A stretch of DNA of 50,499 nucleotides from an uncultured Schlesneria sp. Its GTDB lineage: Bacteria > Planctomycetota > Planctomycetia > Planctomycetales > Planctomycetaceae. Under the pieces are notes generated by a model. The model did not search any database and had not been told where the DNA came from. It saw nothing but the letters and a program-made list of their open reading frames with translations. The stretch covers positions 1 through 50,499 of the forward strand of contig CAIMFH010000070.1 of assembly GCA_903840265.1 (NCBI GenBank). The letters are read 5' to 3'. Of the stretch, positions 1 to 50,499 are shown piece by piece (the first letter of the stretch is position 1; each line of letters starts with the position of its first letter). The position numbers were made by a program, and so were the translations under genes.

Positions 1-137
1 GGTTGTGTCGGACAAGCGGAGGTTGTGTCGGACAAGCGGAGGTTGTGTCGGACAAGCGGAGGTTGTGTCGGACAAGCGGAGGTTGTGTCGGACAAGCGGA
101 GGTTGTGTCGGACAAGCGGAGGTTGTGTCGGACAAGA
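1..137. repeat. 20-bp tandem repeat, about 6.8 copies, truncated by the window edge
   Basis: The unit GGTTGTGTCGGACAAGCGGA is repeated six times without a mismatch from base 1 to 120, followed by a seventh copy that is intact for 16 bases and then diverges. The array probably continues to the left of the window. The unit is 20 bp, so a reading frame repeats only every 60 bp and all frames stay open; the apparent small proteins here look like artefacts of the repeat. There are no spacers, so this is not a CRISPR array. Each unit contains a short imperfect dyad (TTGT...ACAA). Confidence 0.95.
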
Positions 138-420
138 CAGGCACTCAGTACTCATTCGTGTCACGACCCCCGACGTCAACCCGCCTCCCCGCCGAGGTTT
201 CGTCAGTTGTGTCATGCGCGATCAGCAAAGACCTGGCCGGCGGTAGTGCACAGGCCCGAATCCATCGAGACAAGCTCGAAGGGGCTAGAGTCTATTTCGC
301 CCGGCAATCCCCAATGAGTTGAACTCGGTGGAAGCGGGCCTGTGCCCTAGGCAGGCGGCTGGCCTGGTGCATCAGCCCGTAAGTCCGATCCCCAACTCCT
401 TATCGCCTTCGTCTCCCCAA

Positions 421-450
421 AATCCGTGTTGATCCGTGTCAATCCGTGGC
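421..450. repeat. three tandem degenerate 10-mers (core ATCCGTG)
   Basis: Three consecutive 10-base units share the core ATCCGTG: AATCCGTGTT, GATCCGTGTC and AATCCGTGGC. From memory, similar triplets of an ATCCGTGT-like decamer recur in intergenic DNA of planctomycete and other environmental genomes, but that was not checked here. The element has no coding potential. Confidence 0.7.
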
Positions 451-465
451 TCCGCCCTATTTTCC

Positions 466-499
466 GGCCCTTGGCCCTCAGCCCTTCGCCCTCGGCCCC
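466..499. repeat. degenerate GGCCCT-type short tandem repeat
   Basis: A run of degenerate units built on GCCCTTGGCCCTCAGCCCTT continues into a C-rich block. It directly follows the ATCCGTG triplet and may belong to the same intergenic repeat region. It is non-coding and its function is unknown. Confidence 0.55.
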
Positions 500-649
500 C
501 CCCTGCATCCCGCTAGTCAGTATGTCTGGCAGCGTGGCAGGTCGGCCTTCAGGATGTTAATATTGTGGATCTTTTGAGAAATCCCATCGCACAAGATCGC
601 TGCGAAGACCCTCTGCGCTACTACAACAGACTCCAAGGAACACCTCACG

Positions 650-2188
650 ATGGCCGTCTTTCTGGGGATCGATATCGGAACGAGCGGCACGAAGACGCTC
701 GCGATTGATGAAGAAGGCGCGGTCCTCGCCTCGGCCACCGCCGAATACCCGCTGATGTCCCCTCGCCCAGGCTGGTCCGAGCAAGACCCCGAAGACTGGT
801 GGGAAGCGACGATCACGACGATCAAGAAGGTCATGAAAACCGGCAAGATCAAGCCCGATGATATTGCTGGGATTGGACTTAGCGGCCAGATGCACGGCAG
901 CGTGTTCCTGGACAAGCAGCACAATGTCATCCGCCATGCGCTGCTGTGGAACGATCAACGAACCGGCGCCGAATGCGTCGAAATCGAAAACAAAGTCGGC
1001 GGTCGAGCCAAGCTGATCGAACTGGTCGCCAATCCGGCTCTGACCGGTTTCACAGCCCCGAAGATCTTGTGGCTGCAGAAGAACGAGCCCAAGAACTACG
1101 CCCGGACCACACAAATCCTCTTGCCGAAGGACTTCATTCGGTTCCGCCTGACGGGTGAATTTGCCACCGATGCCAGCGACGCCTCGGGAACTTTGCTGCT
1201 GGATGTCCGCAATCGTCAGTGGTGCAAGCCGCTGCTCGATCGACTGGATATCAAGGCGTCGTTGCTGCCGAAGGTTTACGAATCAGAGGATATCACGGGC
1301 AAGTTGTCCGAAATCGCGGCCAAGCAACTGGGTCTGAAGGCGGGAGTGCCAGTGGTGGCCGGCGCTGGTGATCAGGCGGCAGGTGCCGTCGGCAACGGGA
1401 TCGTCAAACGCGGCATCATCTCGGCCACAATGGGAACCAGCGGCGTCGTGTTCGCTCATAGCGACGACGTGCAAATCGATCCGAGCGGACGAGTTCACAC
1501 GTTCTGTCACGCCGTTCGCGGCAAGTGGCATGTGATGGGCGTCGTTCTGTCAGCCGGTGGCAGCTTGCAATGGTACCGCAATCAATTTGCCGAGACCGAA
1601 GTCTCTGCAGCCAAGAAGATCAAGACTGATCCCTATAACATCATTACCGAGCAGGCGGCAGAAGCCCCTCCGGGATGCGAAGGCCTGTTCTTCCTGCCCT
1701 ATCTGACGGGCGAACGAACTCCGCACGCCGATCCGAATGCTCGCGGCTGCTGGATTGGCCTGAGTCTGCGTCACGGCCGATCCGCCATGATCCGGTCGAT
1801 CATGGAAGGGGCCACGTATGCGATGCGCGACTGCCTGGAAGTCATCAACGAAATGCGGATCCCGATCCGCGAGATCCGCTTGTCAGGCGGCGGTGCTCGC
1901 AGTGAGTTCTGGCGTCAGATGCAGGCGGATGTGTATGGTCGCCGCGTCAGTGTGATCAATGCCGAAGAAGGTCCTGCGTTCGGCGCGGCACTGCTGGCGG
2001 CGTCGGGAACGGGTCGATACAAGAGCGTCGTGGAAGCCTGTTCCGCCTTGATCAAGGTCACCGGCAGTACTGATCCACAGGCCGAAGCGAAGCGAATTTA
2101 TACCAAGTCCTATCCGATGTACGGTAAGCTGTACAAATCCCTGAAGAGTGATTTCGTCGAGATCGCCAAGATCGTTGCTGAATCCTGA
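650..2188 (+). CDS. xylB: xylulokinase (FGGY carbohydrate kinase)
   Basis: Cytoplasmic sugar kinase predicted to phosphorylate D-xylulose to xylulose 5-phosphate, feeding the pentose phosphate pathway. The 512-residue length is normal for the family. The N-terminal phosphate-binding loop [10 protein letters not shown] lies at residues 6-15, SGQMHG at 78-83, and the GAGDQAAGA block with the expected catalytic Asp at about 241. The C-terminal ATPase-fold motif GGGARSEFW is followed by [12 protein letters not shown]. The ATG at 650 is chosen because AAGGA lies nine bases upstream. An oxidoreductase-like gene follows 26 bases downstream on the same strand, and a sugar ABC transporter lies about 9 kb away. 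Another FGGY substrate is possible, but SGQMHG and overall similarity favour xylulose. Confidence 0.9.
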
Positions 2189-2214
2189 TCAGTGGTTGAG
2201 ATAGGGGTGAAGTC

Positions 2215-3174
2215 ATGTCGGCACTGTATTTGACAGAGGACGATGTGGCGTGGTTGCTTGATATCGACACCGCCATCGAGTGTGTCGAGGAAGCGATTCG
2301 CCAACTGGGGTCAGAACGAGCCGAAAACCAGCCGCGCCGACGTGTGCGGGGCGGCGAAGGTTCGATGCTGCACGTGCTGTCGGCCGGGGCCGAGTATCTG
2401 GGGTACACCGGCTACAAGGTCTACTCGACGACCCGTAAGGGGGCTCGGTTTCAGTTTGGCTTGTTCGACGCCAAGACCGGTCAGCCCGCGGCGTTGATCG
2501 AAGCCAACTTGCTCGGACAGATGCGAACCGGAGCGGCTTCGGGGGTCGCTACAAAGTATATGGCTCGCCCCGATGCCAAGATCGTCGGTTGCTTCGGCAC
2601 CGGACTGCAGGCTCGAACACAATTGAAGGCGGTCTGTAGCGTCCGTCGGATCGAACGAGTTGAGGTCTATGGACGAAGTGCTGACCGACGACAGCGCTTT
2701 GCCGACGAAATGGCCGAGTTGTGCAATGTTCCCATCACGGCGATGCATTCACCCGATGAAGTCGCCGCCGAAAAAGACATTGTGATCTGCGCGACGACCA
2801 GTAACGTGCCGCTGTTCGACGGCCACGTCCTGTCCGAGGGGACTCACCTCAACGTCATCGGCAGTAATTATCTGGCGAAGACCGAAATTGACGTGACCAC
2901 AGTTCGTCGAGCGGACCATATCGTCTGCGACAGTATCGAGGCGTGCAAACTGGAGGCGGGCGACTTTGTGCCCGCGTTGGAAGACGGCAGTCTCGCCTGG
3001 TCACGAGTCCACGAGTTGTCGGAAGTCGTGCACGGTCGCGAAACAGGTCGCGCCAACTCCGAAGACATCACCCTCTTCAAGTCCGTCGGCCTGGCGCTGG
3101 AAGATCTCGCGGTGGCAGTGCGAATCCTGGAGAAGGCTCGAATCGAAGGAATCGGCCAACCGCTGCCGTTCTGA
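2215..3174 (+). CDS. ornithine cyclodeaminase / alanine dehydrogenase family protein
   Basis: A 319-residue member of the OCD/mu-crystallin family, which are NAD(P)-dependent enzymes acting on amino or imino acids. A lysine in the TGYKVYS segment (about residue 68) is at the position of the substrate-binding lysine. The Rossmann motif GCFGTGLQA is at about 126-133, preceded by the family hallmark RTGAASGVATKYMA. True ornithine cyclodeaminase, alanine dehydrogenase and ketimine reductase cannot be separated by eye. The ATG is preceded by AGGGGTG. The gene starts 26 bases after xylB and is probably cotranscribed with it, though a metabolic link is not obvious. Confidence 0.85.
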   Translation: MSALYLTEDDVAWLLDIDTAIECVEEAIRQLGSERAENQPRRRVRGGEGSMLHVLSAGAEYLGYTGYKVYSTTRKGARFQFGLFDAKTGQPAALIEANLLGQMRTGAASGVATKYMARPDAKIVGCFGTGLQARTQLKAVCSVRRIERVEVYGRSADRRQRFADEMAELCNVPITAMHSPDEVAAEKDIVICATTSNVPLFDGHVLSEGTHLNVIGSNYLAKTEIDVTTVRRADHIVCDSIEACKLEAGDFVPALEDGSLAWSRVHELSEVVHGRETGRANSEDITLFKSVGLALEDLAVAVRILEKARIEGIGQPLPF

Positions 3175-3279
3175 TCGGTGGACCTGTTCGCCGCATGTTA
3201 ATGATGTCTCGCGGATGCGGTTCGATGAGACATGAACGGTATCGCGCGGTGGTTCACATCTATTCTGAACGGCGTCGAC

Positions 3280-4263
3280 ATGTCAGTGGAAACGATCACG
3301 AATCGGAACTCGACAGAGGCTGAGGTTCCCCGCTGGATTCCGCGCGTGCTGTATGCGGCGGCGATTTATAACTTGGCGTGGGGTCTGTTCACTCTGCTCT
3401 TTCCGCAGCTGTTGTTTCGGTTGGCGGGAATGACATCGACGAATTATCCGTCCATCCTGCAAGCATTGGGCATGGTGATCGCGGTGTATGGGATCGGCTT
3501 CGCGATGGCGGCCCGCGATCCAGTGAACCAGTGGCCGCTCGTGCTGGTTGGTTTATTGGGAAAGATCTTCGGCCCCATCGGGTTTGTGTATGCGGTCGCA
3601 ATCGGAGAATTGCCATGGTGGTGGGGGATCAACATTCTCACCAATGATCTGATCTGGTGGTTTCCCTTTACCGCGATCATTTTGCATGCAATTCGGGTGC
3701 AAGACGCACGACGGAACCCCGCGGGACCGAGCTTGGCTGACGCGATGAAGCAGGCACGCACTCAATCCGGCGAATCGATGTACGAACTGTCTCAGCGACA
3801 GGAGCTACTGGTTGTGTGCGTGCGACATTCCGGATGTACCTATTGTCGCGAAGCCCTGGATGACCTGTCTCGACAGAAGGCCCAGATTCAAGCGGCCGGC
3901 GTCCGTCCTGTCATCGTCCACATGGGAACGCTTGACCAGGGCCAGGAGATGCTGAGGCAGTATGGGTGCGATGAATTCGATCAAGTCAGTGATCCGACTC
4001 GCAGCGTCTATCAAGCTCTGGAACTTCGATTGGGGACACTCTCCGAATTGTTTGGTCCACGCGCCTTCTGGCGAGCATTGGTCGAAGGAACCGTCTTTCG
4101 ATTCGGATTCGGACGCATTGTCGGCAGCGCTCTCCAAATGCCGGGTGCGTTCCTGATCCGCGACGGCCGAATCGTCAAAGCCTATCGACATGCATTTTCG
4201 GGCGATCGCCCCAACTATGTTGAGCTTGCATGTCCACTGAACAGTCCGATCGTTCCCCATTGA
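3280..4263 (+). CDS. membrane-anchored peroxiredoxin-like (AhpC-TSA_2 / SelL-related) protein
   Basis: The product has two parts. The first half holds several hydrophobic segments (IPRVLYAAAIYNLAWG, SILQALGMVIAVYGIGF, WPLVLVGLLGKIFG and a Trp-rich WWFPFTAII), so it is likely an integral membrane domain. The second half is thioredoxin-like: a beta strand LLVVCVRHS followed by GCTYC. That CxxC and the following helix resemble the AhpC/TSA_2 group of peroxiredoxin-like proteins, which are thiol-disulfide or peroxide-reducing enzymes. An in-frame ATG at 3232 would add 16 residues; 3280 is preferred only because the extra residues look uninformative, and neither has a clear ribosome binding site. 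The orientation of the redox domain relative to the membrane is not evident. Confidence 0.7.
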   Translation: MSVETITNRNSTEAEVPRWIPRVLYAAAIYNLAWGLFTLLFPQLLFRLAGMTSTNYPSILQALGMVIAVYGIGFAMAARDPVNQWPLVLVGLLGKIFGPIGFVYAVAIGELPWWWGINILTNDLIWWFPFTAIILHAIRVQDARRNPAGPSLADAMKQARTQSGESMYELSQRQELLVVCVRHSGCTYCREALDDLSRQKAQIQAAGVRPVIVHMGTLDQGQEMLRQYGCDEFDQVSDPTRSVYQALELRLGTLSELFGPRAFWRALVEGTVFRFGFGRIVGSALQMPGAFLIRDGRIVKAYRHAFSGDRPNYVELACPLNSPIVPH

Positions 4264-4279
4264 TCGTTACAGCACGAAC

Positions 4280-5260
4280 GTGGAGCACTTGGGCGTGGAT
4301 GAACCCAATATCTTCTTGCGATGGGCGATGTACCACTTTGCTGGTGGTGACGCCTATCTGCTGGGATTGATGGCATTCGCTGCAGCTCAAGTCGCTTTAA
4401 GTCGTACTAGCGGTACGAAGGGGAGACGTTCGCTGATCATCGGCGGTCGCATCGGGTTGATCTGGGCGATTGCAGATCCCTCTCCGATTCCCTGGTTGGT
4501 GATCGCGGCGTTTGTCCTGCTGTTGTTGGTCGCGATCGTTGGTAGATTGCGGAAACGCCAACCAGCCGTATCAACCGAGGCCACTTCGGGAAGGGAAGGA
4601 CACCCTTTTCGACTGGCTCTGGCAGGCTTGGCCATTGTCGCGATTCTGTGTGAGATCCCGTACCACTTCTCGCCGCGCCTGACGTTGACGATCACGACGC
4701 TCGCCGTCGTGGGCGATTCAGTCACCGCCGGTCTGAACGACGGCGAAGATACGTGGCCCAAACAATTGGCGCGAACTTCAACGTTGCAGGTCTTTGATGC
4801 CTCTCAACCTGGCGCGACTCTGAAGTCGGCCGTCCAGCAGGTTGAACTTCTGAACTCGCAAGCTGCAGATGTTCTGATCCTGGAGATTGGTGGCAACGAT
4901 CTGCTGGAGGGACTGCCTGTTGCTGACTTTGAACGAGACCTCGATCGACTACTCGCCGCGACTCAAAAGGATCAACGGCAGGTGGTCATGTTCGAACTGC
5001 CGCTTCCGCCATTGGCCGCACGTTATTGTGCGGTCCAGCGACGGCTGGCGATGCAGTATCAGGTGCCGCTCATTCCTCGTCGGCAGTTTTTGCGCGTCCT
5101 GACGGGCGATGGTTCCACCGTGGATGGGATTCATCTCTCGGTGCGCGGTCAGACTCGGCTGATGGAGCTCGTGCGAAATCTGCTGAACGTTGGCGACCCG
5201 TTGAACGAGAGCACGGGCGAATACCGGCACTTTGAGCCGCCGCGGATTAATCGCCTGTAA
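4280..5260 (+). CDS. membrane-anchored SGNH/GDSL hydrolase
   Basis: A 326-residue protein with two or three hydrophobic segments in the first 130 residues (about 25-40, 72-88 and 112-125), then an SGNH hydrolase domain. Block I is VVGDSVTAG with the nucleophile Ser at about 147, the block III Asn is in GGND (about 204-207), and the catalytic pair is in VDGIHLS (Asp 282, His 285). Such enzymes are esterases, lipases or O-deacetylases; the substrate here is unknown. The GTG at 4280 is used because it is the first in-frame start after the previous stop; an ATG at 4328 is an alternative. The gene lies 16 bases after the peroxiredoxin-like gene, so the two are probably one transcript. Confidence 0.82.
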   Translation: MEHLGVDEPNIFLRWAMYHFAGGDAYLLGLMAFAAAQVALSRTSGTKGRRSLIIGGRIGLIWAIADPSPIPWLVIAAFVLLLLVAIVGRLRKRQPAVSTEATSGREGHPFRLALAGLAIVAILCEIPYHFSPRLTLTITTLAVVGDSVTAGLNDGEDTWPKQLARTSTLQVFDASQPGATLKSAVQQVELLNSQAADVLILEIGGNDLLEGLPVADFERDLDRLLAATQKDQRQVVMFELPLPPLAARYCAVQRRLAMQYQVPLIPRRQFLRVLTGDGSTVDGIHLSVRGQTRLMELVRNLLNVGDPLNESTGEYRHFEPPRINRL

Positions 5261-5442
5261 TGGTCGCCTGCCGCTGGCAAGGGATTGTACGCAAACTGCC
5301 CGCCAACCTTAATTTGGGGTGAGTGCGAAGTTTTTGCGGTCAAGCACCTTAGTTGACTTTGCCGATAGCAACGACTGGCGCGACTGTGTCGACATTACCG
5401 CGTCACTGCAGTTCGGTTGATCTCCCTCGGAATTGGCTCAGC

Positions 5443-8400
5443 ATGAACCAACACAAGCCTCCGTCACGACGACTCGCCTTTCGACCGATGTCGCTCGCGA
5501 TACATAGTTTGTCACTGGCGACCGCTTCGTCTGTTTTCCTGTGGACGCTGGGAGGTGGCTTAGATTTGCCGCTCCCTCCGCTGGCTTCCGCAGCCACGAA
5601 GGCCGAAAAAGGGACGAAGGTCGACAAGCCGTCGAAGCCTGCTAAAGGGGAGGCGGAAGAACAGGGCCCGGCCAGCATGGGGCCGTCCGCCAGCGGCAAC
5701 TCGCCCGAAGCAGACATGCGATCAGTCAAATTGAACTACACCGCGGTCGCGTGGGAGAAGGTCATTAAGGATCTCGCCGCGGCGACTGAATCCGAACTGG
5801 TGATGGACCGTGCTCCCAAGGGACGCTACAGCCGCCGCGACACGACCAAATACAACCGCCACGACGCGGTCCGGATCCTGAATAAGGATATCGAGCCGCT
5901 CGGCTTCCGTTTGATCGAAAAGGGTGACTTCCTGATCCTGCTGGACTTGCCGTCGACTCGTCCACGGTATGCGGCTGCGATCCTGCCACCCAAGCAAGAA
6001 GTGCAACAGGCCGTCGCCACCGAGCCTGCCGCCCCGTCGCCGTTCGAACGGCGAGTCGATTCGATCACCAAGCGCGACGACGCTGCGGACCCAACGCCAG
6101 AACCAAAAGCGAAACCAGCGGTCAAGAGAACGGAACTGCGAGCCAAACCGGTTCAGCAGGTCGCTCACGAAGATGCTTCGGAAGCAGACGCACCGGCGCA
6201 GCTTGACGATGACCCAATGGCCAATACGGCGCAAGTCATCTTTCGCCCGAGGCACCGCAACGTCGTTGACCTGTCCAAGCAGGTGCATCGCACGTTCAAC
6301 AAGCGGTCCCAACTGATCTCTTCGGGACGCAACAAGCTCCCCGCGTTCAAGATCACGACATCGACACCCAATCCCGACGTTGATCCCGCCAAGGTCGCTC
6401 TGCGGAACGAATCCTATCTCACGCTTGCGATTGATGAAGGCAACGACGAATTGCTGATCGACGGTGCCCAGCGCGAAGCGGATGCCATCGTCAAGTTGCT
6501 GCGAACCTTGGATCGTCCGTTCGACGATGCCGATCCATTTCATATTACGGCCAGTTCCAAGTATGTCTGCCAGATCGCCGGACAGCTGCCCGCGGAGATT
6601 GAGCGCTTGCGAGCCGCTCGACAAGCGGAACCCGCCGGGAAGAAGCCTTTGTGGGTCGCTCAGAACGGCGAGCAGGCACCTGCAGCGGATCCGCAAGACC
6701 CTCAAGACGCACAGCAGCCACAACGACGATCGATGTTGCCGAACATGCCACCAGCGCTGGGCGATGTGCTCGGCAATCTGAAGGGCGAAGTCAACATCGA
6801 AGCCGTGGACGACCTGGGCGTCTTGATTCTGCGTGGTAACGAAAAAGACGTTGAACAGGTGATGCGGGTCATTCGCGAACTCGAAAAGCTCAGCGAAGCG
6901 ACGGCACCCAAGGTCCACCTGTTGTATCTTCGCAATGTCGACGCCGAATCGCTGTCCGAACTGCTGACCACGGTCTATGACCGCTTGACGAAGTTTCCTG
7001 GACGGGCGACGCAGCCACGACAGAACGCCGCCATCCTGCCGATATCCAAGCCGAATTCGCTGCTGATCATCGCTCCCGAAGCCGACTTGCAGTCGATTCT
7101 GGATCTCGCGGAAGAACTCGATCGGCCGGTCGATCCACAGACTGAGTTTCAGGTCTTCCGGTTGAAGACCGCGATCGCGGCACAGGTCGAAGAACTGATC
7201 ACGAGCTTCTACGCGGACCGCATCAACCTGGGTGTTCGCGTCCTGGTCATCGCTGACACACGAGCCAATGCTGTGATCGTGCGAGCCCAGCCTCGTGACC
7301 TCGATGAGATCGCCACGTTGATCCGGAAGATCGACCGCGATGAGACCGCCGCGATCAATCAACTGCGGATCTTTCCCTTAAAGAATGGACTGGCGACCGA
7401 ACTGGCTTCAGTGCTGAACGCTGCTATCCAAAGCGTCATCTCTCCTCCCACTTCTGGTGGCGGGGGTGGACAGCAAGGTGGCTTGCAAGGGATCAACCAG
7501 GCTCAGATTGATGAACAGTTCAAGAATGTGAAGTCCGTGCTGCTGTCGATCAAGGCGATCAACGGGGCCGAGAACGTTCGATCGGGAATCCTGGCCGACA
7601 TTCGCATCACACCAGACGCCCGCGTCAATAGTCTTGTGGTGTCTGCCTCTGAGCAAAGCATGTCGTTGATCGAAGAACTGATCAAACAGCTCGATCGCCC
7701 GACGACCACCGTCTCTGAAATCAAGGTCTTTACTCTGGCGAATGCCGACGCCGAGTTGATGGTGACGCAGTTGAACGCCCTGTTCAACAACCAGCAGCAA
7801 GGACAAGGGGGCAACAATCAGCAACGCCAGAACCTGGGGATCGCTTTGGAAGGGGCTGCCGATTCGAGCAGCAGCCTGGTTCCGCTGAAATTCTCTGTTG
7901 ATAAACGAACGAACAGTGTGATCGCCGTCGGTGCTCGCGATGCACTCGGTGTTGTCGAAGCGATCTTACTGCGATTGGACGAAAGTGACCTGCGTGCTCG
8001 ACAGAACGTCGTGATCCGTCTGCAGAATAGCCAGGCCACGGCGATTGCTCAGTCGATTGCGCAGTTCTATCAGTCACAACGCGACATTGCCCAAGCTGAC
8101 CCGAACCTGCAAAGCTCGGTCGAGCAAATGGAAAAGGAAGTCGTTGTCGTTCCTGACTCGACCAACAACAGCCTGCTGCTGAGTGCCACCCCTCGTTACT
8201 TCAAGAACATTGAAAACATGATCTTGAAATTGGATGCACAACCACGTCAGGTTGTGATCCAGGCCCTGCTGGTCGAAGTCGAACTTCAGAACACGGATGA
8301 GTTCGGGATCGAACTTGGCTTCCAGGATCCAACGCTGTTCAAGCGTAGCCCGGTCAGCAACCTGCAAACATTCAGCACGGTGACATCACAAACACAGACC

Positions 8401-9546
8401 AGTACGGTGTCTCAGAACAAGCTGTTGTCGTTGGACGGAACTCCCGGCTTCAACTTCAATAATCCCAGTCTGCCGCTGGGTAACAACGTCTCCCCTGATG
8501 CGAGCAACGCAGCGACTGTCGCCGCACAAGGCTTGACGAACTTCTCGCTCGGTCGAGTGAATTCGGACCTGGGCTTCGGTGGCTTGGTCCTGTCTGCCGG
8601 ATCGGATGCCGTCAACGTGCTGATTCGAGCCTTGTCGGCTCACCGCAAGATTACCGTGCTCAGCCGTCCACAGATTCGAGCCCTCGACAATCAGATGGCC
8701 GAAATCTTCAGTGGTCAAAACATCCCGATCATCACTGGCTTTACGGCCAACGGAACGACGGGCGTCAACACTCCCACCGTCACTCAGAAAGACGCCGGGG
8801 TACAGTTGCAGGTCATGCCGCGAATCACCGCCGACGGCAATGTTGTCATGATGCTGTACGCTCAACGCAGTCAGTACCGCCAGCAAGGGGTTCCGCTGTC
8901 GACCGATGCGACCGGACGAACTGTGACCTCACCGATCCTGGATATCAGCCGACTGCAGACGACGATCAGCGTGCCAACGGGCAATACAGTCGTCATCGGG
9001 GGCTTGATCAACACTCGCGATGAATCGTTCACGAACAAAGCTCCCTTCCTGTCAGAAATCCCGCTGCTGGGCAATCTATTCCGATTCGACTCACGAACCA
9101 CTCGCCGCGTCGAACTGCTGGTCTTCCTGACGCCGCGAATCATCAGTGGGCCGATCGACGAAGAAATGATCAAGGATGTTGAAATGAGCCGCATCCACTT
9201 CATCGAGAGCGAAGCGGAAGAGCTGCATGGCCCGCTGCGAGCGTTGCCATGCCAACCCGAAGACATCTTCAGCGATCCCAAGGCGACTCCGTTGATGGCA
9301 CCAGGTTCGCCGCCAGAAATGCAACGAGTTCCACCTCCGCCAGTGCCAGGCTCTGACCTGCCGCCAGCCCCGGAACCCAGGCTCGATCCTGCGACATCGG
9401 TCATCCGTGATCCCGCCATCAACCCGGTTTCGGCTCGGCTGCAATACACGGAAGACGATCATCGTGTCGAGCAGGCCAAGGGGGAATCGAGACCGAAACC
9501 ACTCGGCTTGTTCCAAAAGAAGCCTAAGAAGATCGCGCCTGAGTAA
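5443..9546 (+). CDS. secretin (type II/III secretion family) with multiple N-terminal ring domains
   Basis: An outer-membrane secretin-type protein of 1367 residues, about twice the length of typical GspD or PilQ. An N-terminal signal-like segment (SLAIHSLSLATASSVFLWTL) precedes a Lys/Glu/Pro-rich linker and an N0-like domain (SVKLNYTAVAWEKVIKDLA). At least five NolW-type repeats follow, each ending in a pattern such as LIEELIKQLD or ANAVIVRAQPRDLDEIATLI. The C-terminal secretin core shows VQLQVMPRITADGNVVMML, then GNTVVIGGLINTR and IPLLGNLFRF. The tail is Pro-rich. A TTG at 5353 is in frame, but ATG 5443 opens directly onto the signal peptide. No other secretion-system gene is near, so the exported substrate is unknown. 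Confidence 0.85.
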   Translation: MNQHKPPSRRLAFRPMSLAIHSLSLATASSVFLWTLGGGLDLPLPPLASAATKAEKGTKVDKPSKPAKGEAEEQGPASMGPSASGNSPEADMRSVKLNYTAVAWEKVIKDLAAATESELVMDRAPKGRYSRRDTTKYNRHDAVRILNKDIEPLGFRLIEKGDFLILLDLPSTRPRYAAAILPPKQEVQQAVATEPAAPSPFERRVDSITKRDDAADPTPEPKAKPAVKRTELRAKPVQQVAHEDASEADAPAQLDDDPMANTAQVIFRPRHRNVVDLSKQVHRTFNKRSQLISSGRNKLPAFKITTSTPNPDVDPAKVALRNESYLTLAIDEGNDELLIDGAQREADAIVKLLRTLDRPFDDADPFHITASSKYVCQIAGQLPAEIERLRAARQAEPAGKKPLWVAQNGEQAPAADPQDPQDAQQPQRRSMLPNMPPALGDVLGNLKGEVNIEAVDDLGVLILRGNEKDVEQVMRVIRELEKLSEATAPKVHLLYLRNVDAESLSELLTTVYDRLTKFPGRATQPRQNAAILPISKPNSLLIIAPEADLQSILDLAEELDRPVDPQTEFQVFRLKTAIAAQVEELITSFYADRINLGVRVLVIADTRANAVIVRAQPRDLDEIATLIRKIDRDETAAINQLRIFPLKNGLATELASVLNAAIQSVISPPTSGGGGGQQGGLQGINQAQIDEQFKNVKSVLLSIKAINGAENVRSGILADIRITPDARVNSLVVSASEQSMSLIEELIKQLDRPTTTVSEIKVFTLANADAELMVTQLNALFNNQQQGQGGNNQQRQNLGIALEGAADSSSSLVPLKFSVDKRTNSVIAVGARDALGVVEAILLRLDESDLRARQNVVIRLQNSQATAIAQSIAQFYQSQRDIAQADPNLQSSVEQMEKEVVVVPDSTNNSLLLSATPRYFKNIENMILKLDAQPRQVVIQALLVEVELQNTDEFGIELGFQDPTLFKRSPVSNLQTFSTVTSQTQTSTVSQNKLLSLDGTPGFNFNNPSLPLGNNVSPDASNAATVAAQGLTNFSLGRVNSDLGFGGLVLSAGSDAVNVLIRALSAHRKITVLSRPQIRALDNQMAEIFSGQNIPIITGFTANGTTGVNTPTVTQKDAGVQLQVMPRITADGNVVMMLYAQRSQYRQQGVPLSTDATGRTVTSPILDISRLQTTISVPTGNTVVIGGLINTRDESFTNKAPFLSEIPLLGNLFRFDSRTTRRVELLVFLTPRIISGPIDEEMIKDVEMSRIHFIESEAEELHGPLRALPCQPEDIFSDPKATPLMAPGSPPEMQRVPPPPVPGSDLPPAPEPRLDPATSVIRDPAINPVSARLQYTEDDHRVEQAKGESRPKPLGLFQKKPKKIAPE

Positions 9547-9611
9547 TCCCGGTCCAGTCTCCGTTGTGTTTGTGTCGTCAGGTCGGTTGCTCAATTGATT
9601 CGGAGTCGTTC

Positions 9612-10973
9612 ATGTCGCGTGTCAATCGAACCATCTCGTGTCTACTGGCCGTCTGGCTACTGACGACCACGGTGGGCTGCGCGACAATCAACCTGTCGAA
9701 GATCGACTTTCGGTCGCGCAAGGCATCCGCACGCAATCCTGCGATCAAAATTGTCTGCTTGTGGGAGCCGGCCGAAGGACGTGATCCCAAAGGAATGCCC
9801 TGTCAGGGATTTGCAGGTCAGATCCTCTTTCTGACCGGTAAATCGTTACCAGTGTCAGTCGAAGGAGACGTCAAGGTCTATCTGTTCGATGATCATGGGA
9901 CAGCCGAAGAGCAGGGCAAGCCGCTGCATGAGTTCAACTTTGACAGTGAAGCCTGGGCACAACACTACAGCTACGGTTCATTGGGTCCATGCTACAACGT
10001 CTTCATCCCGTATATGAGAAAAGGGGCCAGCGACGCCACCTGTGCTCTACGATTGCGTCTGACACCCCCGGAGAACCAAGGTCCAGCACTCTTCTCGGAG
10101 ATGACTTCCATCGAATTGTTTGGTTACGGGGACGCCAAGAAGGGTCCTGCGAAATCGTCCACCAGCGATTCGCGTGTGGAACAAACCACTCCTGAAGATC
10201 TGACCTCGACTAACAATCGACGCCGCACGACGACCATCGTTTTGAACGCCAAAGATGGAGTTCCCGGCAATGCGACCGAGAATCCGAAGGTCGCGCCGAA
10301 ATCAGCAATTCAACAAGCCAGCTATGAGGTCGACGATGTTAAACCGCTGACGGAATCTGACGCCCGGATGGCTCAACTGGAACAAATGGTTCAGCAACTG
10401 CAGGCGTTACAACAAACGCAACCAGTTCCGGCAACGAAGCCACCTGCGCCAAAGCTGCCTGCAGCACCACCGCGGTTACTCGATGAAGCACCAGTCCAGC
10501 AGCCAGCGGAGAATCGAACTCGGATCAAGATGCGTTCGATGGAAAGTGCGACCGACGATGAGGCCGGATCTGCAAAAATTCAGCAACTAGCAGATGGACC
10601 TGACGACGAGCCGCCAGCGCGCCGCAAGCCTGTCACGGTCGAGCGTCGAGTGCATCCGCTGCTGGAAGACGATTCACCTGTGGCACCGCGCGCAAGCAAC
10701 AGAGCTGCTGCTACTCGACGCCAGTCTGATGTCACATTGGACGAAGCGCCAAAGAAACGAAAAGCTCAAGGCCACCCTCTGGATGACGACTACGACCAAG
10801 TCCAGCCAGTCGTCCACCGCAAGGTGATCCGCACGGTCGAGTTGGGATCGAAGCCAGAACAGAAACGAAGAACCATCGATGAGGCGTTTGAGCCGATCGA
10901 AACGGACCGGGCTGAAGCGGCAGCAAGCGAAGAGAGCCCACCGGTTCGTGTTCGCTTGCGGGCTGTGAACTAA
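9612..10973 (+). CDS. predicted lipoprotein, unknown function, secretin neighbour
   Basis: A 453-residue protein with a short lipoprotein-type signal (MSRVNRTISCLLAVWLL, then TTTVGC), predicting lipidation at about Cys 23. The -3 residue is Thr, which is atypical. Residues about 30-200 form a folded-looking domain (IKIVCLWEPAEG, VKVYLFDDHG, FIPYMRKG) that I do not recognise. The rest is low-complexity, Gln/Pro/Arg-rich and probably disordered, with a short Gln-rich helix (MAQLEQMVQQLQ). The ATG at 9612 is chosen because an upstream TTG-type start would bury the signal peptide. It lies 65 bases after the secretin gene and is probably cotranscribed, so a pilotin or accessory role is a reasonable guess but unproven. 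Confidence 0.72.
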   Translation: MSRVNRTISCLLAVWLLTTTVGCATINLSKIDFRSRKASARNPAIKIVCLWEPAEGRDPKGMPCQGFAGQILFLTGKSLPVSVEGDVKVYLFDDHGTAEEQGKPLHEFNFDSEAWAQHYSYGSLGPCYNVFIPYMRKGASDATCALRLRLTPPENQGPALFSEMTSIELFGYGDAKKGPAKSSTSDSRVEQTTPEDLTSTNNRRRTTTIVLNAKDGVPGNATENPKVAPKSAIQQASYEVDDVKPLTESDARMAQLEQMVQQLQALQQTQPVPATKPPAPKLPAAPPRLLDEAPVQQPAENRTRIKMRSMESATDDEAGSAKIQQLADGPDDEPPARRKPVTVERRVHPLLEDDSPVAPRASNRAAATRRQSDVTLDEAPKKRKAQGHPLDDDYDQVQPVVHRKVIRTVELGSKPEQKRRTIDEAFEPIETDRAEAAASEESPPVRVRLRAVN

Positions 10974-11140
10974 GTGACGGTGCGTAAGGGCCAATTCGAG
11001 ATTAACTCGAGTCACAAGTGTCTTCAGTCAAAGCCACTCCAAGATCGTGGCACCGGCTTCAGGCCGAAGGCAACCGTCGGGAGTGACGCCACGGGATGAC
11101 GGCGGAGGGCTGGAAGCCCATCCCACGAAGGCCGCACTCG
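10974..11140. other. convergent intergenic region with a repeat-element copy and a hairpin
   Basis: This stretch separates the lipoprotein gene (+) from the ABC ATPase gene (-). It holds a partial copy of the GTGGCACC-type element (11025-11054) and a nested inverted repeat at 11093-11124. In that repeat GGGAT pairs with ATCCC on the outside and GGGCT with AGCCC around the loop GGA. No T-tract follows on either strand, so it is not a textbook intrinsic terminator. Confidence 0.5.
11025..11054 (+). repeat. partial copy of the CAGTCAAAG...CGTGGCACC interspersed element
   Basis: CAGTCAAAG is followed by CCACTCCAAGATCGTGGCACC. The start and end match the fuller copies at 12732-12777 and 14752-14796, while the middle ACGGC-TTGTCGAAG section is missing. 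It lies just beyond the stop of the lipoprotein gene. Confidence 0.55.
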
Positions 11141-12688
11141 TTATGCCGTCGCTGCTTCCATCAGCTTCTGCTCGGTGAATTCACCGCGGCGGAACTCGCC
11201 GGTCAGCCGGCCTTCGCAGAGGACCAGAATCCGATCGCAGACGGCGATCAATTCGGGTAATTCGCTGGAGGTGATAATGATCGCCAGGCCTTCGCGGCAG
11301 AGATCATCGATCAGCCGGTAGATTTCGGCTTTGGCTCCCACATCGATGCCGCGAGTCGGATCGTCCAGCAGCAGTAACTTGGGCTTCGTTCGCAGAGCCC
11401 GCGCGATAATGCACTTTTGTTGATTGCCACCGCTGAGGCTGGTGATCGCCGCGGATTGACCTGCCGTTTTCACTCGCAAGGTCATGATCGATTCAGCGGC
11501 AGCGGCACTTTCTGACGCGGTGCTGATGAATCCGGCTGACGAACAATCGTCCAGTGAAGACAGCGTGATATGTTCTCGCACGTCCATCGTTGTGAAGAGG
11601 CCGAATCGCTTGCGATCTTCGGTGACAAGTGCGATGCCCGCTCGCAACGCTTGCTCGGGATGCGAGAAGGTGACGGGCGAACCCTCCAGTTCGATGCGGC
11701 CCAGGGGTGCTTCGGGGCTGGCTCCATAAAAGCATTCCAGTAGCTCGGTGCGTCCGGCCCCCATCAATCCCGCAATGCCGACGACCTCTCCTTTGCGGAC
11801 TGAAAGATTGATGTCCTTTAGCCGCCACTCGCGCACGTGACCTCGCCAGGGCAACGACAAATCGGTCACGTTGAGCACGCAGTCGCCGGGCAGACGGTTG
11901 GCTCCGTACTCGCTTTCGCCGATGTCACGACCCACCATCAGATGCGTGATCTCGCGTGGCGTCGTCGAGACGCGATCCAATGTCTTAACCACTTTGCCAT
12001 CACGCAGCACGGTGATGCGATCTGCGTTTCGAAAGACTTCGTCCATCTTGTGCGAGATGTAAATGATCGTCACACCCTGCTCGCGCAAGCGGGCGATGAT
12101 CCGGAACAGTCGCTCGACCTCCGATTCCGTGAGCGCGCTGGTCGGTTCGTCCATGATCAGGATTTGCGAGCCGTCGCCCGACGTGTCTTTGTTGCGGTCG
12201 CGCTGCTTGAGCGCTTTAGCAATTTCAACCAGTTGCTGATCGCCGATTCGCAAAGTTCGCACGGGCTGACGCGGATCGATCTGGCATTCCAGTGGTGCGA
12301 AGAGTTCGGCTGCTTCGCGTTCCATGCGACGATCGTCGATGAACCCCAGTGACGTGCGTAGTTCGCGACCCAGAAAGATATTGGCTGCGACCGACAGGTC
12401 ACCCACCAGGTTCAGTTCCTGATGAATGATGCTGATGCCCCGCTCTTCAGCGTCACGAGTCCCGTTCAGCACCAGTGGCTGATCGCCGACGATGATCTGT
12501 CCGTCGTAGTCGGTGATGACTCCGGACAGGATCTTCATCAGCGTGCTTTTGCCGGCCCCGTTCTCGCCGCAGAGTGCTAGAAATTCTCCTGGCCTGACAT
12601 CGAACGAAACGTCCTGCAACGCGATCACCGCGTGAAAACGCTTGGTCACGCCTTCGAATCGAATCAGCGGAGGAGCACCAGCGACCAC
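11141..12688 (-). CDS. sugar ABC transporter, two-domain ATP-binding protein (RbsA/MglA/XylG type)
   Basis: A 515-residue cytoplasmic protein with two tandem ABC domains, the arrangement of CUT2-family sugar importers. Domain 1 has Walker A GENGAGKST at about residue 40, a relaxed signature LRIGDQQLVEIAKAL and Walker B ILIMDEPTSAL. Domain 2 has the degenerate Walker A GLMGAGRTELLE typical of this family, the signature LSGGNQQKCIIARAL and Walker B LLLDDPTRGID. It energises uptake of a pentose or hexose, and the permease gene lies just upstream on the same strand. The substrate (ribose, xylose, galactose or other) cannot be told from sequence. The start codon is GTG at 12688. Confidence 0.88.
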   Translation of the reverse strand: MVAGAPPLIRFEGVTKRFHAVIALQDVSFDVRPGEFLALCGENGAGKSTLMKILSGVITDYDGQIIVGDQPLVLNGTRDAEERGISIIHQELNLVGDLSVAANIFLGRELRTSLGFIDDRRMEREAAELFAPLECQIDPRQPVRTLRIGDQQLVEIAKALKQRDRNKDTSGDGSQILIMDEPTSALTESEVERLFRIIARLREQGVTIIYISHKMDEVFRNADRITVLRDGKVVKTLDRVSTTPREITHLMVGRDIGESEYGANRLPGDCVLNVTDLSLPWRGHVREWRLKDINLSVRKGEVVGIAGLMGAGRTELLECFYGASPEAPLGRIELEGSPVTFSHPEQALRAGIALVTEDRKRFGLFTTMDVREHITLSSLDDCSSAGFISTASESAAAAESIMTLRVKTAGQSAAITSLSGGNQQKCIIARALRTKPKLLLLDDPTRGIDVGAKAEIYRLIDDLCREGLAIIITSSELPELIAVCDRILVLCEGRLTGEFRRGEFTEQKLMEAATA

Positions 12689-12731
12689 GATAGAGATCCA
12701 GACTTAGGGTTGAGCGATGTTCTTATTCAAC

Positions 12732-12777
12732 AGCCAAATACACGGCCTTGTCGAAGACTCCAAAACCGTGGCACCCG
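12732..12777 (+). repeat. interspersed intergenic element, copy A
   Basis: CAGCCAAATACACGGCCTTG continues as TCGAAGACTCCAAAACCGTG and ends GCACCC. It matches copy B (14752-14796) at about nine of every ten positions with one single-base indel. It lies between the ABC ATPase and permease genes. It has no coding capacity and no clear hairpin. Confidence 0.75.
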
Positions 12778-12781
12778 ATCA

Positions 12782-14428
12782 CTAGGGAACAGTTTGCAGA
12801 TTCGCTTGCGATCGTTTCACTCGGATCAAGCCTGAGGGGGTGACCTTGGTTCCGGTTACATCCAGTTTCCTGATCGGGCCATTGCCATCCCATGTCTTAC
12901 GAATAGCGTCCACGCCCGTGTCAGTGATCGCGGTATCTCGCAATAGAAACTCACTGATATTCGGGAAGTATTTCAGCTTGGGGACAATTCGTTTGAACGT
13001 CGCGTCATTGCATGGTGTGCCGTTCAGATCGACGATGATCCCCTGCTCTCCTTCGGTGATTCTGCCTCCCAAGGCGACGATCGCCGACATGGCCGCTCGC
13101 CGTTGAACGCGAGGATACGCCACATCACAGCCGATCACGGTGACGATCAGCAGTCCCGCCCAGACCGCTCCGACCAATCGCTTGTTTGTCGTCGACCATC
13201 CCGCGCGAATGATCAACAACAGCGAGAGTGTCGCGGCCGCGGCGATGATCGCCTGCCAGCCCGCATCCATCTGCGTGCGACCTTCGATCAACTTGGCTCC
13301 CAGCAGCGCCATCATCATTCCGGCCAGCAAGGTCAGGTTCAGCAACGTGACCCAGCCCAGCGGGCCGGCAAACAATCGGCGCGGTCCCGATGCGGCCGAC
13401 GAAGATCGAGTGAACGTCACGGCGAACACGACCAGCACGCCGACGATCAGGCCTTCGTAGACATCGGCACCGGTCTTGATGATCTTCGCCACGCCATCAA
13501 TGACGACTCGCAAGAATAGTGAACCCAGCAGCGTGCCGGGAATCGTTCCGACGCCCCCTTGCAGACTGCAGCCCCCGACAACGGCGGCCGCGATGGCATT
13601 CAGTTCATAGCCGCGTCCCGACGTCTGCGGATCGGCAACGCTGAGCTGACTGACATACAAGATCCCCGCCAGTGACGAGAGCACCGCGCTGATGCAATAG
13701 GCCAACCACTTCAACCGATCGGTTTGGATGCCGCTTAGTCTCGCTGCTTGTTCATTGCCACCTAGGGCATACAGATGTCGGCCCGTCACGGTCTTGCTGA
13801 GCAGCAGCCACAGCAAAAAGCCGACCACCAGCACGATCGCGACTAGATTCCAGGCCGTTCCTGAGATCGCACCCGAGAGTTCGCGGAACGAGCGATCAGC
13901 GATGTTGATTTGCGTCTTGGCTCCGCCCGAGACTGCCGCAGTGACCGATTCGATGATAGCTCGGCTAAGACTTCTTAAACCGACGAGTGTCCCCAGCGTT
14001 GCGACGAACGGCGGCAGCCCAACCTCGGTGATCAACCACGCATGCAGGCTGCCGATGAGCACGCCGACCAGTAGCGTCCCCAAGATCGCGGCCGAAATTA
14101 CGCCCGAGCCGATCGGTTTCGATTGTTCAACTGCTTCCGGAGCCATCAGCAACATCAGTGTGGCACAAATTGTCCCGCTGAAGGCGACGACCGATCCGGT
14201 GGAAAGATCGATGCCGCCCGCAATGATGACGACCGCCGCCCCCAGCGCGTACAGCGACAAGAGGGCTGTCTGGCGCGACAGATCGATCGTGCTCAGACGC
14301 CATTGAGTGAAATAGTTATGGTTCTTGTCGAAGACCGTCGTCAGCACCAGCACGACGAACACGGCGGCGAGCAGTGCGAACTCGTGCCGTCGCCAGAAGC
14401 GATTGGCGTGGCTATCAAGATTGGTCAT
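12782..14428 (-). CDS. sugar ABC transporter permease (RbsC type) with a leucine-rich-repeat-like C-terminal tail
   Basis: An inner-membrane permease of the CUT2 sugar importer family, about 548 residues from the ATG at 14428. An in-frame start at 14584 would add 52 residues with no membrane or targeting feature, so 14428 is preferred. The core carries many hydrophobic helices and the family blocks ALGAAVVIIAGGIDLSTGSV, ALGGNEQAARLSGI and AVVGGCSLQGGVGTIPGTLLG. After the usual fold there are extra membrane segments, then a tail of about 110 residues. The tail contains FPNISEFLLRDTAITDTGVD and IRKLDVTGTKVTPSGL, which read like planctomycete leucine-rich repeats. Ordinary RbsC proteins are about 320 residues and lack such a tail. 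No binding-protein gene is adjacent. Confidence 0.82.
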   Translation of the reverse strand: MTNLDSHANRFWRRHEFALLAAVFVVLVLTTVFDKNHNYFTQWRLSTIDLSRQTALLSLYALGAAVVIIAGGIDLSTGSVVAFSGTICATLMLLMAPEAVEQSKPIGSGVISAAILGTLLVGVLIGSLHAWLITEVGLPPFVATLGTLVGLRSLSRAIIESVTAAVSGGAKTQINIADRSFRELSGAISGTAWNLVAIVLVVGFLLWLLLSKTVTGRHLYALGGNEQAARLSGIQTDRLKWLAYCISAVLSSLAGILYVSQLSVADPQTSGRGYELNAIAAAVVGGCSLQGGVGTIPGTLLGSLFLRVVIDGVAKIIKTGADVYEGLIVGVLVVFAVTFTRSSSAASGPRRLFAGPLGWVTLLNLTLLAGMMMALLGAKLIEGRTQMDAGWQAIIAAAATLSLLLIIRAGWSTTNKRLVGAVWAGLLIVTVIGCDVAYPRVQRRAAMSAIVALGGRITEGEQGIIVDLNGTPCNDATFKRIVPKLKYFPNISEFLLRDTAITDTGVDAIRKTWDGNGPIRKLDVTGTKVTPSGLIRVKRSQANLQTVP

Positions 14429-14584
14429 CAACGCGGATCCCGGAAACGAAAGACGGGCAATCGAGGTCGCAGCGAGCGAGAACTGACCGAGCGACCTGTT
14501 GCCTGAAGAGTGGGCCGACATTCTACGCATTCGCGTAGTCATCGCCATCCCATGATGCGACCAGTCCCTATCCGAAAGCGACAT

Positions 14585-14921
14585 TTCGGCCGGTAATGCC
14601 GCGAGTGGATCTCAGAGGTTCTAAAACCTGACCGCGCTAATCCGACATTGTGAGAGTGGTAGATAGCCTCAATCGACGGAATTTCTTAACGATAGGGAAG
14701 TGATCTGGAACTGACGCGGCGCTTGTCGTCTCTTCGGGGCGGCCGTGTCTGCAGTCAAAGACACGGCTTTGTCGAAGCTCCAAAATCGTGGCACCCAAAC
14801 CAGAAACGATATTAATCATGAGCGAGCAGGGTCCAGAGGGCGTGGTCCAGAGTAAGATTGCATCTCGCGGGGGTTGTCCTGGTGACCCCGACAACCCTAT
14901 CGTTGAGTCTCCCTCATTGGG
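14585..14921. other. divergent intergenic region with element copy B and a hairpin
   Basis: No coding region is convincing here. The region separates the permease gene (-) from the CBM9-like gene (+) and should contain both promoters, though I could not fix either. It contains repeat copy B (14752-14796) and a hairpin at 14871-14897 in which GGGTTGTC pairs with GACAACCC over an 11-base loop, without a T-tract. Confidence 0.45.
14752..14796 (+). repeat. interspersed intergenic element, copy B
   Basis: CAGTCAAAGACACGGCTTTG continues as TCGAAGCTCCAAAATCGTGG and ends CACCC. It is nearly identical to copy A at 12732-12777, in the same orientation; the two copies bracket the ABC permease gene. Confidence 0.75.
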
Positions 14922-15611
14922 ATGAAGTTGAAGTCGCCTGTCGAGACGAGTCCATTCCGCATGAACCAGCTTGTGACGCCGAGTTTTCTGTTCCGATGGT
15001 CGTTTGCCGTTCCACACATCGAGACGATTCCCAATCGAACGGGACGACTACTTGATCTGCCGGAAGCATGTCGATTGCCGTCAGTGGGGGAACTTGACGG
15101 ACGCCGCGATTTTGCCGACGTGCGGCTGGCGTGGAACTCGTCTGGGTTAGGGGTCAGCGTGGATGTCCGCGGTCGCAGCAAGAAGCTGATCACTGCTGGA
15201 TATGCGCCCAACGAATCTGATGGACTGACGCTTTGGATCGATACGCGGAATACTCAAGGTGTGCATCGCGCGACCAAGTTCTGCCACCAGTTCTGCCTGC
15301 TGCCAGCGGGAGGTGGACGAAAAGAGGCAGAGCCGGTTGCATTGCAAATGCAGATGGCACGAGCCCGCGAAGAAGCAACGCTCGATACATCGCTGGTCGA
15401 GTTGCAATCCAGTGTCGAGAAGACCGGCTATTACCTGGAGGCGTGGTTTCCGACGGCCGCGTTTGTCGGGTTCGACCCGGCGACCTCGCCGCGACTGGGG
15501 TTCCACTATCGAGTCCGCGACTTGGAGCTTGGCGATCAAACCTTGGTCGGCCCCGAGTTTCCCGTCGAATCGGACCCGAGCCTGTGGCAGACGCTGGAGC
15601 TGGTTTCTTAG
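14922..15611 (+). CDS. CBM9/DOMON-like carbohydrate-binding-fold protein, unknown function
   Basis: A 229-residue protein that I read as a single beta-sandwich of the DOMON or CBM9-like type. Features are ADVRLAWNSSGLGVSVDVRG near the middle, SDGLTLWIDTRNT, GYYLEAWFPTAAF and LGFHYRVRDLE, a pattern seen in family 9 carbohydrate-binding modules used as heme- or sugar-binding domains. No signal peptide is clear. A possible alternative start is the ATG at 14961. The gene faces the Gfo/Idh/MocA gene across a shared terminator-like hairpin. Function is not known, and CBM9 fold membership is inferred from pattern only. Confidence 0.6.
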   Translation: MKLKSPVETSPFRMNQLVTPSFLFRWSFAVPHIETIPNRTGRLLDLPEACRLPSVGELDGRRDFADVRLAWNSSGLGVSVDVRGRSKKLITAGYAPNESDGLTLWIDTRNTQGVHRATKFCHQFCLLPAGGGRKEAEPVALQMQMARAREEATLDTSLVELQSSVEKTGYYLEAWFPTAAFVGFDPATSPRLGFHYRVRDLELGDQTLVGPEFPVESDPSLWQTLELVS

Positions 15612-15620
15612 GGTTGTAGC

Positions 15621-15658
15621 AAGAAAAACACCCCGTCAACTGGTGAGCTGACGGGGTG
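15621..15658 (-). terminator. intrinsic terminator of the Gfo/Idh/MocA gene
   Basis: CACCCCGTCA (15629-15638) pairs perfectly with TGACGGGGTG (15649-15658) over a 10-base loop. Read on the minus strand the hairpin is followed by TTTTT (15624-15628). It sits about 30 bases beyond the stop of the minus-strand oxidoreductase gene and may also limit read-through from the facing plus-strand gene. Confidence 0.85.
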
Positions 15659-15689
15659 CCTATTCGATGCAATACCTGAGAGAGAACTC

Positions 15690-17018
<1,329 letters not shown>

Positions 17019-17233
17019 TTACTGCTCCCTCTGACTTGCGGTGATAGCGTGATGAGAATCCAAAGACAGCGGCGTGTCTGCAGGACCGATCCGCTTATGA
17101 TATCAGGGTTTCCTTGCACGTACAGCAACGCTGGAAAATTGGCCGAGCGGTCCGAATTGTGGCCATTTTCTGAAGTAATCGTGAAGAAATTGAGTTGGAT
17201 ATCCCTGGATATGAGCGTCCCCTCGGGGTGGGC

Positions 17234-19132
17234 TCAATCGGCTGAGCCATCCAAGCTTTCCCAGCGTTCGAAGGCTTTCGCAAGGTCACTTTGCAAGCGT
17301 TCCAGCCGCTGGGTCGCGGTTGCGATGGTGACTTTGTCCTGCTGGTAGAAGTTTGGTTTCGCCATCGCCTCGTGGAGTTCGGCCTGCTCGATTTCCATGC
17401 GTTCGATTTGCTTGGGGAGCAGTTCGAGTTCCTTCTGTTCTTTGAAGCTCAGTCGACGTGGCTTGGCGGGAGTTTCTGTTCGAGTCGCCTCTGCCTTCGT
17501 GGCCTTGGCGGCGGCTTCCACCACGCCCGCTGCCAGTCGTCGCTGCATCAGCCAGTCGTCGTAGCCGCCGGAGTAATCTTTGATAGCCCCGTTGCCTTCA
17601 AATACAAGCGTATTGGTCGCGACTTCGTTGAGGAACGCACGATCGTGACTGACCAGCAGGACCGTGCCGGGGTATTCGACCAGCAAGTTTTCGAGCAACT
17701 CCAGCGTCTCGGCATCGAGATCGTTGGTCGGTTCGTCGAGCACCAACACATTGGATGGCTTGGAGAACAATCGGGCGAGCAGAAGTCGGTTGCGCTCACC
17801 ACCGGAGAGGTATTTGACCAGGCTGCGAGATCGCTCGGGCGAGAACAGGAAGTCTTCCAGGTAGCTGATAATGTGTCGCTTGCGTCCGTTGACCATGATC
17901 TCGGTCTGGCCTGACGAGACGTTTTCCTGGACAGTCTGGTTCTCGTCCAGTTGTGCTCGCAACTGGTCGAAGTAAGCGACCTCGCGGTTTGTGCCGCGTC
18001 GAATCGCACCGGACGTGGGTTCGAGTTCACCGAGCAGCATTCGCAGCAAAGTGGTCTTGCCGGCACCGTTGGGGCCGATGATCCCGACCTTGTCGCCGCG
18101 CATGATGGTCGTGGTCAGTCCGCTGATGATGGTCGGACCATCGGCGTTGTACTGGTAGCAGACATCGCGAGCGTTGATGACGAGGGCACCGGAACGTTCG
18201 GCGTCTTGCATTTCGACCTGGATGCTGCCGACTTTTTCGCGGCGTGCCTGGCGTTCGGAGCGGAGTTTCTCGAGGGCTCGGACGCGGCCTTCGTTACGCA
18301 CGTTTCGGGCTTTCACCCCTTTGCGAATCCAGACTTCTTCCTGAGCCAGCTTCTTATCGAACAACGCCTGCTGCTGTTCTTCGGCCAGCAAGGCGTCCTC
18401 TTTACGAACAAGGAACGTCTGGTAATCACAGGTCCAGTCGTACAGTTTGCCGCGATCCAGTTCGACGATCCGTGTCGCCAGCCTCTGCAGAAACACGCGA
18501 TCGTGGGTGATGAAGATCAGTGTCCCGGAAAACTTCAGCAGGAACTCTTCCAGCCAGGCGATGGCTTCAATGTCCAGATGGTTTGTGGGTTCGTCCAGCA
18601 GAAGCACATCGGGTTCCGTGACCAGCGCCTTAGCGAGCAGCACGCGGCGTTTCATTCCCGAGGACAGCGAATCGAATTTGCGGTGCGGATCGAGCTGCAT
18701 CCGGTCCAAGACCTGATCGACGCGGTGTTCCAGCTTCCACGAGGTTTCGGGATTTAGCGCTTCGGACCGTCGTTCCAGGTCGCGTTGCTCGGCGTCTGAC
18801 AAGGCCTCGGTGGATTGATGGAGTTTGAAGAACGCGGCAATCGCGTCGCCGAACTCTCCCAGACCCAAGGCGACTTCATCAAAAATCGTACCGAGACGAC
18901 CGACGGGAACATCTTGTTCCAAGCGCGCTACTCGAGCCCCCGCCTGACGATCAACGATTCCCGCGTCGGGTCTCAATTCGTCATTGACCAGCTTCATGAA
19001 GGTCGACTTGCCGGCACCATTACGGCCTAAAAGGCCAACCCGTTCACCTCGTTCGACCGAGAAGTCAACGCGATCCAGCAGCGGCGGACTGACGAAACCG
19101 AACGACACACCACGAAAACAAACAACAGCCAT
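17234..19132 (-). CDS. uup: ABC-F family ATPase, Uup type
   Basis: A soluble 632-residue ABC-F protein with two nucleotide-binding domains and no membrane segments; members of the family act on ribosomes or branched DNA. Domain 1: Walker A GRNGAGKST, signature LSSGMKRRVLLAKAL, Walker B VLLLDEPTNHLD. Domain 2: Walker A GPNGAGKTT, signature LSGGERNRLLLARL, Walker B VLVLDEPTNDLD. A charged linker separates them. The final 80 residues (LSFKEQKELELLPKQIERME onward) form the coiled coil characteristic of Uup rather than EttA. Uup is linked to excision precision of transposons and to ribosome function. The gene is single, with no operon partner apparent. Confidence 0.88.
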   Translation of the reverse strand: MAVVCFRGVSFGFVSPPLLDRVDFSVERGERVGLLGRNGAGKSTFMKLVNDELRPDAGIVDRQAGARVARLEQDVPVGRLGTIFDEVALGLGEFGDAIAAFFKLHQSTEALSDAEQRDLERRSEALNPETSWKLEHRVDQVLDRMQLDPHRKFDSLSSGMKRRVLLAKALVTEPDVLLLDEPTNHLDIEAIAWLEEFLLKFSGTLIFITHDRVFLQRLATRIVELDRGKLYDWTCDYQTFLVRKEDALLAEEQQQALFDKKLAQEEVWIRKGVKARNVRNEGRVRALEKLRSERQARREKVGSIQVEMQDAERSGALVINARDVCYQYNADGPTIISGLTTTIMRGDKVGIIGPNGAGKTTLLRMLLGELEPTSGAIRRGTNREVAYFDQLRAQLDENQTVQENVSSGQTEIMVNGRKRHIISYLEDFLFSPERSRSLVKYLSGGERNRLLLARLFSKPSNVLVLDEPTNDLDAETLELLENLLVEYPGTVLLVSHDRAFLNEVATNTLVFEGNGAIKDYSGGYDDWLMQRRLAAGVVEAAAKATKAEATRTETPAKPRRLSFKEQKELELLPKQIERMEIEQAELHEAMAKPNFYQQDKVTIATATQRLERLQSDLAKAFERWESLDGSAD

Positions 19133-19340
19133 TCACCGCCCCAGCAACTATAGATCAGAACTTTTTTGCCAGCCAAACCGCTAATTTTACGAAACTGGTT
19201 GAGCAAACGAAAGCTGAGTAGGCAAGTTATGAGAGGGCTGATCCCATCAGCCAAGTCGATTGCTTTTGGCTAACATCGGTTCTATTGACTGGGGTTTGTT
19301 GCGAAAGTGTTCCGTGACTCACTCTGTGATTGCGCTCAAC

Positions 19341-21524
19341 TCACTCAGGATCGCTCGGCGGTGCGGCGTGTTGCAGGCAGGCGAGTGTGATGCGGATCGT
19401 GTCGTAGGTCACAGTTCCGCCCAGAGCTTCGAAGATCGGTCTCAGACGGTTGTCGGATTGCTGGCGGCGAGCATCGATAATTTTTCGCGAGGTCGCGTCG
19501 TCGACCCAGGTTGATGGATCGCTGAGTTCTGTTTGATGGATGAACTCGACCAGGTATTCACACACGGTCGCGGGTGCTCGATTGACCGCGAGGCGAACTT
19601 CTTCGATCGATTTGCCTTCCCGGAACAGATCGAAGGCCATTTGCTGGGCGGCAGATGTCGAGATCGCTGAGGCGGCCGCTTCCGGCTGCGGTTTCTTGGA
19701 TGTGGATGCGATGTCCGTTGTTAAACCGCGGGCGGCGGAGTGTTGGGCAATCGCCTGCAGGAAGGTTTCGCCGTATTCGGCCGTCTTCTTGTCGCCGACA
19801 CCGTGCGCTTGCCGAAAGCCGGCTAAAGTGGTGGGGCGCAGCCGAGCTAGGTCACGTAGCGTGGTGTCTGCGAAGACTACGAACGGAGGCACGTTGTGGT
19901 CGGTAGCGATCTGGCGTCGCAGTTGGCGCAGCGTTTCGAACAGGCCCGAATCGACGCCATCCCATGAATCCGCTTCGCTCTTGGCGGCTCGGGATGCGGT
20001 CTTTTTGGCGGCGGCTTGCAGCAGTCGCGGAGTCGACTTGCCGTGCAGCAATTCCCTACCAGTCGGTGTCACCTTAAGGACATTGTAGTCGCCGACTCGA
20101 GTCAAGTAGCCTTGCGAAGCCAGCTGTTCGATCCAGTCGCGAACGTTGGTTTTCTTCTCGTCCTTTAGCAGGCCCCATGTCGATAGTTGATCGTGACCAT
20201 TTTCGACGATGCGGGCTTCGCGCGACCCTGTCAGCACTTGAGCCACGTAGTCGGCTCCGAAGCTTTCTTTCACGCGGACCACGCAGGAGAGAATCTTCTG
20301 GCCGAGAACCAGCGGTTCGGCAACTTGTTCGATCTGCTCCAGACAGACGTCGCAGGCTTCGCAGTTGTCCTTGCCGAACGTTTGGCCGAAATGTTCGACC
20401 AGGACTTTGTGTCGACAGGTCACGCCGTTGCAGAAACGCTCCATCGACTTCAGGCTGTCGTCGGCCTGGCGAAACGCGTCCGCAGGCAGGTCGCTGAGCA
20501 TCTTCCGCCACGTGATGAAGTTGCCCGCCGTCCAGATCAGCCAGCAACTTGCTTCCAATCCATCACGGCCCGCGCGACCTGTCTCTTGCTGATAGTGTTC
20601 CAGCGACTTGGGCGAGCCCGTGTGGATGACATAGCGAACGTTGGATTTGTCGATCCCCATACCGAAAGCGACGGTGGCGACGACGATCTGGATGTCGTCA
20701 TTCAGGAATTCGTCCTGATGCTTGTGCCGTTCCTGATCGCTGAGGCCCGCGTGATACGGTTTGGCTTTGTATCCCGCGCGACGTAAGGCTTCGGCGAGTT
20801 CATCGACTTCGCGGCGTGAGATGCAATAGACGATGCCCGATTCATTCGGGTTCGCGTCGATGACTTCGCGAACTTGTTTCAAGACTTCTTTACGTCGCAC
20901 CACTTTGTAAACGAGATTGGGCCGATCGAATGACCCGACCAATAGTTCAGCGGATTCCAATCCCAACTGTGCGACAATATCGCGGCGGACTTCCTCGGTC
21001 GCGGTGGCGGTATAGGCGTGGACGCCCACCTTGGGGAATCGTGAACGTAACTGGCGCAGCATTCGGTATTCGGGTCGAAAATCATGACCCCAGGCGCTGA
21101 TACAGTGCGCCTCATCGATGGCGATCAGCGAAACTTCGACGTCCGCCAGAAAGTCGAGCATCTTCTGAGTACAAAGTCGCTCGGGCGCGACATACAGCAG
21201 TTTCAGGTTGCCGCTGCGTACGTCGGCGGCAATCTGCTGTCGTTCGGCCGCCGTTTGGGCACTATTCACGCAAGCGGCCGAGATCCCGCATTCCCGCAAC
21301 GTGTCGACTTGATCCTTCATCAGCGAAATCAAGGGCGAGACCACAATCGCGATGCCGGGCATCGTGACTGCCGGGGCTTGAAAACAGATCGATTTCCCGC
21401 CGCCTGTCGGCATCACCACCAGGGAATCCCGATGTTCGACAACGGCCTGCATCGCTTCGGCCTGCAGCGGGCGGAACGAATCGTAGCCCCAGTATCGGAG
21501 CAGCGCATCACGCAGCGGGGTCAT
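19341..21524 (-). CDS. recQ: ATP-dependent DNA helicase RecQ
   Basis: A superfamily 2 3'-5' DNA helicase for recombination and replication restart. Seen in order: Walker A VVMPTGGGKSICFQ (motif I), DEAH box AIDEAHCISAWGHDFRPEY (motif II), SATEE-type region YTATATEEV (motif III), QQETGRAGRDG (motif VI), the zinc-binding segment with Cys residues in CRHKV and CEACDVC, a winged-helix RQC region, an HRDC domain (LRDLARLRPTTLAGF) and a helix-turn-helix-like C-terminus. About 727 residues from ATG 21524, longer than E. coli RecQ (about 610) because of the C-terminal extension. GTG 21545 and TTG 21590 are upstream alternatives. It points away from the large operon starting at 21804. Confidence 0.93.
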   Translation of the reverse strand: MTPLRDALLRYWGYDSFRPLQAEAMQAVVEHRDSLVVMPTGGGKSICFQAPAVTMPGIAIVVSPLISLMKDQVDTLRECGISAACVNSAQTAAERQQIAADVRSGNLKLLYVAPERLCTQKMLDFLADVEVSLIAIDEAHCISAWGHDFRPEYRMLRQLRSRFPKVGVHAYTATATEEVRRDIVAQLGLESAELLVGSFDRPNLVYKVVRRKEVLKQVREVIDANPNESGIVYCISRREVDELAEALRRAGYKAKPYHAGLSDQERHKHQDEFLNDDIQIVVATVAFGMGIDKSNVRYVIHTGSPKSLEHYQQETGRAGRDGLEASCWLIWTAGNFITWRKMLSDLPADAFRQADDSLKSMERFCNGVTCRHKVLVEHFGQTFGKDNCEACDVCLEQIEQVAEPLVLGQKILSCVVRVKESFGADYVAQVLTGSREARIVENGHDQLSTWGLLKDEKKTNVRDWIEQLASQGYLTRVGDYNVLKVTPTGRELLHGKSTPRLLQAAAKKTASRAAKSEADSWDGVDSGLFETLRQLRRQIATDHNVPPFVVFADTTLRDLARLRPTTLAGFRQAHGVGDKKTAEYGETFLQAIAQHSAARGLTTDIASTSKKPQPEAAASAISTSAAQQMAFDLFREGKSIEEVRLAVNRAPATVCEYLVEFIHQTELSDPSTWVDDATSRKIIDARRQQSDNRLRPIFEALGGTVTYDTIRITLACLQHAAPPSDPE

Positions 21525-21803
21525 TGGTTCGGTAGTCGCAGACACAAGGGAACCTGAAGCGGGGGGAAGCGTCAAATAGCGGCGGGACAATCGCTGGGTG
21601 TATTAAGGGTGAATCCGGCGGCGGGGAGTAGTCGGACGCCCACAATGGTGCGTGGCATTTTCCCGATCATCATATCCACAAAGCCGATGCGATTCACGAA
21701 ACTGCAGCAAACAATCATACCGTTGCGACAGGACGCCGTGTAGAATTGGGCGAGACCAAAACTGCCGAAATTTCGTTCGGTGGGATTATGGGTGGAGACC
21801 GCT

Positions 21804-24800
21804 GTGCCGAAGAACCTCAACCGGGAAGAAGTCATTGTCTCGGAGCACCTGGCCGACTTGCGCGGCCGAGTTCGGTTATTGACCTGGGTTTCCGGTTTGT
21901 CGTGGACCGTGCTGGTCTTCTTCGGTGGCTTGCTGGTCTCGGGCTTGCTCGATTGGACCATCCACTTCGATGATCCCGGATTGCGGTTGGTCATTGGAGT
22001 CAGTCTGCTGGGTGCCGCCGGTTTCATGGCGTGGCGACAGTTGATTCTGCCGCTGTTGCAACCGCTGACGACCACGTTTCTGGCTCTGCGAATCGAGCAG
22101 CGTTTTCCCGGCTTACACAGCCGTGTCCTGAGTGCCGTCGAATTCCTGCATCATAAGCTGGATCCCAAGCTGGGTTCGCCCGAGTTGCAGCAGGCCGTCG
22201 TCAAGGACGCCTTGCAGGACTTGGAGAAAATCGAAACGAGTGACGTTGTCGAGACGAAGGCGATCAAACGGATCACGATCGCCGGAGCGGTTCTGTGTGC
22301 CATGATCGCCATCGTGGTGCTATTACATCCGGTCGAGGCGGGGACATCTGTCAAGCGGTTGATGTTTCCGTTCGCCGATTGCCCTTGGCCGCGTCAATTT
22401 GAATTGACCCTGGTCCGCCCGGATATGACGCCGGCGGTTCAAGATCCGGGTCAGCCAATCCTGATCGCCCGCGGCGATACGCTGGAGTTGTATGTCGTTG
22501 ACAAACGCGGTCGGTTGCCGGAACGCGTCTGGTTCGAGCATCGGCTGGGGACGGATGGCGAACTTCAACGAGAACCATTGCGTCAGACAACCCTCCGCGA
22601 TGAGAAAGGAAAAACCAGCGAGGCGGCCGTCATCAGTTGGGTCGCCAGTCGCGGACCGCTCTCGTTTCGTGTAATGGGCGGCGATGACGACACCATGTCA
22701 TTTCAGCAAGTCGAGGTCGTGCAGCCCCCGACGCTGGAGTCGCTGCGCGTCACGGTATCGCCCCCCAAATACGCCGGGCGGTTACCCGAAACATTGCCGC
22801 AGGGCGTCGGCCATGTGCAGGGATTGCTGGGGACCGAGATCACCGTGGTGGCGACGGCAGATAAACCACTGAAGTCAGCGCAACTTCGGGTCGCGGACAA
22901 GCCAGGGAAGCCGCTGAAGATCGGCGAGGATCAACTATCGTTCACGGCGTCATTCAAGATTACCGATCCGGGAGTCACCGGGTATTGGTTTGAGCTGACG
23001 GATGTAGAAGGCTTCAGCGATCCCGAGGCTCCTCGCTTTGAACTGCGTGGCATTGCCGACTCGGTTCCCGATGTCGTGATTGAGCAACCTGTCGCCGACA
23101 TTCTGCTGTCAGCAGACGCTGAGTTGCCCATCAAGATCCTGGCCAAAGATGACCTGGGACTGACCAGTGTTCGCATCTCTTACATCTTGAATGACGACCC
23201 GAAGCCGATCTTGATTCCGCTGGTGACTCACGAGGCCGATACCGAGTCGTTGCTGTTGTCGACGCCGGACTACGTCTGGAAGCTGGCGGAGCTGTCGCTG
23301 CAGCCGGGCAATCGAATTGTGTTTCGCGCGGAAGCGTTGGATTCTTACAACCTGGGTCAGGAAACGCACATCGGCCGAAGTTCGCCACGCACGATTTCGA
23401 TCGTTTCCAAACAGGAAAAGCAGAAGGAACTGGCCGGCCGCGTTGGCGATCTGCTGGAAGATTTGCAACAGGCCACGGCACTGCAACAACGCGCCAAACA
23501 ACAAACGGAAGAGCTGAAAACGCAGTTGAACACCGCCGGTGAACTGCGCATGCAGGACGTGGACCAGTTGCATCGGATCGAGTTGGATCAGCGGCAGGCC
23601 GCTTCGCGGCTGATTCGTCCGGCCGACGGAGTTCAATCACAAGCGCAACAGCTTCAAGAGGAATTTCGCGCCAACAAACTGGACGACGCCGAGATGCAGC
23701 AGCGTCTGAGTCGCATCGTCGATGAATTGTCTCAACTCAGTCGCGACCAGTTGCCCGAGATCGATTCAGCACTGACGCGCGCTTCCAAACAAGCCGAGGT
23801 TCAGTCGCGGCAAGAGGGCGAAAATCCGGAAGCCACTTCGACACCTGACAGCAAACCAGCGAAGTCGTCGCCCGAGCCGCCGCAGCAAAAGGAGCCCGGC
23901 GAGAAAACGCCGACTCCGCCAGATCAGAGCGCGGCAGACAAATCCAATTCCGCCGAATCGACGACTCCCAGCAAAACTGCACCTCGAAGCGCGGTCAATC
24001 CCGAGTTGGAAAGCGCGCTCAGCGATGCCACGACTCAACAGACACGCGCCATGGAAAAGCTGCAGGAGTTGCAGGACTTACTGTCCGAATGGCGCGATCA
24101 GCGCGACGTATCGCGCGAGTTGAATTCGCTGATTAGTGAGCAGGATCAACTGCAGAAAGATGCCGCCGAATTGGGGCAGCAGACCTTGTCGAAATCCGGG
24201 TCGGATTTGACGCCGCAGCAAAAGGCGGATCTGGCGAAAATGGCAACGCGGCAGATGAAGATCGCCGAACAAGTCGATCAGTTTCGCAAGCAGTTGCAGC
24301 AAGCAGCCGACAGTCTGAAAGAACGTGATCGAGACGCCGCAGGCCGTTTCAATGACGCCAAAGAAGAATTGAACTCAGACGGGACCGCGGGCAAGCTGCG
24401 CGAGGCGGCTCAGGATATCGCCGAAAACCAGATGGGGACGGCATCGCAGATGCAGCAGCAGGCGCTGCAGGATCTGCGAGACCTCGACAAACAATTGAAG
24501 CGAGAACCGACCGACGATGCGGAGATGTTGATTAAGCAGATCGAACAGGCTCAGCAGGAATTCGACACGCTCCGCAAAGAACAAGTGGAACTGAAAGAGC
24601 AAACCCAGCAAGCCGCCGGTCAGCCGAATTCGCCCCAGAAGACCGAACAACTGGAACAACTGCGTCAGAAGCAGCAGGAACTGAGTGAGAAAGTCGCTCA
24701 GGCCGAACGTCGTCTGGAACGGTTGCGGCTACGGCCACCGACGGAAGCGGCCGAGCGTGCCAAGGAACGTCTGGATCGAATCAACGATCAGTTGCAGGAT

Positions 24801-25757
24801 CCCGATCAAGCAGATGAAGCGACCGAACAGATGCAGCAGGTTGTCGACGACTTAGAGCAGGTCCAACGGGATTTGGCTCTGGAAAAGCGAGTCGCTCAGG
24901 AGCGACTTGCGGTGGAAGAGTTGGAGCGGATTGAAGACCAGTTGAAGGCGCTGCAAACGCAACAACAGGGAGTCATCACCGAAACAGAACGCTTGGAAGC
25001 CGAACGCGTGGCACGTGGGAGTTTAAGTCGTGGACAGTTGCGTACGCTGCGCGACCTGGCCGAAGTTGAACGCGGACTGCAAGTGGATGCCGAACAGATG
25101 GAGAAGTCGCTAAAGGTTGCCGAAGTCTTCGCGCTGGTGCTGCGACGGACAGCTCGCAGTTTGAAACTGGCAGCGGATCGACTAGCGGACAAGCAATCGG
25201 ATGCCTCGGTGATTGCAGTCGAACGAGACGCATTGAAGAAGATTGAAAGTCTATTGCTAGTGCTGAAAGCCGAAGACGCGAAGCCACCAGGAGACGGTGC
25301 GCAACCGCCACCAGCGGGCCAGCAGCCTGAGGGTGAAGAGAAGCCCCAGCAGGCTCAGCCACCGGGTGAGGCTCTGCCTCAGTTGGCACAGCTCAAACTC
25401 TTGAAGGCGCTGCAGGAAGAGTTTCTGGAACGAACGCAATTACTCGACGGCTTGCGTGACAAAGAGGGCAAGCTCCCCGATCAAGCGGCTCAAGAATTGG
25501 AAGAGCTGGCACGCGAGCAAGCCGAACTCGCCGATTTGACTCGCGATCTGGTCGTGAAGATTCTGCATCGACAACCGGATGCAGAAGAGGTTCCGAAGGA
25601 CGCTGCGAAAGAGAAGGCCCACGAAAAGCCAGAAGCCAAGCCTGCCAAACAGAGCAAAGATAAATCGGATCTAGACTCGTTAGATCTCGATTCGCTCGAC
25701 CCGACTAAACCAAAGAAATCGTCGACCGGCCCGGCGCCCGGAGCGAAGGAAGAATGA
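21804..25757 (+). CDS. large membrane-anchored coiled-coil protein (DUF4175-like)
   Basis: About 1317 residues. Two hydrophobic hairpin segments (WVSGLSWTVLVFFGGLLVSG, and RLVIGVSLLGAAGFMAW) and a third (GAVLCAMIAIVVLL) lie in the first 170 residues. A beta-rich periplasmic-looking domain follows, and from about residue 560 to the end the protein is almost wholly Gln/Glu/Lys/Leu-rich coiled coil. The pattern resembles DUF4175-type proteins that sit near MoxR/aerotolerance gene sets, although no MoxR gene is here. The GTG at 21804 is chosen because GGAG lies six bases upstream; GTG 21780 would add eight residues. The next gene overlaps the stop by four bases. Role unknown; a scaffold or envelope-spanning function is a guess. 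Confidence 0.7.
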   Translation: MPKNLNREEVIVSEHLADLRGRVRLLTWVSGLSWTVLVFFGGLLVSGLLDWTIHFDDPGLRLVIGVSLLGAAGFMAWRQLILPLLQPLTTTFLALRIEQRFPGLHSRVLSAVEFLHHKLDPKLGSPELQQAVVKDALQDLEKIETSDVVETKAIKRITIAGAVLCAMIAIVVLLHPVEAGTSVKRLMFPFADCPWPRQFELTLVRPDMTPAVQDPGQPILIARGDTLELYVVDKRGRLPERVWFEHRLGTDGELQREPLRQTTLRDEKGKTSEAAVISWVASRGPLSFRVMGGDDDTMSFQQVEVVQPPTLESLRVTVSPPKYAGRLPETLPQGVGHVQGLLGTEITVVATADKPLKSAQLRVADKPGKPLKIGEDQLSFTASFKITDPGVTGYWFELTDVEGFSDPEAPRFELRGIADSVPDVVIEQPVADILLSADAELPIKILAKDDLGLTSVRISYILNDDPKPILIPLVTHEADTESLLLSTPDYVWKLAELSLQPGNRIVFRAEALDSYNLGQETHIGRSSPRTISIVSKQEKQKELAGRVGDLLEDLQQATALQQRAKQQTEELKTQLNTAGELRMQDVDQLHRIELDQRQAASRLIRPADGVQSQAQQLQEEFRANKLDDAEMQQRLSRIVDELSQLSRDQLPEIDSALTRASKQAEVQSRQEGENPEATSTPDSKPAKSSPEPPQQKEPGEKTPTPPDQSAADKSNSAESTTPSKTAPRSAVNPELESALSDATTQQTRAMEKLQELQDLLSEWRDQRDVSRELNSLISEQDQLQKDAAELGQQTLSKSGSDLTPQQKADLAKMATRQMKIAEQVDQFRKQLQQAADSLKERDRDAAGRFNDAKEELNSDGTAGKLREAAQDIAENQMGTASQMQQQALQDLRDLDKQLKREPTDDAEMLIKQIEQAQQEFDTLRKEQVELKEQTQQAAGQPNSPQKTEQLEQLRQKQQELSEKVAQAERRLERLRLRPPTEAAERAKERLDRINDQLQDPDQADEATEQMQQVVDDLEQVQRDLALEKRVAQERLAVEELERIEDQLKALQTQQQGVITETERLEAERVARGSLSRGQLRTLRDLAEVERGLQVDAEQMEKSLKVAEVFALVLRRTARSLKLAADRLADKQSDASVIAVERDALKKIESLLLVLKAEDAKPPGDGAQPPPAGQQPEGEEKPQQAQPPGEALPQLAQLKLLKALQEEFLERTQLLDGLRDKEGKLPDQAAQELEELAREQAELADLTRDLVVKILHRQPDAEEVPKDAAKEKAHEKPEAKPAKQSKDKSDLDSLDLDSLDPTKPKKSSTGPAPGAKEE

Positions 25758-26560
25758 TGCGAATGTCTTCCCGTGATTTTCAATACATTGCCATGTTCTT
25801 ACTGGCCGCAAGCCCAGTCGTGGCTGTCGCAGACGATCAGGAACCGCCGAAAAGCGATCCTGCAAAGCAAGCGGATCCCAAAGCGGATGAAGCCAAGGGA
25901 AAAGAAGGTTCATTGCTGGACAAGTTGTCCAAAGAGCTCTTCAAGGATCTGGATGAAGGCCAAGCGAAGAAGCCCGAAAAGGACAACAAGCTGGAGCGAG
26001 CCGCGAATGGAATGCGCGATGCCGGAGACAAGCTGAACGAAAACCAGACCGGCCAGGACACTCGAAAGGTGCAGGAGCAGGTCATTCGCGACTTGGATGA
26101 GCTAATCAAGCAAATGCAGAACCCGCCCCCGCCGCCCCAGGGACAAGGGGGAGGTGGCGGTGGTGGAGGGAGCAGCAGCAGCAGTGGGTCCGGAAAGGGA
26201 AGCCAGTCCCAGATGCAAAAGCTTGGCGGCGGGCAGGGTCAGTCTGGACAGAAGTCTGGACAAGGTAAATCGGGCAAGGCCAGTCAGGGCCAGCAGGGGA
26301 CTGAATCGAGCAAATCGGGCGGCCAGGAGAAGAAAGTCGCCGAAGGTTCCGAAGAGCGATCAGAGTCGGAACGTAAGGCGTCGGAAGAGGCTGCTCGGAA
26401 GAAGAAACTAGAGATGGATGTCTGGGGCCATCTACCGCCGCATCTGCGCGATCAGTTGCTCAACACCTATGGCGAGAAGGTGCTGCCGAAGTATCAGAAC
26501 CTGGTGAAGCAGTTCTATGAAGCGCTTTCGGAGCAGGGCGATACGGGGCCTCGGCGTTAG
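25754..26560 (+). CDS. secreted Gly/Ser-rich protein of the coiled-coil operon, unknown function
   Basis: 268 residues. A signal peptide (YIAMFLLAASPVVAVA) is followed by an acidic, Lys-rich stretch, a low-complexity block of Pro, Gly and Ser at about residues 115-150, then a Gln/Gly/Ser-rich linker. The last 55 residues look folded: MDVWGHLPPHLRDQLLNTYG and VLPKYQNLVKQFYEALSEQG. The ATG overlaps the upstream stop in an ATGA arrangement, so translational coupling is likely. Three closely spaced ATGs make the exact start uncertain. The conserved-looking C-terminus rather than the linker is probably the functional part. Confidence 0.72.
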   Translation: MMRMSSRDFQYIAMFLLAASPVVAVADDQEPPKSDPAKQADPKADEAKGKEGSLLDKLSKELFKDLDEGQAKKPEKDNKLERAANGMRDAGDKLNENQTGQDTRKVQEQVIRDLDELIKQMQNPPPPPQGQGGGGGGGGSSSSSGSGKGSQSQMQKLGGGQGQSGQKSGQGKSGKASQGQQGTESSKSGGQEKKVAEGSEERSESERKASEEAARKKKLEMDVWGHLPPHLRDQLLNTYGEKVLPKYQNLVKQFYEALSEQGDTGPRR

Positions 26561-26590
26561 TCGCAGTGAATCTTCTGGAACCAGTTCACG

Positions 26591-27529
26591 ATGTTTCGCA
26601 ATCTTGATCTACCACCGGGTGTGACGGCACCGCCGACTGCGGCCACATTTGTCGCGTTCACCGAAGGGCCAGCGTGTGACGCCAGCGGCGATGTCTATTT
26701 CACCGACATTGTCAATAACCGCATCCTGAAACTGGACGCGAAGACGAAGCGATACGAAACATTTCGCGAACCGAGTGGCCGTGCCAACGGCCTGTTGCTT
26801 GATGTTCAGGGCCGACTATTGGCGTGCGAGGGGAATGAATTCTGCCCCAATGACGGCAATCGCCGGGTCACTCGAACGGACATGAAGACGGGTGCGATCG
26901 AAGTTCTCGTGGATCACTGGCACGGGAAACGGCTGAATTCGCCCAACGATATCGCTGCTTGTTCGAACGGGCGATTGTTCTTTACCGATCCGTGCTACTA
27001 CGATCGGACGACGATGGAACTGGATCACGATTCGGTATTCCGGATTGAACCCGACGGCACCGTTGCCTGTGTCTTGTCGCAACCGGAGATCCAGCGACCC
27101 AATGGGATCGCGCTGAGTCCAGACGAACGAACCATGTATGTCGTCGATAGCTGTCCGTTCGCGGATGGAAATCGAAAGATCTGGGCATTCGATCTCAACG
27201 ACGATGGTAATCTTCGCAATCAGCGCCTGGTGATCGATTTCGCACCCGGTCGAGGTGGCGATGGGATGTGCGTTGATTCGCAAGGGACGCTGTACATAGC
27301 GGCGGGGGTGTCGCGAGCACGCCATGCGAATGAGACGGCCGACGTGCAACCCGGCGTCTATGTGGTCCGGCCGGATGGCAAGCTGCTGGGTTGTATTCCT
27401 GTGTTCGAAGATGTGATCACAAATTGTACTTGGGGCGGGGTTGATCTGCGGACGTTGTACATCACCGCCGGGAAGACATTGTATCATGTGCGAGTCGAAG
27501 TCCCGGGTTGGGTCGTCCATCGGAAGTGA
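26591..27529 (+). CDS. SMP-30/gluconolactonase-like beta-propeller protein
   Basis: A 312-residue calcium-dependent lactonase-fold protein. It shows the family signatures in order: EGPACDASGDVYFTDIVNN near residue 30, GRANGLLLDVQGRLLACEG at about 62-80, RLNSPNDIAACSNGRLFFTD at about 115-135 and RPNGIALSPDERTMYVVDS at about 175-195. The Glu, two Asn and Asp positions expected to bind the divalent metal are present. Its natural substrate is unknown; sugar lactones are typical. No signal peptide is obvious. It lies 30 bases after the Gly/Ser-rich gene, inside the same gene string. Confidence 0.85.
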   Translation: MFRNLDLPPGVTAPPTAATFVAFTEGPACDASGDVYFTDIVNNRILKLDAKTKRYETFREPSGRANGLLLDVQGRLLACEGNEFCPNDGNRRVTRTDMKTGAIEVLVDHWHGKRLNSPNDIAACSNGRLFFTDPCYYDRTTMELDHDSVFRIEPDGTVACVLSQPEIQRPNGIALSPDERTMYVVDSCPFADGNRKIWAFDLNDDGNLRNQRLVIDFAPGRGGDGMCVDSQGTLYIAAGVSRARHANETADVQPGVYVVRPDGKLLGCIPVFEDVITNCTWGGVDLRTLYITAGKTLYHVRVEVPGWVVHRK

Positions 27530-27560
27530 GTTCGATTCGGTACTGTAGGGGAGTGGATTG

Positions 27561-27728
27561 GTGAAGCATCAGATTGGTGTGGGGCTGCAGTTTCTGGTGT
27601 TGACGGCGACACCCTTAATCTCATGGTGGCAGCTTCAGTTTGGGTTCAATTTAATCTGGATGCCGGCACTGCTGGTGGTGGCCATCCTGTTGTTCTGGAT
27701 TGGAACTCGCTTGCGTGAGTCGAGTTGA
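27561..27728 (+). CDS. 55-residue two-helix membrane protein
   Basis: A small gene starting with GTG at 27561, behind GGGGAG at about 27548-27553. The product has two hydrophobic stretches (VGLQFLVLTATPLISWWQL and LIWMPALLVVAILLFWIG) and a short charged tail (TRLRESS). It is likely an integral membrane protein with both ends on one side. Its stop codon overlaps a possible TTG start of the next gene by four bases. I do not recognise the family. Its position inside a tightly packed operon and the good ribosome binding site are the main support. Confidence 0.65.
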   Translation: MKHQIGVGLQFLVLTATPLISWWQLQFGFNLIWMPALLVVAILLFWIGTRLRESS

Positions 27729-27751
27729 GCGGTTGCGGGAAGAGGTTATTC

Positions 27752-30700
27752 GTGAATCACCGTCGCTTTTACTTGTTGCTGTGCTCGGCGGGCCTCATCG
27801 CGCTGAGCTTGCTGGTCGTCACGACGGACTCGGCCGAGCGACCGAAGAAGCCGATGCGTGAAACCGTCACGCTGCCGGTGGACAAGAACGCTCTGAAGCG
27901 ATTCGGCGCGATCGAGGACTACCTCGCCGAGAAGCGCTGGTCCGAAGCGATTGATTTGCTGCAGGAGATTGCTCAGACCGACGGACGCGCTTTGGTGCTG
28001 GCTCAACCGGGGACGGCAGGCGAATCTGCCGTTTATCTCAATGTTGCCACGCGCTGCAATATCCTGTTGTCGCAGTTGCCGCCCGAAGGTTTAGCGACCT
28101 ATCGGAAGAAGATCGATCCTCAAGCCAAGCGTTGGCTGGACCATTGGAAGCAGACCCGCGATGAGGCGGACCTGCAGCGTCTTGTTCGAGAAGCCTACCT
28201 CAGCAGTCTGGGTGATGAAGCTCTGTGGGCCTTGGGTGAAGCGGCGTGGGATCGCGGCGACCTCGCTTCGGCCAGGCTGTATTGGACGCAACTGGTTCCG
28301 TTGGGCCAGGAAGCTCGTGAAGCGAACCTGCCCACCGTGCTGCGGTATCCCGACAGCGACCTCGATCAGGCCGCGATTCTGGCTCGATTAGTGCTATGTA
28401 CGTTGCTGGAAGGAGAACGCAACCGCGCGGGAATCGAGGTCGAGCGTTTTGGAGAGCGGTTCCCTGATGCGACTGGCACACTGGCCGGGCGGCACGGGCG
28501 GTTCGTCGATCTGCTGAAGCAGATTTACGAGGAGTCTGCCCCGTGGAATCTGACCGGAGAAGCGATCGCCACATTCGGACTGAACAATGGTCGCAGCGGT
28601 ACGCTGCCGTCTAGCGTCGAAATTGGTGCCTCAAAATGGTCACGGCCCTTGCCGAGCAATCGATCAGCGACGGCCTCGGATCGAGGGCCACTTAGTTACC
28701 ACCCCGTCACTTACGAAGACTTTGTGTTCGTGAACAATGCCCGATCGATCTGGGCTTGGAATCTGCTGACAGGCGAGCCCGCCTGGGCATCTGACCGTGG
28801 TACGGCCGAGATCTACCCACCGGCCCCCGACGATATCACAGGACTACCTCAACAGAAGGGAAACATCGGTGTCCCTCATTACACGATGACGATTGCCGAC
28901 GGACGGCTGTACGCCCGCATGGGCTCGGCGATTACGAATGTCGCGGAAGGGGAAGGGACGGCTGATAGCGAACTAGTCTGCCTGGATGTTGCCCACGGCC
29001 AGGGGAAGCTGGTCTGGAAGGTGGCTGCTCACGAATTGATCAAGGAAGAACACACGTGGCGGTTCGAAGGTTCGCCATTGATTCTGGCAGGCCGAGCCTA
29101 CGTGGTGCTAAGCCGACGGCCTCAATTGGAATTCGCGATCGCCTGCCTGGAAGCGTCCAGTGGAGCGTTGCTGTGGCACCGGCCCGTGGTGTTTGCTCGA
29201 GGGAATGTCGAAGAGCATCAAAATCGAGTCAGCCACTTGTTGCTGTCCACGGGTGCCGGCAAATTATTTCTTTCGACAGACGCCGGAGCCATCATCGCCG
29301 TAAACGCCAAGGACGGGCGGCTGGATTGGGCCGTCTCCTACGAGAGCGTCGTGATTGACAAAGCGCCGCTGCAAACGAAGTCGTTACAGGGATTGGTGCC
29401 GGCGATGTTTCACGAAGGATTCGTATTTGTCGCACCCAACGACTGTAGTCGGCTGTTCTGCATTGAAGCCGATTCGGGACGGGTGCGCTGGCAGCTGAAG
29501 CAGCCAGAACCGGCACGAGAACGATGGCGACATCTGCTGGGCGTTGTGCCGGGTGGAGACGCCGGTCGCTTGATTGTTAGCGGAACAACGCTGTCGTCGA
29601 TCGATATCGCGACCAAGACGATTGTTTTCGGCCCGCGAAGCAGCGGAACCGGAAATCGACAGTCCCTGCCTGAGACCGACCGAGGTTTTGGCCGCGGTGT
29701 GATCGCCGGAAGGGTAATCATGTGGCCGACGCTGGAATCGATCAAAATTGTCGACTCCACAACGGGCACTACGATCGGAAATAAGCCGCTGCACGCTGCC
29801 GGCGCTGCCGAAACAGGAGGCAACTTAGCAGTTTCTCAGGGGATGTTATTGGTGGCACAGCCAGAGCGATTGGTGGTCTATTGCGAATATAGCCTGCTGA
29901 AGCGGCGACTGGAAAAGCAGATTTCCGAAATCAAGACGGATGATCAATTCGCGAACCTGCTACTCGCCTCGGCGAACAGCGATCGGCGACAATCTCTGGC
30001 CTACTTGTATGGAAAACTGTCGGATCTGGAGTTTGCTCAAGGAAACCTGGGGGCGGCCATTGCAGCGCTGCGCGATGCGATCGGCAGCGATGAACAAACT
30101 GATCAATCGGCAGCATCGCGATCCAGGCTGCGATTGATGGAGTTGCTGCGCCAAGCAGGTCGAACGGCGATGTCCGAGGGACACGTCGCCGTGGCCGTCG
30201 AACATCTGGCTGAGGCGCGGGATTTGGCGGTTGAGCCCGGCGAGGTCGCGGCAATCTTGATGGAACTGGCCAAGTCGGAGCTGGCGCGGAATCGGCCTGT
30301 GGCAGCGGTGGAACATTGGCAGGAGATTTTGGACGACAGTCGTATTCGCGACGCTTCTACTGCGGACTCGACCTTCGGGTCCGTCGCAGAGAAGGCGATT
30401 TCCGATTTAATCCACGATCGCGGCCGAGCGGTCTTTTCCGAAGTTGAGCATCGGGCCGCCGAAGAAATATCGTCATTGCTGGCAGCGAAAGATCTCGTTG
30501 GTCTACGCCAGACTTTACAAAAATACCCGCAGGCCCAGGCGACGGCTGTGGCCTGGCATGACCTGGCGGCGATGGAGCGCAGTGCCGGCCAATTCAATAG
30601 TGCCTTGGCCATTCAAACCCAACTGATGAATCAAGCGGTTCTGCCCCGCGAACAAGCCGCAGCAATGGCAGACCGGGCCAACACTCTGGAAGCTGGAGGA

Positions 30701-32155
30701 TACTGGCGTGCGGCACAAAATACCTGGAAGCAACTTCTGTCGAACAAATACGCGACGCTGGACATTGAATTTGAAGGGGCGAAACACAAAGTCTCGGAAC
30801 TGGCTCAGCAACGACTCGCCAACCCGGTCTATCGGCGGTATGACGCTCTCGAACAGATTTCCTTTCGACATCTCGAGCGAAGCTGGGTCGCACCACTCGC
30901 TTTCGCAGATCGGGAAGCTGGTGCCAACATCCTTGTTCCGCAGGGCCTACCACCTTCGCTGGAACTTACCAGCATCCTTGTTCGTCCGCGCGCATCGGCC
31001 GATTCGCGCTGGGACTGCGTTGAGCGTGCGACGGGCCATGTGCGATGGAGTCGATCCTGGACGATTGCGCCGCAGTGGTCTGCCTATGGGGATTCACATT
31101 TGCTGATCGCCATCGAAGATCGATTGATGGCGCTCACTTTGGAATCGGGACAGGAACTGTGGTCCGTCCCACTGAGCACAGCGTCCGGCAAAAATCGGAC
31201 AATCACTGGTATGGATCCCGGCAATCGAATCGTGGACGATCGCTCCTCAAAAGTGCCACCCATTCGACTCTGCGTTCGTGATCACTTCATCGCGGCTTTT
31301 GATCCGCTCGCGGGAGTCACTCTGATTGATGCGCAAGTCGGCAAGGTGTTGTGGACGTTCGTGCCGCCTCGAGGAAAGCTGCAACGTCAATGGTCTTGCG
31401 GAGACCGACAGATCCTTCTGCAAACGTTGCAGCCATCGATCACCTGGATGTTGGACATCGCCGCCGAACGCCGAGTAACTGAAAATCCTGGTTCCACAGA
31501 GCCATGGTTGTGGGGGCCTGAAGTTGACGACGCAGAATCCATGGTGACGGTGAATACGGATCGAAATATTGAATCAATGGTCACTCAGTCTGGACGAACC
31601 CGCTGGGTCTATCAGGGCGGAATGTCGTTCGCTCATACCGATCCCTATTTGTGGTCTGCCGGATCACGATTGTTGCTGACGGTCGATGGAATGACATTGG
31701 CTGGCGTGAATCGAGCGACGGGGCATTCCGACTGGTCCGTGGGGATCGCTGGCCGCCCCTTTGAACATCCAGCGCAGCAAGTGATTGCGACGAACGACAA
31801 CGCATACGCCGCCAGCCAAGGCTTGCTGCGACGGATCTCACTAAGGTATGGCACGTGTGAGTGGGAACAGTTTCTAGGTAGCGCAGCAGAACAGTGGCGA
31901 GTGGCTGCCAGCCATGACTCGGTCGCGGCTTGGCCTGTCGACGCTATGGAACCGCATAAACAGCAGGCGTCGTTCGTTGTCTGGTGCGATGCGAACGACG
32001 GACGCATCCTGCAACGTCTGAATCTGCCCAAGGGCGAGCGAGTCGTTAACGCTATCGGTGATGAACAGGGGTGGCTGGTTCAGACGAATCAGAACCTCAT
32101 TGCCTTTCGCTCGTCTGGCGAGCGGCAAGCCGTCGCTACCGCCGACAAGCAGTAA
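27752..32155 (+). CDS. giant PQQ-propeller and TPR protein, exported
   Basis: About 1467 residues. A signal or anchor segment (FYLLLCSAGLIALSLLVV) precedes a helical region, then a beta-propeller of the quinoprotein-like type with repeated VSHLLLSTGAGKLFLSTDAG and GRLDWAVSYESV patterns. From about residue 730 to 1030 the protein is tetratricopeptide-like (AIAALRDAIGSDEQTDQSAA, VEHLAEARDLAVEPGEVAAI, VEHWQEIL). A second propeller follows (GQELWSVPLS, GKVLWTFVPPR, SGRTRWVYQGGM). Start: GTG 27752 with GGAAGAGG just upstream, preferred over TTG 27725. Probably a periplasmic or outer-envelope scaffold; PQQ binding is not implied by the fold. It is the last gene of the string. Confidence 0.75.
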   Translation: MNHRRFYLLLCSAGLIALSLLVVTTDSAERPKKPMRETVTLPVDKNALKRFGAIEDYLAEKRWSEAIDLLQEIAQTDGRALVLAQPGTAGESAVYLNVATRCNILLSQLPPEGLATYRKKIDPQAKRWLDHWKQTRDEADLQRLVREAYLSSLGDEALWALGEAAWDRGDLASARLYWTQLVPLGQEAREANLPTVLRYPDSDLDQAAILARLVLCTLLEGERNRAGIEVERFGERFPDATGTLAGRHGRFVDLLKQIYEESAPWNLTGEAIATFGLNNGRSGTLPSSVEIGASKWSRPLPSNRSATASDRGPLSYHPVTYEDFVFVNNARSIWAWNLLTGEPAWASDRGTAEIYPPAPDDITGLPQQKGNIGVPHYTMTIADGRLYARMGSAITNVAEGEGTADSELVCLDVAHGQGKLVWKVAAHELIKEEHTWRFEGSPLILAGRAYVVLSRRPQLEFAIACLEASSGALLWHRPVVFARGNVEEHQNRVSHLLLSTGAGKLFLSTDAGAIIAVNAKDGRLDWAVSYESVVIDKAPLQTKSLQGLVPAMFHEGFVFVAPNDCSRLFCIEADSGRVRWQLKQPEPARERWRHLLGVVPGGDAGRLIVSGTTLSSIDIATKTIVFGPRSSGTGNRQSLPETDRGFGRGVIAGRVIMWPTLESIKIVDSTTGTTIGNKPLHAAGAAETGGNLAVSQGMLLVAQPERLVVYCEYSLLKRRLEKQISEIKTDDQFANLLLASANSDRRQSLAYLYGKLSDLEFAQGNLGAAIAALRDAIGSDEQTDQSAASRSRLRLMELLRQAGRTAMSEGHVAVAVEHLAEARDLAVEPGEVAAILMELAKSELARNRPVAAVEHWQEILDDSRIRDASTADSTFGSVAEKAISDLIHDRGRAVFSEVEHRAAEEISSLLAAKDLVGLRQTLQKYPQAQATAVAWHDLAAMERSAGQFNSALAIQTQLMNQAVLPREQAAAMADRANTLEAGGYWRAAQNTWKQLLSNKYATLDIEFEGAKHKVSELAQQRLANPVYRRYDALEQISFRHLERSWVAPLAFADREAGANILVPQGLPPSLELTSILVRPRASADSRWDCVERATGHVRWSRSWTIAPQWSAYGDSHLLIAIEDRLMALTLESGQELWSVPLSTASGKNRTITGMDPGNRIVDDRSSKVPPIRLCVRDHFIAAFDPLAGVTLIDAQVGKVLWTFVPPRGKLQRQWSCGDRQILLQTLQPSITWMLDIAAERRVTENPGSTEPWLWGPEVDDAESMVTVNTDRNIESMVTQSGRTRWVYQGGMSFAHTDPYLWSAGSRLLLTVDGMTLAGVNRATGHSDWSVGIAGRPFEHPAQQVIATNDNAYAASQGLLRRISLRYGTCEWEQFLGSAAEQWRVAASHDSVAAWPVDAMEPHKQQASFVVWCDANDGRILQRLNLPKGERVVNAIGDEQGWLVQTNQNLIAFRSSGERQAVATADKQ

Positions 32156-32179
32156 TGCATTCCCGCCGCGACCCGAAGA

Positions 32180-34474
32180 TCATTCCACAAACAAGAATTC
32201 GTTCGCGTTCAAAAGCGCGTGGCACAGGTCGATGAAGGCCTCGTCAAGATCCGAGTCTTTCACGCGATTGGCGTCCTCACCGGTCCGAGTCTGATCGGAA
32301 ATCGCGATCGTCTGTTGCTGATCGGCGATGAACTTTCGCGACACTTCCAGTTCACGTGAGCTGGGAGCTCGACCGAAGGCGATCTTCCAGGCCGTTGCGG
32401 TCTGAGCATCCGGGTCCGCGGAGTCAGCTTCGCTCTTGGCGCGTTGCGCCAGTTGCTTCGCGGCATCAAGAATCAAGCTGCTGTTGAGCAGCATCAGGGC
32501 TTGGGGGGCGATCGTCGTCGTGGTGCGGCAGCCGCACGTTTCGTGCATGTCGGGAAAATCGAACGCGGCCATTAACGGGTAAGGCAGGTTGCGCTTCGTA
32601 TAGATGTAAACAGAGCGCCGCGTTCGTTCGGGTGGTTCGCTCAGTTTCCAACCCCCTGCTCCAGCAAAGTTCGGTGGCAACTCGGGCCGAACGCCGGGGC
32701 CAAACATCGTGTCGTTCAAGGTTCCCGCGGAGGCCAGCCACGAATCGCGGATTCGTTCGGAAGAGAGACGCTGGCGAGGGAAACTGGAATAGATGTGCTG
32801 TGGCGACTGTTGCTCAGACGCAATCGCTTTCGAATCCGACTCATCGTCAGCAGATCGTGTGTTGCTGGCTTGGCGATAGGTGGCTGACATCACAATCAAG
32901 CGGTGCAGGTGCTTGGTGTCATAGCCTTGGGCAATAAATTCGGAGGTCAGCCAGTTCAACAGAGGGAGGTGCGACGGGGCGGGAGTCAGCACGCCGAAAT
33001 CGTTGGCATTGTCGACCAGGCCGCGGCCGAAATGTCCCTGCCAGAGACGATTCACCCAGACTCGATGAGTGAGCGGATGGTCGGCCGAAGTCAGCCACTT
33101 GGCCAGGACCGAGCGGCGGCCGGAAGAGCGATCGCTGGGGGGGATGAAGGTCGGCGGGTCCACAGTCTCCGCCTTCCGCAGGATGGCGGGATAGTGCGGT
33201 GGCAGTTCATCCGTCGGTTGGTCGTAACTTCCTGAATCGAGCAGGTGCGTCTTCGGCGCTACAGTCGACAATTCGGCGACCGCCATGACGCTCGTTTCTC
33301 GCGGCGGCTTGGGTTGATGCTTGCGCGCCTCGGCAATCAGCTTCAGCAGTTCTTCCCGTCGAGCTTTCTTCTCATCACTCACATTTTTGGGAAGGTCGTC
33401 GTTCTTGTATTCCATTTGCCGTTCCGACCAGAACGCCAATTGCCGCTGCATTGTTGTCCGCTCTTCGGGCAGGCAGTCGATCGCGGCGAGCACGTCTTGA
33501 GGGAACTTCATTCGGCGATCGCCTGCCATCTTGATGCGAGCTTCCATTTCGATCGCATGCAGTTCGTGACGCAGGTCGGCCGTTTCATTCAGCCATTCCT
33601 GTCGACGATGCTGATACTCGGTCAACTGGTCATGCGACCCCACGGGGACTTTATCTTCGAGGACGATGCCCGAGAAGAACGCCTGCAACTGGTAGAAGTC
33701 GGTCTGCAGCAGCGGATCGAATTTGTGGTCGTGGCATTGAGCACAGCCGATCGAAAGTCCCAGGACGGCGGCTCCCAGGTTTCCCGTCAGATCATTCAGA
33801 GCCAGTTGGCGGGCGAGATGAATGTTGGACGCGTTGCTTTCATCGGCCCACATCCGGCAGTAACCGGTCGCCGTGAGGGCCTCGACGTTATCGGGAAACA
33901 ATTCGTCGCCCGCGAGTTGCTCCTGCAGGAACTGATCGTAAGGGAGTCCGCGGTTGAAGGCGCGAATCACATAGTCGCGATACTTGTAAGCCAGTGGTCG
34001 AGCCGGATCGGCGTTAAACCCGGCGGTCTCTGCGAAGCGCACCACGTCCAACCACATTCGCCCCCACGCTTCGCCGTAATGCGGGCTGGCGAGCAGCCGA
34101 TCGACCACTTTCAAATAGGCTTCCGGAGATTCATCAGCAAGAAACTCAGCAGCTTCGGCGGGGGTCGGTGGCAAGCCGATCAGATCAAAGTTGACTCGTC
34201 GTAGCAGAGTCAGCTTGTCGGCTGGCTTCGAGAATTCGAGCCCATCCTTCTGGAGGGCGGACAAAACAAACGAATCGATCTCATTGAGTGGCTGCGATGG
34301 AGTGGGCTCGGACGTGGTCGGGATTGCTCGCCGCGAGACCGGTTGAAAGGCCCAGTGACCGCGTTCGGTCTCAGAAAACTTCGGCAGGTCAGTGCCGTAT
34401 CCGTTCGCGTGAATGCACAGCAGCAGACACAATCCCACGAACCCGCACAGTTTCACATTCGGACGAGGAACCAT
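32180..34474 (-). CDS. DUF1549/DUF1553 domain protein (planctomycete cytochrome-associated family)
   Basis: About 764 residues from ATG 34474, with GGGAG roughly ten bases upstream. After a hydrophobic signal (LCGFVGLCLLLCIHANGYG), a DUF1549 domain shows LRRVNFDLIGLPPTPAEAAE and WLDVVRFAETAGF with CAQCHDHKFDPL. A DUF1553 domain then carries WVNRLWQGHFGRGLVDNAND and FDFPDMHETCGCRT. The N-terminal cytochrome module found in some members is absent. These proteins are abundant in planctomycetes and usually pair with a DUF1501 protein; none is seen here. Function is unproven, with envelope-associated degradation of complex polysaccharides often suggested. An alternative upstream start is at 34522. 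Confidence 0.85.
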   Translation of the reverse strand: MVPRPNVKLCGFVGLCLLLCIHANGYGTDLPKFSETERGHWAFQPVSRRAIPTTSEPTPSQPLNEIDSFVLSALQKDGLEFSKPADKLTLLRRVNFDLIGLPPTPAEAAEFLADESPEAYLKVVDRLLASPHYGEAWGRMWLDVVRFAETAGFNADPARPLAYKYRDYVIRAFNRGLPYDQFLQEQLAGDELFPDNVEALTATGYCRMWADESNASNIHLARQLALNDLTGNLGAAVLGLSIGCAQCHDHKFDPLLQTDFYQLQAFFSGIVLEDKVPVGSHDQLTEYQHRRQEWLNETADLRHELHAIEMEARIKMAGDRRMKFPQDVLAAIDCLPEERTTMQRQLAFWSERQMEYKNDDLPKNVSDEKKARREELLKLIAEARKHQPKPPRETSVMAVAELSTVAPKTHLLDSGSYDQPTDELPPHYPAILRKAETVDPPTFIPPSDRSSGRRSVLAKWLTSADHPLTHRVWVNRLWQGHFGRGLVDNANDFGVLTPAPSHLPLLNWLTSEFIAQGYDTKHLHRLIVMSATYRQASNTRSADDESDSKAIASEQQSPQHIYSSFPRQRLSSERIRDSWLASAGTLNDTMFGPGVRPELPPNFAGAGGWKLSEPPERTRRSVYIYTKRNLPYPLMAAFDFPDMHETCGCRTTTTIAPQALMLLNSSLILDAAKQLAQRAKSEADSADPDAQTATAWKIAFGRAPSSRELEVSRKFIADQQQTIAISDQTRTGEDANRVKDSDLDEAFIDLCHALLNANEFLFVE

Positions 34475-34667
34475 CAGGAAAAATCTCCCGAATCGGCAAG
34501 CGAGATTGGCAGGCTTCGGCATTGAAGTACGCGGGGAAAGTATACCGCGAAGATTTGCACCTGCGAAACTGACAAGTTCCAGACCATTGCGAAATTGTGG
34601 TCGGACGACGCCGGTTTGCTCGGATTATCCATGCCGGAGTCGGAGGGATGCCAACGTACGAGCTTGG

Positions 34668-34708
34668 AAAAGAAAGAGACCACGACATCTTGTGGATGTC
34701 GTGGTCTC
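34668..34708 (-). terminator. strong intrinsic terminator
   Basis: GAGACCACGACATC (34676-34689) pairs with GATGTCGTGGTCTC (34695-34708), a perfect 14-bp stem with a 5-base loop. Read on the minus strand the hairpin is followed by TTTCTTTT (34668-34675). It ends the candidate RNA at 34668-34856. The next minus-strand gene begins about 190 bases further on, so attenuation of that gene is the alternative role. Confidence 0.9.
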
Positions 34709-34856
34709 GTAATCGCTTATCGGACAAGTGGATCGCGACGGTGGAGTCGCAAGAGTTGAGCGGGATCCGGTAGTGACTAGCACTCACCGTTGAATCGATC
34801 CGAGCCCACAAATAAGGTTTGGCACCTCCGGCGGAATCATGTATGTCCGATAAAGC
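34668..34856 (-). ncRNA. candidate structured RNA of about 190 nt (6S-like topology)
   Basis: No protein is convincing here, but the minus strand shows a complete small transcription unit. A TTGTGA/TATAAC promoter with a 17-base spacer predicts a start near 34856, exactly where the 5' arm of a long closing stem begins (34844-34856). That arm pairs with 34715-34726 over 12 base pairs with one bulge. Inside are a hairpin at 34768-34789 and a small hairpin at 34735-34750 on the 3' side. A 14-bp terminator with a T-tract closes the unit. Length, closing stem, large interior and 3'-side hairpin resemble 6S RNA. No diagnostic 6S, SRP, RNase P or tmRNA motif was recognised, so identity is tentative; a leader/attenuator of the DUF1549 gene is the alternative. 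Confidence 0.5.
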
Positions 34857-34862
34857 GGGCGG

Positions 34863-34891
34863 GTTATAGGCCTTCCCCGCAACGTTCACAA
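34863..34891 (-). promoter_or_regulatory. sigma-70-type promoter of the candidate RNA
   Basis: On the minus strand, -35 TTGTGA (34886-34891) and -10 TATAAC (34863-34868) are separated by 17 bases. The predicted start near 34856 coincides with the first base of the closing stem of the RNA. Confidence 0.65.
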
Positions 34892-34907
34892 GACGGGATT
34901 CTTAAGG

Positions 34908-34979
34908 AAAAGCCACTGCGCGCCACAACGTCATCTGTTGCCGGGAATAGGAGCGAATTCTGCCGTTCAAGTGGCTTTT
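34908..34979 (-). terminator. possible long-loop terminator of the peptide ABC ATPase gene
   Basis: AGTGGCTTTT (34970-34979), overlapping the gene's stop codon, can pair with AAAAGCCACT (34908-34917) over ten base pairs. The 52-base loop is long for an intrinsic terminator, but the minus-strand arm ends in TTTTCCTT. It would separate the ABC gene from the candidate RNA's own promoter. Confidence 0.4.
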
Positions 34980-36834
34980 ACTTTGCCGTTGCCAGTTGCT
35001 CTTTCAATTGCCGTTCGCGCCGTTCGATCGCTTCCAGTGACGGTTGCGGAATCGCGGCGATCAGCCGTTGAGTGTATTCGTTCTGAGGGTTGGCGTAGAT
35101 CTCGTCCGATGGCCCAAACTCGATGATCTTTCCGGCATTCATCACGGCCATCATGTCAGACATGAATTTCACGACGCTCAGATCATGGCTGATGAAGATG
35201 TATGTCAGGCCGCGCTTTTCCTGAAGGTCCTTCAACAGGTTCAACACTTGAGCCTGAACGGAGACATCGAGAGCCGACACGGACTCATCACAAATGAGAA
35301 AATCGGGTTCCACAGCCAAGGCCCGGGCAATGCACAGCCGCTGACGCTGGCCCCCTGAGAACTCGTGAGGGTAGCGCTGCAGATGTTCGGCCAGTAGCCC
35401 GACTTCCTCCAGCAGGTTGGCGGATTTATCGCGGCGATCCTGAGAGCTTGAACCGAGTCGATGAACGCTCATCGCTTCCGTCAACATCGCCTCGACGGTC
35501 ATCCGCGGATTCAACGAACTGTAGGGGTCCTGAAAAATAATCTGCATGCGCCGACGTTCACGACGTAAAGCCGCCCCCTGAAGGCTAGCCCAATCGAGTC
35601 CTTCGAACATCACGCTGCCGCCGGTCATCCGAACCAGCCGCAGGATGGCTCGACCTGTAGTCGTCTTGCCGCAGCCCGATTCACCGACCAGGCCCAGAGT
35701 CTGGCCCTTGTAGACTTCGAAGCTGATGCCATCGACAGCCTTGACGTGCGAGACGGTTCGTCGGAGCAAACCCTTCTTGATCGGGTAGTAGACCTGCAGG
35801 TCTTTGACCTGCAACAGTGGTTGCTGGTTGGCAGGGACGTAGCTCACCAGCGTACTGGCCGAGTGGTTTGCCGCACCGGCCGCATCAGGTTCGGGCTTGG
35901 GATGCAACAATCGTCCTCGTCCGCGGCCTTCGATTTCCGCGAGACGCTCGGGCGACAACTGCTTCTCGGTAATGATCAAGTGGCCGTCGTCATCGACGGT
36001 CGACGTCATGAAGTCGGCCACTGTGGGCAATCGGCGCCGAGTCGTCTGCAGGCGAGGTCGGCACGCCAGCAGTCCCTTGGTGTAGGGATGCTGAGGGTTC
36101 GCGAAGATGTTTCTGGCCGTGTTGTATTCCACGAGCTTGCCGCGATACATCACGGCGACTTCGTCGGCGATCTCGGCGATGACTCCCAGGTCGTGCGTGA
36201 TAAACAGAATCGCCATCCCGCGTTCGTCGCGCAGCTTGCGAATCAGCGCCAGGATCTGAGCTTGGATCGTCACGTCCAGCGCGGTCGTCGGTTCGTCGGC
36301 AATCAACAGTTTCGGATTGCACGACAGGGCCATCGCGATCATTACGCGCTGCTTCTGCCCGCCGGACATTTCATGCGGATACTTGTCCAACGACATCTCA
36401 GGATCGGGGATGCCGACTTCGCGGAACAGGTCGAGCGCCCGCTGCCGGGCCTGAGCACGCGTCAAGTTTTCGTGCAGCAGGACCGCTTCAGCGACTTGAT
36501 CGCCGACTCGATAAACCGGGTTCAGTGATGTGCCGGGCTCTTGGAAAATCATCGCGATGTCTTTGCCGCGAATCGCTGGCATCGCGTTGCGCGGTAGTTG
36601 GACTAGATCGCGGCCCAAGAATGAAATGCGGCCCCCTGCGATCGTCGCGCCGACATCGGGAAGCAGACGCATGATCGTGAGCGAAGTAACCGATTTCCCT
36701 GAGCCGGATTCCCCCACTAGCCCTAACGTCTCGCCCAGGCGAATCTTGACGGATAAGTCGTCAACGGCTTTGACCGTTCCCGCCTCGGTGCGGAAATAAG
36801 TCTTCAGACCCTCAATTTCCAGCAATTCGGTCAT
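34978..36834 (-). CDS. peptide/nickel ABC transporter, fused two-domain ATP-binding protein (DppD-DppF / GsiA type)
   Basis: A 618-residue cytoplasmic protein that fuses the two ATPases of an oligopeptide importer. Domain 1 has Walker [15 protein letters not shown] at about residue 40, signature [16 protein letters not shown] and Walker [14 protein letters not shown] linker near residue 300 follows. Domain 2 has [30 protein letters not shown] and [12 protein letters not shown]. Both carry the C-terminal extension of peptide ABC ATPases ([12 protein letters not shown] and [12 protein letters not shown]). No permease or binding-protein gene is next to it, so the transporter would be assembled from elsewhere. 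A perfect 17-bp dyad overlaps its candidate promoter. Fused forms are known (GsiA, YejF), so the fusion is not novel. Confidence 0.88.
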
Positions 36835-36874
36835 CCGTTAGTCCATCAGTGTCGCGACATGCATTCGGTCCTTC

Positions 36875-36902
36875 TTTACACTGCCAGTGTAACTGCAGCC
36901 AA
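36875..36902 (-). promoter_or_regulatory. candidate promoter with perfect operator-like dyad TTACACTGCCAGTGTAA
   Basis: A perfect inverted repeat (36876-36892) of two 8-base arms around one central base. On the minus strand it overlaps a possible promoter, -35 TTGGCT (36897-36902) and -10 TGTAAA (36875-36880) with a 16-base spacer, upstream of the peptide ABC ATPase gene. A dimeric repressor binding over the -10 would block transcription. The cognate regulator is unknown. Confidence 0.5.
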
Positions 36903-37060
36903 CGCCGCTACCAATTCAGATCAGCAGCCCTTTTGGAGATCACGAGGATTCCGAAGCGGATCGGTTCGTCGGAACGGGATACCTCCTTGCTCTCCGATCT
37001 CCTGCCATTCACAATAGACGCGTGATCAATCGTATTGTTCTGAGTTTGAAGTCGCTGCCC

Positions 37061-37852
37061 ATGCATCAGTTTCGTCTTGCCGTTGCCACTCGCTGTTTTC
37101 GCCAGCCGCTGATGGATTCGTTGAAATCCGCCGCGAGCATTGGCGTGGAAGGTGTTCAGTTTGATCTGCGCAATGAAGTCGTAGCGACGGAATTGACGGA
37201 TACGGGACGCAGGCAATTCCTGCATCGCCTGACCGAACTGAATCTGACGATCTCTGGAACGTCGTATCCATTGTCTCGCCCGTTGACAGACGAATCGGAA
37301 ATCGATCGTCGCGTCAGCGAGTTACGAGCGGCGATGACATTCGCGTATTCGCTGAAGGCGCGCACGCTGTGCTGCAAAGTGGGTCGAATCCCGGAAGACC
37401 GCGAATCGAAATCTCGGCAACTCCTGGTGGAAGTCTTGAATGACCTGGCGAACCACGCCAATCACGTTGGGACAGTGCTCTGTATTACGCCGACGAACGA
37501 CTCGGCCGAAGATCTGCTGGCGCTCGTGCAGGAAGTGAAATCGGGACCGATCGGGATCGATTATGACCCCGCGCATTTTGCGTTGACGGGCCGCTCCAAT
37601 GCCGAGGCGTTGCGCGTTCTGCACGCGGTGACAATGCATGTTCAGTTGCGAGATGGCTTTCGAGGTTTTGATGGCGGCGGTCAAGAAGCGGCCGTCGGCA
37701 GCGGTGTCGTCGACTGGACCGAGTTGCTGGCGCTGCTGGGTGAGATCGACTATCGCGGCTGGTTGACGGCGATTCGCAATCAGGGTGATGACCGGGCGAA
37801 CGATGTCGCCCAGGCGGTCAAGCATGTGGGGCGGTTGCTGCTGGGTGGTTGA
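37061..37852 (+). CDS. sugar phosphate isomerase/epimerase-like TIM-barrel protein
   Basis: A 263-residue xylose-isomerase-like TIM barrel (AP endonuclease 2 family fold), a family that includes sugar epimerases and inosose dehydratases. Seen in order: the first strand FRLAVATRCF, GVEGVQFDLR, LTISGTSYPLSRP, GIDYDPAHFALTG and VTMHVQLRDG. The last two supply the Asp/His positions expected to bind a divalent metal. The C-terminal segment WTELLALLGEIDYRGWLTAI is typical. An upstream GTG at 37022 would add 13 residues and is not favoured, because the barrel begins at the ATG. The exact reaction is unknown. The xseA gene starts 53 bases after its stop. Confidence 0.78.
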   Translation: MHQFRLAVATRCFRQPLMDSLKSAASIGVEGVQFDLRNEVVATELTDTGRRQFLHRLTELNLTISGTSYPLSRPLTDESEIDRRVSELRAAMTFAYSLKARTLCCKVGRIPEDRESKSRQLLVEVLNDLANHANHVGTVLCITPTNDSAEDLLALVQEVKSGPIGIDYDPAHFALTGRSNAEALRVLHAVTMHVQLRDGFRGFDGGGQEAAVGSGVVDWTELLALLGEIDYRGWLTAIRNQGDDRANDVAQAVKHVGRLLLGG

Positions 37853-37905
37853 TTGTCGCCTCGTCCTGCTTGTTCGCTTTCCTTCGATGATTGAGCTCTT
37901 CACCT

Positions 37906-39129
37906 ATGCCCCCTCGTCCACCTGAGACAATACCGGTTCTGACCGTCAGTGCTGTCACCTTTGCGCTCAAAGAAGTCGTGGAAGCGACGTTCCCGCATCT
38001 CTGGGTCTGCGGCGAGATCTCGAACTTGATGCGCGCCGGATCCGGGCATATCTATTTCACGTTAAAGGACGAGGCCGCGCAACTGAAAGCGGTGATGTGG
38101 CGCACTGCGGCTCAACGAATGCGATTCGATCTCCGCGATGGGATGGAAGTCATCGTCGCGGGTGGAATTCAGGTCTACGAAGCGCGCGGGCAGCATCAGA
38201 TTGTTGTGGAGCAGCTTCAGCCCAAGGGGATCGGACCGCTGGAATTGGCATTCCGGCAACTGCAGCAGAAGCTGGCTGAGGAGGGGCTGTTCGAAGTCGA
38301 ACGCAAACGGCCGTTGCCGCGATTTCCTAAGCGGATTGCCCTCATCACGAGCCCCAGCGGCGCGGCTGTTCGAGATATGATCCAGGTGATCACACGTCGT
38401 TGGCCGAAGGCTCGCATCATCCTGGTTCCGGTGGCCGTTCAAGGGGATCAGGCGGCCGGTCAGATTGCCGCGGCATTGCGCAAAGTGCATACGATTCCCG
38501 ACGTGGATGTCGTGATCTGCGGTCGCGGCGGCGGCAGTCTGGAAGACCTGTGGGCCTTCAACGAAGAAGTGGTCGCACGCGCCATCCATGCCTGCAAGAT
38601 TCCGGTCGTGAGCGCAGTCGGTCACGAAGTCGATGTCACGATTGCCGACCTGGTGGCTGACAGGCGAGCTCTGACCCCCAGTGAGGCGGCTGAACTTGTC
38701 GTACCGCTGGAATCAGATGTGCGACTGGAACTCGATCAGGTGCGACAGCGTCTGGTGAACTCGTTGAGGCAACAAACGCAACGGGCTCGACTGCGGCTTG
38801 ATTCGGTCGCGAGTCGACGCTGTTTTTCGCGACCGCTGGAACGCATCCAAGAGCAGTCGCATCGTCTGGACGATCTGGAGAGTCGGCTGAAACGAGGCAT
38901 GAAGCAAGTGGTCGAATCGTCAAAGCAGAAATTGCAGGCATTCGCATCATCTTTGAATGCGCTCAGTCCGTTGGCAGTCCTCGATCGAGGCTACTCGTTG
39001 ACCAAGCGCATCTCAGACGGAGAACTGATCCGAGACGCGTCGACAATCTCTGTCGGCGATCAGATTTCAACGTTACTCGCGCAGGGAAGCATCATCAGCG
39101 AAGTGCGCGCCATTGAGACCGATGATTGA
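37906..39129 (+). CDS. xseA: exodeoxyribonuclease VII large subunit
   Basis: The large, catalytic subunit of exonuclease VII, a single-strand-specific nuclease. It is about 407 residues from ATG 37906; TTG 37891 would add five. The N-terminal OB fold (LWVCGEISNLMRAGSGHIYF) binds single-stranded DNA. The catalytic region contains ALITSPSGAAVRDMI, VVICGRGGGSLEDLWAFNEE and AVGHEVDVTIADLVADRRA. A long coiled-coil region toward the C-terminus is followed by the conserved LDRGYSL segment. The small subunit gene xseB is not found next to it. Confidence 0.93.
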   Translation: MPPRPPETIPVLTVSAVTFALKEVVEATFPHLWVCGEISNLMRAGSGHIYFTLKDEAAQLKAVMWRTAAQRMRFDLRDGMEVIVAGGIQVYEARGQHQIVVEQLQPKGIGPLELAFRQLQQKLAEEGLFEVERKRPLPRFPKRIALITSPSGAAVRDMIQVITRRWPKARIILVPVAVQGDQAAGQIAAALRKVHTIPDVDVVICGRGGGSLEDLWAFNEEVVARAIHACKIPVVSAVGHEVDVTIADLVADRRALTPSEAAELVVPLESDVRLELDQVRQRLVNSLRQQTQRARLRLDSVASRRCFSRPLERIQEQSHRLDDLESRLKRGMKQVVESSKQKLQAFASSLNALSPLAVLDRGYSLTKRISDGELIRDASTISVGDQISTLLAQGSIISEVRAIETDD

Positions 39130-39185
39130 GTCGATCTGATTGAGCGTGCGCGATGATGGTTCCCTAGCCAGCGAGGCCGTGACTT

Positions 39186-39230
39186 GCGTCGAAGACACGG
39201 CCATGTCGATGGCGCGCTGGCATCGTGACC
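39186..39230 (+). repeat. diverged copy of the interspersed element
   Basis: The sequence GAAGACACGGCCATGTCGAT shares the ACACGGC-TGTCGA core of copies A and B, then diverges; a weak GGCATCGTGACC follows. It lies between the convergent xseA and 39235 genes. The match is short, so membership is tentative. Confidence 0.35.
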
Positions 39231-39234
39231 AGGA

Positions 39235-40611
39235 TCACTCGTCCGCCAATTGCTTTAGAAGTTCAGCGATCTCGCGATGGGCGGTCTGTGACTGCGTGAT
39301 GATAAGTTTGTGACCTAGCGTCTGAATGGTGGATGTCGGGGGTTCGGCGTAATGCACCATTTCCAATGCCAACAGTGTCGATTGAGCGAACGTCACCAGC
39401 CCGTTGGTAATCGCGCCGCCCAGCATCTCCATCTGCCTGGCTTCGTCGGCGCGGTTGATCACCTCGGGTTCGGCAGTCGATTCCGGGCTGATGTCGATTC
39501 CGACTTCGGCACCTACCAACTGCACTCCCGTCTTCACGAGCGAAGTCAGCGTTTCGCCTGGCAGCGGAGTTCCCTTCAGTTGCTCGCCCAGATCACTGAT
39601 CTGCGATCGCCAGCTCCAGGGACGAATCGATTGTCGGATCGTTTTTGAAAGCTGCTCAGCAGGCAGATCTCGTAAATGCTTGATCGAATACACACGAGTC
39701 TCACGTGTCGACAGTGCTTTCATTCGCGTGGTGATCAGCAGACCATCGTCTTCGATCAGGTAATCCAACAATGCCGCATTCGTCATCAGAATTGGCATTC
39801 CTGACATCTCGTCACTTTGCGCGGTCGGGGCGGCGTCGAGGGCCTGTCGCAAGACCGTGGCGATGCTGACGCGAGACAAGTCCAGCGTCTGGATGTCGAG
39901 TTCCGTCTCAAGCAATTCTTCCAGAATCTCTTGGATGCCTTTGGGCGTCTCAGACGCTTCGGGAGAAGAGACCGCTGGCGGCTTCGTCGGTGCCAAGGGC
40001 ATCGGATCTGGCTCCGACGCACCCACGAGTGGAGGTTCGGAAGACACCTGTGGTGGTGCCGCTGGTGCGACGGCTACGCTCGGAGCGATAGCGGCAGGCG
40101 GGGCCGCGACTGCGGGGGCTGCAGCCGGTGCCGCTGCGGCAGGAGCAACGTTCCCTACTTCGTCTGACGAATAATACGCAGCGGCGGCTACTGGGTACAC
40201 TGGCTGAGCAGACTGGATGTGGACGACTCCCGTCGGACAGCTCGCGCCGGGACAATAGGCCGGAAATCCCAGCGGAGCCAAGTAGTTCGTCGCGACTTGG
40301 GCCGGACGATAAGCAGGCGTCTGTGAAGACTTGTCCAGCATCGCAGCCAAGGTCGGCGTGTCGAACCGCAGCGACAAATGATGCTGCTGATGCAGTTGAT
40401 CCAGAACTTCACGAACGGTGACTTGCTTGCGTCCCTCAAATTCCAGGTTCGCAGGAGAGAGCAACAACGCTTCGAGTTGTGTTCGGCCCGAGATCACACG
40501 CGGCGGAACAGCAGCCTTGGCTGATGCCTTCCCTTTTTGCGGCGGATCAGCGGCGATCGCGGAACTCACAAAACCAAGACACATGCCAACGACGAACAAA
40601 TGACGCTTCAT
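39235..40611 (-). CDS. exported protein with secretin-N-domain-like repeats and an Ala/Pro-rich linker
   Basis: A 458-residue protein with a signal peptide (HLFVVGMCLGFVSSAIAA). The ATG at 40611 is supported by AAGGAGG eight bases upstream. An N-terminal module (EFEGRKQVTVREVLDQLHQQ) resembles the N0/STN fold of secretins, and a second similar module occurs after residue 230 (DYLIEDDGLLITTRMKAL). Between them lies an Ala/Pro low-complexity segment (VAPAAAAPAAAPAVAAPPAA). The last part (TRVYSIKHLRDLPAEQLSKT) also looks secretin-N-like. No secretin channel is present. Its role is unknown. Confidence 0.65.
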   Translation of the reverse strand: MKRHLFVVGMCLGFVSSAIAADPPQKGKASAKAAVPPRVISGRTQLEALLLSPANLEFEGRKQVTVREVLDQLHQQHHLSLRFDTPTLAAMLDKSSQTPAYRPAQVATNYLAPLGFPAYCPGASCPTGVVHIQSAQPVYPVAAAAYYSSDEVGNVAPAAAAPAAAPAVAAPPAAIAPSVAVAPAAPPQVSSEPPLVGASEPDPMPLAPTKPPAVSSPEASETPKGIQEILEELLETELDIQTLDLSRVSIATVLRQALDAAPTAQSDEMSGMPILMTNAALLDYLIEDDGLLITTRMKALSTRETRVYSIKHLRDLPAEQLSKTIRQSIRPWSWRSQISDLGEQLKGTPLPGETLTSLVKTGVQLVGAEVGIDISPESTAEPEVINRADEARQMEMLGGAITNGLVTFAQSTLLALEMVHYAEPPTSTIQTLGHKLIITQSQTAHREIAELLKQLADE

Positions 40612-40737
40612 TACCAAGTCCTCCTTGCTGTAGGTAATTCAAGCAGAATGTCTGAAATACTCTGCGAATAGAGCGACTGAATGTCAAGAACGTGTTGATG
40701 GGCGACGACGATTTGGAGGTGCCGAGGCGCTCAGACA

Positions 40738-43700
40738 CTACTGCAAGCTCGGCGGGCCAAAATCTCCAGCGTCGTACCTCTTCCAAAATTCCGCAGGCGA
40801 ATAGTTTTGTTCGCCATTCATTCCGATGAGTTCCAGATTCTTCATCTGTCGCAGAACAGTAATTCCCTTTGTGATCGTATGTGGCGTCAGCAATATGCCT
40901 TTGAGATCAAACCCCTGAAGCAGGCTTAGGTCGCTGATTCGCGTGCCGTCGATCATCAGATGTTTGAGCGGCATGCCCTTGATAATCGAGAGGTCATCAA
41001 CGGGCGTGCGCCACAGTCCGAGTGCGTTCAGCGACATTCCTTCGATTGGAGTGAGATCAAATACGTGGGTGTCTCCCACAATGAGTATGGTCAGCGGCAT
41101 CCCTTTCAATGGCGACAGATCGACTACGTCACTGCGATCGACTCTCAGGCTGGTGAGCTGCATTCCTTGAAGAGGAGCAAGATTCGCCAGCATTCGTAGG
41201 CTATCGCCTGTATTGCGACAGTTCAGTATCTTCAGGTTCTTCAATGCTCGAAGCGGCGATAGATCCGTTATTACTCCCGAGTTAAGCTGTAACTGCGTCA
41301 CGGCTCCATCTTCAATCTTATGTGACAAGGCACCATCGAACCCCGGATGCAATTCCTGCAGCTTCATGGTGACCGCCATGATTTGCTTCTCGGCCGACAG
41401 CTCGCCGATCTCGTTCACCCACTTCAGAAACGCAGGATCGTCAGACTTGGTGATCGGTCGTCCAAACTGTCCGTCGTCGTATCGTCTCCAGAATTCGGCC
41501 GGTGAAAAGTGCTCTTTCTGCCAACCTGGACCGATCGATTCCAGAGTTTTCATCCGACGTATGACATCCAGCCCTGCAGAGATATTCGACGGGGTGAAGC
41601 GAAGATGACTTAATGAGAGCTGACCAAGCGCGGATAAATCGGTGACGCGAGTTCGTTCGCAGTACAGTATTGTCAGGGGGATGTTTTTTAGAGGTGCAAG
41701 ATCGGAAACCTCGGCTCCATCGCAGTACAGATGTTGAAGAGCACTTCCTTCCAGCGGGGAAAAGTCGGTGACTCGCGTCGAACCGCAGTTGAGCGTCTTT
41801 AAGGGAATCCCATGAAGGGGCGAGAGATTGACGACCCCAGACGAATTGATATCCAGGTTTTCCAGATTCATCCCTTGAAGAGGCGAAAGATCCTGCAATT
41901 TTGGACAACGACAACTCAGTTCAACTAACGGCATTCCCCCCAGGGGTTCCAAACTCGTGATCGAAGTCAAATTACAGTTTAGTTTCGTCAGAGAAAGACC
42001 TCGTAGACTGGAAAGATCCGCGAGTCGTGTTTTTTCCAGGTCGAGTACCGAGATTTTTGATTTCTTGAGTGGCGAGAGGTCGGAGATCAATGTGAAATGA
42101 ATCTGGATGAGTTCCAGTGGCATGCCCTCGAGCGGTGAGAGATCACTGATTAGAGTGTCTTCGCAGAAAAGGATGGCGAGAGGCATTCCCTTCAACGGAG
42201 ACAAGTCATCGACCTGGGTACAGGGAATTTGAAGTCGCTCTAAAGTCATTCCACGAAGCGGAGAGAGGTCCTTAAGCCGCCGCGACCAGCCGCAATCGAG
42301 CTCAGTCAGTTGCAGCCCACGCAATGGTGAAAGGTCAACGAGGATCCCTTGATTCGGGCTGCTTCCGTGACAACGAAGTCGCTTCAATCCCTTCAATGCT
42401 CGGAGCGGAGAAATATCACGGACTCTGTCGGTGACAAAAGCAAATTCGGTCACGACACCGTTGTCATGTGCAGGTGGCCCGCTGTGATCCCAATTCGTAA
42501 CTTTCCCCTCGAATTCCGGGTTCAGTTGCTGCAGCCTTTTGACAACCTCTTCGATCTGCATTTCAGCAGTCAGGCCGACGACCTGCTGCTCCCATTGTTG
42601 AAACTCAGGTGCGTCCCACGGTTTGCCGCCCGCGACTGGAACGACCGACGCAGGCTTCTTTTCCAATGACGTGACTGGAGGAATTGGCGTTGCTGACAAA
42701 TTAGATTCTGCGACCCGCCCACCTTGTGTTTCGTTTTTCTTCCTCGCCGGCAAGAGCAGACTGGCGAGTAACAGCAACGAACAGACCGCGATGGTGCCGA
42801 TCAACATCCGTTTCCGATTGTTGCTCCCGACACCCCCTGAATTGGTGTCGATGACCTTCGTTTCAATCGATGATGCATCTTTGAAGAGCGTGGTCTGATC
42901 TGGCTCTGACGAAACCACAGACGGCGGCGGAGATCGCTGCCAATCGGTTGGCTGTGCAGGAAGCGGCCCTTTGCTTTCCAATGCGGCAATCACTTCCGAC
43001 ATTGTCTGGTACCGGTCTTCGACCTTCTTGGCGACCATCTTTTTGAAGATCGACTCCAAGCGATCAGAGACTTCCGCCCGCTCGGCGCGCAGTGATGGGA
43101 TCGGCTGCTCACGATGAGCCAGCAGTTTCTTCATGACCGAATTGCCATCGTAGAGCGGTTTGCCGACGAGCAAGTAATACAGCGTGCAGCCTAGTGCGTA
43201 GATATCGGCGCGAGCGTCCGCCGATTTGGTGTCCAGAGCTTGCTCGGGCGGCATATAGTCGACTGTCCCCATGATCGCGCCGGTGGAGGTCAGTTCGGCA
43301 TGCGGACTATTTTCGCTCTCTTCGCTCAAGCGAGCCAGGCCCAGATCGAGGATCTTAACCGTTCCCTTTTTATCGAGCAGCAGGTTGGCAGGTTTGATGT
43401 CTCGATGCACAATCCCCTCAGCGTGCGCTGCCTGCAAACCTTTCGCAGCTTGTACGACGTAGTTCACTGCTTGCTCCAACGAGAGTGGCCCCTCTTTTTT
43501 GACGAGCGCAGACAGATCACTGCCGTCGACATGCTCCATCACCAGGAAGTGCACACCGTTCGCTTCATCGGCGTCATCTGCGGCGACGATATTCGGATGT
43601 CGAAGCTTCGCCGCTGCCTCAATCTCTCGCTGGAAGCGAGCGGCTGCAACCGCATCCTTCATCAAATTGGTTGGCAACATCTTGATGGCGACGGTGCGCT

Positions 43701-43977
43701 TCATCCGTCGATGCTCTGCCCTGTAGACAGCCCCCATCCCGCCCTGGCCAATCTTCTCCGCCAGCACGTAGTTCCCCAAAACCAGTGCTTTGCCTCGACC
43801 TTTTGAAATCTCCTGAGCTTGGAACTTTGTCAGCTTTTTCTTGCGAATCAGTTCCAACGCCAGTTCTTCGGCATCTTTCGGTATGGCGTCAGGTGGGATG
43901 AATTGCTGCAATACCTGAAGCTCAACTAACCCACTCTCAACAAGCTGCTTGATGTATTGTTCGAGTGACAAAGGCAT
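40738..43977 (-). CDS. Hanks-type Ser/Thr protein kinase with two leucine-rich-like repeat modules
   Basis: A 1079-residue membrane kinase. After a short N-terminal helical region, the kinase domain shows GQGGMG at residues 77-82, the ATP-binding Lys at 99, HRDIKPAN at 191-198 (catalytic Asp 193), DLG at 211-213 in place of DFG, and YMPPEQ. One transmembrane helix (MLIGTIAVCSLLLLASLLL, about 391-409) follows a linker. The outer part holds two copies of a module: a segment ending FEGK or FDGA, then about 13 and 6 units respectively of a 21-residue repeat with core DLSPLRGMPLTxL, closing with SPAEFWRRYD or SPAEFWKRYD. All core catalytic residues are present. The ligand is unknown. Confidence 0.88.
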   Translation of the reverse strand: MPLSLEQYIKQLVESGLVELQVLQQFIPPDAIPKDAEELALELIRKKKLTKFQAQEISKGRGKALVLGNYVLAEKIGQGGMGAVYRAEHRRMKRTVAIKMLPTNLMKDAVAAARFQREIEAAAKLRHPNIVAADDADEANGVHFLVMEHVDGSDLSALVKKEGPLSLEQAVNYVVQAAKGLQAAHAEGIVHRDIKPANLLLDKKGTVKILDLGLARLSEESENSPHAELTSTGAIMGTVDYMPPEQALDTKSADARADIYALGCTLYYLLVGKPLYDGNSVMKKLLAHREQPIPSLRAERAEVSDRLESIFKKMVAKKVEDRYQTMSEVIAALESKGPLPAQPTDWQRSPPPSVVSSEPDQTTLFKDASSIETKVIDTNSGGVGSNNRKRMLIGTIAVCSLLLLASLLLPARKKNETQGGRVAESNLSATPIPPVTSLEKKPASVVPVAGGKPWDAPEFQQWEQQVVGLTAEMQIEEVVKRLQQLNPEFEGKVTNWDHSGPPAHDNGVVTEFAFVTDRVRDISPLRALKGLKRLRCHGSSPNQGILVDLSPLRGLQLTELDCGWSRRLKDLSPLRGMTLERLQIPCTQVDDLSPLKGMPLAILFCEDTLISDLSPLEGMPLELIQIHFTLISDLSPLKKSKISVLDLEKTRLADLSSLRGLSLTKLNCNLTSITSLEPLGGMPLVELSCRCPKLQDLSPLQGMNLENLDINSSGVVNLSPLHGIPLKTLNCGSTRVTDFSPLEGSALQHLYCDGAEVSDLAPLKNIPLTILYCERTRVTDLSALGQLSLSHLRFTPSNISAGLDVIRRMKTLESIGPGWQKEHFSPAEFWRRYDDGQFGRPITKSDDPAFLKWVNEIGELSAEKQIMAVTMKLQELHPGFDGALSHKIEDGAVTQLQLNSGVITDLSPLRALKNLKILNCRNTGDSLRMLANLAPLQGMQLTSLRVDRSDVVDLSPLKGMPLTILIVGDTHVFDLTPIEGMSLNALGLWRTPVDDLSIIKGMPLKHLMIDGTRISDLSLLQGFDLKGILLTPHTITKGITVLRQMKNLELIGMNGEQNYSPAEFWKRYDAGDFGPPSLQ

Positions 43978-44181
43978 GGTCTAAATTCGCCGCGAAGCAT
44001 TGGCAATCGTCATCAGAAGGGTCGCAGAATTCTTACCTAACGACTGTTTCAATACTAGCGAGTCTGCGCTGACAATCGCTATCCGAAGCCGTATTGTCTT
44101 CTCGCCACGTCATCTTGATCAACTATCCGCGATTAGTAGTAGGGCGCGACTGCGGTTGTCTTGGATTTGGGTGCCACGGCC
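43978..44181. other. gene-free intergenic DNA with a fragment of the interspersed element
   Basis: No coding region is supported. The region contains the inverted-orientation core GGGTGCCACGG at 44169-44179, matching the GTGGCACCC end of copies A and B. No promoter pair was placed with confidence. Confidence 0.35.
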
Positions 44182-45042
44182 TCACACGTTGTCATCTAGA
44201 AGTTGCGCCAGTTGTTCGCGGACATCGGCCAGGCGTTTGTAGTCGAGCATGTCGAGCGGCATCGTGCGTAGACTGCGAGCGACCGGGCGATTGCGGCGCA
44301 CGTCCGGCCAAGAGGTGTGAGTCACACGAATCCCGAATACGATGCCGCCTGTACTAGGGAGGGCAAACAGACATTGATCTTCGCGCCGCAACCAGGCTTC
44401 TTCGAGTCGCACAGGTAGTTGAATCGTGGGCAAATTTCGTTCGGGATGCTGATTGAGTTCGGGCAAACGGCAGACGCCCCAGTTGGATCGGACGAGGCAC
44501 TTCCCCGGACGCAACCGTGCCAGCAATCGATCAATCTGCGAAGCGAGGGCCGAATTAAGTTGCGGGACCGGTTGGTGAACTTGATCGACGGTTTGTCCCA
44601 GCTTGTCTGTCAATCGCCACGCCGAGGGAAAGCAGACGCAGCCGCCGGCCACCGTAAACAGAGGTTCGTCGTGATGCGAGTTCGCGGGCGACGTCTGACG
44701 GCGAGGGGCAAGCAAGACGAAGTCGGGCTCCCATTGTTCGCTGAGCATCACGAGCCGCTCGAACAAGCTGACGCCTGGTGAGCAGAGATCCCTTGGCGCG
44801 TCACGTAGCATCGGCCACGACGCCACTGACTCCATCAGTTCCTGTGCGATGGCTGCTCCCTCTGGCAGCAAGGCCGCATATCGCAGCGGATTGGCCGCGA
44901 ACCAGGCTCGACGCTCAGCCAGCACTGCTGCCGAATCAGTCGACCACGCGAAGAACTCTTCGGGAGATCCGGGAACGGTCCCCAAACGAAATCGAAAGTC
45001 CTCGTCCGAGAACGATTGAGGGTCCAAGGGAATCGATGTCAT
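44182..45042 (-). CDS. DUF3445 / heme-dependent oxidative N-demethylase family protein
   Basis: A 286-residue cytoplasmic protein. It shows the DUF3445 pattern: an N-terminal FRFRLGTVPGSPEEFF, the central GGCVCFPSAWRLTDKLGQTV followed by QVHQPVP, then VRSNWGVCRLPELNQHPE, LRREDQCLFALPSTGGIVF and a closing helical end. Members have been linked to heme-dependent N-demethylation of amines, but no experimental support exists for this protein. It stands alone between the kinase and the ferritin-like gene, with the same orientation as both. The ATG at 45042 follows a weak ribosome binding site. Confidence 0.72.
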   Translation of the reverse strand: MTSIPLDPQSFSDEDFRFRLGTVPGSPEEFFAWSTDSAAVLAERRAWFAANPLRYAALLPEGAAIAQELMESVASWPMLRDAPRDLCSPGVSLFERLVMLSEQWEPDFVLLAPRRQTSPANSHHDEPLFTVAGGCVCFPSAWRLTDKLGQTVDQVHQPVPQLNSALASQIDRLLARLRPGKCLVRSNWGVCRLPELNQHPERNLPTIQLPVRLEEAWLRREDQCLFALPSTGGIVFGIRVTHTSWPDVRRNRPVARSLRTMPLDMLDYKRLADVREQLAQLLDDNV

Positions 45043-45145
45043 TGCAAGCTGCTATCCGTCCTTGAATTTCGAATCAGTGACGATGAGGGTCTTCAAGCGA
45101 TTGCAATATAGCCGAGCAGCGATTCCGCACCTATTCGGTTCCTAC

Positions 45146-45961
45146 TCAGGCATCCGCAGGGAGCTGGAAATCGACGACTGTTTTCGAGTCGCCACGGGCT
45201 AGTTCCGGGGGAGTATTTGCCAGTCGCGCCGGCCGAGCATCAGGGCGCATCTGGTGCCAGTGGAATTCCATGCGTTGCCAGGCAGCCTGCCAGAATCGAC
45301 GAAACGGATAACCGCCAGCACGCAAAGCACGATGATGATCGACCCACACGGCGATCGTTGTCGCAGCGAATAGAACTCGCTGAAGGAGCGAAATCAATAA
45401 GCGAGCAACGGGGCCTCGGGGTGCGCCAATCAGTGCCAGGCGTTCGTATTGAAACCGCAGATGATGAACTTCGTCTTTCAAGATCTGTCGGCAAATGGTT
45501 CTCAGCACGGGCGACTCACTGGCTTCCATGATCGCGCGATAATAAACGAGGGCCAGGGTTTCGACGCCGATGACGACAGTCGTCCAGCATTCCATGTTCG
45601 GCAGCAGATGTCGCAGCTTGCGAAAGATCGAGTCGCCCCAGTTGCGACGCAGTCGGGGTGTGCCGTGCAGGTCCAGGAACCGACCGAGCAATTTGCCATG
45701 ACGCTGTTCCTCAGCGATGAAGAGTTTTACGGCTTCGACGAATTCCGGGTCCGCAGCCTGTTGCGCATACCGCCGCGCCGCCGCCAGCATTTGAACTCCT
45801 TCGGAGGTTTCACCGAGTTGCCAGGCCCGCAGCGATGGGATAATGGCATCGGCTTGAGCGGTCGTGAGCTGTGCTCCTGCCTCCCAAGGGATCGGCAGTT
45901 GATTCGCGGCGTTGGCCTGGTAATGCGCGATCCACTCGCGCGAGGAAGTGATGCTGCGCAT
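45146..45961 (-). CDS. ferritin-like di-iron protein
   Basis: A 271-residue protein with a four-helix ferritin-like fold. Metal-ligand motifs are FIAEEQRH (Glu 84/85, His 88) in helix 2, GVETLALVYY (Glu 134) in helix 3 and DEVHHLRF (Glu 164, His 167) in helix 4, which is the EXXH pair pattern of di-iron carboxylate proteins. ATG 45961 is chosen because AAGGA lies seven bases before it; GTG 45982 is an alternative. The gene follows ispH with 32 bases between them and is probably cotranscribed. Hydroxylase, desaturase-like and scavenging roles are all possible. Confidence 0.7.
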   Translation of the reverse strand: MRSITSSREWIAHYQANAANQLPIPWEAGAQLTTAQADAIIPSLRAWQLGETSEGVQMLAAARRYAQQAADPEFVEAVKLFIAEEQRHGKLLGRFLDLHGTPRLRRNWGDSIFRKLRHLLPNMECWTTVVIGVETLALVYYRAIMEASESPVLRTICRQILKDEVHHLRFQYERLALIGAPRGPVARLLISLLQRVLFAATTIAVWVDHHRALRAGGYPFRRFWQAAWQRMEFHWHQMRPDARPARLANTPPELARGDSKTVVDFQLPADA

Positions 45962-45993
45962 TGACGATTCCTTGTCAGGCACTTACTGAGGGA

Positions 45994-46839
45994 TCAGTGA
46001 CTCGCAATGGCGGTCAGGCGGTCGTGAACCTGCTGCAGAGTCTCGGGGAGTGTCGATGTCCCGGCCGTCAGTCCGACCGTCGCGATTCCATCGAACCAGT
46101 GGGGGTCGAGTTCCGTGGATTGCTCTATATGAAAGACGGCGACGCCTCGCTGGCGACAGGTATTGACCAGGCGAAGTGTGTTATGAGATTGCCGGCCGCC
46201 AACCACCACGACGGCCTGAACTTGATCCAGCAATTCGTTCAACGCTTGCTGGCGATCCTTAGTCGGTTGGCAGATCGTGTCGGTCCACTGGATCGTGGCC
46301 GTCGGATTGCATGTCGCGATCTGCTGCCGGATAGCCGCGGCATCGGTAGTGGGGAACGTTGTCTGGCAGACGACACCGATCCTAGTGGCAGGATAAGTGC
46401 CGACTTCATCGACTGAACGGACCACAGCGAACGATTCGAGGTCATCTGTGACTCCTTGAACTTCGACGTGGTCCGCTCGACCGATCACAACCACAAACGC
46501 TCCCGAGTCGGACAGTTCTCGCGCGGCGCGATGCAATCGCGTGACCAGCGGGCAGGTGGTGTCGATCAACGTCTTGCCAGCGGCGGTTAACTCGTGCCGC
46601 CTGCGATTGCTGATTCCGTGTGCAGTGATCACGATTTGAGGAGCCGCAGGAATCGAAGTCCGCTCGGTTTCGGCGACCTGCTGAAAGCCGCGGGTCTGCA
46701 GTTGGTGCAGAACGACTTCGTTGTGCACCAGTTCTCCATAGATCGCGACGGACTGGGGCTGTTCAATGTCCGACAACGTGACCAGCGCATCGCGAACACC
46801 AAAGCACATTCCCGTGGCGGCGGCCGTAATCACCTTCAT
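45994..46839 (-). CDS. ispH: 4-hydroxy-3-methylbut-2-enyl diphosphate reductase
   Basis: The last enzyme of the MEP isoprenoid pathway, converting HMBPP to IPP and DMAPP with an oxygen-sensitive iron-sulfur cluster. The three cluster cysteines are at Cys 12 (GMCFGV), Cys 96 (DTTCPLV) and Cys 190 (DTICQPTKDRQ). Active-site residues His 39 (ELVHN), His 74 (TAHGIS), His 124 and Glu 126 (HVEVQG) are present. The motif HPEVEG reads HVEVQG here, so the second Glu is Gln. At 281 residues it is shorter than the E. coli enzyme (316). AGGAGAG precedes the ATG. An 8-bp dyad (46863-46885) lies in its upstream region. Confidence 0.93.
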   Translation of the reverse strand: MKVITAAATGMCFGVRDALVTLSDIEQPQSVAIYGELVHNEVVLHQLQTRGFQQVAETERTSIPAAPQIVITAHGISNRRRHELTAAGKTLIDTTCPLVTRLHRAARELSDSGAFVVVIGRADHVEVQGVTDDLESFAVVRSVDEVGTYPATRIGVVCQTTFPTTDAAAIRQQIATCNPTATIQWTDTICQPTKDRQQALNELLDQVQAVVVVGGRQSHNTLRLVNTCRQRGVAVFHIEQSTELDPHWFDGIATVGLTAGTSTLPETLQQVHDRLTAIASH

Positions 46840-46862
46840 CGAAACTCTCCTGCTGATGGAGT

Positions 46863-46885
46863 AGCACTCTTGATCACAGAGTGCT
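46863..46885 (-). promoter_or_regulatory. 8-bp dyad in the ispH upstream region
   Basis: AGCACTCT (46863-46870) and AGAGTGCT (46878-46885) form a perfect inverted repeat around TGATCAC, some 24 bases upstream of the ispH start codon. The neighbouring ATTACAAAGTTACAAT contains two TTACAA direct repeats. The dyad may be a regulator-binding site or a 5'-leader hairpin. Confidence 0.4.
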
Positions 46886-46919
46886 TTGCATTACAAAGTT
46901 ACAATCGAAATAAAAGGAC

Positions 46920-47378
46920 TCAGCCCGGTGCCAATCCAGGAAACGTCATCGAAGGTGCGGGACGAGTTGTTGCTCGCGATGCCGCAGCCCCGTCTGTTCT
47001 CAGTGCCGCCGCAGCAGCCACGATCCGTTCGAGTTCATCGATATAAGCGAGCAACCGATCGCGTCCCACGTCTGTCAGGCGGCAGAGGGTTTGAGGGCGC
47101 TTCAGTTGAAAGCGCTTCCAGACTTCGACGAGTTGCGATTCCTGCAGAACCTGCAGATGGCGACTGAGGTTCCCATCGGTCAGCGAGCAGAGCTCTTTCA
47201 GATCACCGAACAACAGTCCGTTCGGATGGGCCGCGAGAGATGTCATGATCCCGAGCCGAGCCTTTTCGTGGATCGTGCGATCAAGTCCTTCATAGGCATA
47301 GCGGCCCACATCACCTGCATCGGGTTGAATGGGATCGGGCGAAGCGTTCGTCGCTGAGGTGGTGGCTTTTTTCTTCAT
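46920..47378 (-). CDS. winged-helix transcriptional regulator
   Basis: A 152-residue DNA-binding protein of the winged-helix type with a MarR-like layout. The core is IHEKARLGIMTSLAAHPNG, LLFGDLKELCSLTDGNLSRH (recognition helix) and LQVLQESQLVEVWKRF, followed by a wing (QLKRPQTLCRLTDVGRDRLL) and a C-terminal helix rich in Ala. It is encoded after the membrane protein with the start overlapping that gene's stop (ATGA), so the two are coupled. It may repress its own promoter at 48061-48089. The effector is unknown. Confidence 0.82.
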   Translation of the reverse strand: MKKKATTSATNASPDPIQPDAGDVGRYAYEGLDRTIHEKARLGIMTSLAAHPNGLLFGDLKELCSLTDGNLSRHLQVLQESQLVEVWKRFQLKRPQTLCRLTDVGRDRLLAYIDELERIVAAAAALRTDGAAASRATTRPAPSMTFPGLAPG

Positions 47379-48001
47379 ACCGCGTGGTCAATCGGAGTCT
47401 TTTCGAACTGAGATAAGATCGCAGCCGTCAGCAGTTGACCAACACCGAACAACAGCGGCATTGTCCATGGTCCTAAGGCTGACAGACTGCCCTCCAGGGA
47501 AACAGCGTACAACCCGCCGACCAGGTAGTAGCAGGCAATTCCAATCATGGCACTCGGCAACAATCGCAGCGACGCAAACAGTCCCATACTAAACAAAATC
47601 GCCCACAACCCCGGCAGCATGCCGACGGCGTGCGGAACGGATTTCACAATGACAAACGTCAGCAACGCGCCGGCCAAAAGACACGGATAGAACTGCCCCA
47701 AGGCCAGGTGAGTCGTTTCCTGATGCAGCAAACCTTTCGACATCCGATATCTCTGCCACACACTTCCTAGACAGACGATTTGACTGGCGGCGGCGACGGA
47801 AAGCCAGATCAGCAGATAGCGTTTGATTTCGACTTGTGGATCAGAAATCCAGGCCGCCTGCAGCAACCCACCCACGATGGCAAATAATCCCGAAATACAG
47901 ACCGGGACCGCTCGATAGCCGCGAAATTGCTCAGCCCGCGCCATCTGATGACGGATCGCTGAAATGTCCTGAAGTGCTTCTTGCAAACCGAGGCTGGCCA
48001 T
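47375..48001 (-). CDS. integral membrane protein coupled to a winged-helix regulator
   Basis: About 208 residues from ATG 48001. It has a short cytoplasmic N-terminus and about six hydrophobic segments, among them VPVCISGLFAIVGGLLQAAW, YLLIWLSVAAASQIVCLGSV, LALGQFYPCLLAGALLTFVI and LPGLWAILFSMGLFASLRLL. A TTG start at 48043 would add 14 residues. Such membrane protein/regulator pairs usually act as a sensing unit, but this is inference; the family was not recognised. Its stop overlaps the regulator's start, and a good promoter lies just upstream. Confidence 0.65.
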   Translation of the reverse strand: MASLGLQEALQDISAIRHQMARAEQFRGYRAVPVCISGLFAIVGGLLQAAWISDPQVEIKRYLLIWLSVAAASQIVCLGSVWQRYRMSKGLLHQETTHLALGQFYPCLLAGALLTFVIVKSVPHAVGMLPGLWAILFSMGLFASLRLLPSAMIGIACYYLVGGLYAVSLEGSLSALGPWTMPLLFGVGQLLTAAILSQFEKTPIDHAV

Positions 48002-48060
48002 GTCGATGCTCGTAACGGGCGAAGTGATCCCATGATTCGACAACAGACTTTACGCGGCAA

Positions 48061-48092
48061 AGTATAAATGGCCATCAAACACTTGGCAAGTG
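48061..48092 (-). promoter_or_regulatory. promoter with overlapping dyad for the membrane-protein/regulator operon
   Basis: On the minus strand, -35 TTGCCA (48084-48089) and -10 TATACT (48061-48066) are separated by 17 bases, giving a predicted start near 48054. A perfect dyad CACTTGCCAAGTG (48080-48092) overlaps the -35 element. Autoregulation by the winged-helix protein encoded in the same operon is a reasonable inference. Confidence 0.65.
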
Positions 48093-48160
48093 CAATCATT
48101 TGCGAAACAAGGTCGCAGGTGGCCAGAGTCGAGCGAGATCGCCCACCGCAGCAGCAGCTT

Positions 48161-48209
48161 CAAAGAAAAAGAAATTGGCTGCAATGTTCATGATCGAACT
48201 TTGCAGCCA
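48161..48209 (-). terminator. intrinsic terminator of the 48255-48674 gene
   Basis: TGGCTGCAA (48176-48184) pairs with TTGCAGCCA (48201-48209), and inside it GTTC pairs with GAAC. Read on the minus strand the hairpin is followed by a T-rich tract (ATTTCTTTTTCTTTG, 48161-48175). It lies about 45 bases beyond the stop of the gene ending at 48255. Confidence 0.85.
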
Positions 48210-48254
48210 GATGCTTTTCAAACGGCTTGATTGGCATTCTCTCCGGATGAGGAG

Positions 48255-48674
48255 TTAGTCGGCGGGATTTTGCTCGGCGTAGTCCCACCCGCGTCGAATG
48301 GCATGACGCTCTCTCGTCCATTCCCCGTCATCCGTCCAATCACGTCGCAACTGGGCTTCTGTTTTGTCACTCCATTGAGAATTTCGACCGTAGTGACGAT
48401 AGGCCGCGTAACCATACTTGTAAGCGTGTTCATCATCTTCGCTGTAGCTGTGATCTTGCGGATGCGGAGTCTGAGCATTCGCTGACGGAATGGGCTTCGA
48501 ACCCGCCGCTTGCGAGACCGTATCGCCAACTTGCTGATTCAAATCGGGTTCGCTACCGCCGAAGTCGTGCTTCGTCTGACGCCAGTCGCGTCGGAACGCC
48601 GCCTTGATGCGATTCCAAGCAGTGTCGTCTTCTTCCGTGTACCAGGCAGGTCGGACTTGTTCCATGGTTGCCAT
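48255..48674 (-). CDS. hypothetical small acidic protein, unknown function
   Basis: 139 residues from ATG 48674, with AAGGAG nine bases upstream. The protein is highly charged and polar, with no signal or membrane segment. An N-terminal segment WNRIKAAFRRDWRQTKHDFG and a C-terminal half rich in Tyr, Arg and Asp (YGYAAYRHYGRNSQWSD, RRDWTDDGEWTRERHAIRRG) look like two related repeats of Trp/Arg/Asp motifs. I do not recognise the family. The strong ribosome binding site and a clean terminator support a real gene. Confidence 0.65.
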   Translation of the reverse strand: MATMEQVRPAWYTEEDDTAWNRIKAAFRRDWRQTKHDFGGSEPDLNQQVGDTVSQAAGSKPIPSANAQTPHPQDHSYSEDDEHAYKYGYAAYRHYGRNSQWSDKTEAQLRRDWTDDGEWTRERHAIRRGWDYAEQNPAD

Positions 48675-48693
48675 TTTGAAATCTCCTTGTGAG

Positions 48694-48846
48694 TCAATCG
48701 AGATCATGTGTTAGGTCGAACACGCGACGCCCTGCCTCAACGAGATCGCATTTTCCGTACCGCTGGGAGGCATGTCGGGCGGCCTCAGCCTCGATCAACT
48801 GCGAATACGCAAAAGGAATATTGCGAATGATGGTGTCGGCGGTCAC
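48694..48846 (-). CDS. possible small or truncated gene, unknown function
   Basis: A reading frame on the minus strand ends with TGA at 48694-48696 and stays open back to about 49126. Its last 50 residues (TADTIIRNIPFAYSQLIEAE continuing to DLTHDLD) have coding-like amino-acid composition. The only in-frame start seen is GTG 48846, without a clear ribosome binding site; the longer open frame has no start codon and may be the remnant of a truncated gene. The stop lies 19 bases before the ATG of the next gene, which would fit an operon. Function is unknown. Confidence 0.3.
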   Translation of the reverse strand: MTADTIIRNIPFAYSQLIEAEAARHASQRYGKCDLVEAGRRVFDLTHDLD

Positions 48847-49136
48847 AGTTCGGCCAAAGCGGTCAATCTGATAACTGTCAGAATGTTGCGCCCTGGTCGC
48901 GAGCGACTCAAGTGTGCTGTCATTTGCCGATCTGAGCGCGATTAGCGAGAAATGGAGAATTCTCGCATCGCTTTTTGACGCTTGCCAACGCTTCCGATCG
49001 GGTCGGGCGATGATCAGGTCGACCGCTGGTGGAACAACTGCTACGGCCTCCGTCGCTCCGGTCGGCGAGTGCAGTACGTCGTGGCCAGCAAGAATAAAGC
49101 CGCATGTGGGCCCAACTCTTAATTGGATGCGGATCG

Positions 49137-49565
49137 TCAGGGCAACTTCTTATCGAGTTGCTTTTGGAGAAACGCTCGCAAGATGGCCATTCGCTTCGCA
49201 TCAAAGAATTCGGCACCGCCGTGTTTGCTATCATGAGCGATGATCAGCTCGCAAGGGCGACCGACCGCTTCGTACCGGCCTTGAAGTTCATGAGACTGAT
49301 TGATGGGAGCCTGTGGATCCTGATCGCCGTGGATGAGTAGCAGCGGTGGGTCGTCTTGGTCGACATGAAAGACCGGGCTGGCCAATCGAGCCAATTCTGG
49401 CTTTTCATCGGGCTGACCTCCAAGCAATAACTGCAGAGCCGGGACTCGAACCTTCAATCCATGAGGCGTCGATTGAGCGAGAATCGTGGTCAAGTTCGAC
49501 ATCCCGTAGAAGCTGATAATCGCTTGAACATCGGAAGGCTGGCCGAGATTTCGAAACCAATGCAA
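49137..49565 (-). pseudogene. C-terminal fragment of an alpha/beta-hydrolase (esterase)
   Basis: About 140 residues matching the C-terminal half of a BD-FAE-type or related esterase: VQAIISFYGMSNL, PPLLLIHGDQDPQAPINQS with the acidic residue of the triad, and AHDSKHGGAEFFD with the catalytic His. The N-terminal half, with the oxyanion hole and the GxSxG nucleophile elbow, is absent, so no active enzyme can be made. The reading frame runs directly into the 3' end of the ATPase fragment, so the junction is a recombination or deletion scar. The exact junction, between about 49530 and 49575, cannot be fixed by eye. Confidence 0.72.
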
Positions 49566-49987
49566 CCGGATGGTCCAAAGTCGATGTCTTGACTTTTCAA
49601 TTGGTCATCGCTCAGGCCAAGTATCGACTGGCGGGCTTGCTCCCATTGGTTCATCCGTGTCATGTGAAACAGGTCACGACTAACAACAAATGGCATCGCA
49701 AATGGGGCGAATAGATCTGATCTCGCCTTCGAATTAACAGATTTACCACCTGCGGTTGCAATCTGATTGTCGAGAAACGCAAACGGAAAGCTCGGATGGT
49801 CGACAGTCCACTTCATTCGCCGAAGCATCTCAATCCAAGTCGACTTTCCCGAACCGTTCTGACCGCACAAAATCGTAAGCGGTTTAATTTCAAGCCTTGC
49901 TCCATGCAGATACGGTCCAAGACCTCGCAGAGTCATTGCAGTAAGACGCAATGGAGCACTGAGCATTCTCAAAGGCGCATTTGACAT
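49490..49987 (-). pseudogene. N-terminal fragment of an AAA-type ATPase (RecF/SMC-like, DUF3696-type)
   Basis: Residues 1-150 look like the start of an SMC/RecF-type AAA ATPase: LRGLGPYLHGARLEIKPLTI then Walker A CGQNGSGKSTWIEML. No Walker B or signature motif follows. The frame instead continues into sequence that, in an overlapping frame, encodes an esterase tail (49137-49565). The protein is therefore truncated and almost certainly non-functional as an ATPase. DUF3696-family ATPases are common in planctomycetes and often sit beside defence genes, but that is recall rather than shown here. Confidence 0.7.
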
Positions 49988-50000
49988 CGTGTCGTTTCAA

Positions 50001-50216
50001 TCAGAGGTTAGACGGTTGTGCCGTAGATGCTGGTCGCCGGGGTAGCTGTCGTACAACGTGCTGGTAGATGACATCATTTTCGGCGTACATTTCAGGTGTG
50101 AAGACTCGGGGCCGATTATCGAGAACTGACTTCACGGTGGAACAGCCCAACTCTTCAAATTGAGTCACTGCCGATTGTTCGACCAATGGGTTTTCAAAAT
50201 AGTAGGCGGTACTCAC
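50001..50216 (-). CDS. small protein with HsdR-like N-terminus, possible pseudogene
   Basis: 71 residues, starting at GTG 50216. The first 25 residues (YYFENPLVEQSAVTQFEELG) match the N-terminus of type I restriction endonuclease R subunits. The rest (VKSVLDNRPRVFTPEMYAEN onward) does not continue the HsdR domain that I recall and ends at a stop at 50001. It is probably the remnant of a truncated restriction subunit joined to foreign sequence. An independent small protein is possible. The stop lies 13 bases before the ATPase start. Confidence 0.45.
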   Translation of the reverse strand: MSTAYYFENPLVEQSAVTQFEELGCSTVKSVLDNRPRVFTPEMYAENDVIYQHVVRQLPRRPASTAQPSNL

Positions 50217-50365
50217 AAGTGTGTTCCGATTTGCGTGATGACGGGCTTCCTAAAATCGAAAAGTGGGATTGGGCTTTCAAGTGCGGCACGAACCGTTTCG
50301 CCAGTTTGGGCTTGTCCCGGTTGTAAGTGCTCAATTGCGGCAAATGCCTGAGTTGGGGTATCGTC
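50217..50365. other. unassigned DNA between the HsdR-like remnant and the acetylesterase fragment
   Basis: Open frames exist on both strands but none resembles a known protein by eye. The minus-strand frame covering 50213-50476 is largely antisense to the acetylesterase fragment and is not annotated. Confidence 0.35.
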
Positions 50366-50499
50366 GGAAAGTATTACCGCGAGACGGTAACGCTCACGAA
50401 AGCCGCACTCGCCAAGCTGAAGGAACTCGTGCCCGGTTCCGATGGTCGGTACGTCATCGCCGGGTTCGGCTGGCATCAGGGCTGGAACGACCGCATCAA
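50366..50499 (+). pseudogene. fragment of a sialate O-acetylesterase, cut by the window edge
   Basis: The plus-strand frame from about 50366 encodes GKYYRETVTLTKAAL followed by LKELVPGSDGRYVIAGFGWH and QGWNDRI, a pattern characteristic of SASA-domain carbohydrate esterases (sialate O-acetylesterases). The frame runs off the end of the window. Upstream the match stops abruptly and a stop codon occurs shortly before, so the 5' part is missing. This looks like a gene fragment in the decayed region; its C-terminus may be intact beyond the window. Confidence 0.6.

Follow-up and report, generated by a model that had tools for sequence, protein, structure and literature searches.

A predicted free-standing structured RNA with a conserved three-way junction in Planctomycetaceae and further families of Planctomycetia

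A minus-strand transcription unit between two genes

The window, the whole 50,499 nt stretch of DNA analysed here, comes from an uncultured member of Schlesneria, a genus assigned to the Planctomycetaceae in the NCBI taxonomy. Between two minus-strand genes, it carries a unit of 189 nt with a promoter, a folded RNA, a terminator and a T-tract. The features, in the order of transcription, are as follows.

34978–36834, minus strand: upstream flanking gene, fused two-domain oligopeptide-type ABC ATPase
34668–34856, minus strand: the 189 nt unit (the element)
34886–34891, minus strand: −35 box TTGTGA, read from the sequence
34863–34868, minus strand: −10 box TATAAC, 17 nt after the −35 box
34844–34856, minus strand: 5´ strand of the P1 closing stem, GCTTTATCGGACA, supported by covariation, one bulged T; presumed transcription start at ~34856
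34835–34838 with 34734–34731, minus strand: possible inner extension P1b, GATT with GATC, weak (79% of cells paired)
34819–34830, minus strand: core of the J1/2 junction strand, CGGAGGTGCCAA, near-invariant in 31 homologues
34755–34809, minus strand: P2 terminal arm, supported by covariation
34735–34750, minus strand: P3 hairpin, GCGAC-TCCACC-GTCGC, stem conserved or altered on both strands in relatives
34715–34726, minus strand: 3´ strand of the P1 closing stem, TGTCCGATAAGC, supported by covariation, 12 bp with the 5´ strand
34708–34676, minus strand: intrinsic terminator GAGACCACGACATC-CACAA-GATGTCGTGGTCTC, perfect 14-bp stem
34675–34668, minus strand: T-tract TTTCTTTT, directly 3´ of the terminator stem
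32180–34522, minus strand: downstream flanking gene, DUF1549/DUF1553 (PSCyt2/PSD1) protein

The initial annotation had described a TTGTGA-17-TATAAC promoter, a 12-bp closing stem and a perfect 14-bp terminator followed by a T-tract, and each lies on the minus strand where it had been placed. The promoter is also borne out by its conservation: TTGnnn-17-TATAA(C/A) was found at the same place in 10/10 genus members examined, a set that includes the window and its near-identical relative L002, and the spacers differ. Within the window, TTGnnn-17-TATAAn occurs once on the two strands taken together, as the promoter of the element. A generic promoter scan of positions 32000–38000 did not list it, so the weight given to this promoter rests on its conservation. 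Just 3´ of the −10 box, the window has a C/G-rich stretch, as do most of the genus members; such a stretch is a trait of growth-regulated stable-RNA promoters. By eye, no single common promoter was apparent in other families.

The window has three places at which a stem of at least 10 bp is followed by a T-tract, the terminator of the element being one of them. Another of the three, at 15661 on the minus strand, is itself a very strong terminator-like stem of 14–16 bp with a T-tract. To follow this feature among relatives, we used 97 of 99 homologues, leaving out L035 (at a contig end) and L033. A folding test detected a terminator-like hairpin with a T-tract no more than 70 nt downstream in 87/97 homologues, compared to 10.7 expected from shuffled sequences and 14/97 in an upstream control. 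A scan that allowed no bulges, which was too strict, still gave 39/97, with 1.0 expected and two in the control. Together with the covariation documented below, these counts strongly support the initial proposal of a discrete, structured RNA bounded by a promoter and a terminator of its own, as far as sequence comparison can speak to it.

The window sequence also folds more stably than its composition predicts. For the whole unit the minimum free energy is −78.5 (z = −6.84), and for the unit without its terminator −52.5 (z = −3.59), with 0/200 shuffles as good in either case. A coding reading of an overlapping frame of 166 aa was rejected; the frame had no Pfam match, and its similarity in genus relatives other than L002 breaks into short pieces.

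The element is found across part of Planctomycetia, in one copy per genome

BLASTN searches of 59 genomes detected the element in the window genome and 13/14 further genomes of the genus, with weaker matches in five others. Four of these five (L015 to L018) carry the motif, and the fifth, in G058 (E = 0.008), was unconfirmed by a refined model. When a covariance model was run against 198 Planctomycetia genomes, 89 matched with exactly one copy each, 41 in the family of the window and 48 elsewhere. Four marginal matches among the 89 (G095, G103, G158 and G195, E = 4e-4 to 7e-4) were unconfirmed by the refined model, while a recheck of 36 genomes with that model added G054 and G163. Under strict filters, these four were the only matches at E ≤ 0.001 in families f2, f3, f4, f6 and f8.

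Across the phylum, 36 of 392 sampled genomes matched, all of them Planctomycetia; none was found outside this class with strict filters that scored few candidates per genome, a setting under which weak relatives could escape. An exact-pattern scan of GTDB species genomes returned 24 stretches, 23 titled as planctomycete and one titled just 'bacterium'. We rejected a mobile origin, as there was no match in plasmids or phages and none in viral contigs for the exact pattern.

Within the window's own family, several genomes, including one of the same genus, gave no accepted match, so that the element is either not indispensable or sometimes too diverged to be seen. The genus member concerned, G010 (4.7 Mb), was the sole one of the 14 further members without the element by BLASTN; the models find none there either, and 6S RNA is present. 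Judged from these sequence searches, the element represents an RNA family carried by Planctomycetaceae and further families of Planctomycetia, and we consider it nearly certain that it is a genuine conserved RNA gene.

Covariation defines a three-way junction with a conserved open strand

In an alignment of 31 distinct homologues, compensatory changes were present at 14/21 predicted pairs. Pairing each P1 strand with its own partner gave a mean of −22.6 kcal/mol compared to −11.9 kcal/mol with the partners of other members, and the same swap of P2 arm halves gave a weak difference (−22.2 compared to −18.4 kcal/mol). We extended the comparison to 99 homologues aligned with a covariance model and a fold of 39 pairs. 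In this alignment, which was fitted to 32 of the 39 pairs and is thus biased in favour of the fold, 90.1% of cells are paired, compared to 35–45% when partners are slid. Double changes were seen in 37/39 pairs, with 810 double-change cells as opposed to 220 in shuffles.

For a null that takes phylogeny into account, we used a purpose-made, tree-based procedure with 98 sequences, 155 columns and 60 null alignments. Twenty column pairs exceeded the 95% maximum of this null, and 20/20 belong to the fold, all in P1 and P2. The initial annotation had suggested looking for the same element, with covariation, in related planctomycetes, and both were thus found. Among the same 98 sequences, the pairs of P3 and P1b were below the null, in the case of P3 because it hardly varies in the alignment. 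The best column pair outside the fold, 40–49, lies within J1/2 and is also below the null.

By these comparisons, the conserved fold is a three-way junction with a long P1, a long P2 arm, a small P3 and a purine-rich J1/2 strand. The free interior fold of the window sequence differs from this consensus, and holding the upper arm and P3 in place costs 2.4 kcal/mol. Two interior hairpins, as first described for the window, are indeed seen in the single-sequence fold, but they are not the conserved ones, which are the P2 arm and P3.

The base of P2 is GCG-CGC in most members and, by eye, UUA-UAA, CGA-UCG or GGA-UCC in some. Raw sequences of L133, L136 and L142 have a GCGGC-GCCGC P3 with longer loops, and a replacement hairpin of the GCAG-CUGC type occupies the P3 position in L099, L137 and L141, with a weak one in L147. 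A loss of P3 in L137, L141 and L147, which the trimmed alignment had suggested, was therefore rejected on the raw letters. Simple patterns found a P3-like stem in 85/97 homologues, and a local hairpin is possible in the P3 region of 96/97, though not always with the same bases.

The most constant sequence is in the junction strand. The J1/2 core is CGGAGGUGCCAA and variants, and GGA is present in J1/2 of 95/97 homologues compared to 36.5 expected from shuffles. For UCC in the P3 loop, the count is 93/97, but 78 are expected. A pseudoknot between the J1/2 GGA and the P3-loop UCC is unsupported, given that no such pair was above the covariation null. We also noted by eye that the J1/2 core often contains a short self-complementary stretch (GGUGCC, AGGAUCCU, GAGAUCUC), the register of which varies between clades; this may reflect dimerisation or mere composition.

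The element is distinct from 6S RNA and has no match in Rfam

The initial annotation had described the element as 6S-like in size and topology, and had suggested a search against Rfam. The likeness to 6S RNA (SsrS, RF00013) is fair in terms of size and layout: both have a closing stem, an open junction strand, a terminal arm and a small 3´ hairpin (P1, J1/2, P2 and P3 in the element), and both are single free-standing genes. The 3´ side of the junction in the element, however, is largely occupied by P3, and its conserved sequences are other than those of 6S RNA. With Rfam 15, the window had no gathering-score match, and the element and 12 homologous loci searched at E ≤ 10 gave sub-threshold matches to unrelated families only. 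One of these, to BcKCsr2 (20.5 bits, cut-off 40), overlaps the element in L018. For RF00013 itself, there was no match at E ≤ 10 in window positions 34500–35000 or at the elements of the 12 loci.

A separate 6S gene is present in the window genome (G000:C128:5628-5826; locus L021, 1501–1699), with a score of 48.2 bits against a cut-off of 46.4. In 198 genomes of the class, RF00013 matched 125, 85 of them over the cut-off. We also built a 6S model trained on 31 planctomycete sequences and ran it on element-bearing genomes of other families, in which RF00013 is mostly silent. Of 40 such genomes, 12 gave a clear match (E ≤ 4e-9; three of these 12 had supplied training sequences), three a weak one, and 25 none at E ≤ 0.1. 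By this means, 6S was found alongside the element in genomes missed by the general 6S model. An identity of the element with 6S is rejected on the missing RF00013 match, the separate gene in the same genome and the trained model. Since clear 6S genes are found in 12/40 element-bearing genomes, the element is not a general replacement of 6S either.

Ms1 RNA of Actinobacteria, whose neighbour gene encodes a HAD hydrolase, offers a second comparison, as a lineage-specific structured RNA that recalls 6S without being 6S. Ms1 is given as ~300 nt with a widely conserved gene context (PMC9130861); measured against that account, the element is shorter (189 nt), has no fixed context and occurs alongside 6S. 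The Rhodopirellula-1 motif (Weinberg 2010), likewise a candidate RNA known partly from Planctomycetes, is compared here by its Table 1 description, which places it in Proteobacteria and Planctomycetes as a probable cis-regulatory element whose status as an RNA is ambiguous, and shows no Rfam accession for it (PMC2864571). The element further resembles the orphan trans-acting candidates of comparative-genomics screens, which have a covarying fold, no fixed neighbour and no assigned function, and differs from them in being without an Rfam 15 match. Word searches of the main texts of three such screens (PMC8632094, PMC11109978, PMC6429828) found no planctomycete names, and we recognised no description of the element among the matches listed in literature searches. 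On these Rfam and text comparisons, the element apparently represents a new, uncatalogued non-coding RNA family.

A trans-acting RNA with a binding junction is the favoured reading

The comparisons establish a fold kept by compensatory changes, a promoter shared within the genus, a terminator after P1 in most homologues, a single copy per genome and no fixed neighbour. The combination of a single free-standing gene, arms with fixed pairing and a conserved open junction suggests that the RNA acts in trans and offers its junction to a partner. We propose that the element encodes an independently transcribed, stable non-coding RNA of a new family, made as a discrete transcript of ~190 nt and acting in trans. 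P1 and P2, whose sequences vary while their pairing is maintained, would serve as arms, and the conserved junction strand (CGGAGGUGCCAA and variants) together with P3 would form a recognition site for a protein or large complex. The RNA would then act as a ribonucleoprotein that sequesters, recruits or scaffolds its partner, and not through base pairing to a single mRNA. The same general design, a conserved open junction flanked by arms, is seen in 6S and Ms1 RNA, both binders of RNA polymerase. To this reading, in which an orphan stable RNA acts in trans and a protein or complex is bound at its junction, we assign a probability of roughly 0.55.

The conserved single strand also looks like a base-pairing seed, and such seeds may be shorter than 12 nt, the length that we tested. 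If the element were a regulatory RNA with J1/2 or the P3 loop as the seed for target mRNAs, it would be natural for the most constant sequence to lie in a strand that is unpaired in the consensus fold, and for the gene to be free-standing. Outside the RNA gene, however, the complement of the 12-nt J1/2 core was found at only four places in 12 genomes, and no 12-nt complement is common to them, which makes pairing with one mRNA through this core unlikely. Hfq was found in 0/26 genomes, 17 of them with the element, while control genomes were positive, and in our judgement the long, strictly paired arms exceed the needs of such an RNA. Base pairing is, in sum, a minority possibility that we continue to take seriously.

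A binder of RNA polymerase like 6S or Ms1, having evolved separately, would have P1 and P2 mimic duplex DNA around the open junction. The layout and size fit this idea, and Ms1 provides a precedent, being a 6S-like RNA from a different family with the ability to bind RNA polymerase (PMC9130861). Yet 6S coexists with the element in the window genome and elsewhere, so that the element would be the second polymerase-binding RNA of these cells; it also carries no 6S sequence signature, and P3 occupies the 3´ side of the junction. We therefore regard this specific partner as unlikely.

GGA is the core of CsrA sites, and the GGA of J1/2 (95/97 homologues, 36.5 expected) could be bound by one of the many CsrA homologues, of which the window genome has 12 by matches to PF02599. 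Against this, CsrA was found in 32/32 genomes tested, including 15 in which no element was accepted, and the co-occurrence consequently says nothing about a partnership. CsrB-type sponges, moreover, have many GGA loops, whereas one unpaired GGA is constant here. In the window element, the other GGA triplets lie in paired P2. On this evidence, a CsrA-family protein is a candidate partner, but an improbable one. As an observation in its own right, the multiplicity of CsrA is unusual, with 12 PF02599 matches in G000 (e.g. C40:47898-48053) and per-genome counts from 2 to 15 across the 32 planctomycete genomes searched.

We also considered that the RNA might be directed at the ribosome and pair with 23S rRNA close to the peptidyl-transferase centre, as GAGGUGCCAAAC of the window is a perfect 12-nt complement of GUUUGGCACCUC in planctomycete 23S rRNA. 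The window genome's own 23S gene was not found in the assembly by RF02541, and the loci scanned comprised the rRNA and ~1.5 kb of flank on each side. For J1/2, this site ranks first in 3/6 genomes and fourth in one, and 15/15 shuffles were worse in 2/6, but its rank falls to ~41–42 and ~91–92 in two diverged members, even though all six genomes share the identical rRNA site. For P3, the site came first in 1/6 and beat no shuffle test convincingly. The chance that this pairing is what the element is for appears very slight.

Equally hard to credit is the initial alternative of a riboswitch or attenuator leader of the DUF1549 gene, which lies about 150–200 nt downstream on the same strand in the window: the genes beside the element vary even among members of the genus, with ABC and DUF1549 genes adjoining it at only the near-identical locus of 13 distinct genus loci (some of them short or at contig ends), no gene family is common to more than four of 21 loci from many families by simple ORF calling, and the window terminator (34708–34676) lies wholly beyond the P1 3´ strand (34726–34715) with no shared bases, leaving no competing aptamer helix.

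Significance

To our knowledge, few structured RNAs are encoded by single, free-standing genes and retained across whole bacterial families. Those with known functions (6S, Ms1, SRP RNA and tmRNA) act on core machinery. The failure to find Hfq in the planctomycete genomes tested, together with the many CsrA homologues, indicates that planctomycete RNA biology is probably unusual. With the gene, fold and covariance model defined, the function of the element is directly testable in cultured species. Returning to the favoured reading of a junction that binds a protein or complex, we tentatively suggest, as a possibility short of an expectation, that the element is a housekeeping RNA of part of Planctomycetia that exists alongside 6S, invented once in the class and kept since, and whose junction would serve RNA polymerase, the ribosome, a CsrA-type protein or another large complex. 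If this were true, the element would represent a further natural class of complex-binding bacterial RNA.
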